A stretch of DNA of 64,000 nt. Origin: Aestuariispira insulae (GTDB lineage: Bacteria; Pseudomonadota; Alphaproteobacteria; UBA8366; Aestuariispiraceae). The position numbers were made by a program, and so were the translations under genes. The stretch lies in NCBI RefSeq assembly GCF_003385955.1, contig NZ_QRDW01000003.1, positions 248,001 through 312,000 of the forward strand. The letters run 5' to 3'. This document shows, one piece after another, positions 1-64,000 of this stretch; position 1 is the stretch's first letter; each line of letters begins with the position of its first letter. The notes beneath the pieces were generated by a model. That model saw only the letters and a list, made by a program, of their open reading frames with translations, did not search any database and was not told where the DNA came from.

Positions 1-1056
1 GCCAATGTGCTCTCCACCCCGGTCCAAAAAATGACCCGGACCATGACCCGGCTGGCCGAAGGGGATCTGGAAGCGGAGATCCCGGCGACGGAATATAAAA
101 ATGAAATTGGCGATATGGCCAAGGCGGTGGAGGTCTTCAAACGCAATGGTCGGGAGCAGGCAGACATGCGCGCCAAGGAAGCCCGACAGATCGAGGAGCG
201 TGAAGCCCGGCAGAAAAAATTGGAAGATCTCACCAATCGGTTTGATGCGGCGGTGACCGGGGTTCTCTCGACCGTAACCGGGGCGATCGGCCAGATGAAT
301 GAGGCCAGCACCGCCATGAGCCAGAATGCCAAAACCACCATGGAACGCAGCTCAACCGTGTCCACGGCCACCCAGGAAGCCAGCGGCAATGTGCAGACCG
401 TGGTTGCGGCGACAACCGAGCTATCCGCCTCGATCCAGGAAATCTCCCGCCAGATCAATCATGCGGCTTCTGCGGCGCAAGACGCGGTGCGCACGGCCTC
501 CAGCACCAATGACAAGATCGAAAGCCTGGCGGTGAAAGCCCAGAGCATCGGCGAAGTGGTGTCCCTGATCAACGATATTGCGGAACAGACCAATCTGCTG
601 GCCTTGAACGCTACCATCGAGGCGGCCCGGGCCGGTGACGCGGGCAAGGGATTTGCCGTCGTTGCCAATGAGGTCAAAAGCCTGGCCAACCAAACCGCCC
701 AAGCTACTGAACAGATCACCCGCCAGATCAGCGGCATTCAGTCGGAAACCGATGGGTCGGTGATGGCGATCCGCGAAATTGTCGCCGGTGTGCGCGGGAT
801 CGAGGAATTAACCACCACGATCGCGGCGGCGGTCGAGCAGCAGGATGCTGCGACATCTGAAATCAGCCGTAATATCGAAGAAGCGGCCATGGGAACGGAT
901 AATGTGGCCTCCAATATCCGGGATGTGGCGTCCGCGGCTGAGGAAACCGGCTCCATGGCGTCGAACATCCAGTCTGACAGCGATAATCTGAAACGCGAGA
1001 GTGAGCGGTTACGCGGTGAGGTGGAGAGCTTCCTGGGCAATGTCCGGGGGCTATAG
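1..1056 (+). CDS. Methyl-accepting chemotaxis protein, 3' part (5' end outside window)
   Basis: The frame is open from base 1, so the start lies upstream; a GTG at position 7 is not the likely true start. The visible part begins in a HAMP linker (residues about 1-50, ending DEIG-like [14 protein letters not shown]). A long coiled-coil MA signalling domain follows. Its hairpin tip is [20 protein letters not shown], the CheA/CheW contact region shared by this family. The sensor domain and membrane segments are missing, so the ligand is unknown. The protein ends LGNVRGL and has no NWETF-type receptor-methylase tether. No chemotaxis genes follow, so it looks like an orphan receptor. Confidence 0.93.
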
Positions 1057-1085
1057 CGACCGGTTGCTCGCGCATTCTCAGGCTT

Positions 1086-1107
1086 GTCATCCCGGGTTTG
1101 ATCCGGG
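1086..1107. repeat. Short palindromic intergenic repeat, copy A
   Basis: GTCATCCCGGGTTTGATCCG lies between two convergent genes. CCGGG and the following CCGG form arms around TTTGAT. A second copy with the same plan, GTCAT-NN-CCGGG-YTTG-NN-CCGG, occurs at 61339-61363. Short palindromes of this kind are common between genes in Alphaproteobacteria. It could act as a weak terminator or mRNA stabiliser, but it lacks a T-run. Confidence 0.5.
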
Positions 1108-1122
1108 GGGGCGGCAAAGAAA

Positions 1123-2031
1123 TTAGCGTCGCCGTTTAAACTGGGTCACCGCGATCCCGGCCATGATCAGCAGGAAGGCGGCCAGACTGCTGGGGTCCGG
1201 CCGTTCCGCCAGGAAAATCATGCCCCAGATCAGGCCGAAAACCGGCACCATGTAATTATTGAGCGACAGGAAGGATGCCCCCTGCTCTTTCACAATCTTC
1301 AACAGGATGATCTGGGCTAGTGCGGTGGAGGTGACCCCCAGCATCACGACAGAGAAAACCGCGCTGCCGCTGGGGGTTAACAACCAGGGTTGGTCCGTGA
1401 TCAGGGCCATGGGCACGATCAGGCTGGTGCTGGTGATCATAATGGCGGCGGCAACCCCGCGCCGGGGCAGGCCGGACAGCTGTTTCGCCATGACACTGGA
1501 AAAACCGTAACAGGCGGCACCCAGCGCCACAGCCAGCTGGTGGATGGCCTCCGTGCCGAGACTGAGCAGCGAGCTTGGCCCGATCAGGAGGATGATGCCC
1601 GTGAAACCGATAATCAGGCCGATCACCTTTTGCGTGGTGATCTTTTCATCCGACGTGAAGAAATGAGCCACCACCAGGGTGCAGAGCGGCACAATGGCCA
1701 TCAATATGGCGGCAAGCCCGCTGTCGATTTCCTCTTCGCCCCAGCCGATCAGAGTGAAGGGAACCGCATTGCCAAAAATGGCAATGCCGGTGATAAAGAT
1801 CCAGGCCTGGCCGAATGCCGGCAGGCGCTGGCCGGCGATGCGGGCGGCCAGATAGAGAATACCGGCGGCCAGCGCGATGCGCCCGGCGGCGATGGTCATG
1901 GGCGGGATGGTATCAATGGCAATCTTGATGAACAGGAAGGAGCCACCCCAAATGGCGGCCAATGTCACAAGCAAGGCATAATCGGTCCAGCCTGCAGGGG
2001 TTGCGGCGGCCTGGCTGCCGGTTCGTGCCAT
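1123..2031 (-). CDS. EamA/DMT-family transporter
   Basis: A hydrophobic protein of about 302 residues with roughly ten membrane segments in two repeated halves, the plan of the drug/metabolite transporter (EamA, RhaT-like) family in the inner membrane. The first half opens LAAIWGGSFLFIKIAID, the usual start of the first EamA repeat; the second half ends with a conserved glycine-rich helix and a short basic tail FKRRR. I place the start at the ATG at 2031, preceded by GGGAAGGG; an in-frame TTG at 2052 is less likely. Family members export amino acids, metabolites or drugs, and no substrate can be inferred here. The gene stands alone and faces away from nth. Confidence 0.9.
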   Translation of the reverse strand: MARTGSQAAATPAGWTDYALLVTLAAIWGGSFLFIKIAIDTIPPMTIAAGRIALAAGILYLAARIAGQRLPAFGQAWIFITGIAIFGNAVPFTLIGWGEEEIDSGLAAILMAIVPLCTLVVAHFFTSDEKITTQKVIGLIIGFTGIILLIGPSSLLSLGTEAIHQLAVALGAACYGFSSVMAKQLSGLPRRGVAAAIMITSTSLIVPMALITDQPWLLTPSGSAVFSVVMLGVTSTALAQIILLKIVKEQGASFLSLNNYMVPVFGLIWGMIFLAERPDPSSLAAFLLIMAGIAVTQFKRRR

Positions 2032-2144
2032 GATGGTTCCCTTCCCAAACAAAATTAATGAGGGCTCAAGCTATCGGCATGGTCCGGCTTCGACAAGCAG
2101 GGACTTGCCTCCCCCCGCCTGCTGGCCGATAAACGGGGAAAATA

Positions 2145-2807
2145 ATGATGGATCAGCCCAACAGGACAGCGGTCATGAAGCGCGAAAATGTCGACGAATT
2201 TTTCCGGCGTCTGTCGGAGGAAAACCCCGAGCCCAAAGGCGAGCTGGATTACACCAATCCCTATACGCTGCTTGTGGCGGTGGCGCTCTCCGCCCAGGCC
2301 ACCGACATCGGGGTGAACAAGGCGACTAAGGAACTGTTCAAGATTGTCGCTACCCCCCAGGATATGCTGGATTTGGGCGAAGCAGGCCTGAAGGACCATA
2401 TTAAAACCATCGGACTCTATAATTCCAAGGCCAAGAATGTGATGAAGATGGCGCGCCTGCTGGTCGATAATTTCGGTGGCGAGGTGCCGGAAGACCGGGC
2501 GGCCCTCGAAACCCTGCCCGGCGTTGGCCGCAAGACCGCCAATGTGGTTTTAAATATTGCCTTTGGCCATCCCACCATTGCAGTGGATACCCATCTTTTC
2601 CGGGTCGGCAACCGCACCGGTATGGCGACGGGCAAGACCCCGCTGGAAGTGGAGAAGAAGCTGGAAAAGAAGATCCCGAAACATTGGAAACGCCATGCGC
2701 ATCACTGGCTGATCCTGCATGGCCGTTATATCTGCAAAGCGCGCAAGCCGGACTGCGCCAAATGCGCTGTCATTGATCTGTGCAAATTCAAGGGCAAGAC
2801 GGTGTAA
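2145..2807 (+). CDS. nth: Endonuclease III (DNA glycosylase/AP lyase)
   Basis: Removes oxidised pyrimidines from DNA and cleaves the abasic site (base excision repair). At 220 residues it has the usual length. The helix-hairpin-helix LPGVGRKTANVV spans about residues 124-135 and includes the catalytic lysine K130; the catalytic aspartate is D148 in AVDTH. The C-terminal [4Fe-4S] loop is intact, with Cys197, 204, 207 and 213 in the C-x6-C-x2-C-x5-C spacing of the family. Two ATGs in a row start the gene; GGGGA lies just upstream. The stop codon abuts the hicAB control region. Confidence 0.96.
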   Translation: MMDQPNRTAVMKRENVDEFFRRLSEENPEPKGELDYTNPYTLLVAVALSAQATDIGVNKATKELFKIVATPQDMLDLGEAGLKDHIKTIGLYNSKAKNVMKMARLLVDNFGGEVPEDRAALETLPGVGRKTANVVLNIAFGHPTIAVDTHLFRVGNRTGMATGKTPLEVEKKLEKKIPKHWKRHAHHWLILHGRYICKARKPDCAKCAVIDLCKFKGKTV

Positions 2808-2866
2808 TACACATAGATACACATTTTTGTTGACGCTAATGAAGCATTGTGTGTATTGATGTGTAT
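2808..2866 (+). promoter_or_regulatory. hicAB promoter/operator with inverted repeat
   Basis: Two 17-base arms, 2808-2824 (TACACATAGATACACAT) and 2849-2865 (GTGTGTATTGATGTGTA), are inverted copies matching at 14 of 17 positions and separated by 24 bases. Each arm holds a doubled TACACAT-like half site. A -35-like TTGACG at 2830-2835 lies between the arms; the -10 would fall in the right arm. HicB antitoxins carry a DNA-binding domain and repress their own operons, so these arms are the likely HicB site. This is inferred from position and symmetry only. Confidence 0.55.
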
Positions 2867-2932
2867 ATAGTTTTAGCTTGGGATGCCCACTCAAGTTTCA
2901 GAGCATAAAGATAATCAATTAGGGAGAGCACC

Positions 2933-3010
2933 ATGTCAGAAGTCGTTTGTATGAAGAAAAGGACTCTTAGAAATGTCACTTTCCTCCAGAGAGGTTATAC
3001 GTGTTCTTGA
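2933..3010 (+). CDS. Short upstream reading frame overlapping hicA (25 codons)
   Basis: The ATG at 2933 follows a strong AGGGAGAG ribosome-binding site and opens a 25-codon frame, ending TGA at 3008-3010. It overlaps the start of hicA by 38 bases in another frame. The predicted peptide begins MSEVVCMKKRTLRN and resembles nothing I know. It may be a leader whose translation modulates initiation at hicA, or an accident. The site has a better ribosome-binding sequence than hicA itself, which has only AAGGA ten bases upstream. Confidence 0.35.
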   Translation: MSEVVCMKKRTLRNVTFLQRGYTCS

Positions 3011-3170
3011 AGCGGACGGGTGGTTTCATGTTAAAACCAAAGGGGATCACCATCATTTCAAACATCCAGTTAAGCCTGGAAAAGTAACGGTCCCGCACCC
3101 GGATAAAGACCTCAAAAAAGGTACGATCCGGAGTATCGAGCGACAATCAGGTATAAGGCTTCTGTCGTAG
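2973..3170 (+). CDS. hicA: HicA-type toxin (mRNA interferase)
   Basis: A 65-residue protein of the HicA/YcfA family, small double-stranded-RNA-binding-fold toxins that cleave mRNA and block translation. The conserved block GDHHHFKHP (residues 24-32) contains the catalytic histidine, and VTVPHPDKDLKKGTIRSI is the usual C-terminal motif. It is followed 13 bases later by the hicB antitoxin gene, the standard order. Base composition is more AT-rich than the neighbouring housekeeping genes, consistent with acquisition as a small module. The start used is the ATG at 2973; it lies inside a short overlapping frame. Confidence 0.9.
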   Translation: MSLSSREVIRVLEADGWFHVKTKGDHHHFKHPVKPGKVTVPHPDKDLKKGTIRSIERQSGIRLLS

Positions 3171-3183
3171 AAAGGCAGTAAGG

Positions 3184-3573
3184 ATGAAACGTTATTATCC
3201 CGCAGTAATTGAATCCGATGAAAATTCGGGATTTTCGGTGTTCTTTCCGGACTTTCCCGGTTGTGTGAGCGCCGGTGACACCATTGAAGAAACCGTTCGT
3301 AATGCCAATGAAGCATTGTCTGGCCATATCGAATGTATGGCTGAGGATGGCGATCCTATTCCGGATCCAAGCAGCCTTGATGACCTGCATGTTGATGAAG
3401 ATATTCAGGTTGAGCTAGTGGTTCTTATTGAAGCGAGTACTCCTGGTAGGAAACAGCGCTACAATGTGACGTTGGATACGGTACTTGTTGAAGCAATTGA
3501 TCGAGTTTCAAAAAATCGTTCTGGTTTTCTGGAGCAGGCAGCTCGCGAAAAACTCAAAAACTTAGTTGCATGA
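3184..3573 (+). CDS. hicB: HicB-type antitoxin
   Basis: A 129-residue HicB protein. The N-terminal domain (about residues 1-75; YYPAVIESDENSGFSVFFPD then FPGCVSAGDTIEE) is the degenerate RNase-H-like fold that binds and masks HicA. The C-terminal part (about residues 80-129; RYNVTLDTVLVEAIDRVSK then SGFLEQAAREKL) fits a ribbon-helix-helix DNA-binding domain, so this is the RHH variety that represses its own promoter. The start has AAGGATG directly at the ATG, with GGCAGTAAGG upstream. It probably binds the inverted repeats at 2808-2866. Confidence 0.9.
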   Translation: MKRYYPAVIESDENSGFSVFFPDFPGCVSAGDTIEETVRNANEALSGHIECMAEDGDPIPDPSSLDDLHVDEDIQVELVVLIEASTPGRKQRYNVTLDTVLVEAIDRVSKNRSGFLEQAAREKLKNLVA

Positions 3574-3584
3574 TTCGAATTCAG

Positions 3585-4379
3585 TTATGAACTGGCGGGC
3601 TTGGCAAGGCGCAGGATATGGCGTTCGCGGATGGCCTGAATCTGGCTGACCACTGCGGGGGTGTTCAGTGTTGTGTTAAAGAGATCACGCAAAAACACTG
3701 AATTTTTTAAACTTTTTGGAAACATGAGATAGCCTGGGTCAATACTGATCACGGCATCCAGAGGCACGACTTCGCCCTCTTTGTCACCCAGATAGCTTCT
3801 TTGCGCGATACGGGCGACAAAGATATCCTCAATCAGGAAATCCGCCCGGCCATGGGCGATCATCAGCCAGCAGCTTTTCATGCTGGGCGGGCGCATGCGG
3901 GTGATTTTTCCCGCATTAAACAACCGGTCCATCTCGGCAATACCTGCTGTGTGATGGGGCAAGCATTCCGCCAGGCCGGTCAGGCTCTCGGGATTTTGAT
4001 AGCGGATATCCGTGTCCTTCCGAATAAAGATCTTGCTTTCCCAGCTGACGATCGGATCGCTGAACAGGAATTTCTGCTCGCGCTCTTTATTCTTTAAAAA
4101 GGGAAAAGTGGCGTGAAATGCGCCTTCCTGGGTGGTTGTGATCGCGCGCTGCCAGGGATAGAAGGATACGGTGCTATCCCGTCCCATCGCCTCAAACACG
4201 GTTTGCACGATTTCGGTTAGAACCCCGCCATTTTCAAGATCGGGTCCGGTGAATGGCTCGTAGTCGCCGGTTGCCAGCTGGATCGGCTCCGCGCGGGCAG
4301 TGATCCCGTGACCGCATATCTGGACCAAGGCCGAGATAATGATCAGCCAACGAACGCCTTTTTGGATGAGCAGCGGCAA
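3585..4379 (-). CDS. Periplasmic solute-binding protein, family 3-like (solitary)
   Basis: A 264-residue secreted protein. A signal peptide with hydrophobic core WLIIISALVQICG and cleavage near ARA-EP (about residue 30) leads into a family-3-type binding fold: IQLATGDYEPFTG, then FYPWQRAITTTQEGAFHATFPF and REQKFLFSDPI. The start is a TTG with GGAG nine bases upstream; no in-frame ATG precedes the signal peptide. No ABC permease or ATPase gene lies nearby, so it may be a lone receptor or sensor subunit. It shares the PWxRA block with the protein at 62072-62872. Ligand unknown. Confidence 0.8.
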   Translation of the reverse strand: MPLLIQKGVRWLIIISALVQICGHGITARAEPIQLATGDYEPFTGPDLENGGVLTEIVQTVFEAMGRDSTVSFYPWQRAITTTQEGAFHATFPFLKNKEREQKFLFSDPIVSWESKIFIRKDTDIRYQNPESLTGLAECLPHHTAGIAEMDRLFNAGKITRMRPPSMKSCWLMIAHGRADFLIEDIFVARIAQRSYLGDKEGEVVPLDAVISIDPGYLMFPKSLKNSVFLRDLFNTTLNTPAVVSQIQAIRERHILRLAKPASS

Positions 4380-4453
4380 ATCGAATTCTCCATATCTGCC
4401 TCTCGGGGAAAGATAGCAGGCGCAGCATTAAGAATTCTCTAATGGGCAAGCAC

Positions 4454-4484
4454 AAAAAAGGAGGCCGACTGGCCTCCCTTTTTC
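4454..4484 (-). terminator. Intrinsic terminator of typA
   Basis: On the minus strand GGAGGCC-AGTC-GGCCTCC forms a 7-bp stem with a tetraloop followed by TTTTTT, just past the typA stop codon. The flanking A/T runs extend the stem, so it could stop transcription from either side. It separates typA from the binding-protein gene downstream. Confidence 0.85.
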
Positions 4485-4504
4485 AACCGGCATCATGAGC
4501 CGGA

Positions 4505-6331
4505 TTAGTTCTCTTCCGCTGCGCGGCGTTTCTTGTCACGCTTGCGCTCATGCGGATCGAGGATTGCCTTGCGCAGCCGGATATGGTTGGGGGTCACTTC
4601 CACCAACTCATCTGCCTCGATATAAGCGATGGCTTCTTCCAGGGTGCGCGTGATCGGGGTGGTCAGCTTGACCGCATCATCCTTGCCGCTGGCACGGACG
4701 TTGGTCAGCTGCTTGCCTTTCAGCGGGTTTACTTCCAAGTCCTGGCCCTTGTTATGTTCCCCGATGATCATGCCCGGATAGACATCAACACCGCCCGGAA
4801 TGAAAAGCGGCCCGCGCTCTTCCAGGTTCCACAGGGCGTAAGCGACGGCCTTGCCTTTTTCCGCGGAGATCAAAACGCCGACCCGGCGGCCCGGAATGCC
4901 GCCTTTGAAGGGGGCATAGCCGGTGAAGATGCGGGACAGGATGCCGCTGCCGCGGGTGTCGGCCAGGAACTCACCCTGATAGCCGATCAGGCCGCGGGAC
5001 GGAATGGCAAAGCGCAGGCGCACCTTGCCGCCACCGGACGGCACCATCTCCATCAACTCACCTTTACGCAGGCCCATTTTTTCAACGACGACGCCGGAAA
5101 ATTCCTCATCCACATCGATCTGGGCTTCTTCCATCGGCTCCAGCTTTTCGCCGTTCTCGCCGGTCTTATAGAGAACCTTCGGCGGGCCGACGGTCACCTC
5201 GAAACCTTCACGGCGCATGGTTTCCACCAGCACGCCCAACTGCAATTCACCGCGACCGGCAACTTCAAAGCTTTCCTTTTCGGCGCTTTGCGTGATTTGG
5301 ATCGCGATATTGGCTTCCGCCTCGCGATTCAGGCGATCGGCGATCATGCGGCTGGTCAGCTTGTCACCGTCCAGACCGGCCAGCGGGCTGTCATTGACCG
5401 AAATGGTCATAGACATGGTCGGCGGGCTGATCGGGCGCGCTTCCAGCGGCTCTTCCACATCCAGTGCACAGATGGTGTCGGCAACGGTGGCCTTGGAGAG
5501 GCCTGCGACCGCGACAATGTCCCCGGCGCTGGCTTCTTCGATGGGTTCGCGTTTCAGGCCGCGGAAGGCCAGCAACTTGGACAGGCGCACTTGTTCGATC
5601 CGGTCGCCCTTCTGGCTGATCGCTTTGACGGTCTCACCCATTTTCACCTTGCCACTGAAAATGCGGCCGGTGAGGATGCGGCCCAGATAAGGGTCCACTT
5701 CCAGGGTGGTGGCCAGCATGCGGAACGGGCCGTTTTCATCGGCGATGGGTTCGGGCACATGATCAACGATTTTCTCGAACAGGACGTTCAGGTCCTCACG
5801 CTCATCGCCGAGGTCATTGACGGCCCAGCCCTGTTTGGCAGAAGCAAAAAGAACCGGGAAATCCAGCTGCTCTTCGGTTGCGTCCAGGGCGACAAACAGG
5901 TCAAACACCTGATCGACGACCCAGTCGGCACGGGCGTCCGGTTTATCGGCCTTGTTGACCACGACAATGGGTTTCAGGCCCAGCGACAAGGCCTTCATGG
6001 TGACAAATTTGGTCTGGGGCATCGGGCCTTCGGCCGCATCTACTAGCAGGACCACACCGTCGACCATGGAGAGGATCCGCTCTACCTCGCCGCCGAAATC
6101 CGCATGGCCCGGGGTGTCGACGATATTTAGCCGGGTGTCTTTCCACTCCACGCTGGTGCATTTTGCCAGAATGGTAATGCCGCGTTCCTTTTCCAGGTCG
6201 CCGCTGTCCATGGCACGCTCGTCGAGCTGCTGGTTGGCACGGAAGGTGCCGGATTGTTTCAAAAGCTCGTCAACCAGGGTGGTTTTCCCGTGGTCGACGT
6301 GAGCGATAATCGCCAGGTTGCGCAAGGCCAT
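4505..6331 (-). CDS. typA: Ribosome-associated GTPase TypA/BipA
   Basis: A translational GTPase of the elongation-factor family that binds ribosomes and aids 50S assembly and stress adaptation. Length (608 residues) is normal. G motifs are clear: [15 protein letters not shown] near residues 10-24, DTPGHADF near 76-83, and NKADKPDAR near 130-138. EF-G-like domains II, III and V follow, then the TypA-specific C-terminal domain ([17 protein letters not shown]). The basic, lysine-rich tail ends AAEEN. Transcription ends at the hairpin just downstream. The gene upstream, 29 bases away on the same strand, is a PfkB kinase. Confidence 0.97.
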
Positions 6332-6360
6332 AGCCGTTTACTTTCCGTCTTAATCCAAAA

Positions 6361-7389
6361 TCAATTCACAATATCGGCCAACATGGCCTTCACATCGGCC
6401 TCGACCCGGGCACCGTAATGGGAAATCACTTCCGCCCCCATCATGGAGCCGATGCGGCCGCAAGTTTCCAGCGGCAGGCCCTGGGTCAGGCCATAAAGAA
6501 CCCCGGCGGCATATTGGTCGCCGGCACCCGTGGTATCGATAACTTTTTCGACCGTCGCCGCCGGAATGGTGATCAGTTCTTCCGGGGTGACAATAACCGA
6601 GCCCTGTGACCCGCGGGTTACAGCCGCCAGATGGCAATCCTTGCGGACCTGGGCGATCGCGGCGTCAAAATCAGTCACTTCATAGAGGGAGAGCAGCTCA
6701 TCCTCATTGGCAAACAGGATATCGATATGGTTTGCCACCAGATGGCGGAAACTGTCCCGGTGCCGGTCGACACAGAAACTGTCGGACAGGCTGAGCGACA
6801 CTTTGGTATGGCCAATATGGGCGCTTTCCGCTGCGTGAACCTGCAGGCGGTCCTTGGCATGGGCGGCTTCGGCCGCTTTTACGAAGGCCTGCTTGGCTTC
6901 TTCACGATCAAACAGATAACCTTCCATATAGACAATCTTGCCCGCCTGGATCACCGCAGGGTCGACATCTTCCGGGGTCAGGCGGTTGGCCGCCCCCAGA
7001 TAGGTGCACATGGTGCGCTCCGCATCCGGGCTAACCAATACCAGGCATTTGCCGGTGGCTTCGCCGTCGGTGGAGGGGCTGCTGTCGAAATCAACACCGA
7101 TGGATCGGATGTCATGGCGGAAAATCTCGCCGAACTGATCATCGCGCACCTTGCCGATATAGGCGCCCTTGCCGCCCAGTGCCGCCAGGCCGGCCATCGT
7201 GTTGCCGCAAGACCCGCCGGAAACCTCGCGGGCGGCGCCGACTTTGTCATAGAGTGCGTTTGACTGGTCCAATTCGACCAGGTTCATGCTGCCTTTCGGC
7301 AGGGCATTTTCATTCAGGAAATTGTCCTCGATATCGGTAATGATATCCACCAGGGCATTCCCGATGCCCACCACGTCATAGGCCGCCAT
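6361..7389 (-). CDS. Adenosine kinase / PfkB-family carbohydrate kinase
   Basis: A 342-residue ribokinase-fold enzyme that phosphorylates a nucleoside or sugar with ATP. The first PfkB signature region is GGSCGNTMAGLAALGG and the second is DTTGAGDQYAAGVLYGL, with the catalytic aspartate in GAGD. It matches the adenosine kinase-like group common in Alphaproteobacteria, probably acting in purine salvage. The start is the ATG at 7389 behind AAGGA; a longer frame to 7548 lacks family similarity. Oddity: near residues 155-180 an AAEAAH block is echoed by AAESAH about 14 residues later, making this loop longer than I expect. Confidence 0.88.
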   Translation of the reverse strand: MAAYDVVGIGNALVDIITDIEDNFLNENALPKGSMNLVELDQSNALYDKVGAAREVSGGSCGNTMAGLAALGGKGAYIGKVRDDQFGEIFRHDIRSIGVDFDSSPSTDGEATGKCLVLVSPDAERTMCTYLGAANRLTPEDVDPAVIQAGKIVYMEGYLFDREEAKQAFVKAAEAAHAKDRLQVHAAESAHIGHTKVSLSLSDSFCVDRHRDSFRHLVANHIDILFANEDELLSLYEVTDFDAAIAQVRKDCHLAAVTRGSQGSVIVTPEELITIPAATVEKVIDTTGAGDQYAAGVLYGLTQGLPLETCGRIGSMMGAEVISHYGARVEADVKAMLADIVN

Positions 7390-7592
7390 AAACCGTCCTT
7401 CTTGTCTGAATGCTTCATACGCCACGGGGGACCAATGCCAGCCCGGGCAGATTTCTGTGCCCGCTCTATAGCCCGAAGCAAGGCTTTCCGCAATGCCTGG
7501 GGGTCTCAATCGGCGGGAAATCCGCATTTCAACTTGTCTGCGGGACACCTTGCGGCTAGATCAGGGGCAGGAATTCATGAAAGGACCGCCCG

Positions 7593-8342
7593 ATGCTCCA
7601 GCCGAAAGACCGTATCCTTGTTGCTTTGGACACGCCCGATGTCGGGGCCGCGCAGGATTTATCCCGGGCGTTGCAGGGCCATGTGGGCGGGGTCAAGCTG
7701 GGCCTGGAATTCTTCAATTTCAACGGGCCGCAGGGGGTTCGGGCCGTGACCCACGGGGATGAGGCGGAAACGCCCCGCGGCCAATCGACCCCGAACCAAC
7801 CCTTTTTCCTGGATCTTAAATTCCACGATATCCCGAACACGGTGGCGGGTGCGGTGCGCGGCGTGGTGCCGTTGGGGCCGAAGATTATCAATGTCCATGC
7901 GTCGGGCGGGCCGGCCATGATGAAAGCGGCCCTGGACGCAGCCAATTTCGCGGCAGAGCCACTGGGCGTGGTGCGCCCCATGGTGATTGCGGTGACGGTC
8001 CTGACCAGCATGGATGAAGATGATCTCGGCGCGGTCGGCCAGCAGGGTCCTGCGGTCGAACAAGTGGTGCGCCTGGCGGAGCTGACCCAGAAATGCGGTC
8101 TGGATGGTGTCGTTTGTTCCGCGCGCGAGATCAGCGCGATCCGCAAGGCTTGCGGGCCGGATTTCAAACTAATCGTGCCCGGCATTCGTCCGGAAGGTTC
8201 TGATACCGGTGATCAGAAACGCACCATGACCCCGAAGCAAGCGGTTGAGGCGGGGGCCGATTATCTGGTGATCGGCCGTCCGATCACCCAGGCCTATAAC
8301 CCGGTCGCAGCGGCAAAAGCCATCGCCGACAGCATCGGCTAA
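7593..8342 (+). CDS. pyrF: Orotidine 5'-phosphate decarboxylase
   Basis: Converts OMP to UMP, the last step of UMP synthesis, in the cytoplasm. The core motif FLDLKFHDIPNTV carries the catalytic Lys-Asp pair (D-x-K-x-x-D). The phosphate-binding end VPGIRPEGSD and LVIGRPIT are present, and 249 residues is slightly long. Between EFFNFNGPQGVRAV and PFFLDLK lies an unusual polar stretch of about 18 residues (THGDEAETPRG and onward). The start follows AAAGGA. A membrane-protein gene begins four bases after the stop. Confidence 0.95.
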   Translation: MLQPKDRILVALDTPDVGAAQDLSRALQGHVGGVKLGLEFFNFNGPQGVRAVTHGDEAETPRGQSTPNQPFFLDLKFHDIPNTVAGAVRGVVPLGPKIINVHASGGPAMMKAALDAANFAAEPLGVVRPMVIAVTVLTSMDEDDLGAVGQQGPAVEQVVRLAELTQKCGLDGVVCSAREISAIRKACGPDFKLIVPGIRPEGSDTGDQKRTMTPKQAVEAGADYLVIGRPITQAYNPVAAAKAIADSIG

Positions 8343-8346
8343 TCCG

Positions 8347-9105
8347 ATGGGGGTCGGGGGCATGCTGCTGGCATCCCTGGTGATGCCGATCAAACGTTTG
8401 CCGACTGTGTTGAAAGCCGGTTTTATTCCGATCCTGCTGATGGTGCTTTGGCAGTTTTATGGTATTGATCTGGTTGCCAAAAGCCCTATCGGGAAAAGCG
8501 ATTTCCTCGGTCTCGCCCTGCATGCCGGGAAATGGTTTACCAGCGGTCTTTTTCTATTTGTCTGGTTGCGGGCCATCAACCGGAATGAGGGCGGTGACTG
8601 GCCGTTGGTGCCGTTCCTGTCGCTTTACGCGATCCTCTATTTTCTCTATCAGCTGTTCCAATGGCTGGCGCGGGAAGGTTTTACAACCATCCTGCGACAG
8701 ATGCCCATCGAGACCCAACTGCAATTCAGTGATTGGACCGTTCAGCTGCCCTTTGCGTTGTTTGCTTCGGCATTGGCGGTCATTCCCTACATCATTTATT
8801 TCCGCCTCTCGCTTGGACTTTCAAAGATCGCTTCCGGGGAACATTGTTCGATCAATGAATCCTGGGAGCTAGGCTCGGTGGCGCCGGTGGCGCTCTCCCT
8901 TCTTGCGGCGGGAATCTATTTCATTGATCTGGGTCTGAACGGCCTCTTTCTGCTGCCGGTCATGCTATTCTTTCCGGAGGTGACAGGCATTTATTTCGAC
9001 GGCATGTATGATTGGATTAAAGCCTATCATTTCATCGAGGTCGTCTATATCCAGGCCGTCTTTGCCGCTGCTCTCTTTCTTTTCTTGCGTGGAAACGAAG
9101 ACTAA
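8347..9105 (+). CDS. Polytopic membrane protein of unknown function
   Basis: I do not recognise this 252-residue protein. It is strongly hydrophobic with about six or seven predicted membrane segments, roughly at residues 28-45, 62-78, 86-107, 133-153, 178-212 (possibly two) and 228-247. The C-terminal tail is short and charged (LRGNED). No enzymatic motif is visible. It starts four bases after pyrF and is probably translated with it, and trpF follows after about 65 bases. The first methionines (MGVGGM) make the exact start uncertain. Confidence 0.8.
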   Translation: MGVGGMLLASLVMPIKRLPTVLKAGFIPILLMVLWQFYGIDLVAKSPIGKSDFLGLALHAGKWFTSGLFLFVWLRAINRNEGGDWPLVPFLSLYAILYFLYQLFQWLAREGFTTILRQMPIETQLQFSDWTVQLPFALFASALAVIPYIIYFRLSLGLSKIASGEHCSINESWELGSVAPVALSLLAAGIYFIDLGLNGLFLLPVMLFFPEVTGIYFDGMYDWIKAYHFIEVVYIQAVFAAALFLFLRGNED

Positions 9106-9171
9106 GTTTCTTGTCTGAGCCGGGACAATGACTAAATTAAAGGCTCTTTTTGGGAAAGATGGAATCCAGTG

Positions 9172-9813
9172 ATGGCGGTCGAGGCAAAAATCTGTGGCAT
9201 TAACGATCCCCAGGCGATGAATGCCGCCGTGCAGGCGGGGGCCGCCCATGTGGGGCTGGTGTTTTTTCCGCCGAGCCCGCGCGCGGTTTCGCCCCAGGAA
9301 GCGGCCATGTTGGCGGCCCGGGCACCGGCTTCGCTCAATCTGGTGGGATTGTTTGTGAACCCCGAAGACGGCCTGATCGACCAAGTGCTGGAGGCGGTGC
9401 CGCTGGATATCATCCAGCTGCATGGCAAGGAACCGCCCGAGCGCGTGGCTGAAATCCGGGCCCGGACGGGCCGAGAGGTGATGAAGGCGATCGGCCTGAA
9501 AAGCCGGGATGACCTGGCGGCGATCAAGGCCTATGAACCGGTGGTGGATTATCTGCTGTTTGATGCCAAGGCACCGGAGGGGGCCAAATTGCCGGGCGGC
9601 AATGCGGTGGCCTTTGACTGGACCCTGCTGGAAGAAAAGACTTGGGAAAAACCCTGGATGCTGGCCGGTGGCCTGACCCCGGCCAATGTGGCCACAGCGG
9701 TCAAGCTGACCCGCGCACCCTGTGTCGACACCTCATCCGGTGTCGAGGATGAGCCGGGGAAGAAAAACCCGCAATTGATCCGGGATTTCATCGGCGCGCT
9801 GCGCGGGCTTTGA
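9172..9813 (+). CDS. trpF: Phosphoribosylanthranilate isomerase
   Basis: Catalyses the Amadori rearrangement of phosphoribosylanthranilate in tryptophan synthesis. This TIM-barrel of about 213 residues opens with KICGI, whose cysteine is the general base, and contains GLVFFPPSPRAVS and LDIIQLHG. The acid aspartate is in LLFDAKA, and the phosphate loop is MLAGGLTP followed by VDTSSGVE. The start is the ATG at 9172; a GTG three bases earlier is equally possible. Tryptophan synthase genes lie 3 kb downstream, separated by the thiamine cassette. Confidence 0.95.
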   Translation: MAVEAKICGINDPQAMNAAVQAGAAHVGLVFFPPSPRAVSPQEAAMLAARAPASLNLVGLFVNPEDGLIDQVLEAVPLDIIQLHGKEPPERVAEIRARTGREVMKAIGLKSRDDLAAIKAYEPVVDYLLFDAKAPEGAKLPGGNAVAFDWTLLEEKTWEKPWMLAGGLTPANVATAVKLTRAPCVDTSSGVEDEPGKKNPQLIRDFIGALRGL

Positions 9814-9870
9814 TGATTGCTACAGCGCTGTCCCTCCGGAATCATGTCCGGGGGACGTTAATGGTGGGTG

Positions 9871-9899
9871 TTGACGCTCACTCTTCCCAGCATTAATTT
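9871..9899 (+). promoter_or_regulatory. Candidate promoter of the thiamine genes
   Basis: TTGACG (9871-9876), a 17-base spacer and TAATTT (9894-9899) lie directly before the TPP riboswitch. A transcript starting about seven bases later would begin just ahead of the aptamer, as expected. The -10 element is weak (three of six consensus positions). Confidence 0.5.
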
Positions 9900-9905
9900 T
9901 AAACC

Positions 9906-9987
9906 CATCACCGGGGGTGTTCGCGATTGGCGCGGGCTGAGAAATACCCCAGAACCTGCCCTGGGTAATGCCAGCGAAGGAAGCGTG
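9906..9987 (+). ncRNA. TPP riboswitch (THI element)
   Basis: The conserved parts of the thiamine-pyrophosphate aptamer occur in order: GGGGGTG, then GGGCTGAGA, ATACCCC, GAACCTG, and GGGTAATGCCAGCGAAGGAA. The last block includes a ribosome-binding AAGGA, so binding of TPP would probably hide this site and reduce translation, the common Gram-negative mechanism. No T-run terminator follows. The ATG served by that site (9992) opens a 35-codon frame, not thiO. Confidence 0.95.
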
Positions 9988-9991
9988 TTGC

Positions 9992-10099
9992 ATGTCTGAT
10001 ATTCATTTCCAGAAGAATCCGACCGAACCCTGCTGCCAGACGCATCTGCCCGGGCTTATTTGCCTGGGAGCGGTCGGGTGTCCAAAAACAAACATATAG
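9992..10099 (+). CDS. Short frame directly downstream of the riboswitch (35 codons)
   Basis: The ATG at 9992 sits nine bases after the AAGGA inside the riboswitch, the place normally taken by the first thiamine gene. The peptide (beginning MSDIHFQKNPTEPCCQTH) is cysteine-containing and unlike ThiC or any protein I know. It ends TAG at 10097-10099, overlapping the start of thiO by 22 bases in another frame. It may couple thiO translation to the riboswitch, or be the remnant of a lost first gene. Confidence 0.45.
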   Translation: MSDIHFQKNPTEPCCQTHLPGLICLGAVGCPKTNI

Positions 10100-11148
10100 C
10101 GATTATTGGTGCCGGTATTGCCGGTCTGATGACGGGGTTGAGCCTGTTAAAACGGGGCTATTCTGTGACCCTGTTCGAAGCGGGCGATGCCGGCCTTGAT
10201 CACAGTTGCAGCTTTGTGGCGGGCGGCATGCTGGCCCCATGGAGCGAGATGGAAAGCGCGGAAATGCGCATTCACCGCCTGGGCTGCCGGTCGATCGGCC
10301 TGTGGCGCGATCTGATGGACCGGCTTCCGGGCAGTCCCTTCTTCCGCGCGGACGGTACATTGATCGTGGCCCACGGCCAGGACCGGCCCGACCTGGAACG
10401 GTTCCGGCAGAGGCTGGATTTTGCCGGGCTGGGGGGAGAGATCAAAAATCTGCAGCCGGATCAGCTGGCCCGGTTGGAACCGGGCCTGGCCGACCGGTTT
10501 GAAAACGGTCTGCATCTGCCCCGCGAAGCCCAGATTGATCCTCGGAGCCTGCTGCCGGTTTTGATCGCCTATCTCAAACATCAGGGAGCGGCCTTTCATT
10601 TCAACCGGCCGGTCGATGCCCTGGCATTCGATCATATCCGCATTGAGGATGAGCGGCATGGCTATGACCGGGTGATTGATTGCCGGGGGCTTGCCGCCCG
10701 GGACTGCCAGCCTTTGCTGCGCGGCGTGAAGGGCGAGGTTGCGCTGATCCGCTGTGCGGATATGCGGCTCAAACGCATGGTGCGGCTGATGCATCCCCGC
10801 TATCCGATCTATATTGCGCCCCGGCCCGACCATCATTTTCTGATCGGCGCGACTTCCCTTGAGACAGAGGACAGGCGGGTGACCCTGCGTTCCACGCTGG
10901 AGCTTTTAAGTGCCGCCTATTCCCTGCATCCGGCCTTTGGCGAGGCGGAAATTATCGATATCCGCGCGCATTTGCGCCCGACCCTGCCGGATCACCGGCC
11001 CTGCCTGGAGGAACGCGACGGGGTGGTCCGTCTGAACGGGCTATACCGCCATGGCTATCTGATCGCGCCCGCTTTGGCGGAAGAGGCGGCGGATTTCGTT
11101 GAAACGGGCAGCCTGCCCCAAAACCCCTTGATGGAGGATGTGGCATGA
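10078..11148 (+). CDS. thiO: Glycine oxidase ThiO, thiamine biosynthesis FAD protein
   Basis: An FAD-dependent amine oxidase of the DAO family that oxidises glycine to the imine used to build the thiazole ring of thiamine. The dinucleotide-binding motif IAIIGAGIAGLMTGLSL lies within the first 25 residues, followed by TLFEAGD. The substrate domain ends RPTLPDHRPCLEERDG and YRHGYLIAPALAEE, typical of ThiO. I use the GTG at 10078, preceded by GGGAG; a TTG at 10060 is possible. It overlaps thiS by four bases (ATGA), so the two are translationally coupled. Confidence 0.93.
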   Translation: MSKNKHIAIIGAGIAGLMTGLSLLKRGYSVTLFEAGDAGLDHSCSFVAGGMLAPWSEMESAEMRIHRLGCRSIGLWRDLMDRLPGSPFFRADGTLIVAHGQDRPDLERFRQRLDFAGLGGEIKNLQPDQLARLEPGLADRFENGLHLPREAQIDPRSLLPVLIAYLKHQGAAFHFNRPVDALAFDHIRIEDERHGYDRVIDCRGLAARDCQPLLRGVKGEVALIRCADMRLKRMVRLMHPRYPIYIAPRPDHHFLIGATSLETEDRRVTLRSTLELLSAAYSLHPAFGEAEIIDIRAHLRPTLPDHRPCLEERDGVVRLNGLYRHGYLIAPALAEEAADFVETGSLPQNPLMEDVA

Positions 11149-11342
11149 TGATCACCGTCAATGGAGAGAGCCGGAAAATCACGGCAGAGACCACACTATC
11201 AGATCTGCTGGCCCAGCTTGGCTATGTGAAGGGCTTTGCGGTTGCTTTGAATGGTGAGTTTGTGCCGCGAACGGATTATCCGGAAACCGGAATACGGACG
11301 GGGGATGCGGTTGAAATCCTCACCCCCATGCAGGGAGGGTGA
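11145..11342 (+). CDS. thiS: Sulfur carrier protein ThiS
   Basis: A 65-residue ubiquitin-fold sulfur carrier. The C-terminus is MQGG; the terminal Gly-Gly is adenylated and thiocarboxylated to deliver sulfur for the thiamine thiazole. MITVNGE at the start and ALNGEFVPR in the middle are family hallmarks. Two ATGs (11145 and 11148) are possible starts; the first overlaps the thiO stop. thiG begins four bases after the stop. The activating enzyme ThiF is not in the window. Confidence 0.94.
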
Positions 11343-11346
11343 GATC

Positions 11347-12138
11347 ATGGCGGACGATTTTGACATTGGTGGCCGGTCGCTGGCCTCGCGCCTGCTGATC
11401 GGCAGTGCGCTTTATCCTTCGCCCGCGATTATGGAACAATCGATCCGGGCCTCGGGCGCGGAAATAGTCACCGTGTCGCTGCGGCGTGAGGCGGCAGACG
11501 GCCAGGCAGGCGCGGCCTTCTGGTCGATTGTGCGTGATCTGGGCGTATCCGTCCTGCCCAACACAGCGGGATGCCGGACGGTTCGGGAAGCGGTTGCGAC
11601 GGCGGAAATGGCGCGGGAATTGTTTGAGACCAACTGGATCAAGCTGGAGGTGATCGGCGATGATTACAGCCTTCAGCCGGATGTTTTTGGCCTAGTCGAG
11701 GCCGCGGCGGAACTGGTCAAACGCGGTTTCACGGTCTTTCCTTATTGCACCGAGGATCTGGTGGTGGCAAAGCGCCTGGTGGAGGCGGGCTGTTCCATCT
11801 TGATGCCCTGGGGCGCGCCAATCGGCACCGGGAAAGGGCTGATTAATCCCTATGCCCTCGGCCAGCTGCGCCATGCCTTTCCGGATATACCGCTGATTGT
11901 TGATGCGGGGATCGGTACGCCAAGCCATGCGATGCAGGCGATGGAGCTTGGCTATGACGGCGTGCTGCTGAATACGGCGGTGGCCAAGGCGGCGGATCCG
12001 GTGGGGATGGCATCGGCCTTCAAGGCGGCGGTTGCAGGCGGGCGTCTGGCCCATCTGGCGGGCCGCATGCCCGAGCGCGACCTGGCCCGGCCCAGCACCC
12101 CGGTGATCGGCACCCCTTTCTGGCATCAGGCGGACTAA
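11347..12138 (+). CDS. thiG: Thiazole synthase ThiG
   Basis: A TIM-barrel enzyme that condenses deoxyxylulose phosphate, dehydroglycine and ThiS-thiocarboxylate into the thiazole phosphate. The Schiff-base lysine is K99 in [28 protein letters not shown] and [29 protein letters not shown] are the usual phosphate-site segments. Length is 263 residues. The start is the ATG at 11347, with GGGAGGG upstream. It lies five bases from thiE, and ThiO, ThiS and ThiG together form the thiazole branch. Confidence 0.95.
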
Positions 12139-12142
12139 GACC

Positions 12143-12751
12143 ATGAGAACAGATGGCATTTACGGTTTTTATCCTATTGTTCCGGATGTGGAATGGGTTG
12201 CGCGTCTCTTGGCTTTGGGCGTGAAAACGATCCAGCTTAGGATCAAGGGGCTGCCCCCGGCGCAGGTAGAAGAGCAGATCGGAACAGCGGTGGCCCTGGC
12301 GCGCCAACATGAGGCGCAATTGGTGATCAATGATTATTGGGCCTTTGCCCAGGCCCATGGTGCGGAATTTATCCATCTGGGCCAGGAAGACCTGGACGGT
12401 GCTGATCTCAACGCGATAGAGGCCAGCGGCATTAAACTGGGGATCAGCACCCATTCCGAACAGGAACTGGACCGGGCGCTTGGCTGTCCGTTTGATCATA
12501 TCGCCCTTGGTCCGGTTTATGAGACGACCTTGAAAAAAATGCCCTGGGCGCCACAGGGATTGAAAAAACTGCGCATCTGGAAGGAAATCATCCCCTGCCC
12601 CTTGGTGGCGATCGGCGGTATCACCCTGGAACGCGCACCTAAGGTATTGGAAACAGGCGCGGATTCCATTGCTGTTGTCAGTGACGTGGTGTTTCATGAA
12701 ACCCCGGAGAGCCGTGTTGAAGACTGGTTGAAGCTGTTTGAAACGCGTTGA
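12143..12751 (+). CDS. thiE: Thiamine-phosphate synthase ThiE
   Basis: Joins the pyrimidine (HMP-PP) and thiazole phosphate to give thiamine phosphate. The 202-residue TIM barrel shows KTIQLRIKG, LVINDYW, FIHLGQEDL, LGISTHSEQEL, ALGPVYETTLKKM and LVAIGGIT, with the final phosphate loop GADSIAVVSDV. The NDYW form, in place of NDR, is common in alphaproteobacterial ThiE-like proteins, some of which group with TenI. Being the only candidate in the operon, ThiE is the likelier role. Pyrimidine-branch genes thiC and thiD are absent from the window. Confidence 0.88.
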   Translation: MRTDGIYGFYPIVPDVEWVARLLALGVKTIQLRIKGLPPAQVEEQIGTAVALARQHEAQLVINDYWAFAQAHGAEFIHLGQEDLDGADLNAIEASGIKLGISTHSEQELDRALGCPFDHIALGPVYETTLKKMPWAPQGLKKLRIWKEIIPCPLVAIGGITLERAPKVLETGADSIAVVSDVVFHETPESRVEDWLKLFETR

Positions 12752-12865
12752 AGCCGAACACATATCTGGACTTGCCCGGCCTGCTGTTTTATGAACCGTC
12801 GATTACCTTCTGCCGTAGAAAGTCGCTTGCCAGCGATTTCCGCGCATAGAAGGAGTGATAGGGGA

Positions 12866-14083
12866 ATGAGAATGAGCCAGATCAACAGTTTTCGGACCGG
12901 GCCTGATGAAAGCGGGCGCTTTGGTATTTTTGGAGGCCGGTTTGTCGCGGAAACCCTGATGCCGCTGATCCTGGATGTTGAGCAGGCCTATACTGACGCC
13001 AAGAATGATCCGGGCTTTGCCAAGGAATTTTCCTATTACCTGAAGGATTATGGCGGCCGCCCCTCGCCGTTATATTTTGCTGAGCGCATGACCGAGGCTT
13101 TTGGCGGCGCGAAGATTTATTTGAAGCGCGAAGAGCTCAATCACACCGGCAGCCATAAGATCAACAATGTTCTGGGCCAGATCCTTTTGGCCCGGCGCAT
13201 GGGCAAAAAACGTATCATTGCCGAAACCGGCGCCGGCCAGCATGGTGTGGCCGTGGCGACAGTTTGCGCGCTCTTTGACCTGCCTTGCAAAATCTATATG
13301 GGCAAGACCGATGTGGAGCGCCAGGCGCCGAACGTCTTCCGTATGAAGTTGCTCGGTGCTGAGGTTGAACCGGTCACCAGCGGTTCCATGACTTTGAAAG
13401 ATGCGATGAATGAGGGCCTGCGTGACTGGGTCGCCAATGTGGAAGAAACCTTCTACATCATCGGCACTGTGGCGGGACCGCATCCCTATCCGGAAATGGT
13501 CCGCGATTTCCAATGTGTGATCGGGGATGAGACCAAAAAACAGATTATGGAACATGAAGGCCGTCTGCCGGATGCGCTGACCGCCTGCATCGGCGGCGGG
13601 TCCAATGCCATGGGTCTGTTTCATCCTTTCCTGGATGACAAGGATGTGGCGATCTACGGCGTGGAAGCGGCGGGCAGCGGTGTTGAAACCGGCCTGCATG
13701 CGGCCAGCCTGAGCGGTGGCAAGCCCGGTGTGTTGCATGGCAACCGGACCTATCTGCTGCAGGATGAGGATGGCCAGATCACCGAAGCCCATTCCATTTC
13801 CGCGGGGCTTGATTATCCTGGCATCGGGCCGGAACATGCCTGGCTGAAAGATATCGGCCGGGTGAATTATGTGTCCGCCACCGATGATGAGGCGATTGCC
13901 GCTTTCCAGAAATGCGCCAAGCTGGAGGGGATCATTCCGGCCCTCGAATCCAGCCATGCACTGGCTTATACCGAGAAGCTGGCCAAGGAGCTGGGCAAGG
14001 ATCAGATCATTGTGGCCTGCCTGTCGGGTCGGGGTGACAAGGATGTGCATACCATCGCGGACCGTCTGGGAGTGGCGTTATGA
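12866..14083 (+). CDS. trpB: Tryptophan synthase beta chain
   Basis: PLP enzyme that condenses indole with serine to make tryptophan. The PLP lysine (about residue 97) is in [11 protein letters not shown], the phosphate loop is [10 protein letters not shown], and [16 protein letters not shown] marks the N-terminus. Length is about 405 residues. Two in-frame ATGs (12866 and 12872) compete: AGGAG at 12851 suits the first and GGGG at 12861 suits the second. An upstream extension to 12791 has no family similarity. It overlaps trpA by four bases. The neighbouring thiE gene ends 114 bases before. Confidence 0.96.
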
Positions 14084-14919
14084 CTGTAGAATTTGCGCCG
14101 GACTCAGGCCGTATCAAAGCCCGCTTTGAAAAGTTGAAGAGCGAAGGCCGCGGCGGGCTTGTCACTTTCGTGACCGCGGGTGACCCGAATTATGAGACCG
14201 GCCTGGAGATCCTGAAAGGCCTGCCGGCGGCGGGTGCGGATATCATTGAGTTGGGCATGCCCTTCACCGATCCGATGGCGGATGGCCCGGCGATCCAGGC
14301 GGCAGGCCTGCGTGCATTGCAAAACGGCCAGACCCTGACCAAATGCCTGGATATGGTGCGGGAATTCCGCCAGCAGGATCAGGAAACCCCGGTTATTCTG
14401 ATGGGCTATTTCAACCCGATCTATGCCTATGGCACGGAAAAATTCCTGGCCGATGTTAAACAGGCCGGTGTTGACGGTCTGATCATTGTTGATCTGCCGC
14501 CGGAAGAGGATTCGGAATTGTGCATTCCGGCGTTGGAAGCGGGCGTGAACTTCATCCGCCTGACCACGCCGACCACGGTGGGGACCCGGTTGCCGGTTGT
14601 TATGACAAACACCTCCGGTTTTGTATATTATGTCTCGATCTTAGGGATCACCGGCACGGCATCGGCATCTGAAGAAGCGATCCGCGAAGCGGTGAGCCGC
14701 TTGAAGTCCGCGACTGATCTGCCGGTGGCGGTCGGGTTTGGGATCAAGACGCCGGATCAGGCAAAATCCGTTGCCTCCATTGCCGATGCGGCGGTGGTCG
14801 GCTCCGCGATTGTGGACAAGGTAAATGCGAATTTGGACGAAAACGGCCAGCCGAATGACCGGCTGGTGGATTCCGTCCTGGGTTATGTATCGGAACTGGC
14901 AGGCGCGATCCGCGCGTGA
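14080..14919 (+). CDS. trpA: Tryptophan synthase alpha chain
   Basis: Cleaves indole-glycerol phosphate to indole, which is channelled to TrpB. The catalytic glutamate and aspartate are in [21 protein letters not shown] (E and the DP pair). [11 protein letters not shown] and the phosphate loop [10 protein letters not shown] with VVGSAIVDK are intact. Length, 279 residues, is normal. The ATG overlaps the trpB stop, giving tight coupling. accD follows after 41 bases. Confidence 0.97.
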
Positions 14920-14960
14920 AGCGCGCCGCCGGATAAACAGGTTAGCAAAAGGCTTCATCC

Positions 14961-15956
14961 ATGAATTGGCTTACTAATTTCGTTCGCCCCAAAATCAAGG
15001 CGCTGGTCGGCGGCAAGCCGGATGTTCCGGACAATATGTGGCATAAATGTCCCGGCTGTACCCAGATGATCTTCCATCGGGACCTGACGACCAACCGCCA
15101 TGTCTGTCCGCATTGCGATCATCATCTGCGTATGCCGTTGCTGGAACGCATGGATATGCTGTTTGACAACAGTGCCTATAACCGTATCGAACTGCCGAAA
15201 GTGGTGAGCGATCCGTTGAAATTCCGCGACCGCAAACGCTATACCGACCGGTTGAAGGAAGCCCGCCACGCGACCGGTGAGGATGATGCGGTGATTGTCG
15301 CCCATGGCAAGATCGGCGGCAGCAATGCGGTGATCGCAGGCCTGAATTTTGATTTCATGGCAGGCTCCATGGGAACCGCTGTCGGTGAAGGCATTATTGC
15401 CGCCGCCCGGCTGGCGGTTGTGCAGAAGGCTCCTCTGATTGTTATTCCGGCCTCCGGCGGGGCGCGCATGCAGGAAAGCATCCTCTCTTTGATGCAGATG
15501 CCGCGCACGACCGTTGCTGTTCAGGAAGTCAAGGAAGCGGGCCTGCCCTATATCGTGCTGCTGACCGACCCGACCACTGGCGGTGTTTCAGCCAGTTTTG
15601 CCATGCTGGGCGATATCCAGATTGCGGAACCGGGCTGCCTGATCGGCTTTGCCGGGCGCCGCGTGATTGAGCAGACCGTGCGTGAGGTTCTGCCCGACGG
15701 CTTCCAAACCGCGGAATATCTCTATGATCATGGTATGATCGATATGGTGGTGTCCCGGCCCGAGCTGAAAGACACGCTTTCCGGCATGATTGATCTGATC
15801 ATGAATCCAAAACCCAGTGGTGAAGTGCTGCCGTTAACCCGGGAATCCATTGAGGAACATCTCGAGATTCCGGAAGAAGACGGAGTGGATCCGGATGAAA
15901 AGCCGATCGAGCAGCCGATCACTGATGCGGTCGGTCCGCGCAAAGCGGCTGATTGA
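14961..15956 (+). CDS. accD: Acetyl-CoA carboxylase carboxyltransferase subunit beta
   Basis: Beta subunit of the carboxyltransferase that transfers the carboxyl group from biotin to acetyl-CoA, the first committed step of fatty-acid synthesis. A four-cysteine zinc site is present (C30, C33, C49, C52: CPGC and CPHC). The crotonase-like core contains PASGGARMQES and LTDPTTGGVSASFAMLGD. The 331-residue protein has an acidic, probably unstructured tail after residue 295. AAGG lies nine bases before the ATG. It is followed by folC as in many Proteobacteria. Confidence 0.97.
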   Translation: MNWLTNFVRPKIKALVGGKPDVPDNMWHKCPGCTQMIFHRDLTTNRHVCPHCDHHLRMPLLERMDMLFDNSAYNRIELPKVVSDPLKFRDRKRYTDRLKEARHATGEDDAVIVAHGKIGGSNAVIAGLNFDFMAGSMGTAVGEGIIAAARLAVVQKAPLIVIPASGGARMQESILSLMQMPRTTVAVQEVKEAGLPYIVLLTDPTTGGVSASFAMLGDIQIAEPGCLIGFAGRRVIEQTVREVLPDGFQTAEYLYDHGMIDMVVSRPELKDTLSGMIDLIMNPKPSGEVLPLTRESIEEHLEIPEEDGVDPDEKPIEQPITDAVGPRKAAD

Positions 15957-15995
15957 CGCCTCTCAGATTTGTCCTTTTAGAAGACGGGTATCGAT

Positions 15996-17285
15996 ATGGT
16001 GGAACGCAGGAGTGACGCCATCCTGGCGCGCCTAATGGGGCTTCACCCCAAGGTGATTGACCTTAGCCTTGATCGCACGTTGGATCTGCTGGACCGGCTG
16101 GGCCGCCCGCAGGATCATCTGCCGCCGGTGGTGCATGTGGCGGGTACCAATGGCAAAGGATCGACCATCGCCTTCATGCGCGCGATCCTGGAACAGGCCG
16201 GTTACCGGGTGCATGTCTATACCTCGCCCCATCTGGTGAAATTCGCCGAACGGATCCGCCTGGCCGGTGAGGTTATCCCGGAAGAAAAGCTTTCCGCCCT
16301 GCTGGAACATTGCGAAGAGGTGAATGAAGGGGTGCCGATCACCTTCTTCGAGATCACCACCTGTGCCGGGTTCAAGGCCTTTGCCGACACGCCGGGGGAT
16401 GTTGTGTTGTTGGAGACCGGACTTGGTGGGCGGCTGGATTCCACGAATGTGGTGGCCAATCCGGCGGTGACCGTGATCACGCCTGTCTCCATGGATCATC
16501 CGCAATTCCTGGGTAATACGGTTGAGGCAATTGCCGGTGAAAAGGCTGCGATCCAGAAAAGCGGCACGCCGTCGGTGATCGGACCGCAGCCGGATACCGC
16601 TATGACGGTGATTGATGATTATGCCCAGTCCGTGAATGCACCCTTGGCGCGTTTTGGAGCGGAATGGCAAATCACGGAGACCGCAGACGGCCTGCAATTC
16701 ACCAGCGCGCCTTTGTCCATCGACCTGCCGAAACCGGGTTTGCTCGGCCGTCACCAGACCGCCAATGCGGGCATGGCGATTGCCGCGATGCTGGAACTGC
16801 GCGACCAAGGGTTTGAGATCCCCGATGATGCCATCCGCCAGGGCCTGGCGAAGGCCACCTGGCCGGCCCGGCTGCAGCGCCTGAAAAAGGGTCCGATCGT
16901 GGATGACCGCGGGCCTGACTGGGAAGTTTGGCTGGATGGTGGCCATAATGCGGCCGCGGGCGAGGCCCTGGCAGACTGGATGGAGCAGCAGAAGCGGGAT
17001 CTGCCGCTCTATATTATTTTCGGCATGTTGAATACCAAGGCCGCCGGCGATTTCCTGAAACCCTTGGCCCCCCATGTGGCCAAGGCCTGGTCGATTGCCA
17101 TTCCGGGTGAGGAAAACAGCCTCACGGCGCAGGAATCCTGTGATTTTGCCAGGGAACAGTCTATCGAGTGTATTGCGGCAGACAGCGTGGAACAGGCGCT
17201 TGGCCAATTGCCGGACGGTCCGGCCCGCCTGTTGATCTGCGGCTCGCTTTATCTGGCCGGTGTGATCCTGTCGGAAAACGACTGA
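15996..17285 (+). CDS. folC: Bifunctional folylpolyglutamate / dihydrofolate synthase
   Basis: A Mur-ligase-family enzyme that adds glutamate to dihydropteroate and to folates. The ATP loop is VAGTNGKGSTIAFMRAIL (about residues 47-64), then YTSPHLVKFAERIR, TCAGFKAFA, LETGLGGRLDSTN and the central-domain lysine region. The C-terminal domain has WEVWLDGGHNAAAG. Length is 429 residues. It starts at the ATG at 15996, 39 bases after accD, and is probably cotranscribed with it. Confidence 0.95.
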   Translation: MVERRSDAILARLMGLHPKVIDLSLDRTLDLLDRLGRPQDHLPPVVHVAGTNGKGSTIAFMRAILEQAGYRVHVYTSPHLVKFAERIRLAGEVIPEEKLSALLEHCEEVNEGVPITFFEITTCAGFKAFADTPGDVVLLETGLGGRLDSTNVVANPAVTVITPVSMDHPQFLGNTVEAIAGEKAAIQKSGTPSVIGPQPDTAMTVIDDYAQSVNAPLARFGAEWQITETADGLQFTSAPLSIDLPKPGLLGRHQTANAGMAIAAMLELRDQGFEIPDDAIRQGLAKATWPARLQRLKKGPIVDDRGPDWEVWLDGGHNAAAGEALADWMEQQKRDLPLYIIFGMLNTKAAGDFLKPLAPHVAKAWSIAIPGEENSLTAQESCDFAREQSIECIAADSVEQALGQLPDGPARLLICGSLYLAGVILSEND

Positions 17286-17299
17286 AGGGAACAGGGTCC

Positions 17300-17713
17300 A
17301 TGTCGTTAAAGGAATTGATGTGGACCCGGCACCGAAATCCCTGGAGCGGCTGGACCCGCGTTCTGGTCGGGTTTGCTATGGGCCACGCGCTTTGGCTCCA
17401 TGATTGGATTTATCTGGCCATCACCATTGTCGCGGTGATCACCAACCCGTTTTGGTTTCCGGCGCCCAAGCGGGAGGATGCCTGGATGACGCGGGCGGTT
17501 GATGGCGAGCGTTTATGGCTCGGGCAGGCGGACTGGCTGGATAAGGGGGTGTTTTTTGGCCCGTCGGCGGTGATGAGCCTTGTTCTGATCTGGGCGCTTT
17601 ATCACCAGGATCCGATCTGGAGCGCGCTTGCAGGCGCAACCGTGGTGATCCATAAATTCCTGTTTTTGTTTTTCTGTGTGCGTTTTGTTGCCAATGTAAA
17701 CCGGCTCAACTGA
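17300..17713 (+). CDS. Small membrane protein of unknown function
   Basis: A 137-residue protein that I do not recognise. It has about three or four hydrophobic segments: LVGFAMGHALWLHDWIYLAI, then TIVAVITNPFWFPAP, VFFGPSAVMSLVLIWALY and ATVVIHKFLFLFFCVRFV. The middle segment is charged (KREDAWMTRAVDGER). The start is the ATG at 17300, 14 bases after folC and preceded by GAAGGGAACAGGG. It converges on the DUF805-like genes of the opposite strand, 14 bases away. Confidence 0.75.
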   Translation: MSLKELMWTRHRNPWSGWTRVLVGFAMGHALWLHDWIYLAITIVAVITNPFWFPAPKREDAWMTRAVDGERLWLGQADWLDKGVFFGPSAVMSLVLIWALYHQDPIWSALAGATVVIHKFLFLFFCVRFVANVNRLN

Positions 17714-17727
17714 TTTTCAGCTGGATC

Positions 17728-18144
17728 CTATTGCTGATAGTGGCGCGGTCCTGTTCCATGTCGCGCCGGCGGTTTGTCCTTGCCTGGTATCAGACAAAGC
17801 AGAAGCAGGAACAAGGTTCCGATGATTGGGATTGGCGGCAGAAAGGCCAGCCAGGTCGACCACCGCAGATCATTGAGACGCTTAACATTCCATTGACCCT
17901 GGAACCACAATATTCCCACCATCAGGATATAGGCGAAAACCAGTCCCGTTATATAGAGCCCCGTCCCCCAGCGGTAGAGGTTAAAGCCATCGGCCAGCCA
18001 CATGGCCAGATAGTAGAAGGGCGTTACCAACAGACCGCAGAGGAAATATTCCAGGCGACCCATGGTTTCCTGTGGCCGGACGCGGCTCATGGCATAGAGA
18101 TAGGTGGTTATCAGGCCGCCAATAAGAAGTACATTAATGATCAT
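17728..18144 (-). CDS. DUF805-like membrane protein, second of a tandem pair
   Basis: A 138-residue protein with about four membrane segments and the DUF805-type ending RLNDLRWSTWLAFLPPIPIIG then LLLLCLIPGK. Its upstream neighbour ends the same way, so the pair look like diverged duplicates. The start is the ATG at 18144, one base after the neighbour's stop codon; a longer frame to 18201 would lie wholly within that gene. Function is unknown. The two genes follow murJ with almost no spacing and form an apparent operon with it. Confidence 0.72.
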   Translation of the reverse strand: MIINVLLIGGLITTYLYAMSRVRPQETMGRLEYFLCGLLVTPFYYLAMWLADGFNLYRWGTGLYITGLVFAYILMVGILWFQGQWNVKRLNDLRWSTWLAFLPPIPIIGTLFLLLLCLIPGKDKPPARHGTGPRHYQQ

Positions 18145-18145
18145 T

Positions 18146-18580
18146 TTATTGGGCGATGCGCTGGCGCATCTCTTCCACTTTTCTTTTGTTTTCTTCGCCA
18201 ACCGTTCCGGTACGCCGGGATGATTGCTGTTCCTTTCCTGGCTTGAATAGCAGGATCAGGGATATGATCGTGCCAACCAGCGGAATGGGCAAAGTGAGCG
18301 CCATGCCCCGGGACCAGCCCAGATGGTTCATGCGCATGACGCTCCATCGGCTGCTGAAAAAGACGAGTAAAACTATCACCGCAAGTCCGAAATAAGCCAT
18401 AGAGAGGCTGCTTGCCAGAAAGCCTCGAGGCTGAAGGCCCTGGTCGATTAGGATGAAGACAAGAACACTGGGCAGGATCCGCAACGCATAATCGCCCCGG
18501 TTCAGAATTGTTTCCTTGTTGGTTATGAAAATTGGCACGATTACGGCCAGGACGACCATTCCGATGAATGCGAATAGCAT
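18146..18580 (-). CDS. DUF805-like membrane protein, first of a tandem pair
   Basis: A 144-residue hydrophobic protein with three to four membrane segments, ending RMNHLGWSRGMALTLPIPLVG then LILLFKPGK. This is the R-x-x-x-L-G-W-S and F-x-P-G signature of DUF805 proteins. A charged cytoplasmic tail (GEENKRKVEEMRQRIAQ) follows. It starts three bases after murJ. Both DUF805-like genes have no known activity; membrane location is the only safe inference. Confidence 0.75.
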   Translation of the reverse strand: MLFAFIGMVVLAVIVPIFITNKETILNRGDYALRILPSVLVFILIDQGLQPRGFLASSLSMAYFGLAVIVLLVFFSSRWSVMRMNHLGWSRGMALTLPIPLVGTIISLILLFKPGKEQQSSRRTGTVGEENKRKVEEMRQRIAQ

Positions 18581-18583
18581 AAC

Positions 18584-20140
18584 TTAATTTTTCCCCCGTT
18601 TTAACATGCCCTTGACCTCGCGAAGATCGGCAGCCCCCAAGATTTGCGCCGTGACAAGATAAAGCAGCCCGCCCCCGGCAACAAGGCCAGTAAGGCTGGC
18701 GAGGCGCAGCAGGAAATCCGCACCCTGCAGCCAGCCGGAAATCAAGCCGGTTGCGAAATAGAGCGCTGCCCCCATGAGGCCGGCGGCCACGGTCAGGCGC
18801 GGCAAGATCCTCTTCAGCCGTTGATCCAACTGAAAATGGCCGCGCCGGACCAGGATGACTGCCAGGGCGATGGTATTGGCCCAGGCAGTGACGGCAACGG
18901 CCAACGCGATGCCGACATGGGCCAGGAACTGCATCAGAATGACGGCCAGCGCGATATTCAGGGCGACATTGATCATCGCGACCCGCACCGGCGTCCTGGT
19001 ATCTTCCCGGGCGAAAAAGCCCGGGCTGAGTGCCTTGATCAGGACATAGGCGGGAAGGCCGATCGCATAGGCGCGCAGTGCGTCCGCGGTTGCGACGGAG
19101 GTTGCGGCGTCAAATTCGCCCCGTTCAAACAGGACCGTGACAATGGGCCAGGGCATGGCGATCAACGCAACGGCCGCTGGTACGGTCAAAAACAGGGACA
19201 ATTCCAGCGCACGGTTCATGGAATGGTTGGCGGCCCCGGTTTCACCGGCCTTTAGTTGACGGGTCAGCAGCGGCAACAACGCGATTCCCACCGCCACCCC
19301 AACCACACCAAGCGGCAGCTGATTAATCCGGTCGGCATAATACAGGAAAGAGACGGATCCCTCGCGCAACAGCGAGGCCAGCATGTCCCCGATCAAGACA
19401 TTGATCTGGATGACACCGGCACCGAGCACACCTGGTGCCATCAGTATCAGCAGGCGTTTGACCCCCGGTGTCAGGCGCGGGCGCGGCAGGCGCACCATGA
19501 CCCCGGCCTTGTGGCAGGCCCGGGCCAGGAATAGGAACTGGATCGCGCCAGCGATGGTGACACCGACCGCCATGGCATGGCCCGGCAGGGATACGACATC
19601 CAGGCTGATCAAGCTCAGGGTTGTGATCATCACCACATTCAAAAGAACTGGTGCGGCTGCCGCATGGGCGAATTTGCCAACCGAATTCAGCATGCCGGAA
19701 AATTGCGCGCACAAGACCATGAACAGGAGATAAGGAAAGGTGATCTGGGCGAGGGCGACGGTGAGGGTGAACTTTTCCTGGTCGTCAACAAATCCGGGGG
19801 CCACCGCCTGCATGATCCAGGGCATGGCCGCCAGACAGACGATGGTAAAAAACAGCATGAATGTGACCAGGATCGCGGCCACCTCCCCGCCAAAACGGCG
19901 GGCTTCCGCTATCCCGTCTGCCTCCACCCGGCCGGCATAGAGTGGCACGAATGCGGCATTCATGGCCCCTTCGCCAAACAGGCGCCGGAACAGGTTCGGG
20001 AATTTGAAAGCCATGAAAAAGGCGTCGGCAACCATGCCGGCACCGACCACATTGGCGATCATCACATCGCGTATGAAGCCAAGCACGCGGCTCATCATGG
20101 TCCAGCCACCCACCGTGGCCACCGAACGCAACAAGGACAT
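18584..20140 (-). CDS. murJ: Lipid II flippase MurJ
   Basis: Multi-drug/oligosaccharidyl-lipid/polysaccharide family protein that moves lipid II across the inner membrane for peptidoglycan synthesis. At 518 residues with about 14 membrane segments, it has family motifs at the N-terminus: SRVLGFIRDVMIANVVG and ADAFFMAFKFPNLFRRLFGEGAMNAAFVPLY. A conserved region FYADRINQLPLGV (here YYADRINQLPLGVVGVAVG) lies mid-protein. Two DUF805-like genes follow directly. Its start region diverges from an EI24-type gene, with about 180 bases between. Confidence 0.96.
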   Translation of the reverse strand: MSLLRSVATVGGWTMMSRVLGFIRDVMIANVVGAGMVADAFFMAFKFPNLFRRLFGEGAMNAAFVPLYAGRVEADGIAEARRFGGEVAAILVTFMLFFTIVCLAAMPWIMQAVAPGFVDDQEKFTLTVALAQITFPYLLFMVLCAQFSGMLNSVGKFAHAAAAPVLLNVVMITTLSLISLDVVSLPGHAMAVGVTIAGAIQFLFLARACHKAGVMVRLPRPRLTPGVKRLLILMAPGVLGAGVIQINVLIGDMLASLLREGSVSFLYYADRINQLPLGVVGVAVGIALLPLLTRQLKAGETGAANHSMNRALELSLFLTVPAAVALIAMPWPIVTVLFERGEFDAATSVATADALRAYAIGLPAYVLIKALSPGFFAREDTRTPVRVAMINVALNIALAVILMQFLAHVGIALAVAVTAWANTIALAVILVRRGHFQLDQRLKRILPRLTVAAGLMGAALYFATGLISGWLQGADFLLRLASLTGLVAGGGLLYLVTAQILGAADLREVKGMLKRGKN

Positions 20141-20255
20141 GGACTGCTAAAACCCCGTTATGGAACTGATTTCCACTCTTATTAGCGGATCATTGGGGGG
20201 AAAAGAAGGCGCGATTGGCAAGGCAGGGCAAATTTGTAACCTTTGTTATCCCTGC

Positions 20256-20284
20256 TTGAAGCAACGGGGCGCGGGCATTACATA
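20256..20284 (+). promoter_or_regulatory. Candidate promoter for the EI24/lipoprotein operon
   Basis: TTGAAG (20256-20261), a 17-base spacer and TACATA (20279-20284) lie about 40 bases before the ATG of the EI24-type gene. The -10 element is poor, so the assignment is tentative. The same 180-base interval must also hold the murJ promoter on the other strand; I see no clear candidate for it. Confidence 0.35.
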
Positions 20285-20324
20285 GTCTAAGGATTGCAGA
20301 ATTAATACGGGTGAGGATGACAGA

Positions 20325-21083
20325 ATGATCGGCGCGATTGGCAAAGCCATCGGACAATTGGGTGACCCCAGGATGCGCAGCGTCTTTTTGAAGGGCATAT
20401 TGGGCGCAATCGCGGCCTTTATCGTGATCTTTTCGGTTGCCTATTACCTGTTGGGCCATGTGATCTGGGCCGACGTGCCGGTGATTGGCTGGCTGATGGA
20501 ATGGATGGGTGTTGGATTTGACGTTCTGTCCGGTTTTCTGTTGGGCGGTACGGTGCTTGCGATCACCTATTTCCTGTTCCCGCCGGTTATGGTCGCGATC
20601 ATGGGGATCTTCCTGGAGGAAGTCTGCGAGGCGGTTGAACAGAAACATTACCGCAACCTGGGGGAAACACGTTTCATCCCGGTGACAGAAAACATTATCA
20701 ATGCACTTAAATTCCTGGGTCTTGTGATTGTTATCAACTTGCTCGCACTGCCTTTCTATCTGGCCACCTGGTGGATCGCGGGTTTGGGTTTTGTGCTCTA
20801 TTACCTGATTAACGGCTATTTGTTCGGGCGTGAATATTTCGAACTGGTGGCTCATCGTCGTCTGGATCCGAAAACGGCGCGCGGACTGCGCCGGTCCAAC
20901 CGTGGCAGTCTGATGCTGTTCGGTTTTGCCGCAGCTTTCGGCATGACCGTGCCGATCCTGAACCTATTTGTGCCGATCATCGCAGCCGCAGCCATGGTCC
21001 ATATCTTCATGAAGATTGGCGAGCGTTCCTCCTTGACGGGTGCAACCGGGCCGATGATCAAATCGGAAACCACCTTTCCATGA
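20325..21083 (+). CDS. EI24/CysZ-type membrane protein
   Basis: A 252-residue inner-membrane protein with about six membrane segments. NGYLFGREYFELVAHRRLDPKTARGLRRSNRG is cut here to its key part: the NGYLxGREYFE motif (about residue 163) is diagnostic of the EI24 domain family, which includes the sulfate permease-like CysZ. No sulfur-assimilation genes are near, so sulfate transport is not supported. GTGAGGATGACAG precedes the ATG. The lipoprotein gene overlaps its stop by four bases. Confidence 0.82.
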   Translation: MIGAIGKAIGQLGDPRMRSVFLKGILGAIAAFIVIFSVAYYLLGHVIWADVPVIGWLMEWMGVGFDVLSGFLLGGTVLAITYFLFPPVMVAIMGIFLEEVCEAVEQKHYRNLGETRFIPVTENIINALKFLGLVIVINLLALPFYLATWWIAGLGFVLYYLINGYLFGREYFELVAHRRLDPKTARGLRRSNRGSLMLFGFAAAFGMTVPILNLFVPIIAAAAMVHIFMKIGERSSLTGATGPMIKSETTFP

Positions 21084-21544
21084 AGGCTTGGCGTCTCATC
21101 CTCACCGGCGGCATTCTCCTGTCGCTTGCGGCATGCGGTACGCCGCCGGCAAATGAGTCAGCCTTGTCGGTGGCAACCCCCGCCCCGCAGGATGTAAAGA
21201 CAGAGGAGAAAAAGACCAAAACAACGGCCCTGCCGTCTCCGGCGCCGGTGCAACCGGCGGCACCAGAGCCGGTCAATGACAACCCGATGCAATTCATGGA
21301 TATGTCGACCCGTCAGCTTTCCGAAGCGGTGGGGCGGCCACATATGGTGCGCCGGGATGGTCCGGCCGAGGTTTGGCAATATCGCGGGGACGGCTGTGTC
21401 CTGGATCTGTTCTTGTATGATCAGGAAAACGAACTGCAGGTTAAACATGTGGATCTGCGCAGTCAAAGCCTGGCCGATGATTCCCTCAAAGCCTGTCTTG
21501 CGGACATGATCCGCAAGCGGAACCATACCAAACCGGTTGGCTGA
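21080..21544 (+). CDS. Predicted lipoprotein of unknown function
   Basis: A 154-residue lipoprotein: the signal peptide ends in the lipobox LAAC, with the lipidated cysteine at residue 19. A proline/alanine-rich linker (about residues 20-65) precedes a small domain. The domain contains FMDMSTRQLSEAVGRPHMVR, then EVWQYRGDGCVLDLFLYD, a pattern seen in outer-membrane-assembly-like (SmpA/OmlA-related) small lipoproteins. That link is a guess. Translation is coupled to the EI24 gene by an ATGA overlap. It converges on the unknown operon, with four bases between. Confidence 0.82.
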   Translation: MKAWRLILTGGILLSLAACGTPPANESALSVATPAPQDVKTEEKKTKTTALPSPAPVQPAAPEPVNDNPMQFMDMSTRQLSEAVGRPHMVRRDGPAEVWQYRGDGCVLDLFLYDQENELQVKHVDLRSQSLADDSLKACLADMIRKRNHTKPVG

Positions 21545-21548
21545 TCAT

Positions 21549-22955
21549 TCAGCGGCTTGCGGCGTCCAGGGCGAGCATGCCGCGCTTGCGCAGCATATCC
21601 GCTTCATCGGGGTTTTCCATGACCTCTACCAGCCGGACTGCGATGCAGAGGAATGCGAAGGCAATTGCGCGTTTGTCTGCCGGTGCATTGGGTAGCGCCT
21701 TTAACAGACCGTCGGCATATTTTTCCAGTTCCTTGCGGATCTCACTCACCTTGGCGCTGCAATCGCCTTTCAAACCGATCTTGTCGGCAAAAGGCAGCAT
21801 TGTACCGATCGCCTGTGCACGGTCCTCGGCCAATTCAAAGGCTCTGTCATCCGGTTCGGCGGCAAGTTTGGGAACGGTGCCGCCGCTGCGGGTTGGCAAG
21901 GCTTTCATCACCACTTTGCGAGCATCGCGCAATAAGCGCCGTTCCAGCTCTTCTGAAACTCTTTGTCGACAATTATGCATGCGTTTGCCCCATTCGCCAT
22001 TGCGCTTGATTGGTATGGCTTCCACGATGGTGCGGAATCCCTCGGCAAAATAGCGGACCTTGGGAATGATATCCTCGTCGGTCAGGCTGGGGATCTGGGC
22101 AGCTTCGATAACGGCTTGCGCGTCTGCTTCCAGGGCGCTGAAGACAATATTGCCGGGGACGGCCAGGTCAGTACGCTGGATTTTGATATCGTCTGCGCCC
22201 CGGGTGACGGTCTTGATTACATTCATGATCGGAAACGGTCTTAGCAATCGTCCGGCCAACGCCAGAAGAAGCACCATGGCATCGGGTGGATTAATCGCTT
22301 CCGCCGCGGCATAAGCTTCGCTGGCCATGAACAGTTGATCCTTGCTAAAGCCAACCATGGGGTTGGGCGGTAGTTTGGCCTTCAGTTTTTCCAGTGGTTC
22401 CGCGATCCGCAGACAGGCAGCCATCAGGCGGACATCGGTTAAAATGTCATCTCCGCCCAGTTTCTTTGCCAATGCGGCATTGGCTTTTTCATCATTGCCA
22501 ATGGTGTTCAGGCCATCGGTCAATGCCTTGGCCCCGATTGTCCAAAGCGTGTGGGAGAGGTCCTTGATGCCCGCATCATCACCGGCGTGCTCTGCTTCGA
22601 TATAACGGGCACAGGCATCTTCGATCTGGGGGCCGGCCAAATCTCCGGTCATCCATTTCCACATCGGTATGATGCTGCTGCGATCAATCTGGCCATCCGG
22701 TCTTGGTGACGGTTTTCCACTGACCAGCATATCCTCAAACGGCAGGCAAAAGGCCCGTTGGGGAATAAGCGCACGCGGTGCGCGGATAAGCGCTAGGGAG
22801 GGCCTTAAAAGTGCCATGATGGCATTATGTGGCAGTCCAAGCTTATTGCTGTTCCGGTCCAGTTCGACTGTGGCTGCCAGCTTGCGCAACTCTTTTTCCG
22901 GCAGGGATTCAATAAAGGCCAGGACCTGGGCGGTTTTATCATCCATAACTCTCAC
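21549..22955 (-). CDS. Unknown protein, 468 residues, second gene of an unknown pair
   Basis: I do not recognise this protein. It is largely helical and soluble by eye, with no signal peptide or membrane segment. It opens with MDDKTAQVLAFIESLPEKEL, and a middle region has DAMVLLLALAGRLLRPFPIMN. A charged region ERRLLRDARKVVMKALPTR follows, then EELEKYADGL-like helices near the end. It overlaps the upstream gene by four bases (ATG/TGA style), so the two products are probably made in fixed ratio and may interact. No nuclease, ATPase or protease motif was found. Confidence 0.78.
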   Translation of the reverse strand: MRVMDDKTAQVLAFIESLPEKELRKLAATVELDRNSNKLGLPHNAIMALLRPSLALIRAPRALIPQRAFCLPFEDMLVSGKPSPRPDGQIDRSSIIPMWKWMTGDLAGPQIEDACARYIEAEHAGDDAGIKDLSHTLWTIGAKALTDGLNTIGNDEKANAALAKKLGGDDILTDVRLMAACLRIAEPLEKLKAKLPPNPMVGFSKDQLFMASEAYAAAEAINPPDAMVLLLALAGRLLRPFPIMNVIKTVTRGADDIKIQRTDLAVPGNIVFSALEADAQAVIEAAQIPSLTDEDIIPKVRYFAEGFRTIVEAIPIKRNGEWGKRMHNCRQRVSEELERRLLRDARKVVMKALPTRSGGTVPKLAAEPDDRAFELAEDRAQAIGTMLPFADKIGLKGDCSAKVSEIRKELEKYADGLLKALPNAPADKRAIAFAFLCIAVRLVEVMENPDEADMLRKRGMLALDAASR

Positions 22956-23779
22956 CCTAATGGCCGCATATTACGGGAAAGCAGGGATTTGGTGTCGCTA
23001 TCCAAATCCTCCAGCAGGGGCGAACGCCTCAGCCATCGCATTTGGACTGTCGCTAATTCCTCCCAGAAAGGGCGATCGGCACCCGCCAGGTCTGCCGGGA
23101 CCAGAGGGATATAGAGGAAAAAACCGGTTAGGGCTTCGCGCTGTTGATAAAATTCGCCCTTTTGGGCATTTTTCCAGCGGGTGATGATACGTGGCCAGCC
23201 ATCAACCAGATAGATGAGGTCGCTATGGGCGTCTCCCGCCCCTTCTTTCAGGCATTTTTCCAGTAACGGTTCGGCCAGTTTGACGGTATTCCGCAGGGCC
23301 AATGACGTGCGTTGTGCCAATTCCGCAGCATCGACCGGTTCATGGATCAGCCAGCGCCGCAGATCGTCGGCCAGAGCCCGCAGTTCTTCCAGCAGGGCCT
23401 TTAGGGAAGTAGGCTCCGTCCCGGTTATGGGATCGGTCTCTTCTCCGGCTTGTTCGGCCCGGCGCTGGCGCATGGATCGGGCCCCGCGCAGGCCGGTCAA
23501 TTCGACATTCACGATAATTTCCTGGACGGTCTCCGGATCGGGATCACCAAAACCGGCGAGATCTTCCAGCAGGGCGCGGTCAAACACGCTCAAGGGCAGG
23601 ATGCTGCCAACTTCCGTCAGGGGTATGAGATAACAATGGCCCTGTTTTTCGAAGCTGGGCAGGGACAGGCTTAGTCCCATGGAGGTTGCGCGCAGTCTTG
23701 CAAAAGCAAAAAACGGGGTGGTCAGGGGCAACGCAATACCCCGGGTTTCCAGGCTGGACGGAAGGATGCCAACACCCAT
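22952..23779 (-). CDS. Unknown protein, 275 residues, first gene of an unknown pair
   Basis: I do not recognise this protein. The first 60 residues are hydrophobic and strand-like (GIALPLTTPFFAFARL, then HCYLIPLTEVGSILPLS). The rest is helical and charged, with a QEIIVNVELTGLRGARSMRQ segment and RRAEQAGEE, then LKALLEELRALADDLRRWL. The C-terminal part has WPRIITRWKNAQKGEFYQQ. The start is the ATG at 23779; only a distant GAGG precedes it, so a later start is possible. It begins the two-gene operon. Confidence 0.75.
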   Translation of the reverse strand: MGVGILPSSLETRGIALPLTTPFFAFARLRATSMGLSLSLPSFEKQGHCYLIPLTEVGSILPLSVFDRALLEDLAGFGDPDPETVQEIIVNVELTGLRGARSMRQRRAEQAGEETDPITGTEPTSLKALLEELRALADDLRRWLIHEPVDAAELAQRTSLALRNTVKLAEPLLEKCLKEGAGDAHSDLIYLVDGWPRIITRWKNAQKGEFYQQREALTGFFLYIPLVPADLAGADRPFWEELATVQMRWLRRSPLLEDLDSDTKSLLSRNMRPLG

Positions 23780-23945
23780 GCCGTAAGATTAACCTCGCGA
23801 AATGACTGACATTCAGGATAAATACACCCCGATATAGGCCACAAGTCTATGACGATTCGAGTTTTTCGCAAAAATTCTAAGTTTTGATTAACATGCGAAA
23901 CTGGGATCAATAGATGGCGATGGGTTTTTGGGTGGCATTGCTGGT

Positions 23946-24557
23946 TCAGCGGATAAGGCTGAGCAATGACGCGACGCCCATCGCGGCGATGATCAGGGCA
24001 CTGACCAGGTTGATGCGGGACATGATCCGATCGCCGATCCGGTGTTGGAGCCTGGCGGAAAGACCGGCCAGAAACAACCACCATAGGGCCGAGCCCAGAA
24101 ACACCCCCACAACAGTGGCGGCCTTGCCCGCCATGCCATCGGCCAGGGTAATGCCGAGGCCTGCAAATATCGCCAGAAATGAAATGATAGTTGCCGGATT
24201 GGACAGGGTGAGCAGGAAAGTGGTTAGAAAGCCGCGCGCCATATCCCGGCCACTGGCCGGTGGCGCTTCCGGGGCGGGGGTCGACCGACCGATCCGCCAG
24301 GCCAGGATCAATAGGAATATGCCCCCGATGGCCGCCCCCCAACTGCCGATACCGCCGACCATCCTGTCCAAGGAAACCAGGCTAAAGGCGGCAATGGCGC
24401 CATAGGTACCGTCCGCCGCAGCGGCCCCCATGCCACAGCTAAAACCGGCCCGGAAACCGCGGGTCAGAGATTCGCGGATGCACAAGACCCCGATCGGTCC
24501 GACCGGGGCGGCGATGGCCAAACCGATGAGAATGGATTTAAGAAAATAATACAGCAT
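23946..24557 (-). CDS. LysE/RhtB-family exporter
   Basis: A 203-residue inner-membrane protein with six segments, the plan of LysE-type amino-acid exporters. The N-terminal motif is AAPVGPIGVLCIRESLTRGFRAGFSCGMGAAAAD (key part GPIG then GxxAGxxxGxGAAxAD), and LTLSNPATIISFLAIFAGLG is the conserved fourth-segment block. The start is the ATG at 24557; an in-frame GTG at 24587 is less likely. It is divergent from an Lrp-type regulator, which classically controls such exporters in response to amino acids. Confidence 0.9.
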   Translation of the reverse strand: MLYYFLKSILIGLAIAAPVGPIGVLCIRESLTRGFRAGFSCGMGAAAADGTYGAIAAFSLVSLDRMVGGIGSWGAAIGGIFLLILAWRIGRSTPAPEAPPASGRDMARGFLTTFLLTLSNPATIISFLAIFAGLGITLADGMAGKAATVVGVFLGSALWWLFLAGLSARLQHRIGDRIMSRINLVSALIIAAMGVASLLSLIR

Positions 24558-24668
24558 GTCAATTTTTCCCGTTTGGCATTTTGCCACCCGGCAAAGATAG
24601 CAGCCCTCCTGGAAGGCTGGAATGGTGATGTTAATGTTGAATTGGAAATTTTCTTTGGTAAAATAAGG

Positions 24669-24698
24669 TATAATGGAAATAAGACATTACACATGTAA
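24669..24698 (+). promoter_or_regulatory. -10 element and palindrome before the Lrp gene
   Basis: A perfect TATAAT (24669-24674) lies 29 bases before the ATG of the Lrp-type gene, with no convincing -35. A palindrome TTACA-CA-TGTAA (24687-24698) follows, close to the start codon. Lrp proteins repress their own genes, so this could be their site. The interval is unusually AT-rich for the window and also carries the lysE promoter. Confidence 0.45.
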
Positions 24699-24703
24699 AT
24701 GAT

Positions 24704-25138
24704 ATGGATGATATTGATAAACGAATTATTAATGCTTTGCAGCGGGATGGCCGTTTGTCCTATCGGGCGTTGGCGGCGATCGTGGGACTCTCTACGCCTG
24801 CGGTGTCAGAACGTGTCCGGCGGTTGGAGGATTTGGGTATCATTCAAGGCTACACGGTCCAGATCGACCGTCGGAAGTTGGGGTGGAGCCTGACCGCCTT
24901 TGTGCGTCTGATCTGTCCGCAGGATCATTATCAGGCGGTATACCGACTTGCCCGTGATCAGCGGGAAATTCTCGAATGCCATCATGTGACCGGTGAGGAT
25001 TGTTTTGTGATCAAGCTGATGGCCCGCGATGTGGCGCATCTTGAGCAGGTGATCGAACGGTTTCACGGCATTGGGCGGTCGATTTCCTCATTGGTTTTAT
25101 CCACCGCTCAGGAAGACAAGCCGGTCAGCCCGGTATAG
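24704..25138 (+). CDS. Lrp/AsnC-family transcriptional regulator
   Basis: A 144-residue regulator. The N-terminal winged helix (residues 1-60) shows DDIDKRIINALQRDGRLSYR then LAAIVGLSTPAVSERVRRLED, the AsnC-type helix-turn-helix. The C-terminal RAM domain contains ILECHHVTGEDCFVIKLMARD and forms the amino-acid-binding oligomer. There is no clear ribosome-binding site, and the 5' leader after the -10 would be short. Divergence from the LysE exporter suggests it regulates that gene. Confidence 0.93.
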   Translation: MDDIDKRIINALQRDGRLSYRALAAIVGLSTPAVSERVRRLEDLGIIQGYTVQIDRRKLGWSLTAFVRLICPQDHYQAVYRLARDQREILECHHVTGEDCFVIKLMARDVAHLEQVIERFHGIGRSISSLVLSTAQEDKPVSPV

Positions 25139-25179
25139 CCGCCGTTTAATTCCTGCTCTCGATAGGCTAGACTGGCTCC

Positions 25180-25653
25180 ATGTTTGGAAAGCTACTGCGC
25201 CTGTTATTCATGGAAAAATCGGCCCGCGACCGTTGGGAACAGCGCAAGCAGGCGGAAAAGGCGCAAACGCGTGCGCGCAAAAAGAATGCGGCGGGCAACC
25301 AGACGAAACCGAAGAAAGCAAAGCTGGCAAAAGGGGCGGCAAAAAAGGCACCGAGTGTCACCATTCCGGAGATCCCGCGCAAAGGCGGCGGAGTGGCTGC
25401 CGATCCCAGTGAAGTGGATGTCAGCATGTTGGTTCGGCAGGCTGTTTCGGAGGCGGAACAGATATTAGATGCGGAAGATCGTGCGATTTCCCATAGCAAT
25501 CCCACTGTCGGCAACAGCCGCCGGGAATTGATCAAGGCGGCCATGGCGGTGCATCGGTCAAAACAAAGCACGCTTGATGGGCTGGATGTAAATTCCAGAG
25601 CGCGTCTGCGTGCTCTTGCAGAGGTCATGATGGGTGGTAAGATAAAGAAATAA
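25180..25653 (+). CDS. Basic protein of unknown function, 157 residues
   Basis: I do not recognise this protein. Residues about 15-60 are extremely lysine/arginine/alanine-rich (QRKQAEKAQTRARKKNAAG, then KPKKAKLAKGAAKKAPS), suggesting nucleic-acid binding or disorder. The C-terminal part (about residues 78-157) looks helical: VSMLVRQAVSEAEQILDAED, then SRRELIKAAMAVHR. There is no signal peptide. It stands 50 bases before meaB on the same strand; the link to MeaB is only positional. The start MFGKLLRLLFMEKS could also be the ATG eleven codons in. Confidence 0.72.
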   Translation: MFGKLLRLLFMEKSARDRWEQRKQAEKAQTRARKKNAAGNQTKPKKAKLAKGAAKKAPSVTIPEIPRKGGGVAADPSEVDVSMLVRQAVSEAEQILDAEDRAISHSNPTVGNSRRELIKAAMAVHRSKQSTLDGLDVNSRARLRALAEVMMGGKIKK

Positions 25654-25703
25654 AACACCTATTTCCATATGCCCTATCTTCTTATTCCGTAGAGTATTTC
25701 CCA

Positions 25704-26699
25704 ATGAGTTCCCAAACGCCTGAAAGTCTGGCAGACGCGGTTTTGAAGGGGGAGCGCCGTGCGATTGCCCGGGCGATTACCCTGATTGAATCCACCAGGC
25801 CCGATCATCGGGCCGATGCGGACCGGCTGCTGGAAAAGCTGCTGCCGCATGCGGGTCGCTCGATCCGCATCGGCATCTCCGGCGTACCGGGTGTCGGTAA
25901 ATCGACGTTTATCGAGGCTTTTGGCAATCATGTGATCGATCAGGGGCATCGTATTGCGGTGCTGGCGGTGGATCCCAGCTCTAAAAGATCCGGCGGTTCC
26001 ATCCTGGGTGACAAAACCCGCATGGAAACCTTGAGCGTGAACCAGGGCGCCTATATTCGCCCATCGCCGGCGGGCCGGACTTTGGGCGGGGTGGCCCGCC
26101 GCACCCGCGAGGCCATGTTGATCTGTGAGGCGGCGGGTTTCAACGTGGTGCTGGTGGAGACAGTCGGTGTCGGCCAGTCGGAAACCACGGTTGCTGAAAT
26201 GACCGATCTCTTCATGCTGCTGCTGCTGCCCAGTGGCGGTGACGAGCTGCAGGGGATCAAGAAGGGCATTGTGGAATTGGCGGATCTGGTTCTGGTCAAC
26301 AAGGCGGACGGGGATATGGCAGCGGCGGCAGGCCGGGCGGTCGCGGAATATAAGAGCGCGCTCCATTTGCTGCGCAGCGCGGCCAGGGACTGGCAGGTGC
26401 CGGTCAGGTCCTGTTCTGCGTTGACCGGCGAGGGGATTGATGCGGCCTGGGACATGGTTGCGGATTTCAGGCGCCAAATGACCGAAAACGGTTTTCTGGA
26501 CGAACGCCGTCGGGACCAGAATCAGGCCTGGATGTGGAATGAGATATCCGAAAATCTGTTACAGCATCTTAAGGATAGCCCGGATCTGGCCGGGGATCTT
26601 GCCCGGTTGGAGGCGGAGGTGCGCGCCGGCCAGCAGCCTCCGGTTACGGCGGCCAGGCATCTGGTGGCCCGCTTTCTTGCCGGGCCGGGAAAGATGTGA
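25704..26699 (+). CDS. meaB: G-protein chaperone MeaB/ArgK
   Basis: A SIMIBI-class GTPase that protects and reloads methylmalonyl-CoA mutase with its adenosylcobalamin cofactor. Walker A is GVPGVGKST (residues 60-68), followed by LAVDPSS, DKTRM and NVVLVETVGVGQSE, and the guanine-specificity motif VNKADGD. The length of 331 residues is typical. The mutase genes are not in the window. It is convergent with pip, three bases apart. Confidence 0.93.
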   Translation: MSSQTPESLADAVLKGERRAIARAITLIESTRPDHRADADRLLEKLLPHAGRSIRIGISGVPGVGKSTFIEAFGNHVIDQGHRIAVLAVDPSSKRSGGSILGDKTRMETLSVNQGAYIRPSPAGRTLGGVARRTREAMLICEAAGFNVVLVETVGVGQSETTVAEMTDLFMLLLLPSGGDELQGIKKGIVELADLVLVNKADGDMAAAAGRAVAEYKSALHLLRSAARDWQVPVRSCSALTGEGIDAAWDMVADFRRQMTENGFLDERRRDQNQAWMWNEISENLLQHLKDSPDLAGDLARLEAEVRAGQQPPVTAARHLVARFLAGPGKM

Positions 26700-26702
26700 T
26701 TC

Positions 26703-27671
26703 CTAGAGTGACTTGAATGTCTCGGTCGCGGAGACCAGGCCTTTGACGATGCCGGGTTCGGAGGCCGAGTGACCGGCATCGGGGATCATCATCAATTCCG
26801 ATCCCGGCCAGTCCTTATGCAGGCGATAGGCGGCCTGTGGCGGGCAGATCACGTCATAGCGACCCTGAACGATGATGGCCGGTAAATGGCTGATTTTATG
26901 AAGATCGGCCAGCAGCTGACCTTCCTCCAGAAACATGCCATGACGGAAATATTCCGCTTCCAGCCGGGCCAAAGACAAGGCCGTGTCGGGGTCATCCATC
27001 TGGGCAACCGCTTCCGGGTTCGGGATCAGGGTGGAGCATTTCACCTCGAAGGCGCTCCATAATCTTGCGGCCGGGATATGGACTTCCGGATCCGGGTCAA
27101 TCAGGCGCCGATGATGGAAATCCAGAAGATTGTCGCTATCGCTTTCGGTGAAGGGGCTGAAAAATTCTTCAAATGCCTCAGGGAAGAAGCGCCCCATGTG
27201 ATGCATGAACCAGTCGATCTCGTCATGGGTGGCCAAAAACACGCCGCGCAGGATCAAGCCCTTGATCCGGTCCGGATGGGCCTGGGCATAGGCCAACGCC
27301 AGAGTGGAACCCCAAGAGCCGCCAAACAGGACCCATTTTTCCAGGCCAAGCCGCTTCCGGATGGCTTCCAGATCGCCGATGATCTGCCAGGTGTCGTTGC
27401 GTGTCAGTTCGCCATTGGGCGTGGAGCGTCCGCAGCCGCGCTGGTCCAACAGAACGATATGGTAATGGGCAGGATCGAAATAGCGGCGGTGAACCGGGGC
27501 ACAGCCGGCGCCCGGACCACCATGCAGGAACAATACAGGCTGGCCTTCCGGATTGCCGCATTGTTCAAAATAAACATGATGCAGGCCGTCCGGTTCCAGA
27601 TGGCCGGTAGCAAATGGTTCAAGCGGCGGGTAAAGGTCCTGCACCATGATCGGTTCAATCCTGTCTGACAA
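26703..27671 (-). CDS. pip: Proline iminopeptidase (peptidase S33)
   Basis: An alpha/beta-hydrolase that releases N-terminal proline from peptides in the cytoplasm. The oxyanion segment is HGGPGAGC (about residues 50-57); the nucleophile is S119 in GGSWGSTLALAYA; the catalytic histidine is near the end in DAGHSASEPG. PLEPFATGHL and HHVYFEQCGNPEGQPV mark the N-terminus of this family. Length, 322 residues, is normal. It stands alone on the minus strand. Confidence 0.94.
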   Translation of the reverse strand: MSDRIEPIMVQDLYPPLEPFATGHLEPDGLHHVYFEQCGNPEGQPVLFLHGGPGAGCAPVHRRYFDPAHYHIVLLDQRGCGRSTPNGELTRNDTWQIIGDLEAIRKRLGLEKWVLFGGSWGSTLALAYAQAHPDRIKGLILRGVFLATHDEIDWFMHHMGRFFPEAFEEFFSPFTESDSDNLLDFHHRRLIDPDPEVHIPAARLWSAFEVKCSTLIPNPEAVAQMDDPDTALSLARLEAEYFRHGMFLEEGQLLADLHKISHLPAIIVQGRYDVICPPQAAYRLHKDWPGSELMMIPDAGHSASEPGIVKGLVSATETFKSL

Positions 27672-27773
27672 GGTTCTCGGATTTTATTGTGGCTTGGATT
27701 ATCCCGCTGATCCACCAGAACCTCAAGAAGAAGTCTCGCCAAAACTTCTCTTTATCGGCAGTATGTTGTCATC

Positions 27774-28499
27774 ATGATAAGAGCGCTTTTGGTGTTTATG
27801 GCCCTGCTGGCATGTTCGAATGTCCGGGCTGCAGAGAACACCCCGTTTCAGCTATTGGATCCAATCACGATTGCCAGGGATGATGGCGATCGGATCCGTC
27901 TTGCAGGGTTGGCGGGGCCCAAATTGGACCCTTTCATGGACCGGGCGGGTTTGCGCCGTCTGTTGGAGGAGGCTCTGTCAGGCGGTTTTGACATTCAGGC
28001 CGAAAATTCCGTGGACCGACATGGACGGACCCATGCCCAGATCTATCTGGCAGACGGTCGATGGCTGAATGGAGAGGCCGTTGCCCGTGGGCTTGCCCGA
28101 GTTTCCGGCCAATATGATTCATCCCCGCAAATTCTTGGCCAACTGCTCACAATAGAAACGAAGGCGCGGGCGGCGGGCCTGGGGCAATGGGGCAGGGCAA
28201 GCGGCTTTCGGGTGATAGCGGCGGAACCGTTCGGCGCACGGGCCGGTCGGTTCATGCTGGTGCGCGGCCGGATCCTGGCGGTTGCTGTCCGCTCCCGCTT
28301 CACCTACCTCAATTTCGGACCGGATTGGCGCCGGGACTTTACGATCGGCATTCCGAAGGGAAAGATCAGGGCATTTCGGAAAGCAGGTATTGATCCTGCC
28401 CGGCTTGCGGGGCGGGAAATTCTGGTGCGGGGCTGGGTGGAATGGCGCAACGGTCCATTTATTGAGCTGGAAACGCCGATATTGCTGCAGATACTATAG
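27774..28499 (+). CDS. Secreted thermonuclease-like (SNase-fold) protein, catalytic residues partly lost
   Basis: A 241-residue protein with a short signal peptide (ending NVRA-AE near residue 19). An SNase-like domain follows at residues 30-135: DDGDRIRLAGLAGPKLDPF, then VDRHGRTHAQIYLADGRWLN. Active thermonucleases usually have IRLxGIDAPE. Here the Asp and Glu positions read AGPK, so the calcium/base residues seem lost, although the first arginine and DRHGR remain. The C-terminal 80 residues (FGARAGRFMLVRGRI onward) form a second domain I do not recognise. A binding rather than nuclease role is likelier. Confidence 0.75.
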   Translation: MIRALLVFMALLACSNVRAAENTPFQLLDPITIARDDGDRIRLAGLAGPKLDPFMDRAGLRRLLEEALSGGFDIQAENSVDRHGRTHAQIYLADGRWLNGEAVARGLARVSGQYDSSPQILGQLLTIETKARAAGLGQWGRASGFRVIAAEPFGARAGRFMLVRGRILAVAVRSRFTYLNFGPDWRRDFTIGIPKGKIRAFRKAGIDPARLAGREILVRGWVEWRNGPFIELETPILLQIL

Positions 28500-28516
28500 C
28501 CAATAAGAGGGATGGG

Positions 28517-29404
28517 TCATTCCATGTCGTTCATCAGGTCGCCCGGATGGCGTGTTTGTTTCAAAATGGCATGTTTCAACTTGCCCAAAGCCCGGTTTTC
28601 AAGCTGTCGTACCCGTTCTTTGCTGACCCCCAGCTTGATGCCCAACTGTTTCAAGGTTGCCCCTTTCTCGCGCAGCCGCCGGTGATTGATGATAAACCGT
28701 TCCCGGTCATTCAATTCGTCTAGGGCGGCCGTTAGATATTGATTGCGGATCTCGCTGTCCAGCCGGGTGGTGGCCTGCTGTTCCGGGCCCGGTCCGCCAT
28801 CGGGGAGGAAATCCTGCCGGTCGCCGTCCATCTCCGGTGAGAGCGGCATGTTCAGCGACTGGTCTGGATGGGTCAGGCGCAGTTCCATTCTCTCCACATC
28901 GATCAGGCTGACACCCAATGTCTCGGCGATGGAATGGCGGCCCTCTTCGGTCAGGCCGCCGCCCGGTGTGCTGGGCAGTTTGGCCCGCAATCGCCTGAGA
29001 TTGAAGAAGAGGGACTTTTGGGCAGCGGTTGTGCCGGTGCGCACAATCGACCAATTGCGCAAAACATAATCCTGGATGGCAGAGCGGATCCACCAACTGG
29101 CATAGGTGGAAAACCGAACATTGCGGTCTGGGTCGAATTTATCGGCGGCCATCAACAGGCCGATACTGCCTTCCTGGACCAGGTCTCCAAGCGGCAGCCC
29201 GTAATTGCGGAAGCGCGAAGATATGGCAATCACCAGCCTTGTATAGGCCTGCACCAATTGGTGCAGGGCTGCAGTATCGGCGTCATTGAGCCAACGGCGC
29301 GCCAGCGCCTGCTCCTCGTTTCGGGCCAGCAGCGGTTCGCGCATCGCCGTTTTGACGAAGGTTAGGGTGGCTTTTCGGATTTGGCTGTCATCAATATGCG
29401 GCAT
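28517..29404 (-). CDS. RpoH-family (sigma-32) RNA polymerase sigma factor
   Basis: A 295-residue sigma-70-family factor of the heat-shock group. Region 2 is GDLVQEGSIGLLMAADKFDP then RFSTYASWWIRSAIQDYV, and the RpoH-specific box QKSLFFNLRRLRAK follows. Region 4 near the end is ERFIINHRRL with LGVSKERVRQLENRAL, a helix-turn-helix for the -35 element. Many Alphaproteobacteria carry two or more RpoH paralogues, and whether this is the main heat-shock factor or an accessory one cannot be told here. No -10/-35 for it was clear. Confidence 0.9.
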   Translation of the reverse strand: MPHIDDSQIRKATLTFVKTAMREPLLARNEEQALARRWLNDADTAALHQLVQAYTRLVIAISSRFRNYGLPLGDLVQEGSIGLLMAADKFDPDRNVRFSTYASWWIRSAIQDYVLRNWSIVRTGTTAAQKSLFFNLRRLRAKLPSTPGGGLTEEGRHSIAETLGVSLIDVERMELRLTHPDQSLNMPLSPEMDGDRQDFLPDGGPGPEQQATTRLDSEIRNQYLTAALDELNDRERFIINHRRLREKGATLKQLGIKLGVSKERVRQLENRALGKLKHAILKQTRHPGDLMNDME

Positions 29405-29575
29405 AGGACGCCTTTCCCGCCAACAAAATGGCGGATGGTTTCCCGGGCCTTCATGGCCGAAGGGGAAACAGAAGCCTGGATCCTCAATCGATCCGGTCTT
29501 GCTTCATTCCAGTATAGGCTAAAAATGTGACCAAAAATAGAATAGGAATAGATTTTCAAATAAATATTTGAAAAA

Positions 29576-30379
29576 TCAAACTTTAATAAGATCCAGAAGG
29601 GCTCCGTCCGGATCCAGGCAGGCTGCGGCCAGCGGGCCGCCATAACCACAACCGCCGTCCAGGGTCAGGCAGGTACCCTTTTCGGCAAGGCCCTTGTGAT
29701 CAGGGTCATAGCCACGGATCACTCTGATATAGTCGTCGAACCCGTTTTCTGCCTGGGCAAAGCTGCGGCCGGCCCACCAGAAGGCATCCGCCTGCCGGTC
29801 CAGCGGCTTGGTGATGTCCAGCCCTGCATTCACCAACAGCAATTTGCCATTATCTGTTCTGGCGGCATGGCGCAGCGCGACCATGATTTGGTCATGGCCC
29901 GGGTTTTTATGAACGGTTTCTTGCAGAGCCTGGGTCCAGTGGGTCAGCGCCACTGTGCCTTCCCGCGCGAGCGTCCTGCCTTCCGCGGGGTCAAAGCCAT
30001 AGGCGCGTATGGTGGCTTCCAGTCCCTTTGGCAGCATCCAGTCCAGGACCTGGTCCGGATGCCGGGCAAATTGCAACTGCAGCAGCTTTTGCCACATCTC
30101 TTCCTGCGCACCGCGCAGATAGATAATGTCATCATTATGGACAAATGGCGGGATGGACAGGAACCAGCGCCGAAAGGTCAGTAATTCATCCAGGGTCGCG
30201 CAGGATTGCGGCCCCACCCCAATCATGTTGCCGGTATAGACCAATCGGTCGCCGGGGCGCACCTTTTCCGCGATCTTGTCATGCAGGGCATAAAGTCGGG
30301 TGGCATCGCCATGGATGGCACCAACGACCCAGACCCTTTTGGCGCCGCATAATTTGGGCAGTAGATTATATTCCGTCAT
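29576..30379 (-). CDS. Metallophosphatase-fold protein with degenerate active site
   Basis: A 267-residue protein laid out like the bacterial Ser/Thr phosphatase (PPP/ApaH) family but altered at every metal-binding motif. GDIHG reads GAIHGD (WVVGAIHGD, about residues 18-26), GDxxDRG reads GDRLVYTGN, and GNHE reads LRGAQEEM. The remaining fold signatures, WMLPKG, GHDQIMVALRHAARTDNG and LVNAGLD, are clear. The pattern looks like a coherent family rather than decay, since the surrounding residues are well kept. A binding or regulatory role is inferred. It lies next to carD. Confidence 0.78.
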   Translation of the reverse strand: MTEYNLLPKLCGAKRVWVVGAIHGDATRLYALHDKIAEKVRPGDRLVYTGNMIGVGPQSCATLDELLTFRRWFLSIPPFVHNDDIIYLRGAQEEMWQKLLQLQFARHPDQVLDWMLPKGLEATIRAYGFDPAEGRTLAREGTVALTHWTQALQETVHKNPGHDQIMVALRHAARTDNGKLLLVNAGLDITKPLDRQADAFWWAGRSFAQAENGFDDYIRVIRGYDPDHKGLAEKGTCLTLDGGCGYGGPLAAACLDPDGALLDLIKV

Positions 30380-30469
30380 GCCGGGACCGGTTTACCCGAT
30401 TATATTGGTTATTTTCGGGGCTTATCTTCTCTTGCCGGTAGCCCGGCTGCAACCGAATAATTTGCAACG

Positions 30470-30501
30470 AAAAACACCGCGGAAATAACCGCGGCGTTTT
30501 T
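30470..30501 (-). terminator. Intrinsic terminator of carD
   Basis: On the minus strand CCGCGG-TTATTT-CCGCGG forms a GC stem flanked by A and T runs, ending in TTTTT, 28 bases beyond the carD stop codon. It separates carD from the phosphatase-fold gene. Confidence 0.82.
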
Positions 30502-30528
30502 CAGGAGTTGGATGGTTTGGAAGCCGGA

Positions 30529-31032
30529 TCAGGCTGCCGCTTTTTGCAGCATATCTTCCAACTTGACCGTTGCATCCTCTTCATCAATTGCCTCAACTGC
30601 GGCAAATTCGCGGGCCAAACGGTTCAGGGCAGCCTGATACAGTTGGCGCTCGGAATAGGACTGGTCCGGCTGGTTGGCATTGCGGAAGAGATCCCGGACC
30701 ACTTCAGCGATGGCCACCGGATCACCGGAATTGATTTTGGCTTCATATTCCTGGGCACGCCTGGACCACATGGTCCGGCGCACTTTGCTTTTTCCTTTGA
30801 GGGTCTTCAGCGCTTCCTTCATCTGGTCCGGAGAGGATAGCGACCGGAGGCCGGATTGTTCCGCCTTGGCGGAGGGAACGCGCAGGACCATGCGGTCCTT
30901 GTCGAACTCAATCACGATGAGTTCCAATTTCTCACCAGCGATTTCCTGTTCTTCGATCCCTTGGATCTTGCCGACGCCATGGGTCGGATAAACAACGTGG
31001 TCGCCCTTAGAAAAAGCAGGTTTCTTGCTCAT
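30529..31032 (-). CDS. carD: CarD-family transcriptional regulator
   Basis: A 167-residue CarD/CdnL-type protein that binds RNA polymerase beta and stabilises open promoter complexes. The N-terminal Tudor-like RNAP-interaction domain has FSKGDHVVYPTHGVGKIQGIEE. The helical C-terminal domain has RRTMWSRRAQEYEAKINSGD and LAREFAAVEAIDEEDA. The ATG at 31032 has AGGAA a few bases before; a frame to 31110 lacks similarity. It is monocistronic, between a leader region and a terminator. Confidence 0.92.
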   Translation of the reverse strand: MSKKPAFSKGDHVVYPTHGVGKIQGIEEQEIAGEKLELIVIEFDKDRMVLRVPSAKAEQSGLRSLSSPDQMKEALKTLKGKSKVRRTMWSRRAQEYEAKINSGDPVAIAEVVRDLFRNANQPDQSYSERQLYQAALNRLAREFAAVEAIDEEDATVKLEDMLQKAAA

Positions 31033-31426
31033 ACCCATTCCTACATATCTGAACGTGGTTTCATGCACCGAAGAAGAGGCCGGGGATTTCCAGCAATGCC
31101 GGTGGGTCAAAGAATGGCCTTAAAGTAAAAAGGCCACCCTGCCCGACGAATTGTCCGACCTGACGAATGCTCTCAGCGTCAATTTAGATTGAAAAATCCA
31201 ACGAAATAAACGCCCACACCACAAAACACTTTGCCCGCTGGCCAAGTGCATCCAGTCTCTTCAGTAAGGGTAATGTAACATAATTTCGGACCGAATCCCA
31301 GTGGGGAAGGCCGAAAAAATGACAAATATGTTGCGCAGGCACCGGCCGATCGGTCAGCAATCCTGACTAAACGGTTGAATCACTGGGACTCTGTTGTGGC
31401 GAGCCCCGGTAAATTTTTTTTGCCGG
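31033..31426. other. Gap of about 390 bases between carD and fdxA: no gene seen
   Basis: No convincing reading frame, tRNA or named RNA was found. The interval is AT-rich in places and must hold the carD promoter (minus strand); a TTGACG on that strand lacks a matching -10. A weak hairpin, TGGCCT-10 bases-AGGCCA, lies at 31115-31136. Another weak stem is just past the fdxA stop. Confidence 0.5.
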
Positions 31427-31768
31427 TCAGGCGTCCCCTTTGCCGGGATTCGCGCTGAAATGGTCCTGGAACTTGTTTGGAACGTCTTTCCAGTCATCGG
31501 CATCTGCTGGCTGTTCGCCTTTGCGGGTGATGACCGGCCATTTTTCGGCATATTCCCGGTTCATTTCCAGCCACTGTTCCGCTTCCGGTTCGGTGTCGGG
31601 CAAAATAGCCTCTGCCGGGCATTCCGGTTCACAAACGCCGCAATCGATACATTCGTCCGGGTGGATGACCAGCGTGTTCTCGCCCTCGTAGAAACAATCC
31701 ACCGGACAGACCTCGACACAGTCCTGATACTTGCATTTGATGCAGGCTTCAGTGACGACGTAAGTCAT
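31427..31768 (-). CDS. fdxA: Seven-iron (3Fe-4S/4Fe-4S) ferredoxin
   Basis: A 113-residue electron carrier of the FdxA type. Cysteines 9, 12, 17 and 21 ([15 protein letters not shown]) and 40, 43, 46 and 50 ([12 protein letters not shown]) supply one [3Fe-4S] and one [4Fe-4S] cluster, with Cys25 nearby. The C-terminal extension ([14 protein letters not shown]) is typical of FdxA. It is a separate unit; the partner reductase is not visible. AGGAGAAGG lies before the ATG. Confidence 0.93.
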
Positions 31769-32000
31769 GAACCTTCTCCTTCACGTGCCGGTCTTCAAAC
31801 CGGCTAATCCATCTGATCCAGCCTCCGGCCATGGCAATAAAGGGCCGGGCCGGTTAGAGTATTTTGGCTGTCTTATAACCCCGGCAGCGATATCTGCAAC
31901 AGATTTCTGCTGTATCGGCTGCAGTTGCGGGGCAAATATGGGGTAATAAGACAGAAACTAAAAGGGATTAATGGAAAACAACCTGAATTGAGTGTGTAAT

Positions 32001-32603
32001 ATGGAGGATAAAAGGCTGTTTGCGCCTGCAGTAGCCCGCAATCGCGAGGCCATCGGGGCGGTCATTGACAGAATTGCGCCGGAAAAGGGGCAGGCACTGG
32101 AAATCGCGTCGGGGTCCGGGGAGCATGTCGTCCATATGGCGGGATTACGACCGAACATCATTTGGCAGCCGACCGATATTGACGATAATCACCTGGCCAG
32201 CATCGACGCCCACCGGGTTGCGGAGGGGCTTGGCAATATTCTGCCGGCAAAGTGTCTGGATGTATTTTCAGACGACTGGCCCGTGGAAAAGATGGATCTG
32301 ATCTTTAACGCCAATATGATTCATATCGCACCCTGGTCCTGTTGCGAGGGGCTGATGGCCGGTGTTGGGCGCTGTCTTTCCACTGCCGGGCATCTGGTTA
32401 TGTATGGACCCTATAAGCGCGGCGGGGATCATACCGCAGACAGCAACCGTTCCTTTGATGAAAACCTGCGCAGTCGAAACAGTTTATGGGGGGTGCGTGA
32501 CCTTGAAGCGGTGATTGAACAGGCGGAGATGAACGGTTTGGATCTGCAAGAGGTGGTCGATATGCCGGCCAATAATCTTTGCGTGATTTATCGCAAAGTC
32601 TGA
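32001..32603 (+). CDS. DUF938 SAM-dependent methyltransferase-like protein
   Basis: A 200-residue protein of the DUF938 family, predicted class I methyltransferases. It begins LFAPAVARNREAI. Motif I is ALEIASGSGEHVVHMAG, then WQPTDID (the acidic motif II) and FNANMIHIAPWSC. A conserved end has YGPYKRGGDHTADSN. The substrate is unknown. The ATG at 32001 is preferred over a GTG nine bases earlier. It converges on an unknown gene four bases away. Confidence 0.88.
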   Translation: MEDKRLFAPAVARNREAIGAVIDRIAPEKGQALEIASGSGEHVVHMAGLRPNIIWQPTDIDDNHLASIDAHRVAEGLGNILPAKCLDVFSDDWPVEKMDLIFNANMIHIAPWSCCEGLMAGVGRCLSTAGHLVMYGPYKRGGDHTADSNRSFDENLRSRNSLWGVRDLEAVIEQAEMNGLDLQEVVDMPANNLCVIYRKV

Positions 32604-32607
32604 AGGC

Positions 32608-33471
32608 TTATGCCTCTAAGCTTGCGCCGCCGGTTCCGGCAACAGCGCCCGCGCTTCCCAAAGCGGCATCAACCGCCTGTCGGCGGGGGTCGGCATTGGG
32701 ATCATTGGCACGGGCATACAGCTGACTAATCTCGCGCAGGATTGCATCAATACGGGCTTCCTGCGGTGCGGTCATGCCGACCGGGAAATCAGTTCCCGAG
32801 GCAGCGCCAAGGGCGCCGTTGAGGCTGGCTTTTAACTCGCGTGCCCGGATCTGGTTTTCGGCTGTCAGGCGTTGGATATTCTGATCACCGCCAAAAAACA
32901 CCCCGCTGCTGCCCAGCAAGCGGTCCAATTCCGCATAAAGGGCGGCAACCTTCATCCGATCAAGGGGCGCGAGCATGCCGTCTGTGCCGGAGACCGGAAC
33001 ACCGGCCTCAGCACCCTCAGCCGGTTGCAGGCTGATTTGAACCTCGCGGAAGAGCAAGGCTAGGTTTTCCGCGGTATCGGGGTCGAATTCCGGCAGGCCG
33101 AATTTTTCGGCGATGGCATTCAACTGCTCTTCCAGGCTCAGGGTTTGACTGTCGTTCCGGCTTGCATCCGGCAGGGCTATGGCGCCGTCATCCGCTGAAA
33201 TCTGGTCAGATCCGGGATCTTCCTGACCGGTTGCCTCCTGCTGTTTCTGGCCGGCAGCCTGCAGCTGCTCGACTGTAATGTCGTTGGCCTCCAGGGCACG
33301 CAGGATGGCCTGGGCCTGGGGGGAGAGGGTGACTTCCACGGCGGGGTTGGGAGCATATGTTTTCGGCTGCTGCGGCTTGGCGCGTGCGGTTTCCGCCGGA
33401 TCCGGCTGGATCTGGGGGCTGCGAAACTGTTCAACCGACGTATTGATTAGTGAGCGCATCGCGTCGATCAT
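32608..33471 (-). CDS. Unknown low-complexity-rich protein, 287 residues
   Basis: I do not recognise this protein. The first half is rich in Gln, Pro, Ala, Asp and Ser (PDPAETARAKPQQPKTYAP, then EVTLSPQAQAILRALEAND), suggesting disorder. The second half looks helical, with SLEEQLNAIAEKFGLPEF, MKVAALYAELDRLLG and AILREISQLYARAND. There is no signal or membrane segment. Composition resembles flagellar-hook-length- or motility-associated proteins, but that is only an impression. GGGAG lies before the ATG. Confidence 0.7.
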   Translation of the reverse strand: MIDAMRSLINTSVEQFRSPQIQPDPAETARAKPQQPKTYAPNPAVEVTLSPQAQAILRALEANDITVEQLQAAGQKQQEATGQEDPGSDQISADDGAIALPDASRNDSQTLSLEEQLNAIAEKFGLPEFDPDTAENLALLFREVQISLQPAEGAEAGVPVSGTDGMLAPLDRMKVAALYAELDRLLGSSGVFFGGDQNIQRLTAENQIRARELKASLNGALGAASGTDFPVGMTAPQEARIDAILREISQLYARANDPNADPRRQAVDAALGSAGAVAGTGGASLEA

Positions 33472-33821
33472 GCGGGGGTCTCCCAATCCCTATTAAATTC
33501 GTCTGCCAGAAGGTACTCACGGATCCTTCATGCAACTTTCATACCGGAATAGGGAAAGGGTACTGGAAAGAGGGTTTCGGGGGGTAAATGTGGCTTTTTC
33601 GAGAAATATTTGCGCCGCAGCTCATCCGGGGCTGGATGTGGCGGTCCGGACAAGGTATGTCAGAAAGTCTGGTTTCCATTCCCTGCCGCCCGGCAGATAT
33701 GGTATCAGGGGGAAGAATTTGCCCGTCGGTCCAGTTCCTTAAGGCCAATTCCCGTCTGTCGGGTTTATGCGTTATTGTAAGGGGCGTTGCCGGCGATAAA
33801 CCGAGGTCACAGGCGCAAATC
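33472..33821. other. Gap of about 350 bases upstream of the GST gene: no gene seen
   Basis: A frame continuous with the GST gene runs back to 33588 but codes for residues without family similarity. The interval probably holds promoters for the GST gene and for the unknown minus-strand gene; no clear -35/-10 pair was seen. Confidence 0.4.
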
Positions 33822-34487
33822 ATGATGTTGCTGTATCATCTTTGGCTCTCACCAGGCTGCCGTAAGGTCCGGCTGGTCCTGGGTGAGAAGAAGCTTGAGT
33901 TTGAAATGCAGATCGAAAAGATCTGGCAGCGGGATACCGAATTTCTGGCCCTGAATCCGGAAGGGACGGTGCCGGTTCTGATTGATGAAGACGGCAGTAA
34001 GATCTGCGGCAGTCAGGTCATTTGTGAATATCTCGACGAAATGTATGGCGATCCGCTGATTGGTACCGGTGCGGTGGAACGTGCGGAAGTGCGCCGTTTG
34101 ATCCAATGGTTTGACGGCAAATTCCGTGATGAAGTCATTCGCAATCTGGTTGATGAGAAAATCATGAAGCGGTTCCTTGGGATGGGAGAGCCGAATTCCA
34201 ATGCGATCCGAGCGGGGAATCACAATCTGCGGACCCATCTGGCCTACATCGACTGGCTGATAGACCGCCGCACCTGGCTGGCGGGTGAAGAAATGACCCT
34301 GGCCGACCTGACGGCTGCGGCCAATCTTTCTTGTGTGGATTATCTGGGTGATGTGCCTTGGCAGGATCATCCGGCGGCCAAGGATTGGTATGCGAAGATA
34401 AAATCCCGGCCGAGTTTCCGGCCGCTGCTGACGGATCATATCCCGGGCGCGCCGCCGCCCCGGCATTATGCCGACCTGGATTTCTGA
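33822..34487 (+). CDS. Glutathione S-transferase family protein
   Basis: A 221-residue GST-fold protein. The N-terminal thioredoxin-like domain has LYHLWLSPGCRKVRLVLGEK, with SPGC at the position of the catalytic Ser/Cys. It continues LNPEGTVPVLIDEDG and ICGSQVICEYLDE, the glutathione-binding loop (SQ then I). The C-terminal helical domain has LAGEEMTLADLTAAANLSCVDYL. Its specific substrate is unknown. The ATG doublet at 33822 is the start. Confidence 0.9.
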   Translation: MMLLYHLWLSPGCRKVRLVLGEKKLEFEMQIEKIWQRDTEFLALNPEGTVPVLIDEDGSKICGSQVICEYLDEMYGDPLIGTGAVERAEVRRLIQWFDGKFRDEVIRNLVDEKIMKRFLGMGEPNSNAIRAGNHNLRTHLAYIDWLIDRRTWLAGEEMTLADLTAAANLSCVDYLGDVPWQDHPAAKDWYAKIKSRPSFRPLLTDHIPGAPPPRHYADLDF

Positions 34488-34535
34488 TCCTGTTAAACGG
34501 TTGCAATTCGAGAAAGGGCTACCCAAGTCAAGATC

Positions 34536-35504
34536 ATGAACATACGCGCCTATATCGAAGATAAATGGGATGCTCTGCGCTATGGCGGGGGTTCCCGGGT
34601 TTCCGGTTCGACCTTGGGCAAGATCGGTTTGGGGCTGTTGGTGCTGATCTTGCTTTATTACCCGGTCGGCATGTTGATGGTTCACCGGATCGATGACGAC
34701 ACCACCTTCCGACCGGAGATTTCCTCCGGCCAGTCCCAGACGGTTGCCAATGCCGTCGGGCTGGTGCGCCGTGAAGTGGATGACTATCGTTGGACCTCCA
34801 TGGATCCGTTTTTCATGCCCGGTGCGGCGCTTGACAATATGCCCAATTATCAGCAGGGCATCATCTCTGCTATCAGCCGTTTTGCCATCGAAATGTCCGA
34901 CCAAATCGGGCGGGTGCGGGGCGCGTCCCAGGTCGACGGTGATCTGGACAAGGCGGCCGGCCTGTTGAAATACAAACCCGATGTCTGGGTTTATGATATT
35001 TCCGAATCCCTGTTGCCGACCCGGTCTTCCGCGGAGCAATACCGCCTGGGGGCGGATGCCCTGGCGAGCTACAACCAGCGTCTTGGCGAAGGTCAGGCGG
35101 TTTTTGAAAAACGCGCGGACAATCTTCTGGCGACCCTTGACCGGTTTGCCGCGGATCTTGGTTCCGCATCAGCTGTGATCGATAATTCGGTACGCGACCT
35201 CTACACCTTTTCCACCAGCTCTGATGATGTGTTTTACCGGACCAAAGGCCGGTTATATGCCTACTATCTGCTGCTGGAGGGATTGAAGGCGGATTATGCT
35301 CAGCTGATCGCGGAGCGTAATTTGGAAACCGCCTGGGACTTGATGCTTGCATCCATGCGCGAGGCGGCTGAGATGGACCCGTTGGTGGTGATCAATGGCG
35401 ATCCGGATGCTATCATGCTGCCCAGCCATCTGGCCGCACAGGGTTTCTATCTTTTGCGCGCCCGGACCCAATTGCGTGAAATTTCCAATATCCTGCTGAA
35501 ATAA
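34536..35504 (+). CDS. DUF2333 family membrane-anchored protein
   Basis: A 322-residue protein of the DUF2333 family. One membrane segment near residues 30-50 (GLGLLVLILLYYPVGMLMV) is followed by a large periplasmic helical domain. That domain has SSGQSQTVANAVGLVRREVDD, WTSMDPFFMPGAALDNMPNYQQG and LGSASAVIDNSVRDLYTFS. Function is unknown. The topology and length fit the family. It lies between a GST gene and a universal stress protein, whose start is about 160 bases downstream. Confidence 0.88.
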   Translation: MNIRAYIEDKWDALRYGGGSRVSGSTLGKIGLGLLVLILLYYPVGMLMVHRIDDDTTFRPEISSGQSQTVANAVGLVRREVDDYRWTSMDPFFMPGAALDNMPNYQQGIISAISRFAIEMSDQIGRVRGASQVDGDLDKAAGLLKYKPDVWVYDISESLLPTRSSAEQYRLGADALASYNQRLGEGQAVFEKRADNLLATLDRFAADLGSASAVIDNSVRDLYTFSTSSDDVFYRTKGRLYAYYLLLEGLKADYAQLIAERNLETAWDLMLASMREAAEMDPLVVINGDPDAIMLPSHLAAQGFYLLRARTQLREISNILLK

Positions 35505-35666
35505 GAGCTGATCCGGCATTTGAAGTTGGGCCGAATACGGAATGTCATTGCGTTGGGTGATGATGTTGATAATCTGATCTTCAAGAAAGCCCCAGGGCGG
35601 AGACCGATCCAATCAAGAGAGCGGCCCGCCGGCATAAACCGAAGGGGACAAGGGAGATTAAGTGCT

Positions 35667-36164
35667 GTGAATGATAGACGGGAATTGGACGGACCGGATG
35701 GCAGTTTCCGGGTGTTCCTTGTTGTGGTCGACGATTCTGACGAAATGCAAAAGGCGCTGCGCTTTGCCAGCCAGCGTGCGAAAAGCACGGGTGGCAAGGT
35801 CGCCTTGCTCTATGTCCAGGAACCAACCGAATTCACCCATTGGCTAGGGGTGGATAAGATCATGCGCGAAGAAGCCCGTGAAGAGGGTGAGGCTTTGCTG
35901 CAGGAGCATTCGGAGCTGGTGGAGAGACTTTCCGGTGGTATGCCGATCATCTATATCCGTGAAGGCAACGTGGCCGAAGAGCTGTTTGCATTGATCGAAG
36001 AAGAGCCCTCCATCTCGATCGTGGTGCTGGGGGCCAGCTCCGATAGTGAAGGCACGGATCCGATCATCAGCCATCTGATTGGCAAGGGGCGTGGCAAGAT
36101 GCGTATTCCCTTTACCATCGTTCCAGGCTCACTGAGCGATGATGAAATTGCGGCGGTGACCTGA
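35667..36164 (+). CDS. Universal stress protein (UspA-like)
   Basis: A 165-residue single-domain Usp. Typical strands and motifs are FRVFLVVVDDSDEMQKALRF, then KVALLYVQEP and ISIVVLGASSDS. The ATP-type Usp signature G-x2-G-x9-G(S/T) is only partly evident (HLIGKGRGKMRIPFTIVPG). The start is a GTG at 35667 behind GGGAG; a longer frame to 35520 has no family similarity. It probably serves stress survival; the nfu gene follows 217 bases later. Confidence 0.85.
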   Translation: MNDRRELDGPDGSFRVFLVVVDDSDEMQKALRFASQRAKSTGGKVALLYVQEPTEFTHWLGVDKIMREEAREEGEALLQEHSELVERLSGGMPIIYIREGNVAEELFALIEEEPSISIVVLGASSDSEGTDPIISHLIGKGRGKMRIPFTIVPGSLSDDEIAAVT

Positions 36165-36381
36165 CGGGTCTGCTATCATTTTTGGCGGTCTTGATCCGGA
36201 TATGTCTGCTTGCGCAGTTTGGTTTTTGCGGAAAAGAAATTGTGAATAGCCGGGTCACAGAAGACTGGGGCCTTGATTTGGGCTGCCATTTGCACCATCT
36301 ATCTGCCGAGATCGTTGAATGAAGCGCGGTGGCAACCAGGCGACCGCCCCGCGATGCGGATGTAGCCACGAGGAAGAATTG

Positions 36382-36951
36382 ATGTTCATCCAGACCGAAC
36401 AGACCCCGAACCCAGCCACCTTGAAATTCATTCCGGGCCGGGAAGTGCTGAAAGAAGGCTCGGTTGATTTCCCCAACGCGGAAGCTGCGCTTGGCAAATC
36501 GCCGCTGGCGGAGCGCTTGTTTGAGATTGAAGGGGTGAGCGGTGTTTTCTTCGGTCATGATTTCATTACCGTGACCAAGGCCGAAGACAAGGAATGGTAT
36601 GTGATGAAGCCCTCGATTCTGGGGGTCATCATGGAGCATTTCACTGCCGGACAACCGGTTTTGAGTGGCGAAGCTGAGGCGGAAACGGCGAAAGCGGGCG
36701 CTGCATCTGAAGATGATGATGAGATTGTTGTTCAGATTAAGGAGCTGCTTGAAACCCGTGTTCGGCCTGCTGTGGCCCAGGATGGTGGCGATATTATTTT
36801 CCACGGGTTTGAGGAAGGCATTGTCTATCTGACATTGCAAGGGGCGTGCGCCGGTTGCCCGAGCTCAACAGTCACATTGAAGATGGGCATCGAAAATATG
36901 CTGCGTCACTATATTCCGGAAGTGGTTGAAGTCCGTCAGACAATGGGCTGA
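36382..36951 (+). CDS. Nfu-type Fe-S cluster carrier (NifU C-terminal family)
   Basis: A 189-residue scaffold/carrier protein that delivers [4Fe-4S] clusters to apoproteins. The N-terminal Nfu domain has IQTEQTPNPATLKFIPGREV; the C-terminal NifU-like domain has QDGGDIIFHGFEEGIVYLTL. The cluster motif is GACAGCPSST, with CxxC near residues 155-158. An acidic linker (SEDDDEIV) joins the domains. The ATG at 36382 follows GAGGAAG; a frame to 36319 is unlikely. Confidence 0.93.
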   Translation: MFIQTEQTPNPATLKFIPGREVLKEGSVDFPNAEAALGKSPLAERLFEIEGVSGVFFGHDFITVTKAEDKEWYVMKPSILGVIMEHFTAGQPVLSGEAEAETAKAGAASEDDDEIVVQIKELLETRVRPAVAQDGGDIIFHGFEEGIVYLTLQGACAGCPSSTVTLKMGIENMLRHYIPEVVEVRQTMG

Positions 36952-37258
36952 GCATAAAGGGAATTCCTGATTTCGTAGAATTGTTCCGACTGCGAAAGTA
37001 GTTAACTCTTTCTGGACGTGCTTCCGGAATCAGGGTATCTACGACCTTCAATAAGAAGAAGCGACACCTGAAAAATGAGGTGCGCGGCAAGAGGATTGGC
37101 AGAAAATCCCTGGCAAAAAGCAGCAGCGACTTTTCATAAGCTGCGACACAAAGGTCTGTGTTTTACCGGAAGGCGCCAATAGTTGCCAGAGCCGGGTGAA
37201 TAACGCGGGGGGACTTTTGGTTTGATATATTTTGGGTCAATAGAGCCGGGATGTTGCT
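36952..37258. other. Gap of about 300 bases before the glucosaminidase gene: no gene seen
   Basis: No reading frame, structured RNA or clear promoter was recognised. Mixed AT-rich sequence near the right end (TTGATATATTTTGGGTCAAT) could hold a promoter. Confidence 0.4.
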
Positions 37259-38236
37259 ATGGTTCGGGGAAAGGTTAATAGGATGCCAGGCGGGCTGATG
37301 GCCGCCGTTAAGAAGGCCTGGATCTTTTCTGTGATTGCCGGGTTAGGGGCTGTCGTTGCGGTGATTGCCGCATTGCAGCCGGAAAACCCCGTAGAGACGA
37401 GCTATTCCAGTTTGCCAAGGGAAGAGCCACAAAAAGTCGCGACACATACTGTTGCGAAGCTCAAAGACCGGTTCAGTCGCATTGGCTATGATCTGAATTA
37501 TGTCGTTCTCAATGATATGAAGGTGCCGCGCATCTGGTCGGATGCGGTGCCAAGCGACATGCACGAAATAAAGCAGGCTGATGTCCGCAAAGAGCTTTTC
37601 CTGCAAATGATGTTGCCACTGGTCCTGATGGCGAATGAACGGATAGAGCGTGACCGTGCCCGCGTGGTGGCTCTGGCCGCGAAGATGAAAAAAGGGACCG
37701 AAATCGCCCCTGGTGACAAAAGCTGGTTGGATCGCATGTATGTCAGTTACAAGGTCAAACCGGGCAAGATTAATAATCTTCTGGCGCGTGTGGATGTCGT
37801 GCCGGTGTCATTGGCTTTGGCGCAAGCCGCGATTGAAAGCGGCTGGGGGTCCTCCCGGTTTGCCCGGCAGGGCAATGCGCTTTTTGGCGAATGGACTTGG
37901 AACGAGAATAACAAAGGCATCGTTCCGGATTCCCGCGACGAAGGGAAGACACACAGAATTCGCGCCTTCGACAGTCCGTTGGATTCTGTCGCGTCCTATC
38001 TCCATAACCTGAATACCCATCGTGCCTACCGCGAGCTGAGGTCCATCCGGGCGCTGGCCCGGCGTCAGGGTCAGATGGTCAGTGGCCTGGATCTGACGAG
38101 CGGCTTGATCCGTTATTCCGAAAAGGGCGGCGAATACGTGGATCTTTTGCAGTCGGTGATCCGCACCAATGATCTGGCGCAATATGATCAGGCGCGCCTG
38201 GCGGACCGGCAATATGCATCGGCACCGCGGGCTTGA
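37259..38236 (+). CDS. Bax-like glucosaminidase domain protein
   Basis: A 325-residue protein with an uncleaved or cleaved N-terminal hydrophobic segment (about residues 19-39, AWIFSVIAGLGAVVAVIAAL). It is followed by a periplasmic glucosaminidase domain like E. coli Bax/FlgJ C-terminus. AQAAIESGWGSSRFARQGNALFGEW holds the catalytic glutamate (AIESGWG). YLHNLNTHRAYRELR and LIRYSEKGGEYVD are family landmarks. It probably cleaves the glycan of peptidoglycan. The start is uncertain between the ATG at 37259 and that at 37283. Confidence 0.86.
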   Translation: MVRGKVNRMPGGLMAAVKKAWIFSVIAGLGAVVAVIAALQPENPVETSYSSLPREEPQKVATHTVAKLKDRFSRIGYDLNYVVLNDMKVPRIWSDAVPSDMHEIKQADVRKELFLQMMLPLVLMANERIERDRARVVALAAKMKKGTEIAPGDKSWLDRMYVSYKVKPGKINNLLARVDVVPVSLALAQAAIESGWGSSRFARQGNALFGEWTWNENNKGIVPDSRDEGKTHRIRAFDSPLDSVASYLHNLNTHRAYRELRSIRALARRQGQMVSGLDLTSGLIRYSEKGGEYVDLLQSVIRTNDLAQYDQARLADRQYASAPRA

Positions 38237-38279
38237 TTGATCGCGCGGCTATGCGCTCTTGCTTGGTGTATCTTTGGTT

Positions 38280-39356
38280 TTAGCGAACGTAAAAGAGTGA
38301 GCCGAACCAGCGCCAGCGGCCATTCGGTCCGGGAACTGTGCAATTGACGCGGGTGCGGCCCGAACGGAAAGCTTTCGAAAACCGTAATTCAACCCGATAG
38401 GGACCAAGCCGCGTCATATCCTCGATCCGGCCGGTGTCGGAATGGTAGCAGGCCAGTTCATCGCCGCGATTGATATTGCTGGGCATGGTGAAGCCCATGG
38501 CGGGCGGGTTGTCGCCTGGTGTTTGGCCAAGGTGAGGGTCAAACGGGGTGACGTCCTGGACAGCCAGGCCGAGGCTGTTGACCACCTGGCGGAAGCGGCC
38601 CGCTTCGCCGTAGCGTTCATTAATGGCAAAGCGTGGTAAATACCAGATATTGTGCGCAGGCGTGATGGCACCGCTTTGCTGGCCAAACGCAGCGAGCATG
38701 CCGGCTTCCTCAACCTGTTTCATCAGACGCAGGTCGGTTTCGCCATAAGGGTAGGCGAAAAATTCTGGCCGCTTCCCAAGCATCTCCTCAAGTCGCGCGA
38801 TGGACTGGTTCACCTCACGGGCGGTGGTATCCTTGTCTAAGGCAGGCAGGTGATCATGGCTCAGGCTGTGGGCGGCGATGGTGACCCCATCTTCATGCAG
38901 GGTTTTTATCTGGTCCCAGCTCATGAAATCGGGATTGCCCTGATCCACATTGTCTGTGGCAACAAAGACCGTGAAGGGAAGGCCGGCGGCCTTGAATTTC
39001 GGCCAGGCATTATCAAAGACGGAACGAAACGCATCATCAACGGTGATGCCGATTGTGCGATCTGGTAAAACTGTGCCCGCGCGAAGGGCATGAATGATGT
39101 CCGGCAGGGGAAGGACGTTATAGCCGCCGCTGGCCAGTTCCGCGATATGGGCATCCAACTGTTCCAGGCGCACATTGGTGCTGGGGTATTGATCCTGACC
39201 AAAGCGATGATACATCAATACAACAATGGAATTGTCTGCGTTGTTTGCCGGTATGGCCTGCGCATACGCCCAGGAAGGGCAGAACAGTGATACCAGCAAG
39301 ATCAAACAACCGGCCAGTGTCTCCTGTGCAAAGCGAATATTGTTGGCGCCAAACAT
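38280..39356 (-). CDS. Polysaccharide deacetylase (NodB-type), secreted
   Basis: A 358-residue carbohydrate esterase family 4 protein. A signal peptide ends near AYA-QA (about residue 33). The NodB core shows LMYHRF, then IGITVDDAFRSVFDNAWP holding the catalytic Asp-Asp pair, and IAAHSLSHDHLP with the two metal histidines. FAYPYGETD and a C-terminal domain of about 120 residues follow, the latter unrecognised. It may deacetylate a cell-surface or peptidoglycan sugar. The ATG at 39356 lacks a clear ribosome-binding site; a TTG ten codons upstream is possible. Confidence 0.88.
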   Translation of the reverse strand: MFGANNIRFAQETLAGCLILLVSLFCPSWAYAQAIPANNADNSIVVLMYHRFGQDQYPSTNVRLEQLDAHIAELASGGYNVLPLPDIIHALRAGTVLPDRTIGITVDDAFRSVFDNAWPKFKAAGLPFTVFVATDNVDQGNPDFMSWDQIKTLHEDGVTIAAHSLSHDHLPALDKDTTAREVNQSIARLEEMLGKRPEFFAYPYGETDLRLMKQVEEAGMLAAFGQQSGAITPAHNIWYLPRFAINERYGEAGRFRQVVNSLGLAVQDVTPFDPHLGQTPGDNPPAMGFTMPSNINRGDELACYHSDTGRIEDMTRLGPYRVELRFSKAFRSGRTRVNCTVPGPNGRWRWFGSLFYVR

Positions 39357-39560
39357 TTCTACAAATAAAACCCAGTATTCGTCCAAATAAACAAATTAAA
39401 TTTGGACATTAACTTTGTTACAGTTTTTGTTCCAGTGGAAAGTGACGCAAAAAGCGGCTTTTTTCAGGAAATCACTTGCATCCAAGCCGATCAGTGCGTC
39501 AAAAAGAGAGCCGGAATAATTGTTTCATTTGAGACTAATTTTGAGCGAAAGGGATGGCTC

Positions 39561-40145
39561 ATGCTGGATAATGCCGCTTTGGATCTGATTTTCCGGAATG
39601 GACGGACATATACCAAATGGCTGGATCGTGAGGTTCCAGACAGTTTGCTGATCCAGGCCTATGATTTGGCAAAAATGGGACCGACAAGCATGAATTGCCA
39701 ACCGCTCCGGGTGTATTATGTCCGTTCTGATGAAGCCAAGGAAAAACTGCGCCCGGCCTTGGATGAATTTAATGTTGAAAAATCCATGACGGCACCGGCC
39801 ACTGCGATCCTGGCGCTGGACCCGGCATTCTATGAGCATATGCCGCGCTTATTCTCTCATTTCGACGGTGCCCGCGACATGTTTGCTGAAGACCCGGCCC
39901 TGGCAGAGGTAACTGCTTTTCGCAGTGGTACCCTTCAAGCCGCCTATTTTATGCTGGCTTGCCGTTCCTTGGGTTTGGATTGCGGTCCCATGTCCGGATT
40001 TGATCAGACGGAAGTTGATCGCTTGTTCTTTGCCGATACAGGATATAAATCCAATTTCCTGTGCAATATCGGCTATGGTGATCCGTCGGCGCTCCATCCG
40101 CGCGGTGATCGCTTTGGCTTTGATGAAGCCTGCGCCATTCTCTAA
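39561..40145 (+). CDS. RutE/malonic-semialdehyde-reductase-like nitroreductase
   Basis: A 194-residue flavin reductase of the nitroreductase fold, in the RutE/HadB subgroup that reduces malonic semialdehyde or similar. Signatures include LDLIFRNGRTYTKWLDREVPDSLL, LAKMGPTSMNCQPLRVYYV (the FMN-contact region) and CRSLGLDCGPMSGFD. No pyrimidine-degradation (rut) genes are nearby, so the substrate is uncertain. The ATG at 39561 follows AAAGGGA; an upstream frame to 39402 lacks similarity. Confidence 0.86.
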   Translation: MLDNAALDLIFRNGRTYTKWLDREVPDSLLIQAYDLAKMGPTSMNCQPLRVYYVRSDEAKEKLRPALDEFNVEKSMTAPATAILALDPAFYEHMPRLFSHFDGARDMFAEDPALAEVTAFRSGTLQAAYFMLACRSLGLDCGPMSGFDQTEVDRLFFADTGYKSNFLCNIGYGDPSALHPRGDRFGFDEACAIL

Positions 40146-40176
40146 CTGAACGAACTGATCTACCCAGGAAGCCGCC

Positions 40177-40863
40177 ATGACCCGTATCCTTGCCATAGAC
40201 AGTGCCTGTTCCTCCTGCTCGGTGGCGGTGCTGGATGATGGGAAGGTGCAGGCGTCTGCTTTCGAGGAGATGGCGCGCGGTCAGGCGGCGCATCTGGTTC
40301 CCATGATCGAAGATGTGCTGACGCGCGCCGGTTTCCGGGCAATGGATATGGATGCTTTTGCGGTGACCATTGGTCCGGGCGCATTTACAGGGATCAGGAT
40401 CGGGCTTGCGACCGCGCGTGGATTGGGGCTTGCCTCAAATGTGCCGGTGATCGGAATCACGACAACCGAAGCCATCGCGGCGGCGGCCCGCCAGGGTGAT
40501 GAGCCAATATTGGCCGTGGTTGAGACGAAGCGCGCGGATATTTACGCCCAGTATTTTTCCTCAGCCGGATCATCAGCCCCTGTTGCTTGTCCGCTGGATC
40601 AACTGCCGGGGTTGGTTGGGGAGGGGGCCGTGAAGATTTGTGGTGATGGCCATCAGCGTGCCCGACCGGTGCTGGAGGCAGCGGGCATTGAATGCCAGAT
40701 ATGCGATATGCCGGGCCAGCCGCAGGCGGAATGGGTGGCCAGATTAGCCCAAGGCCGGATCGATGCTGAAGGGATGGCTGTTTTTGATCATCCGCCGGCG
40801 CCACTCTATTTGCGCCCGCCGGATGTATCTCCGCCCAAATCCGGCATTCCGGGACGGGGATGA
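40177..40863 (+). CDS. tsaB: tRNA threonylcarbamoyladenosine synthesis protein TsaB
   Basis: An ASKHA-fold partner of TsaD and TsaE required for t6A on tRNAs reading ANN codons. The N-terminus LAIDSACSSCSVAVLDDG and the block AVTIGPGAFTGIRIGLATARGL are characteristic; length is 228 residues. The start follows AGGAAG. Its stop overlaps the rimI start by four bases. This tsaB-rimI pairing is common in Alphaproteobacteria. Confidence 0.95.
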   Translation: MTRILAIDSACSSCSVAVLDDGKVQASAFEEMARGQAAHLVPMIEDVLTRAGFRAMDMDAFAVTIGPGAFTGIRIGLATARGLGLASNVPVIGITTTEAIAAAARQGDEPILAVVETKRADIYAQYFSSAGSSAPVACPLDQLPGLVGEGAVKICGDGHQRARPVLEAAGIECQICDMPGQPQAEWVARLAQGRIDAEGMAVFDHPPAPLYLRPPDVSPPKSGIPGRG

Positions 40864-41342
40864 GCCGCGTGGCCAAGCTTGCTGTCACTTGTGAAGCCCT
40901 TGACCGGGGGCAGGTGCCTATTGCCACCGCTATTTATGCCCGCGCTTTTGATGAACCCTGGCCGGAAGCGGCCATTGCCGATCTGTTGAAGGGGGCCGGT
41001 TGTTGGGGGCTCATTGCTAGTGTCGGCGGGGAACCGGTGGGCTTTACCCTTTGCCGGTCTGTGCTGGACGAGGTGGAAATTCTTACCTTTGCCGTGGACC
41101 CCGAACGGCGCCGATTGGGGATCGGTCGGACAATGTTGGAAGAAGTCATTCGAATATCGGTTAAGTCGGCAGATAGTCTTTACCTGGAGGTCGGGACTGA
41201 TAACCCTGCCGCACTTGGTTTATATTTGGCTGCTGGGTTCAAAGAGATTGGCCGTCGCAAGAATTATTATCGCAGGGCGGATCGTAGCCTTGTGGATGCG
41301 CTGATCATGCGGCGTGATTTGGCCATTGGCGGCCAACAATAA
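40860..41342 (+). CDS. rimI: Ribosomal-protein-alanine N-acetyltransferase RimI-like
   Basis: A GNAT-family N-acetyltransferase of 160 residues. The acetyl-CoA pyrophosphate loop is VDPERRRLGIGRTMLEEVI (the RxxGxG motif); EVGTDNPAALGLYLAAGFKEIGRRKNYY is the C-terminal block of RimI. In E. coli RimI acetylates ribosomal protein S18. Function here follows from the family and its overlap with tsaB. Confidence 0.9.
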   Translation: MSRVAKLAVTCEALDRGQVPIATAIYARAFDEPWPEAAIADLLKGAGCWGLIASVGGEPVGFTLCRSVLDEVEILTFAVDPERRRLGIGRTMLEEVIRISVKSADSLYLEVGTDNPAALGLYLAAGFKEIGRRKNYYRRADRSLVDALIMRRDLAIGGQQ

Positions 41343-41650
41343 AAAAGCACAAAAATTCTTGAACGCAGCATGATTGCTAACAAAAGCTGCGTATTTTGGC
41401 GACTGCATCCGTAGTACTACTCAGTCATGCCAATAAAATATGAATTTTACTTCAATGATTCTTTGTATTCCGCAATCCAGTCACTATAATAATGATGATG
41501 GTGACAAAAGAACTCGATCGTTTCTGAGTGTTGATTCACCATTTGCTGTGGTGATTTCTCTATCGGGTGATCTGCAGCCGGTCATGGTTCTGGCCAGGAT
41601 CGAGAATACTGGCTCGGGATATGTGAAGTATTAGAAAGGAATACTCAGGG
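41343..41650. other. AT-rich mucR upstream region (about 300 bases), no gene
   Basis: AT-rich interval between rimI and mucR. No coding frame with family similarity was seen (a 64-codon frame from 41440 looks random). It holds the mucR promoter described separately. MucR proteins bind AT-rich DNA and their own promoters, which fits the composition. Confidence 0.45.
41463..41490 (+). promoter_or_regulatory. Candidate mucR promoter
   Basis: TTGTAT (41463-41468), a 16-base spacer and a perfect TATAAT (41485-41490) lie 160 bases before the mucR ATG. The long leader would leave room for autoregulation by MucR. Confidence 0.55.
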
Positions 41651-42073
41651 ATGTCTGAAGCACCGGAAAAGGAAATCAGTCCGGCAGAGGTTCTGGAGCT
41701 GACCTCCGATATTGTGTCTGCCCATGTGTCCAACAACACTGTCAATGTTGCCGATCTGCCTGGCTTGATAGAACAGGTTTATAAAACATTGTCCAATGTG
41801 GGCAGGGCGGATGAACCGCAAACTGACAAGCCGGTGCCGGCCGTTTCCGTGCGCCGTTCGGTGACACCGGATTACATTGTCTGTCTGGAAGATGGCAAAA
41901 AACTCAAGATGCTGAAAAGGCATCTGAAGACTGCTTATGACATGACGCCGGAAGAATATCGCGAACGTTGGGGCCTGCCGTCAGATTATCCCATGGTCGC
42001 GCCCAATTATGCCAAACAGCGGTCCCGTCTTGCCAAGGAAATTGGATTGGGGACCAAGCCGCGCCGCCGCTGA
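41651..42073 (+). CDS. mucR: MucR/Ros-family zinc-finger-type transcriptional regulator
   Basis: A 140-residue global regulator, a class marker of Alphaproteobacteria. The DNA-binding domain is CLEDGKKLKMLKRHLKTAYD, then MTPEEYRERWGLPSDYPMVA and PNYAKQRSRLAKEIGLG. In Ros the finger starts CLECG; here the second cysteine is Asp, so the finger must be completed otherwise or bind zinc differently, a substitution common in MucR-like proteins. The N-terminal 70 residues form an oligomerisation region. Only a modest GGAAT-type ribosome-binding site precedes the ATG. Confidence 0.93.
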   Translation: MSEAPEKEISPAEVLELTSDIVSAHVSNNTVNVADLPGLIEQVYKTLSNVGRADEPQTDKPVPAVSVRRSVTPDYIVCLEDGKKLKMLKRHLKTAYDMTPEEYRERWGLPSDYPMVAPNYAKQRSRLAKEIGLGTKPRRR

Positions 42074-42213
42074 TTGCGGGGTGCAGGGGCTAACGTTTCT
42101 GAAATGTTCTGATTTAGCCGCTTGATTTTGCCAGGCTGTTGGTTACTTTAACAAGTGGCGGTTCCGCTCCGTGGGGCCAAGAGATCCATCCGTACGTATG
42201 ACAGGAATGATTG

Positions 42214-42654
42214 ATGTCCGAAGCAAAAGACTCACTTCGTATTGAAAAACTGTGCGGGGAAAAGGGCCTGAAGATGACGGAGCAGAGACGGGTGATTGCG
42301 CGTGTCCTCTCTGAATCTGATGATCATCCGGATGTCGAGATGCTGCATCATCGCTCTGTTGCGATTGATCCCAGGATTTCCATCGCGACTGTTTACCGGA
42401 CGGTGCGCCTGTTTGAGGAATCGGAAATCCTGACCCGCCATGATTTTGGCGATGGGCGTGCCCGTTATGAAGAAGTGTCTGACGAACATCATGACCACCT
42501 GATCAATATTGAGACCGGTGAAGTGATCGAGTTCCAGAATGAAGCCATTGAAAAGCTGCAGCACCAGGTGGCAGAGCAGTTGGGTTTCCGGCTGATGGAT
42601 CACCGTCTTGAGCTGTATGGTGTGCCGCTGGACGGCAAGAAGGGCAAACGGTAA
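42214..42654 (+). CDS. fur: Fur-family metal regulator (alphaproteobacterial Fur/Mur type)
   Basis: A 146-residue Fur-family repressor. The winged helix has LKMTEQRRVIARVLSES and the recognition region ISIATVYRTVRLFEE. The metal site is HHDHLI, then DHRLELYGVPL. The CxxC zinc knuckles of E. coli Fur are missing (HHDHLINIETGEVIEF), as in alphaproteobacterial Fur/Mur/Irr. Iron, manganese or haem sensing cannot be separated from sequence alone. AGGA precedes the ATG. Confidence 0.92.
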   Translation: MSEAKDSLRIEKLCGEKGLKMTEQRRVIARVLSESDDHPDVEMLHHRSVAIDPRISIATVYRTVRLFEESEILTRHDFGDGRARYEEVSDEHHDHLINIETGEVIEFQNEAIEKLQHQVAEQLGFRLMDHRLELYGVPLDGKKGKR

Positions 42655-42734
42655 CCGCCTGCCCTGGGCTGTGTCTGTTTTCTATGGAAACTAAGATGTG
42701 CCCGCTGACATAATTCCGTCATTGTGCCTTGATA

Positions 42735-42775
42735 AAATGCCGTTCGGTGGGAAAAGCCCGGGCGGCATTTGTTTT
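42735..42775 (+). terminator. Probable terminator of fur
   Basis: AAATGCCG (42735-42742) pairs with CGGCATTT (42763-42770), enclosing an inner GTGGG-AAAA-GCCC hairpin, followed by GTTTT. It lies 80 bases past fur. The T-run is interrupted, so the assignment is moderate. Confidence 0.5.
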
Positions 42776-42957
42776 GCCTAGGGAAAAATCCCCGCTTATG
42801 GTATATTTCTGTTTGGAGGCCTCTATATGTTGGGGGTAATCCACCGGAGCCGGTCTGGTTCTGTCCGCCGGCACCTCTCGGGGAAAGGAAGGCAAACGCA
42901 GTTGAGACGTCGGTTTTATTTGACTTGTTGTGGCGATACGGCTTATCGGAGGGCCGT

Positions 42958-43074
42958 ATGAATACGCAAATCGGCCCTGGGTCGTATTGTATTCCCCATA
43001 ACACACAAGTGATGAAAGGTGCGCCGGGGCCTTGTTGGCCCGCCTGTGATAGCGCCGAGGACGTTCCAACGTGA
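42958..43074 (+). CDS. Short upstream frame overlapping miaB (38 codons)
   Basis: The ATG at 42958 has GGAGGG four bases upstream and opens a 38-codon frame ending TGA at 43072-43074. The GTG start of miaB overlaps this stop (GTGA). The peptide begins [17 protein letters not shown] and has three cysteines. A -35-like TTGACT at 42920 and a poor -10 lie just before. It may be a translated leader coupling to miaB, or chance. No homologue is known to me. Confidence 0.38.
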
Positions 43075-44471
43075 CCGATACCCGAAACAGCAAAAAGCTC
43101 TTTATCAAAACCTATGGCTGTCAGATGAATGTCTATGACTCCCAGCGCATGGCAGATGTGCTGGGCCCGGTCGGATATTCCATGACGGACCGGCCTGATG
43201 ATGCCGATATGGTGATCCTGAATACCTGCCATATTCGTGAAAAGGCCTCGGAAAAAGTCTATTCCGAAGTGGGTCGTTTGCGGAAAATGAAGGAAGAAAA
43301 GGCCGAAAGCGGCGATCGTATGCTGATCGCTGTGGCCGGCTGTGTTGCCCAGGCCGAAGGTGAAGAGATTATGGCGCGAGCGCCCGCCGTTGATATGGTA
43401 TTCGGCCCACAGACCTATCACCGCCTGCCGCAGATGATTGCCGAAGCCAACCGGGCGGCCGGCATCAAAGTGCTGGATACGGATTTCCCAGTCGAGGAAA
43501 AATTCGATCATCTGCCGGAAGAAAGCAATCACGAAGGTGTTTCCGCCTTCCTAACGGTTCAGGAAGGGTGCGATAAGTTCTGCACCTACTGTGTGGTGCC
43601 TTATACAAGGGGGGCGGAAGCGTCCCGTGCGGCGGCACCCGTGATGGAGGAGGCGCGGCGCATGGTTGCAGCGGGCATCCGCGAAATCACCCTGCTGGGC
43701 CAGAATGTGAATGCCTATCATGGTGAGGCGGCGGACGGATCTGAATGGGGCCTGGGCCGTTTGATCCGGGAGTTGGCCGAAATCGACGGCCTCGACCGGA
43801 TCCGCTATACCACCAGCTATCCCTCTGAAGTCGATGAAGAATTAATATCGGCCCATCGCGATGTGCCGCAGCTGATGCCTTATTTGCATCTACCGGTGCA
43901 AAGCGGATCGGACAAGATCCTGGAAGCGATGAACCGCCGTCACACGGCTGCGGAATATCTGGAACTGGTGGATAAACTGCGTGAGGCGCGGCCGGATCTT
44001 GCCTTGTCCTCTGATTTTATTGTCGGCTTCCCCGGTGAAACCGACAAAGATTTTGCCGACACGCTCTCGATCATCAACAAGGTCGGTTATGATGCGGGCG
44101 CATTCTCCTTCAAATTCTCGCCGCGCCCGGGTACGCCCGCTGCAGCGGTGGAGACCCAGGTTCCGGAAGAGGTGAAAACAGAGCGACTGAAGGGTGTTCA
44201 GCAGCTTCTCGAGGCCCAGCAAGCGGCGTTCAATGCGTCCATGCCGGGCCAGACCCTGCCGGTTCTGTTTGAAAAAGCGGGGCGCGAACCGGGCCAGTTG
44301 GTTGGCCGTTCGCCCTATTTGCAGCCTGTTCATATCTTTGGTCCCGAACGCCTGATCGGCCGGATCATTGACTGTAACATCACCGGAAATGAAGGGCACA
44401 GCTTGTTTGGTGAGCCTGTCATGACCGGGGTGGAAGCTGGTGAAACTGAAAGGAAGAGGGCCTACGCTTGA
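43071..44471 (+). CDS. miaB: tRNA (N6-isopentenyl adenosine-37-C2) methylthiotransferase
   Basis: A radical-SAM enzyme adding a methylthio group to A37 of tRNAs. The N-terminal UPF0004 domain has [15 protein letters not shown] (Cys17) and two further cluster cysteines at NTCHIRE and AVAGCVAQ. The radical-SAM cluster is CDKFCTYC (about residues 166-173). The C-terminal TRAM domain ends SLFGEPV. The start is a GTG at 43071, with GAGGA upstream. Length is 466 residues. The stop overlaps the phoH start. Confidence 0.96.
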
Positions 44472-45466
44472 CCATGACACATGCGCCGGCGCAAATGGCT
44501 GCGCCCGTTTTCATTGAGTTCGACGACAACCGTCATTTGCCGGAATTGTTCGGAGAGCATGACAAACATCTGGTTCAGATCGAAAAGGCGCTTGGCGTGT
44601 CTTTGATCAACCGGGGCAATCAGGTGGCCATTAACGGGCCCGACGATGCGGTGAAGCTGGCGTTTATGGCTTTGGAACGATTGTATGAGCGGCTGTCTGG
44701 TGGTGAGCCCGTGGAAAAAGGCGATGTGGATGCCGCCATGCGCATGGCCGACGCGCCGAAGGATCTCTTTGGCGAACAGGAAGCGGTGATCCGCACGCCC
44801 CGGAAAACCCTGGCGGCGCGAACCCCGAACCAGTCCATATACATGGATGCGATGCGCAATTTTGACCTGACCTTCGGCATTGGCCCGGCCGGTACCGGCA
44901 AGACCTATCTGGCGGTCTGTCATGGGGTTTCCATGCTCACCTCAGGTGCGGTCGATCGGATCATCCTGTCGCGCCCGGCGGTGGAAGCAGGGGAGCGGCT
45001 TGGTTTCCTGCCCGGCGATATGAAGGAAAAGGTCGATCCTTATTTGCGGCCCATCTATGACGCACTTTATGACACGCTGCCGGCGGATCAGGTGAACCGC
45101 AAGATCGATAATGGCGAGATCGAAATTGCCCCGTTGGCCTTTATGCGTGGCCGGACGCTGAAAAATGCATTCGTCCTGCTGGACGAGGCGCAAAACACGA
45201 CCCCGGCACAGATGAAAATGTTCCTGACCCGTCTGGGGGATAACAGTCGCATGGTGATCACCGGTGATATGACCCAGGTGGACTTGCCGCATACGCAGAA
45301 ATCCGGCTTGCGCGATGCGCTTGAAACCCTCAAGGGCGTGGACGGGATCTATACCATGCGTTTTCAGGCGGTGGATGTTGTCCGTCATGCCTTGGTGGCG
45401 CGCATTGTGGATGCCTATGATAACCGCCAGCGTGAAGTTGGCAGCGATTGGGATTTGGATATCTAA
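44468..45466 (+). CDS. phoH: PhoH-family ATPase
   Basis: A predicted ATP-binding protein of 332 residues, linked with RNA metabolism. The P-loop is [12 protein letters not shown] (about residues 138-149), and later motifs are [27 protein letters not shown] (DEAQ box) and [11 protein letters not shown]. The TTG at 44468 overlaps the miaB stop and has GAGG eight bases before. The ATG two codons later is the alternative. The ybeY gene follows within 10 bases, a conserved miaB-phoH-ybeY order. Confidence 0.94.
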
Positions 45467-45475
45467 AGCACTTAC

Positions 45476-46000
45476 ATGACTGCAGAGTTGGAAATGGATC
45501 TTGTCTGCGAGGCCGATGGCTGGCCCGCAGACGCTGAGGCGGTGGTTGAACGGGCAGTGATGGCTGCCTGGCAGGCGGAAGGCGGTGCGGATGAAGGCCG
45601 CGAAGCGGAATTGAGTTTGGTGCTGTCGGATGATGCGTCCGTGCAGGAACTGAATCGCGAGTGGCGCGGCAAGGATAAGCCGACCAATGTCCTGTCCTTT
45701 CCAGCCGATGATGAGGATGAAGCGCCGTTGCCGGGCATGCCACGCATGCTGGGTGATATTGTGCTCGCGCTCGAAACGGTTTCCCGTGAAGCCCGAGAGC
45801 AGAATAAATCTTTTGATCATCATCTGACCCATTTGGTCATTCATGGTCTTTTGCATTTGATCGGGTATGACCATATAGAGGATGATGAGGCAGAGATTAT
45901 GGAGGCCTTGGAGATCAAGCTGCTGGCGGGGATGGGTATATCCAACCCCTATGAAGGCGGCTATCAGGCGCCTGATGCTGAATTCGGCCAAACTGGTTAA
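45476..46000 (+). CDS. ybeY: Endoribonuclease YbeY (16S rRNA maturation)
   Basis: A zinc-dependent endoribonuclease that processes 16S rRNA ends and takes part in ribosome quality control. The metal motif HGLLHLIGYDH (about residues 123-133, H-x3-H-x5-H) is intact; NVLSFPAD and DIVLALETVSREA precede it. The length of 174 residues is normal. It sits in the conserved phoH-ybeY-corC array. Confidence 0.94.
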   Translation: MTAELEMDLVCEADGWPADAEAVVERAVMAAWQAEGGADEGREAELSLVLSDDASVQELNREWRGKDKPTNVLSFPADDEDEAPLPGMPRMLGDIVLALETVSREAREQNKSFDHHLTHLVIHGLLHLIGYDHIEDDEAEIMEALEIKLLAGMGISNPYEGGYQAPDAEFGQTG

Positions 46001-46035
46001 TTGCGTGTGATTTTGTTACTGGATTGAATAAAGAA

Positions 46036-46935
46036 ATGGCACATATACAGGCATCTAATGATGATGCTGCGGACCCCTCACCTAGTACCGAGCCCCAGAA
46101 ACCTGGCGGATTAAGAAATCTGATCCGTGGTCTTTTGGGGCGGAATGGAGATGGGGGATTGCGGGAATCCCTTGAGGAAATCCTGGAGGATCATGAGGAT
46201 CGGGATACGCCGATTGATGATTCCGAACGGCAGCTCCTCAACAATATCCTGAAGGTCGGCGAGACGACGGCGGAAGATGTTATGATTCCGCGCGCCGACA
46301 TTGTCAGTATCGAGGCTGGCAAAAGCCTGCGCGAAGTGGTGCGCATCATGGTCGAGATGCCCCATTCAAGATACCCGATTTATCAGGGCAGTCAGGATGA
46401 CGTCATCGGCATGGTCCACATCAAGGACGTGATGCGGGCTATGGAAAATCCGGAAAAGACATTTTCTCTTAGAAAGTTGCGCCGGGAGGTCCTGTTTGTG
46501 GCGCCGACCATGCGTGCGCTTGATCTTCTGCTGAACATGAGGGTCAGTCGCCATCACATGGCCCTGGTTGTGGATGAATATGGCGGGATTGACGGCCTGA
46601 TTACGATTGAGGATCTGGTGGAAGAAATCGTCGGCGAGATCCAGGACGAACATGATGATGACCGGGGCCCTGAAATCAGTCAGGCCGCGGATGGCTCGGT
46701 TCGTGTTGATGCCCGCTTTGATCTGGAAGAGTTTGAATCGCTCTTTGGTCAATTCATGACCGAGGAAGAGCGGGAAGAGGATATCGATACCCTTGGCGGT
46801 TTCGTGTTCTACCTAGTGGGCCGCGTGCCGGTCAGGGGAGAGATTATCCGTCATGATGAATCGGGTATTGAGTTTGAGATTGTCGATGGGGATCCGCGGC
46901 GGATCAAACGGCTCTGTGTTCGGAATCTGCCCTGA
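46036..46935 (+). CDS. CorC/HlyC-type CBS-domain protein
   Basis: A 299-residue protein with an acidic N-terminus, then two CBS domains (about residues 75-200; [18 protein letters not shown] and [13 protein letters not shown] at the end) and a CorC_HlyC domain (about residues 210-295; [27 protein letters not shown]). It lacks the membrane domain of longer CorB-like paralogues. E. coli CorC (YbeX) is linked to magnesium and cobalt efflux and to ribosome function. A TTG at 46024 is an alternative start; neither has a strong ribosome-binding site. Confidence 0.9.
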
Positions 46936-47012
46936 ACAAAGCTGATAAGACCGAATTCACCGGGATGTATGACTAAAAAGGCTGCCTGGCCTCTCCAACA
47001 GGGAAAATAGAT

Positions 47013-48612
47013 ATGGCGGGAACAATGTCAGGGGCGGGCGCAAGCCTGCCCATTCTCATGCCGGTGAAGATGAAGCAGGTGTTGGGCGGCCTTTCCGGCT
47101 GGCGCAGTTGGCTTGCCGCTTTTGTCGCCGGGGCGTCCGCCACACTGGCGCTGCCACCGGTCAATGCCTGGCCGGTGCTGCTGCTGGCGATGCCGATCCT
47201 GATCTGGATGCTGCAGGGGGACAGATCCAGGAAATCATCTTTTGCCATTGGCTGGTGGTTCGGGTTCGGCTTTCTTGCCGCCGGCCTCTATTGGATCAGC
47301 CATGCCCTGCTGATTTTTTCGGACCGGCTTTTATGGATGGTGCCGTTTGCGGCGCTGGGTCTGCCCGCTTTTCTGGCCTTCTATTCCGGTGCGGTTGCGC
47401 TGGCCCTGCGCTGGTTTCGTCATCCGGTGATCCAGGTATTGGCTTTTGCGCCGCTCTGGGTCCTTGGGGAATGGCTGCGCGGTATGTTATTCACAGGATT
47501 TCCCTGGAACCTGATTGGCTATGCCTGGGCCGGGTCGGATATACTGATCCAACCTGCGTCTGTGGTTGGGGCATATGGTCTCAGTTTCCTGGTCCTTGTG
47601 ATGGCGGTTTTGCCGGCACTTTTGCCGCTGGTATCCCGCAGGGTTGGGGGGGGGCTTGCTTGGGTTGGTCATCTTGCTGCCGGTTATGGTATATGGATAT
47701 GGATTTTTGCGACTTGAAAATGCTAATTCCATAACAGAAACAACCAATGCGATATTACCGAATATGCGGATTGTGCAACCTGCAATTCCTCAAAAAGAGA
47801 AATGGGGATCCCGCTATCGGGCTAGAAACTTCGCCGACTTCCTGCAATTGACGCAGGCAGGGCGCGGTAATGGGATCCACACGGTTATATGGCCGGAAAC
47901 CGCCGCCGCATTTTTCCTTGAGGATATTCCGGAGGCCCGGCAGGCCATCGCGAGAGCGCTTCCTGAGGGCGGTGTTTTGATCACTGGTGCGCCGCGACGG
48001 GATACAGCCGCCGGCACAATCCATAATAGCGGACTCGTGCTGGATGCCGATGGCGAGGTGATCGAGGCTTATGATAAGTCGCACTTGGTGCCTTTTGGTG
48101 AGTATGTGCCTTTGCGTTCGGTGCTGCCGGTGGAAAAAGTGGCGCATGGCATGTCGGATTACACGCCGGGGCCGGGGCCCAGAACCATACATATTCCGGG
48201 TGTTCCACCCGTTAGTATCCTGATTTGCTATGAAGCGGTGTTCCCAGGCCAGGTGGTCAATGATGTTCAGCGCCCGAAATGGATGTTGAATTTGACCAAC
48301 GATGCCTGGTACGGCCGCACGGCCGGTCCCTATCAGCATCTTGCCATTGTCCGCACCAGGGCGGTCGAGGAGGGGTTGCCCATGGTTCGGGCGGCCAGCA
48401 CAGGCATCTCGGCAGTGTATGATTCCTATGGTCGGGAAATGGGGCGTCTGGCTCTGGAGCAAGCCGGATATCTCGATTTCGCTTTGCCGGAGCCGTTGGA
48501 AGAGGGCACCGTCTTTTCCCGGACGGGCAATGGATTGATGATCTTGCTAGTTGCTGCGATACTCGGAATGCTGGTTGTTGCTAATAACAGATTGGATTCT
48601 AAGCAATTATAG
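47013..48612 (+). pseudogene. lnt: Apolipoprotein N-acyltransferase, split by an apparent frameshift in a G9 run
   Basis: Together the two frames make a full Lnt, the inner-membrane enzyme that adds the third acyl chain to lipoproteins. The first frame (47013-47717) carries the membrane segments (GWWFGFGFLAAGLYWIS, GEWLRGMLFTGFPWNLIGYA). The second (from about 47644 to 48612) has the last segments and the nitrilase domain, with all three catalytic residues: Glu in IWPETA, Lys in YDKSHLVPFGEYVP, Cys in SILICYEAVFPG. The break is at nine Gs (47646-47654). Removing one G restores one continuous frame. A sequence error, slippage or a true mutation are all possible. Confidence 0.88.
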
Positions 48613-48634
48613 GTTGTTTCTTGCGGTTTGAAAC

Positions 48635-48666
48635 TTGACGCCAGAAAAACCCCTCTCTATTAGAGG
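48635..48666 (+). promoter_or_regulatory. Promoter with palindromic operator before the XRE regulator
   Basis: TTGACG (48635-48640), a 17-base spacer and TATTAG (48658-48663). A perfect inverted repeat CCTCT-CTATT-AGAGG (48652-48666) covers the -10 element. The gene product is a Cro/CI-type regulator, so autorepression is plausible. Confidence 0.55.
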
Positions 48667-48708
48667 TCTATGTGACTACGGTAACAGAATAAACAATGAG
48701 GGCCTTAA

Positions 48709-49188
48709 ATGGCGGAAAACGCTAAAAATGGCACCAGACGGGGGGCAATTCCGGCGGGGCGTCCGGGGATACCAAATCCGGTCGATATTCATGTCGGCGG
48801 ACGGGTCCGGTTGCGGCGTACATTGCTGGGGATGAGCCAGGAAAAGCTGGGTGAAGCGATTGGCCTGACTTTTCAGCAGGTGCAGAAATATGAGCGCGGC
48901 ACCAACCGTGTTGGCGCCAGCCGTCTCTATGATCTGTCAAGGGTTCTGGATGTGCCGATCCAGTATTTCTTTGATGATATGACCCAGGATGTGGCGGATC
49001 AGGCGCCGCGGTTGCGCGCCGGCCTGGATGAAATGCCGGAAGACACCTACGAGCGCGATCCGATGGCAAAGCGCGAAACCCTAGAATTGGTGCGTGCCTA
49101 TTATCGGGTGAAGGACCCGGTTGTCCGAAAACGGATATTTGACCTTTGCAAGGCGATGGCCGCGGCGCACGATCCCGAAGGGGAATGA
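48709..49188 (+). CDS. XRE-family helix-turn-helix regulator
   Basis: A 159-residue DNA-binding protein. The Cro/CI helix-turn-helix is [20 protein letters not shown] then [20 protein letters not shown] (about residues 33-75). The C-terminal region, RYVRAY-like ([20 protein letters not shown]), matches a conserved tail in alphaproteobacterial paralogues. The gene occupies the same place, between lnt and metK, in many Alphaproteobacteria. Targets are unknown. No clear ribosome-binding site is visible apart from GAGGG at a distance. Confidence 0.92.
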
Positions 49189-49398
49189 GTTCCCATTTAT
49201 AAGGTCATGCCCGGATCAGGTTGAAATTCGATATTTCGGTTGACCCGTTCGGCAAACCCTGCCAAAAACCGCTTCTTAGGCGGTGCGGGTTGTGTTTGAG
49301 CACCCATTGAAGGAACATCTTCGGCTGCCCGTGAATTTCATATGATTGTTGATCGTCGCATCGAGACGCGGTTGATTCAGGCAAGAGGATAGAGAGAT

Positions 49399-50571
49399 AT
49401 GGCCAACAAAGGCGATTTCCTGTTTACGAGCGAGTCCGTCTCCGAAGGTCACCCCGATAAGGTATGTGACCGCATTTCGGACGAAATTGTCGATCTGTTC
49501 CTGTCGAAAGACCCTTATTCCCGCGTCGCCGTTGAGACCCTGGCCACCACACAAAAAGTGGTTTTGGCAGGTGAGGTTCGCTGCGCCCAGGAAGTCACCA
49601 AGGATGAAATGATCGCCAAGGCTCGTGAAGCGGTCAAGGATATCGGCTATGAGCAGGAGGGTTTCCACTGGGAAACCATGGATGTGGATTGTTATGTCCA
49701 CAGCCAGTCTGCAGATATTGCTGTTGGGGTTGATGCTGCGGGTGAAAAGGATGAAGGTGCCGGTGACCAGGGCATTATGTTCGGTTATGCCTGTCGCGAA
49801 ACCGACAGCATGATGCCGGCGCCGATCGACTTCTCTCATCGGATCCTGCGCTCCCTCGCCGGGCAGCGCCATGCCGAGGCCAACAGCCTTCTCGGCCCGG
49901 ATGCCAAGAGCCAGGTAACCCTGCAATATGAAAATGGCAAGCCGGTTCGGGCAACCTCTGTCGTGGTCTCCACACAGCATGCCGAAGGGGCTGACCAGAA
50001 GGAAATCCGTGAGATTGTCCGCGGTCATGTGGAGCAGGTCCTGCCACAGGGCTGGATGTGCCCGGAAAATGAATTTTACGTAAACCCGACCGGCCGTTTT
50101 GTGATTGGTGGTCCGGACGGTGATACCGGCCTGACCGGTCGTAAGATCATTGTGGATACCTATGGCGGTGCGGCACCTCATGGCGGTGGCGCTTTCTCCG
50201 GTAAGGATCCGACAAAGGTTGACCGCAGTGCCGCCTATGCCGCGCGCTATCTGGCGAAAAATGTGATCGCCGCCGATATGGCCGATTTCTGCGTTATTCA
50301 GTTGTCTTATGCTATTGGTGTGGCCAAGCCGCTTTCTGTTTATGTGCATCTCGGGGATACCGGTCGTGTTTCCGAGCATAAATTGTCCGGTGCGTTGCAG
50401 GAAGTCATGGATCTCAGCCCGCGCGGCATTCGTGAGCATCTGAAGCTGAACCGCCCGATCTTCGCACCCAGTTCTGCTTATGGCCATTTCGGCCGCACAC
50501 CACGCGATGATGGTGCCTTCAGCTGGGAACGCACGGATCTGGTAGATGCCCTGAAAGCGGCGATGAGCTGA
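49399..50571 (+). CDS. metK: S-adenosylmethionine synthetase
   Basis: Makes SAM from methionine and ATP. The three-domain enzyme of 390 residues shows [16 protein letters not shown] near the N-terminus, the methionine/ATP motif [12 protein letters not shown], and the phosphate loop [19 protein letters not shown]. The 210-base upstream interval was scanned for a SAM riboswitch and none was recognised. AAGAGGATAGAGAG precedes the ATG. A terminator follows directly. Confidence 0.97.
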
Positions 50572-50581
50572 CCAAGTTTTC

Positions 50582-50610
50582 CGGGGCCCCAGTTGGGGCC
50601 CCGATATTTT
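50582..50610 (+). terminator. Intrinsic terminator of metK
   Basis: CGGGGCCCC-AGTT-GGGGCCCCG is a 9-bp perfect stem with a tetraloop, 10 bases after the metK stop, followed by ATATTTT. It sits 19 bases before trmB, so trmB needs its own promoter or read-through. Confidence 0.82.
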
Positions 50611-50628
50611 GGGCCCGGATGAATTGAG

Positions 50629-51318
50629 ATGACCCAGCCTGACGGAGCAGAAAAATTTTTCGGACGCCGCAAGGGGCGCACATTGCGTGCGCGCCAAAAG
50701 CGGCTGATGGATGAGTTGCTGCCGACGATGACCGTCGATTTGAGTGGTGAAACCGTTGATGCGGGATCGCTTTTTGACGGAAAGGCGCGCGAAGTCTGGC
50801 TTGAGGTTGGGTTTGGTGCCGGTGAACATCTTGTCTGGCAGGCCCAGAATAACCCGGATGTCGGGATTATCGGCTGTGAACCCTATATTAACGGGGTAGC
50901 CCGGCTCTTGGGCAAAGTCGAGGATGAGGGGATCACCAACGCCCGCATCATCGCGGATGATGCGCGGCTGCTGATGGATAAGCTGCCGGATCAAAGTCTG
51001 GACCGTGTTTTTGTTCTCTTTCCCGATCCGTGGCCGAAAACCCGTCATGCCTTCCGGCGCTTCATTGGGCCGGCTAATCTGGAGCGTCTGGCAAGATTGT
51101 TAAGGGATGGTGCGATCCTCCGGGTGGCCAGCGATCATAAACCTTATGTACGCTGGACCATGCTGCATGCGGCCGATCATCCCGATTTTGAGTGGCTGGA
51201 CGAAGGACCTTGTGACTGGCATGTGCGTCCCGATGATTGGCCTGCAACCCGCTATGAACAGAAGGCTTTGGCAGGGCGACCTCACTATCTTCAATTCCGC
51301 CGTAAAACGAGGGTCTGA
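50629..51318 (+). CDS. trmB: tRNA (guanine-N7)-methyltransferase TrmB
   Basis: Methylates G46 of tRNA. The 229-residue class I methyltransferase shows VWLEVGFGAGEHLVWQA (SAM motif I), IIGCEPYINGVARLL and the TrmB signature VFVLFPDPWPKTRH. GTGGCCAGCGATCAT-type DNA encodes RVASDHKPY near the end. AATTGAGATG at the start is weak. The metK terminator precedes, and another terminator follows 115 bases after. Confidence 0.95.
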   Translation: MTQPDGAEKFFGRRKGRTLRARQKRLMDELLPTMTVDLSGETVDAGSLFDGKAREVWLEVGFGAGEHLVWQAQNNPDVGIIGCEPYINGVARLLGKVEDEGITNARIIADDARLLMDKLPDQSLDRVFVLFPDPWPKTRHAFRRFIGPANLERLARLLRDGAILRVASDHKPYVRWTMLHAADHPDFEWLDEGPCDWHVRPDDWPATRYEQKALAGRPHYLQFRRKTRV

Positions 51319-51359
51319 CGCCCCTGTTGTCTATTCTTTGCCCTTGTGCGGATAAACCC

Positions 51360-51388
51360 TTGAGCTTTCCTGGGGGACTGTGTATATA
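51360..51388 (+). promoter_or_regulatory. Promoter of the rimP-nusA-infB operon leader
   Basis: TTGAGC (51360-51365), an exact 17-base spacer and TATATA (51383-51388), followed by G-T-rich DNA. It is the best sigma-70-like match in this part of the window. A transcript from about 51395 would meet the hairpin at 51434-51458 before rimP. Confidence 0.65.
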
Positions 51389-51433
51389 GTGTGTGCCTTA
51401 GGTCGCATCCTTGACAGGGTGGCGACAGTTCGG

Positions 51434-51458
51434 AGGTGGGCCTTGGCCCGCCTTTTTT
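51434..51458 (+). terminator. Hairpin with T6 before rimP (terminator/attenuator)
   Basis: AGGTGGGC-CTTG-GCCCGCCT is an 8-bp stem (one G-T pair) followed by TTTTTT. It may end trmB transcription, but it also lies after the promoter at 51360 and 47 bases before rimP, so it could attenuate the nusA operon. A leader of about 60 bases would be released. Confidence 0.8.
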
Positions 51459-51504
51459 AATACCCAAACGGTGCTTTTAAACCGCATTTCTGCAGGAACC
51501 GCGT

Positions 51505-52017
51505 ATGAAATCTGTTGCGCAAATCGAAGAGCTTATCCTCCCGGCACTCAACGATATGGGGTTTGATGTCGTGCGGATCATGCTGACCGGCGGACAGAAA
51601 CCGACCCTGCAGGTGATGGCGGACCGTTTGGATGAAGAGGCAATCACGGTGGAAGATTGCGCGACGATTTCTCGTGCGATTTCTGCTATTTTGGATGTGG
51701 AAGACCCCATTGATGATGCCTACACGCTGGAAGTCAGCTCACCGGGCATCGACCGGCCGCTGGTGAAACCGCGCGATTTTGAGCGTTTTGCCGGATATGA
51801 GGCAAAGGTGGAGATGAATGTGGCCATTGACGGTCAGCGCCGTTTCCGCGGCCGCTTGCTGGGATTTGTTGAAGACCACATCCATTTGGAAATCGAACAT
51901 AATGGCGACATGGTGGAAATTGCCTTGCCCTATGACGATTTCTATCGGGCCAAACTGGTCATGTCGGATGAGCTGGTTGCCGGCGCATCGGAACAGACCG
52001 GGACGGAAACCGACTAA
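51505..52017 (+). CDS. rimP: Ribosome maturation factor RimP
   Basis: A 170-residue factor needed for 30S subunit maturation. The N-terminal domain has LILPALNDMGFDVVRIMLTGG and ISRAISAILDVEDPIDDAYTLEVSSPGIDRPL; the motif EVSSPGIDRPL is diagnostic. The C-terminal domain is SH3/Sm-like (KVEMNVAIDGQRRFRGRLLG). It heads the rimP-nusA-ylxR-infB operon. Confidence 0.96.
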   Translation: MKSVAQIEELILPALNDMGFDVVRIMLTGGQKPTLQVMADRLDEEAITVEDCATISRAISAILDVEDPIDDAYTLEVSSPGIDRPLVKPRDFERFAGYEAKVEMNVAIDGQRRFRGRLLGFVEDHIHLEIEHNGDMVEIALPYDDFYRAKLVMSDELVAGASEQTGTETD

Positions 52018-52088
52018 CGAATTGAGTTCAACGAAACGCTGTCATGGCCGAGATTAGCAGCCGGACAGCCTAACGGACGGATGGAACC

Positions 52089-53711
52089 ATGGAAGGTATG
52101 GCGATTACTCGCACGGATATGCTGTCAGTGGCTGATACAGTAGCCCGTGAGAAGAGCATCGATCGTGAGCACGTTTTGGAAGCGATGGAACAGGCAATCC
52201 AGAAAGCCGGCCGTTCCAAATATGGCCACGAGCACGACATCCGTGCGACCATCGACCGTCGCACCGGCGAGATCAGCCTGGCGCGCTATATCGAAGTTGT
52301 TGATGAGATCGAAAATGAAGTCACCCAAATGACCTTGGGTGAGGCGCTTTCCGAAAAGCCGGACGCCAAAGTTGGTGATTTCATCGTGGATGAGTTGCCG
52401 CCGATCGAATTTGGCCGCATCGCTGCCCAGACTGCAAAACAGGTGATCGTGCAGAAAGTGCGCGAAGCAGAGCGCGAGCGCCAGTATGAGGAATTCAAGG
52501 ATCGCGTTGGCGAGATCGTCAATGGTGTGGTCAAACGTGTGGAATTTGGCAATGTTACCCTGGATCTGGGCCGTGCCGAAGCTGTTCTGCGCCGTGATGA
52601 AATTATCCCGCGCGAGCATTTTAAACGCGGTGACCGTGTTCGGGCCTATATCTATGATGTGCGCCGTGAACAGCGCGGTCCGCAGATCTTCCTGTCGCGA
52701 ACCCATCCGCAATTCATGGCGAAACTGTTCGCGCAGGAAGTGCCGGAAATTTATGATGGCGTCATCGAGATCAAAAAGGTTGCCCGTGATCCCGGCAGCC
52801 GCGCCAAGATTGGCGTGATCTCCCAGGACAGCTCCATCGATCCGGTCGGTGCCTGTGTCGGCATGCGCGGTAGCCGCGTTCAGGCGGTTGTCACCGAATT
52901 GCAGGGTGAGAAAATTGATATTATCCCGTGGAGCCCGGAAGACGCGACCTTCACTGTGAACGCGCTTGCGCCGGCGGAAGTGTCCAAGATCGTCATGGAT
53001 GAAGAATCCGGCAAGATGGAAGTGGTTGTTCCGGATGATCAGCTGAGCCTGGCGATCGGCCGTCGTGGCCAGAATGTCCGCCTGGCCTCCATCCTGACCG
53101 GTTGGGATATCGATATCATGACCGAGGAAGAGGAATCCCAGAAACGTCAGGCGGAATTCAATGAACGTTCTGAACGTTTCATGGAAGCGCTTGATGTAGA
53201 TGACGTTATTGCCCGCCTGCTGGTCACCGAAGGTTTCACCAGCGTTGAGGAAGTCGGCTATGTCCCGGTTGACGAGCTGGCCTCTATCGAAGGCTTTGAT
53301 GAGTCTGTCGCGGAAGAACTTCGTGCCCGTGCTCGCACCTTCCTGGAAACCGAAGCGGAACGCCTCGATACCCGCCGCAAGGAATTGGGTGTTGAAGATG
53401 CGCTTGCCGGTTTGGCAGGGCTGACTCCGGCGATGCTGGTTGCTCTGGGTGAGGCGGAAGTGAAGTCAATCGATGATTTTGCTGACCTGGCTGCGGATGA
53501 GCTGACCGATAAGGAAGATGGAATCCTGAAATCCTTCCCGATCGGTGAGCAGGAAGCCAGCGACCTGATTATGGACGCACGTGTTGCGGCCGGTTGGTTC
53601 AGTCAGGAAGAGCTGGATGCCATGCGGGCGGAAGCGGCAGCCGCTGCTGAAGCGGAGGCTGCTGAAGCGGCCGCTGAAGCTGCAGCTGCGGAAGGCGCTG
53701 AGGAAGCCTGA
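52089..53711 (+). CDS. nusA: Transcription termination/antitermination protein NusA
   Basis: RNA-polymerase-binding factor that controls pausing, termination and antitermination. The domains occur in order: N-terminal RNAP-binding (MLSVADTVAREKSIDREHVL, about 1-130), S1 (about 135-205; ERQYEEFKDRVGEIVNG, VRAYIYDVRRE), KH1 and KH2 (ACVGMRGSRVQAVVTEL and LAIGRRGQNVRLAS), then two helical C-terminal repeats near 360-490. The 540-residue protein has an alanine/glutamate-rich tail (AAAAAEAEAAEAAAEAAAAE). The start at 52089 or the ATG three codons later. Confidence 0.97.
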   Translation: MEGMAITRTDMLSVADTVAREKSIDREHVLEAMEQAIQKAGRSKYGHEHDIRATIDRRTGEISLARYIEVVDEIENEVTQMTLGEALSEKPDAKVGDFIVDELPPIEFGRIAAQTAKQVIVQKVREAERERQYEEFKDRVGEIVNGVVKRVEFGNVTLDLGRAEAVLRRDEIIPREHFKRGDRVRAYIYDVRREQRGPQIFLSRTHPQFMAKLFAQEVPEIYDGVIEIKKVARDPGSRAKIGVISQDSSIDPVGACVGMRGSRVQAVVTELQGEKIDIIPWSPEDATFTVNALAPAEVSKIVMDEESGKMEVVVPDDQLSLAIGRRGQNVRLASILTGWDIDIMTEEEESQKRQAEFNERSERFMEALDVDDVIARLLVTEGFTSVEEVGYVPVDELASIEGFDESVAEELRARARTFLETEAERLDTRRKELGVEDALAGLAGLTPAMLVALGEAEVKSIDDFADLAADELTDKEDGILKSFPIGEQEASDLIMDARVAAGWFSQEELDAMRAEAAAAAEAEAAEAAAEAAAAEGAEEA

Positions 53712-53734
53712 GACGCAGGGGACGAACCGGTTTG

Positions 53735-54376
53735 ATGGCATTGGAGGCGGAGATGGAAGAAAGCCTGGATGACGGTCCGGTCAGGGCCGGAAGAAAGGCG
53801 AATCCTATCCGCCGATGCCTGGCGACAGGGGAACGAAAGCCACAATCGGAGATGATCCGATTTGTGGTTGGGCCCGATAATCAGGTAGTGCCGGATTTGA
53901 AAGCGGTGCTGCCTGGACGCGGAATGTGGTTGAGCGCGACGGCTGAGTGCATTAAGACGGCGTGTAAACGCTCTTTGTTTGCCAAGGCTGCCCGCGCCAG
54001 GGTAGTTGCGCCGGACGATCTGGCGCAGAGAATTGAGGCCCTGCTGGTTCAGCGTTGTCTGAATTGGTTGGCTCAAGCAAACCGCGCCGGTGAAGCGGTC
54101 GCAGGGTTTGAAAAAGTTCGCTCAGCGCTAAAAGCGGCGCGGGCGGGTGTGGTGTTGGCGGCATCGGATGGTGCGGCTGATGGTCGTCAGAAAATCAGGG
54201 CGCTGGCAGGGGAACTGCTTGTTGTCGACCTGCTGACGGCGGAAGAGTTAGGTGGTGTTTTCGGACGGGATCACAGGGTCCATGTCTTGATCACACCCGG
54301 TGGACTGGCGGACGGCTTTGCTTCGGACGCGGCACGGTTGAAGGGGTTCCGGCATACGGCGCCCTCGGAGGAATAA
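53735..54376 (+). CDS. YlxR-type RNA-binding protein fused to an L7Ae-like domain
   Basis: A 213-residue protein. The N-terminal YlxR/DUF448 domain has [20 protein letters not shown] and [21 protein letters not shown]. The C-terminal L7Ae/L30e-like domain (about residues 110-200) has [20 protein letters not shown]. This fused form is common in Alphaproteobacteria. YlxR is associated with nusA and RNA binding. The ATG at 53735 is used; a TTG three bases before is possible. Confidence 0.9.
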
Positions 54377-54383
54377 GGGTAAG

Positions 54384-56939
54384 ATGAGCGATTCCAAGGA
54401 CAATGGCAGCAAGCTGACACTGGGCAAGCCCAAGACGCTTGAGTTGAAGAAAACGGTTGAAGGCGGACAGGTCCGGCAGAGCTTCAGCCATGGCCGATCC
54501 AAGACCGTGACGGTTGAAGTGAAGAAGAAGCGTACCTTTGAACGAGGGGAAAGCGGTCGCATGCGCGCTGTGGATCCCAATCGTAAAGAGGCACCGAACG
54601 GCCAGACCCTGGGTGAAGACGGCCTGTCTGATGCGGAACGCGAACGCCGGATGAAGGCGCTTGCAGGTGCCGCTCAGGAAGAAGAGCGCCGCCGCGAGGA
54701 GATGGAAGCCGTCGAACAGCGCGCCAAGGAAGCGGCTGAGCGCCGGAAGGCCGAAGAGGAAGAGCGCCAGCGCCAGGCTGAAGAAGATGCCAAGCGCGCG
54801 GAAGAAGAAGCGAAAAAATCCAAGATCGACGAGGAAGAGGCCAAGAAGATCGCGGCCGAAGCCGAAGAACGTAAAAAAGCCGAGGCGGAAGCTGCCAAGA
54901 AGCTGGCAGAGGAAGAAGCGGCAACAGCCGCGAAAAAAGCTGCCAAGGCCGGTGACGATTCCAAGCCGAAGGGCAAGCCGAAAGCTGACAAGAAACAGCA
55001 GCAACAGCAACAACAGGCACGCAGCCCGAAAGGCGGCGACCGCCGCCGTTCCGGTAAGCTGACCATCAACCAGGCGCTGGATGATGACGGCATGCCGCGT
55101 GTCCGTTCCATGGCGGCGATCAAGCGCGCCCGTGAGAAGGAAAAACAGCAGGCGCAGGAACTGCGTGCGCGTAATGAAAAAGTGAAGCGCGATGTGACCG
55201 TGCCGGAATTCATTACCGTAGGCGAATTGGCCAACCGTATGGCGGAACGCGTCGGTGACGTGATCAAGGCGATGATGAAAATGGGCGTGATGGCGACTCA
55301 GAACCAGACCATTGACGCCGATACCGCGGAACTGGTGATCGAAGAATTCGGCCATCGCATCAACCGTGTCTCCGAAGCGGATGTGGAAGATGGCATCAGC
55401 GGTGCTGAGGATAAGGCGGAAGACCTGAAATCCCGGGCGCCGGTTGTCACCATCATGGGGCATGTTGATCATGGTAAAACCTCTTTGCTGGACGCGCTGC
55501 GCCAGACCGACGTGGCCGGTGGCGAAGCTGGCGGCATTACCCAGCATATCGGCGCCTACCAGGTGAAACTGGAAGGGGGCGATCAGATCACCTTCCTGGA
55601 TACCCCGGGCCATGCGGCCTTTACCGAAATGCGTATGCGCGGTGCCAATGTCACCGATATCGTGGTTTTGGTTGTGGCTGCCGACGATGGCATTCAGCCG
55701 CAGACCAAAGAAGCGATCGCGCATTCCAAGGCAGCGGAAGTGCCGATCATTGTGGCGATCAACAAATGTGACAAACCGGAAGCCGATCCGGGTCGCATCC
55801 GTAACCAGCTGCTGGAACATGAATTGGTGCCCGAGGAACTGGGCGGCGACATCATGTGCCTGGAAGTTTCTGCCAAGGCGAAACTGAACCTGGACAAATT
55901 GGAAGAAGCCATTCTGCTGCAGGCGGAAATGCTGGAACTTTCGGCGAATCCGAACCGTCGTGCCGAGGGTGCGATTGTTGAAGCCAAGCTGGAAAAAGGC
56001 CGTGGTTCCGTTGCGACGGTTCTGGTCCAGCGCGGTACCGTCCGTGTTGGTGATGTCTTTGTCGCTGGTGCGGAATCCGGTCGTGTCCGTGCATTGTTGA
56101 ATGACAAGGGCCGGAATATTGAAGAGGCTGGCCCGTCCGTGCCGGTTGAGGTCCTGGGTCTCCAGGGCACGCCGCAGGCCGGTGACGATTTTGTCGTGGT
56201 CCGGGATGATACCCAGGCCCGTGAAATTGCCGAATATCGTCAGCGTAAGGCGAAGGAAGCGACCCAGGCGATTGCCGGTCGCGGCACGCTGGAGCAGATG
56301 TTCAGCCAGATCAAGGCCGGTGAAGTCCAGGAAATGCCGATCATCATCAAGACCGATGTTCAGGGCTCCCTTGAGGCGATCACCTCTTCTCTGGAGAAAA
56401 TGGGCACCGAGGAAGTCAAGGTCCGTGTCCTGCATGGTGCGGTTGGCGGTATCACGGAATCCGATATCACGCTGGCAGCCTCCACCGGCGGTGTGGCCCT
56501 GGGCTTTAACGTCCGTGCCAACCCGCAGGCCCGTGAGCTGGCCCGCCGCGATGGCGTGGATATCCGCTATTATTCCGTGATCTATGATCTGATCGACGAC
56601 ATGAAAAAGATCCTGGGCGGTCTGTTGGCACCGGAGCTGCGCGAGACCTTCCTGGGTTACGCGGAAATCCGCGAAGTCTTCAATGTCACCAAAGTCGGCA
56701 AGGTCGGCGGTTGTTATGTCACCGAAGGCATGGTCAAGCGCGGCGCCAAGGTGCGTCTGCTGCGCGACGACACGGTCATTCACGAAGGTTCGCTCAAGAC
56801 CCTGCGTCGCTTCAAGGACGATGTCCGTGAAGTTCAGAGCGGCTACGAATGCGGCATGGCCTTTGAGAACTATGATGATATCAAGCAAGGCGATGTCATC
56901 GAATGTTTCGACGTTGAGGAAGTGGCGCGGGAGCTTTAA
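54384..56939 (+). CDS. infB: Translation initiation factor IF-2
   Basis: Initiator-tRNA-binding GTPase. The 851-residue protein has an N-terminal IF2-specific extension rich in Glu, Lys and Ala (about residues 60-240; long coiled-coil), the alphaproteobacterial type. The G domain has [14 protein letters not shown] (about 357-370), DTPGHAAF and [11 protein letters not shown]. Domains II, III and C-terminal C1/C2 follow, with [16 protein letters not shown] near the end. ATG after GAGGAATAAGGGTAAG. It is cotranscribed with nusA and rbfA. Confidence 0.97.
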
Positions 56940-56988
56940 TCCCGCGCCTTCCCGGCGCATTGTTTTATAGAGAATAGGAAGTCGGACG

Positions 56989-57420
56989 ATGAGCCGAGGA
57001 AAAGAACCCTCGCAGCGCCAGCTGCGTGTGGGTGAGGAAATCCGCCATGCGCTTTCCACTGTGCTGATGCGTGGCGAGCTGCGTGACCCGGCGCTGGCCA
57101 ATGCGATGCTGACTGTGACGGAAGTACGTGCCAGCCCGGATCTGAAAAACGCCACTGCCTTCATCATTCCCATGGGCGGCGTTGCCAAGGAAAACCGCAA
57201 GGAGATCCTGGGCGCGTTGCGCAAGGCGGCCCCCTTCCTGAAGGGGCAGGTTGGCAAGACGGTGCATTTGAAATATGTGCCCAACCTGTCCTTCCAATAT
57301 GACAAGAGCTTTGACGAAGGCAGTCACATTGATGACATCCTGCGCAGCCCGCGTGTGCTGCATGATCTGGATGAATTGGATGATGATGCCGATGACGCCA
57401 ATCGGGACGAAGAAGAATAA
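56989..57420 (+). CDS. rbfA: Ribosome-binding factor A
   Basis: A 143-residue KH-fold protein that binds the 30S subunit during late assembly and helps cold adaptation. The N-terminus (RQLRVGEEIRHALSTVLMRG) and the block LTVTEVRASPDLKNATAFI are typical, as is VGKTVHLKYVPNLSFQYDKSFDEG. An acidic tail (DELDDDADDANRDEEE) is longer than in E. coli. It lies between infB and truB. Confidence 0.95.
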   Translation: MSRGKEPSQRQLRVGEEIRHALSTVLMRGELRDPALANAMLTVTEVRASPDLKNATAFIIPMGGVAKENRKEILGALRKAAPFLKGQVGKTVHLKYVPNLSFQYDKSFDEGSHIDDILRSPRVLHDLDELDDDADDANRDEEE

Positions 57421-57432
57421 GCGGCGAGCTGG

Positions 57433-58377
57433 ATGGCACGAAAACGCAAGGGCAACCCGGTCCATGGCTGGGTGATTATCGACAAGCCGGTTGAAATGGG
57501 ATCCACCCCGGTGGTGGGCAAGGTGCGCTATCTTTTCAAGGCCCAGAAAGCGGGTCATGGCGGGACGCTTGATCCTTTTGCCACGGGCCTGTTGCCGATT
57601 GCGCTGGGTGAGGCGACCAAAACCGTCAATTATGTAATGGATGGGGCCAAGACCTATCGTTTCACCTTGAAATGGGGGGCGGAGACCGACAGCTGCGACC
57701 ATGAAGGGACGGTCGTGGAAACCAGCGATCATCGCCCGTCGGAAGCGGAGATCCTGGCAGTGCTCGACAGTTTCCAGGGTTTGCTCGAACAGGTCCCGCC
57801 GGTATTTTCCGCGATCAAGATTGATGGCCAGCGCGCTTATGATTTGGCACGCGCGGGCAAGCCGGTTGAAATGAAATCCCGTGAAGTGCGCTGTGACGCG
57901 GTGCGCCTCCTGGAAATCATCGACCAGGATCATGCGGTGTTCGAGGTGGATTGCGGCAAGGGCTTTTATGTTCGTGCGCTGGGCCGGGATCTGGCCCGCA
58001 AATTGGGCACCAGGGGCCATCTGACCCAGTTGAGGCGTACAAAAGTGGGGCCTTTTGACGAATCGAATGCGATTTCCCTTGATGTGCTCGAAGAAAAAGC
58101 GCATAACCCCGCGGAACTGGCAGATGCATTACTGCCAATTGAAGTGGCGCTGGACGGTATCCCGGCGTTGACTTTGAACGAGGCGGAGACGCAGCGGCTC
58201 AGAAATGGGCAGGCGGTCACGCTTCTCCGGAAGATTGATCTGGACCGTATTTCCCGACTGAAGGACGGAGATACGGCCGTTGCTTTTTTCAAAAAACAGG
58301 CTGTTGCTCTGGTTTCTTATGAAAAAGGCGCGATCAAGCCGATCCGGGTATTGGTTTATTCAGATACCGTGAAATAA
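57433..58377 (+). CDS. truB: tRNA pseudouridine(55) synthase TruB
   Basis: Converts U55 of elongator tRNAs to pseudouridine. The catalytic aspartate is D47 in GHGGTLDPFATGLLPIALGEATK; HGWVIIDKPVEMGST is the N-terminal motif. QVPPVFSAIKIDGQRAYDLARAG and the later KGFYVRALGRDLA are family blocks. Length is 314 residues. rpsO starts 12 bases after the stop. Confidence 0.96.
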   Translation: MARKRKGNPVHGWVIIDKPVEMGSTPVVGKVRYLFKAQKAGHGGTLDPFATGLLPIALGEATKTVNYVMDGAKTYRFTLKWGAETDSCDHEGTVVETSDHRPSEAEILAVLDSFQGLLEQVPPVFSAIKIDGQRAYDLARAGKPVEMKSREVRCDAVRLLEIIDQDHAVFEVDCGKGFYVRALGRDLARKLGTRGHLTQLRRTKVGPFDESNAISLDVLEEKAHNPAELADALLPIEVALDGIPALTLNEAETQRLRNGQAVTLLRKIDLDRISRLKDGDTAVAFFKKQAVALVSYEKGAIKPIRVLVYSDTVK

Positions 58378-58389
58378 GGAAGTTACAAA

Positions 58390-58659
58390 ATGTCTATTAC
58401 GGCTGAACGCAAAACCGAAGTCATCCAGGAACATGCCGCCAAAAACGGCGACACCGGTTCCCCGGAAGTCCAGGTTGCCATCCTGACCGAGCGGATCAAT
58501 AACCTGACCGAACATATGAAAGACCACAAAAAGGACTTTCATTCCCGTCGGGGTCTGATTTCCATGGTCGGCAAGCGTCGTCGTCTGCTTGACTATCTCA
58601 AGCGGAAAGATGTTGAACGCTATACCGGCTTGATTGCCAAGCTTGGTATCCGGCGTTAA
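58390..58659 (+). CDS. rpsO: 30S ribosomal protein S15
   Basis: An 89-residue protein that binds the central domain of 16S rRNA. The sequence shows [38 protein letters not shown] and [20 protein letters not shown], all typical of S15. It is followed by a GC hairpin and then the pnp leader, the usual rpsO-pnp order. Confidence 0.98.
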
Positions 58660-58670
58660 GTTGGATTTCG

Positions 58671-58706
58671 GAAGGGGCGCAGGCATAAGCCAGCGCCCCT
58701 TCTGAT
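58671..58706 (+). terminator. Possible rpsO terminator
   Basis: GAAGGGGCGC (58671-58680) pairs with GCGCCCCTTC (58693-58702), a 10-bp perfect stem with a 12-base loop, followed by TGATTTATT. The T-run is weak; it may be an attenuator or an RNase-sensitive stem within the rpsO-pnp transcript. Confidence 0.6.
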
Positions 58707-58853
58707 TTATTGCCCTGGTGGTCATTCGGACGGTCAGGGTGCAACCGGGAAAGAAACAGGTGATCCGGCACAAGGGATAAGGCAGAGAGTAAAAAGGCCA
58801 AAGGAAAACAAAGGGCATCCCAAGATTAAGTCCCCGGTTTCCACTGTTTGTTT

Positions 58854-58919
58854 GGTCGTGTTGACATATAGGACGGTGCGGATGTTGCAGCTGCATTCGT
58901 TTTATTTGCCAACACGACC
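58854..58919 (+). promoter_or_regulatory. pnp leader inverted repeat, with a TTGACA overlap
   Basis: GGTCGTGTTG (58854-58863) and CAACACGACC (58910-58919) form perfect 10-bp arms, 46 bases apart, about 120 bases before pnp. Inside is the palindrome TGCAGCTGCA (58886-58895). A perfect -35-like TTGACA begins at 58861 but its -10 is poor (GTTGCA). In E. coli the pnp leader stem is cleaved by RNase III for PNPase autocontrol, and this could be the counterpart. The other 380 bases between rpsO and pnp contain no gene. Confidence 0.5.
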
Positions 58920-59040
58920 CTCGCGGCCTTGACCTTCCCGCCAATCTCCGTTGTCTTTCCCACCATCGGCATCAATGGTTCCGACCACAGGACGTGTGGT
59001 TGGTGATGCTGGTTAGATGAATGATGAGGAAAGAAACTAG

Positions 59041-61200
59041 ATGTTTAAAGTCCATACCAAATCAATGGAATGGGGTGGCAAGACCCTGAAGCTGGAAACG
59101 GGCATGATCGCCCGCCAGGCTGATGGTGCTGTTATGGTCACCTATGGTGACACCAAGGTGCTCTGCACCGCTGTTTTCAAAAAAGAGAAAAAAGAAGGCG
59201 TGGATTTCTTCCCGCTGACCGTGAACTACCAGGAAAAGGCCTTTGCGGCCGGTAAGATCCCCGGTGGTTTCTTCAAGCGTGAAGGCCGTCCGACCGAGAA
59301 AGAAACCCTGACCTCGCGTCTGATCGACCGTCCGATCCGCCCGCTTTTTGTCAAAGGCTTCCGCAACGAAACCCAGGTCATCACTACCGTGATGTCCCAT
59401 GATCTGGAAAATGATCCGGATATCGTTGCTTTGATTGGTGCCTCTGCGGCCCTGACCATTTCCGGCGCGCCGTTCCTCGGCCCGATTGGTGGTGCGCGCG
59501 TTGGCATGATCAACGGTGAGTTCGTTTTGAACCCGACCGCCGCTGAAATGGAAGAAACCGACCTGGACCTGGTTGTTGCCGGTACCCAGGAAGGCGTGCT
59601 GATGGTTGAATCCGAAGCGCAGGAACTGCCTGAGGAAACCATGCTGGACGCTGTGATGTTCGGTCACAAAAACATCCAGCCGGTGATCGACCTGATCATC
59701 GCGCTTGCAGAAGAATGCGCGAAAGACCCCTATGACATGCCGGCCGAGGAAGACACCTCCGCTCTGGCGGCCCGCCTTGCCGAACTGGCCGAAGCCGGTC
59801 TGCGCGAAGCCTATGGCAATACCGTCAAACAGGACCGCGTGAACGCCATTTCCAAAGTGAAGGAAGAGGCGCTCGCCAAAATCGCCGAGGAAGAAGGCGA
59901 TGTGGAAACCGCATCCAAGCTGTTCAAAGGCCTTGAAAGCGACATCGTTCGCGGCAACATCCTGAAAACCGGCGTCCGCATCGACGGCCGTTCCGGTGCA
60001 GATGTACGCCAGATCGATTGTAAAGTGGGTGTGATTGAACGCACCCACGGTTCCGCGCTGTTCACCCGTGGGGAAACCCAGGCGCTGGTTGTGACCACGC
60101 TGGGCACCGGCCAGGACGAGCAGATCATCGATGCGCTGGAAGGCGAATATCGCGAGCATTTCATGCTGCATTATAACTTCCCGCCCTATTCCGTTGGTGA
60201 AGCGGGCCGCATGGGTTCCCCCGGCCGTCGTGAGATCGGCCATGGTAAGCTCGCCTGGCGTGCGATCCATCCGATGATGCCGGAAAAGGAAGACTTCCCC
60301 TACACCGTTCGCGTTGTATCGGAAGTGACCGAATCCAACGGCTCCTCCTCCATGGCGACCGTTTGCGGTACCTCTTTGGCCATGATGGATGCCGGTGTTC
60401 CGCTGATCAAACCCTGTGCGGGTATCGCCATGGGCCTGATCAAGGAAGATGACGGCGTTGCGGTTCTCTCCGACATCCTGGGTGACGAAGATCACCTGGG
60501 CGACATGGATTTCAAAGTGGCCGGTACCGAAGACGGTATCACCTCGCTCCAGATGGACATCAAGATCACCTCGATCACCGAGGACATTATGAAAACCGCT
60601 CTGGAACAGGCCCGTGGCGGTCGTTTGCACATTCTGGACGAAATGGCCAAAGCCATCACGTCCGGCCGTGAAGAGGTTTCCACCCATGCGCCGCGCATCA
60701 CCACCATGCAGATCCCGCGTGAAAAAATCCGCGACGTGATCGGCACCGGCGGCAAAGTGATCCGTGAGATTACCGAAGAAACCGGCGCGAAGATTGACAT
60801 CGATGACGATGGCACCATCAAGATCGCGGCTGTAGACGGCGAAGCCGGCCAGAAAGCCTATGATTGGATCCAGGGTATCGTTGCTGAGCCGGAAGAAGGC
60901 GTCATCTACCGCGGTAAAGTGGTTAAGACCCTCGATTTCGGTGCGTTTGTTAACTTCATGGGCAGCCGTGACGGCCTGGTCCATATTTCCGAGTTGCAGG
61001 AAGGCCGCACCGAGCAGGTCACCGATGTCTGCAAGGAAGGTGACGAAGTTTACGTCAAGTGCCTCGGCATCGACGATCGTGGCAAGGTTCGCCTGTCCAT
61101 GCGTGCGGTAAATCAGGAAACCGGTGAAGAAGTCGAAGGCTTCGAAGCCCCTGAACAGCCGAAACGCGAAGGCAAGCCGCGCCGTCCGCGTCGCGACTAA
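59041..61200 (+). CDS. pnp: Polynucleotide phosphorylase
   Basis: A 3'-5' phosphorolytic exoribonuclease of RNA decay. The 719-residue protein has two RNase-PH domains (about residues 1-145 and 310-545) with an alpha-helical linker. A KH domain follows ([24 protein letters not shown] is cut here to its [10 protein letters not shown] core), then an S1 domain ([19 protein letters not shown]). The basic tail ends KPRRPRRD. The start is the ATG at 59041 behind GAGGAAAG. It ends in a strong terminator. Confidence 0.98.
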
Positions 61201-61225
61201 GCTTTTCAGCGATTGCTGAACATGG

Positions 61226-61254
61226 AAAGGGCGGCCTTTTGGCCGCCCTTTTTC
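61226..61254 (+). terminator. Intrinsic terminator of pnp
   Basis: AAAGGGCGGCC-TTTT-GGCCGCCCTTT, an 11-bp stem with a tetraloop, followed by TT. It lies 25 bases past the pnp stop and ends the long ribosome/RNA operon. Confidence 0.9.
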
Positions 61255-61338
61255 TGTTTAAAGGACTGAGATGGTTTCGCCACAGATCCGCGGATAAAGC
61301 CCGGAGATGCCGTATTTTTCGGCTTGATTAAGAAACTC

Positions 61339-61363
61339 GTCATTACCGGGCTTGCCCCGGTAA
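61339..61363. repeat. Short palindromic intergenic repeat, copy B
   Basis: GTCATTACCGGGCTTGCCCC then GGTAA, the same plan as copy A at 1086-1107 (GTCAT-N-CCGGG-YTTG-NN-CCGG). It sits in the interval between the pnp terminator and the DUF2478 gene. Confidence 0.5.
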
Positions 61364-61377
61364 CCGGCTTAAAGGTC

Positions 61378-61902
61378 CTATTGGTTTGCAGATAATTCAC
61401 TCCACCAGCCATCCATCGCCTCGACGGAAAAGGCGATTTCATCCCCCATATTCTCGCTCATCTCCCGCCAGAGCGGCAGGGCCGGTTCAGGGACAGACAG
61501 GATCAGCGGGATATGGGCGGCGATGATCTGCATGATCTCGTCATAGAGGCCTTTGCCCAACTGTTCCTGGCCGCCGAATTTTTCCATCACCACAAGGTCG
61601 GGCGGGTTATCCAGGATTTCCCGCAAAATAGCACTTGTTTCAATCAGGTTGCCCGCATCCAAGCCACATTCGGCCTCATGCTTCATCGGGTTCTTGATCG
61701 CGACCCGTTGGCTGGTGCGGATATCGATACTTTCGATGGTGCGCGTCTTTTCGCCCGGTTTGATATGGCTTTCCTGCAGGATGCCGGCAATCCTGACGCC
61801 ATCTGCCTGCAAGCGTGCGACAAAGCTGGACAATTGGGACTTGTCCGTCTTTTTCGGCTGATAGACGGCGGCAGCAAAGGGCAGGGAAGACTGTTGGCTC
61901 AC
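61378..61902 (-). CDS. DUF2478 family protein
   Basis: A 174-residue protein of the DUF2478 family, small proteins with a P-loop-like or nucleotide-binding fold often found near molybdenum transport genes. It has PFAAAVYQPKKTDKSQL, VRIAGILQESHIKPGEK and LVVMEKFGGQEQLGKGLYDEI, the LV-x-KFG-QE pattern of the family. No molybdate genes are near, so its role here is open. The minus-strand start has AGGATCCTGCC-like DNA with only a weak ribosome-binding site. Confidence 0.8.
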   Translation of the reverse strand: MSQQSSLPFAAAVYQPKKTDKSQLSSFVARLQADGVRIAGILQESHIKPGEKTRTIESIDIRTSQRVAIKNPMKHEAECGLDAGNLIETSAILREILDNPPDLVVMEKFGGQEQLGKGLYDEIMQIIAAHIPLILSVPEPALPLWREMSENMGDEIAFSVEAMDGWWSELSANQ

Positions 61903-62071
61903 GATGGCAGGATCCTGGAATAAACGGTTTGAATTGCGCCAATTCTATCCCGCCTGAGATAAGAGGGAAAGACGGGTGCCCTGTGAAATTGGTTGCCTCA
62001 ACGGCCTGGCTAAGGAAACGTTAGGAGGATCAGGTTAGAATGAAACGCTTTTGAAAAGGCGGAAAAGTGAA

Positions 62072-62872
62072 ATGTGCATATACAGGACAGGCGTGATTCC
62101 GGATCGTTTGCTGGCCAAAACCTTGGCCTGTGCCGTTGCGTTTTTCCTATTTCCGCTTTCCCAGGCTCTGGCGGAGGACCGTAGGTTAGAGGTCCTGGCG
62201 GAGGAATTCCCCCCTTTTAACTATGTTGAAGACGGGGAGCTCAAAGGCTTTGCGGTCGATCTGGTGCGCGAAATGTTCCATCGCACCGATTTCCATGCCA
62301 AAGGCGGGCGTTTCCGGGTGCTGCCCTGGAAACGGGCCTATCTCCTGGCCCAAACCCGGCCGGATATTTTGCTGCTGACCACGACGCGCACGGAAGAACG
62401 TGAAGAGATGTTCCAGTGGGTCGGTCCCATTTACCCGCGTGAGCAATGGCTATATCGGCGGGCCGATGATCAGACTGTGAAGGTGCGCAGCCTGGAGGAT
62501 CTGGAAGGGTATAACATGGTGGTGGTGGCGCAATCGGCCAATCATCAACTGTTGCTGGATGGCGGCTATGGGGAGCGCAACCATATTTTTGAGACCAGCA
62601 GCATTGAATCCAAGATCAAGATGCTGCTGCATGCGCGCGCGCAAATTGCGCCCTTCCTGCCCCTGGAAGTGGCCCATGCGCTCAGCCGCCAGAATCTGCC
62701 GCCAGGGTCCTTTGAAAGGCTGGTCAAGCTCTCCGGGCGCTATCACTATTTTCTGGCCATTAGCCGCCAGACAATGGGGGAAAAGGCTATACGGCTGCAA
62801 TCGGCTCTCGACGAAATGCGGCGGGATGGTACCTACAACCGAATCCTGGCCAGGAATATGGGTGGTTCCTGA
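62072..62872 (+). CDS. Periplasmic solute-binding protein, family 3-like (solitary, second)
   Basis: A 266-residue secreted protein. The signal peptide (LLAKTLACAVAFFLFPLSQA) ends near ALA-ED. The mature part has LEVLAEEFPPFNYVEDGELK, then RFRVLPWKRAYLLAQTRPDI, the PWxRA block it shares with the protein at 3585-4379. LEDLEGYNMVVVAQS and SSIESKIKMLLHARAQIAP follow. No permease or ATPase gene lies nearby. The ATG at 62072 (GGAAAAG upstream) is used; a TTG at 62051 is less likely. Confidence 0.8.
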   Translation: MCIYRTGVIPDRLLAKTLACAVAFFLFPLSQALAEDRRLEVLAEEFPPFNYVEDGELKGFAVDLVREMFHRTDFHAKGGRFRVLPWKRAYLLAQTRPDILLLTTTRTEEREEMFQWVGPIYPREQWLYRRADDQTVKVRSLEDLEGYNMVVVAQSANHQLLLDGGYGERNHIFETSSIESKIKMLLHARAQIAPFLPLEVAHALSRQNLPPGSFERLVKLSGRYHYFLAISRQTMGEKAIRLQSALDEMRRDGTYNRILARNMGGS

Positions 62873-62953
62873 CAGATTGGACAAATTCGCTTGCCTGTTG
62901 CCGTCGGGCGGTGAATCAATTGGCATGATCAAAAAGTTGGGTAAGGGGTGGAT

Positions 62954-63823
62954 ATGACGGCTGAAATAATCTTGAAGAAAGATGGTATGAGCCTTGGGCT
63001 CCGGCCGGACCTGGGCGGATGTGTCAGTTTCCTCCGCTTTGACGGCGTGAATCTCTTGCGACCGCTGGAGGGGAATAATTATCGCAGTTGTGCCAGCTAT
63101 CCGCTGGTGCCCTTTTCCAACCGGATTTGTGATGCCCGATTTCTCTGGCAGGGGCGGGAGATTCAGCTGGAGCGAAATTTCAAGCCCGAGCCCCATGCCA
63201 TTCACGGCCATGGCTGGCAGAATGCCTGGCAGGTGGAAAAAATCACTGAAGAGTGCGTGATTCTCTGTTATGAGCATCCGGTATCCGACTGGCCCTGGGA
63301 CTATATTGCCCACCAGGAATTCAGCCTGGAGGCTGAAGGTGTCACCATGAAACTGAGCGTCGAAAACCGGTCCGACCGACCGATGCCGGCAGGGCTGGGG
63401 TTTCATCCCTTCTTTTTGAAAGGCAGTGGGGCCGAGCTGAAGATGCGGCTGACCGCCATGCATCAGGCCGAGGGCTGTATCCCGGTTGCGCGCGATGAGA
63501 CTCATCCTATCTTGGGATTGCTGACCTCCGGCGGGCCGGTGCCGGAAGGATTTGACGATGGGTTTGACGGCTGGGACGGGGTGGCCGAGATCACCTGGCC
63601 CGATGAGGGGCGCCGCCTCATCATCACCGCCAGCCAAAATGCCCGCAATGTCATTTTCTACAGCCCCGAGGGCCGCGATTATTTCTGTGTTGAACCGGTG
63701 ACCCATATGACCGATGCGATTAATCGCATGGGGGATCCGGACTGGCCGGACCATGGACTGGTTACGCTGGCGCCGGGAGAGTCCACGGCATTGACCATGC
63801 GCCTTGAGAGTGCCGAACTGTGA
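62954..63823 (+). CDS. Aldose 1-epimerase family protein
   Basis: A 289-residue galactose-mutarotase-fold enzyme that interconverts alpha and beta anomers of an aldose. YPLVPFSNRICDARF contains the arginine region, HAIHGHGWQNAW the first catalytic histidine, and LGFHPFFLKG the second. GRDYFCVEPVTHMTDAINR includes the catalytic glutamate. The ATG at 62954 follows AAGGGGTGG. The next gene overlaps its stop by four bases. Confidence 0.9.
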   Translation: MTAEIILKKDGMSLGLRPDLGGCVSFLRFDGVNLLRPLEGNNYRSCASYPLVPFSNRICDARFLWQGREIQLERNFKPEPHAIHGHGWQNAWQVEKITEECVILCYEHPVSDWPWDYIAHQEFSLEAEGVTMKLSVENRSDRPMPAGLGFHPFFLKGSGAELKMRLTAMHQAEGCIPVARDETHPILGLLTSGGPVPEGFDDGFDGWDGVAEITWPDEGRRLIITASQNARNVIFYSPEGRDYFCVEPVTHMTDAINRMGDPDWPDHGLVTLAPGESTALTMRLESAEL

Positions 63824-64000
63824 CCGGCCATAGCTGGGATACCTATTACCAGTCGGTGGCGGATTTTCCGCCAAGGCCGCTTACTGTCAAGCTGGCGGCC
63901 CGGCTGGCGGACCGTCCTGAGAAGACCGCAATTGATATGGGTTGTGGGTCCGGCCGGGATTTTTCCCATCTGCTGGAAAACGGGTTTAGCGTTCATGCCT
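63820..64000 (+). CDS. SAM-dependent methyltransferase, 5' part (runs off the window)
   Basis: The GTG at 63820 overlaps the aldose-epimerase stop (GTGA) and opens a frame to the end of the window. The first 60 residues (MTGHSWDTYYQSVADFPPRP onward) end with AIDMGCGSGRDFSHLLENGF, class I methyltransferase motif I. The start is supported by the coupling to the epimerase gene. The substrate cannot be told from this part. Confidence 0.8.
   Translation, partial: MTGHSWDTYYQSVADFPPRPLTVKLAARLADRPEKTAIDMGCGSGRDFSHLLENGFSVHA

Follow-up and report, generated by a model that had tools for sequence, protein, structure and literature searches.

Within the 64,000-nucleotide stretch of the Aestuariispira insulae genome analysed here (the window), lnt, the gene for apolipoprotein N-acyltransferase, is spread over two overlapping reading frames that meet at a run of nine Gs. 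The question raised by this locus is whether the gene is truly broken in the bacterium, is read in some unconventional way, or is an ordinary intact gene miscounted by one base in the assembly.

The architecture of the split gene is as originally predicted. ORF A (47013..47717, plus strand), the 5′ part of lnt in frame 0, encodes 234 aa with helices H1-H6; it covers the Pfam LNT_N profile end to end (E 6.5e-34) and aligns with solved Lnt structures over residues 35-210. ORF B (47644..48612, plus strand), the 3′ part in frame 1, encodes 322 aa from a TTG codon and comprises H7, H8, and the nitrilase domain that in Lnt sits between them, with matches to CN_hydrolase (Pfam, E 2.6e-23), to TIGR00546 (222 bits, positions 129-394), and to Lnt in the PDB (E 4e-28; residues 216-485 aligned with 5n6m and 244-522 with 5n6h). 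Because the two frames cover successive parts of the solved Lnt chains, they are consecutive parts of the same protein. All three catalytic residues, the Glu, Lys, and Cys of the triad E295/K355/C405 (numbering of the joined protein), lie in ORF B.

The joint is a run of exactly nine Gs at 47646..47654 (plus strand), read and counted directly, and every other homopolymer in the window is shorter; frames 0 and 1 join there in place of the one continuous reading frame of an Lnt. Removal of one base from the run yields a single continuous frame of 532 aa. As the sequence stands, ORF A continues past the run for about 20 out-of-frame residues and ends at a TGA at 47715. Hydropathy places the joint between residues 189-207 and 214-232 of the joined protein, in the short H6-H7 loop of the eight-helix Lnt architecture (PMC5500888). 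Compared with the Lnt family (TIGR00546; LNT_N plus CN_hydrolase), all domains, the triad, and the strongly conserved positions are present, and the gene differs in that a single base of the G run divides it between two frames.

This is the only lnt in the genome, a 99.4% complete draft of 4.82 Mb in 49 contigs. A second intact copy, with which the original prediction would have given up its argument from essentiality, was sought genome-wide and is absent, the further TIGR00546 hits scoring 28-52 bits where the cut-off is 132.9. The alignment has 67 positions at which at least 95% of 74 homologues agree, and the split gene retains every one, 16 before the joint and 51 after it. A long-broken gene would have decayed, so a break in an otherwise undecayed lnt should have arisen very recently, be an artefact, or be suppressed at the level of function. 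The genome also carries lgt, lspA, and mutS.

A search for Lnt gave a match in 57 of 60 relatives and, in a sample of 192 genomes from the class, in 185; the other seven had no Lnt match at E<=1e-20, and five of these seven are small (1.2-1.7 Mb). Where an open-frame length is listed in the class sample, the lnt frame is at least 428 aa long, and a frame of 336 aa occurs in this genome only. The 60-relative set includes a few shorter frames (for example 260 and 300 aa), which apparently reflect short contigs or contig ends, as was checked for one of them (L014). Contig ends aside, no split lnt was found in any relative with a listed frame length. The G tract, for which the original prediction proposed a comparison with close relatives, is not conserved: the longest G run at the junction is six among 75 aligned relatives, and the closest aligned homologue (54% identity across the alignment) has four Gs there. 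At the resolution set by a closest aligned relative of 54% identity, the tract is, on sequence comparison, specific to this lineage. The seven genomes without an Lnt match (G083, G096, G113, G122, G136, G139, and G226) are nearly complete alphaproteobacterial genomes and may represent natural losses.

A true knockout had been considered surprising on the grounds that Lnt is essential in many Gram-negative bacteria, an argument that finds no support here given the lipoprotein export system of this organism. One member of the LolC/E family exceeds the cut-off (C1:91081-92313, 422.6 bits; next hit 71.5), and it adjoins an ORF for a 226-aa ABC ATPase (L136) judged LolD-like by eye from its Walker A motif. 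A single LolC/E permease beside a LolD-like gene constitutes the LolF arrangement. Alphaproteobacteria carry LolF, lnt appears to be non-essential in LolF bacteria, and lnt mutants exist in the alphaproteobacterium Sinorhizobium meliloti as well as in Francisella, Neisseria gonorrhoeae, Acinetobacter, and H. pylori (PMC7240156). Judging from these other species, loss of Lnt should be survivable in this organism. Once essentiality is set aside, the locus can be explained by nothing more than an ordinary slip mutation or a miscount in the assembly. Among 14 relatives searched, 13 have one LolC/E member over the cut-off and one has two; in the latter, G008 of the same family, the two members lie side by side (C131:7822-9054 and 9745-10974) in an assembly that is 7% contaminated.

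The reliability of homopolymer lengths elsewhere in the assembly bears directly on the choice between these two explanations. Genome-wide, 50 distinct G/C tracts of at least eight bases were located, with lengths of 8, 9, 10, and 11 in 39, 9, 1, and 1 cases; only 11 runs in 4.82 Mb reach nine or more, and long G runs fall about 4-fold per added base with no excess of long tracts. The reading frame around these tracts was tested with Pfam and counted as intact where a single open frame ran across the tract and recognised domains enclosed or flanked it. This test took in 21 other coding tracts, about half of all tracts lying between genes, close to a gene end, or where Pfam offers no support, and so outside it. 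All 21 are in frame, comprising 18 of eight bases (L036, L037, L039, L041, L042, L043, L044, L046, L051, L054, L055, L060, L115, L116, L120 with two, L123, and L127) and three of nine or ten, which lie in genes for pyruvate carboxylase (L118), Fe-S biosynthesis (L119), and a hybrid kinase (L048, C10). The break in lnt is the only clear one found among the tested G/C tracts, and none broken of 21 gives a 95% upper bound of about 14% on the break rate of such tracts. A general homopolymer problem in the assembly is unlikely; one isolated miscount is still compatible with this result.

Two further candidate breaks proved to be normal gene arrangements. At a G11 tract (L129), an in-frame membrane protein is followed by an overlapping macrodomain-like gene, and a G8 tract (L117) marks the normal end of a SixA-like phosphatase. 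The G11 run is the longest G/C run of the genome (L129 1501-1511; G000:C8:114337-114347) and, lying within a predicted membrane-protein ORF in frame, is a candidate mutable site. The C10 run (L048 1501-1510; G000:C1:1058311-1058320) occupies the receiver-Hpt linker of the hybrid histidine kinase, where a slip would remove Hpt.

The preferred explanation, to which about an even chance is given, is a recent +1 slip insertion in the lineage-specific G run of the single lnt, tolerated because Lnt is dispensable. It supposes that cultured cells do carry the ninth G, that they lack Lnt, and that they tolerate the loss. Slipped-strand insertion of one G in a mutable tract would have broken the frame recently, and the product in the sequenced clone would be a truncated H1-H6 fragment lacking the catalytic residues, with hardly any active Lnt or none at all. 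A LolDF-type exporter can probably pass diacylated lipoproteins, so that the cell would tolerate the loss, and the same run could revert at low frequency, not as a selected switch. The split of the only copy at G9, the LolF-type arrangement, the dispensability of lnt in comparable bacteria, and the seven class genomes without an Lnt match all fit a slip mutation; the other tracts' lengths look sound, and the full set of retained conserved positions points to recency. The insertion is favoured over its close rival, an assembly or sequencing miscount in which the tract really counts eight Gs and lnt is intact and unremarkable, a plausible reading with a lower probability. The miscount accords with two undecayed halves, with a draft in 49 contigs, and with an lnt that is intact in every relative of listed frame length, contig ends aside; the rarity of natural null alleles likewise favours error over insertion. 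The GeneTack survey regards unclustered frameshifts confirmed by homology as most likely sequencing errors or recent indels, and its authors expect the unclustered BLASTp-confirmed class to be sequencing errors (PMC3711429). The lnt tract is unclustered and unconserved, and the gene resembles such singleton frameshifted genes in having a homology-validated break in a single genome that is absent from relatives, but differs in that the break falls at an unusually long G run. What speaks against a miscount is the in-frame state of every testable tract elsewhere, a control that holds just three other coding G/C tracts of nine or more bases.

The original list of options (assembly error, transcriptional slippage, or phase variation) was the right one to weigh, yet slippage and a phase switch receive no positive support from an unshared tract, relatives without a split gene, and a base, G, that is unusual for slippage. 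Slippage of RNA polymerase (or the ribosome) at the run, restoring full-length Lnt in part of the product, is improbable: nine bases fall within the range cited for programmed realignment (eight or more) and the gene is undecayed, but indels of this kind mostly arise at A or T runs, the usual sites of programmed transcriptional realignment, and such programmed sites are under purifying selection (PMC3711429), whereas G runs at this place stop at six among the aligned relatives and no relative needs recoding of lnt. Slightly more doubtful is a phase-variation switch, reversible and under selection, that would turn lipoprotein triacylation on and off. Poly-G tracts of similar length are known to serve as contingency devices in Neisseria, Helicobacter, and Campylobacter, where as in lnt a G tract within the coding sequence sets the frame, and lnt is dispensable in comparable bacteria (PMC7240156). 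Against a switch, the tract is not retained in the homologous genes of relatives, its length here is known from one assembly, runs of nine or more are few and thin out with length, mutS is present, and lnt, as a housekeeping gene, is atypical of contingency loci. The broader proposal, in which contingency or slippage at the tract would set how much of the lipoprotein pool is tri- rather than diacylated, only some cells or transcripts yielding Lnt, is likewise unlikely. Least probable is a two-chain Lnt, in which ORF A (H1-H6) and ORF B (H7, nitrilase, H8) would be translated separately and then assemble. The short H6-H7 loop is a permissive place to split a membrane protein, but the only start of ORF B is a TTG in the context of the G run, 71 nt upstream of the ORF A stop, no well-spaced ribosome-binding site was seen for it by eye, and lnt is not split in any relative. 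Even when taken together, recoding, a switch under selection, and two chains remain unlikely.

If the break is real, the locus is a case of lnt having been lost naturally in an alphaproteobacterium with LolF, which fits the view that lipoprotein export by LolF makes Lnt dispensable; should the assembly be at fault, a routine annotation correction follows. General interest would arise only with a demonstrated switch, which would be an lnt switch in a free-living alphaproteobacterium. Elsewhere in the class, two alphaproteobacterial genomes each carry two strong Lnt homologues, G116 at C2:96083 and C6:162729 and G224 at C1:1065425 and C1:1750891.
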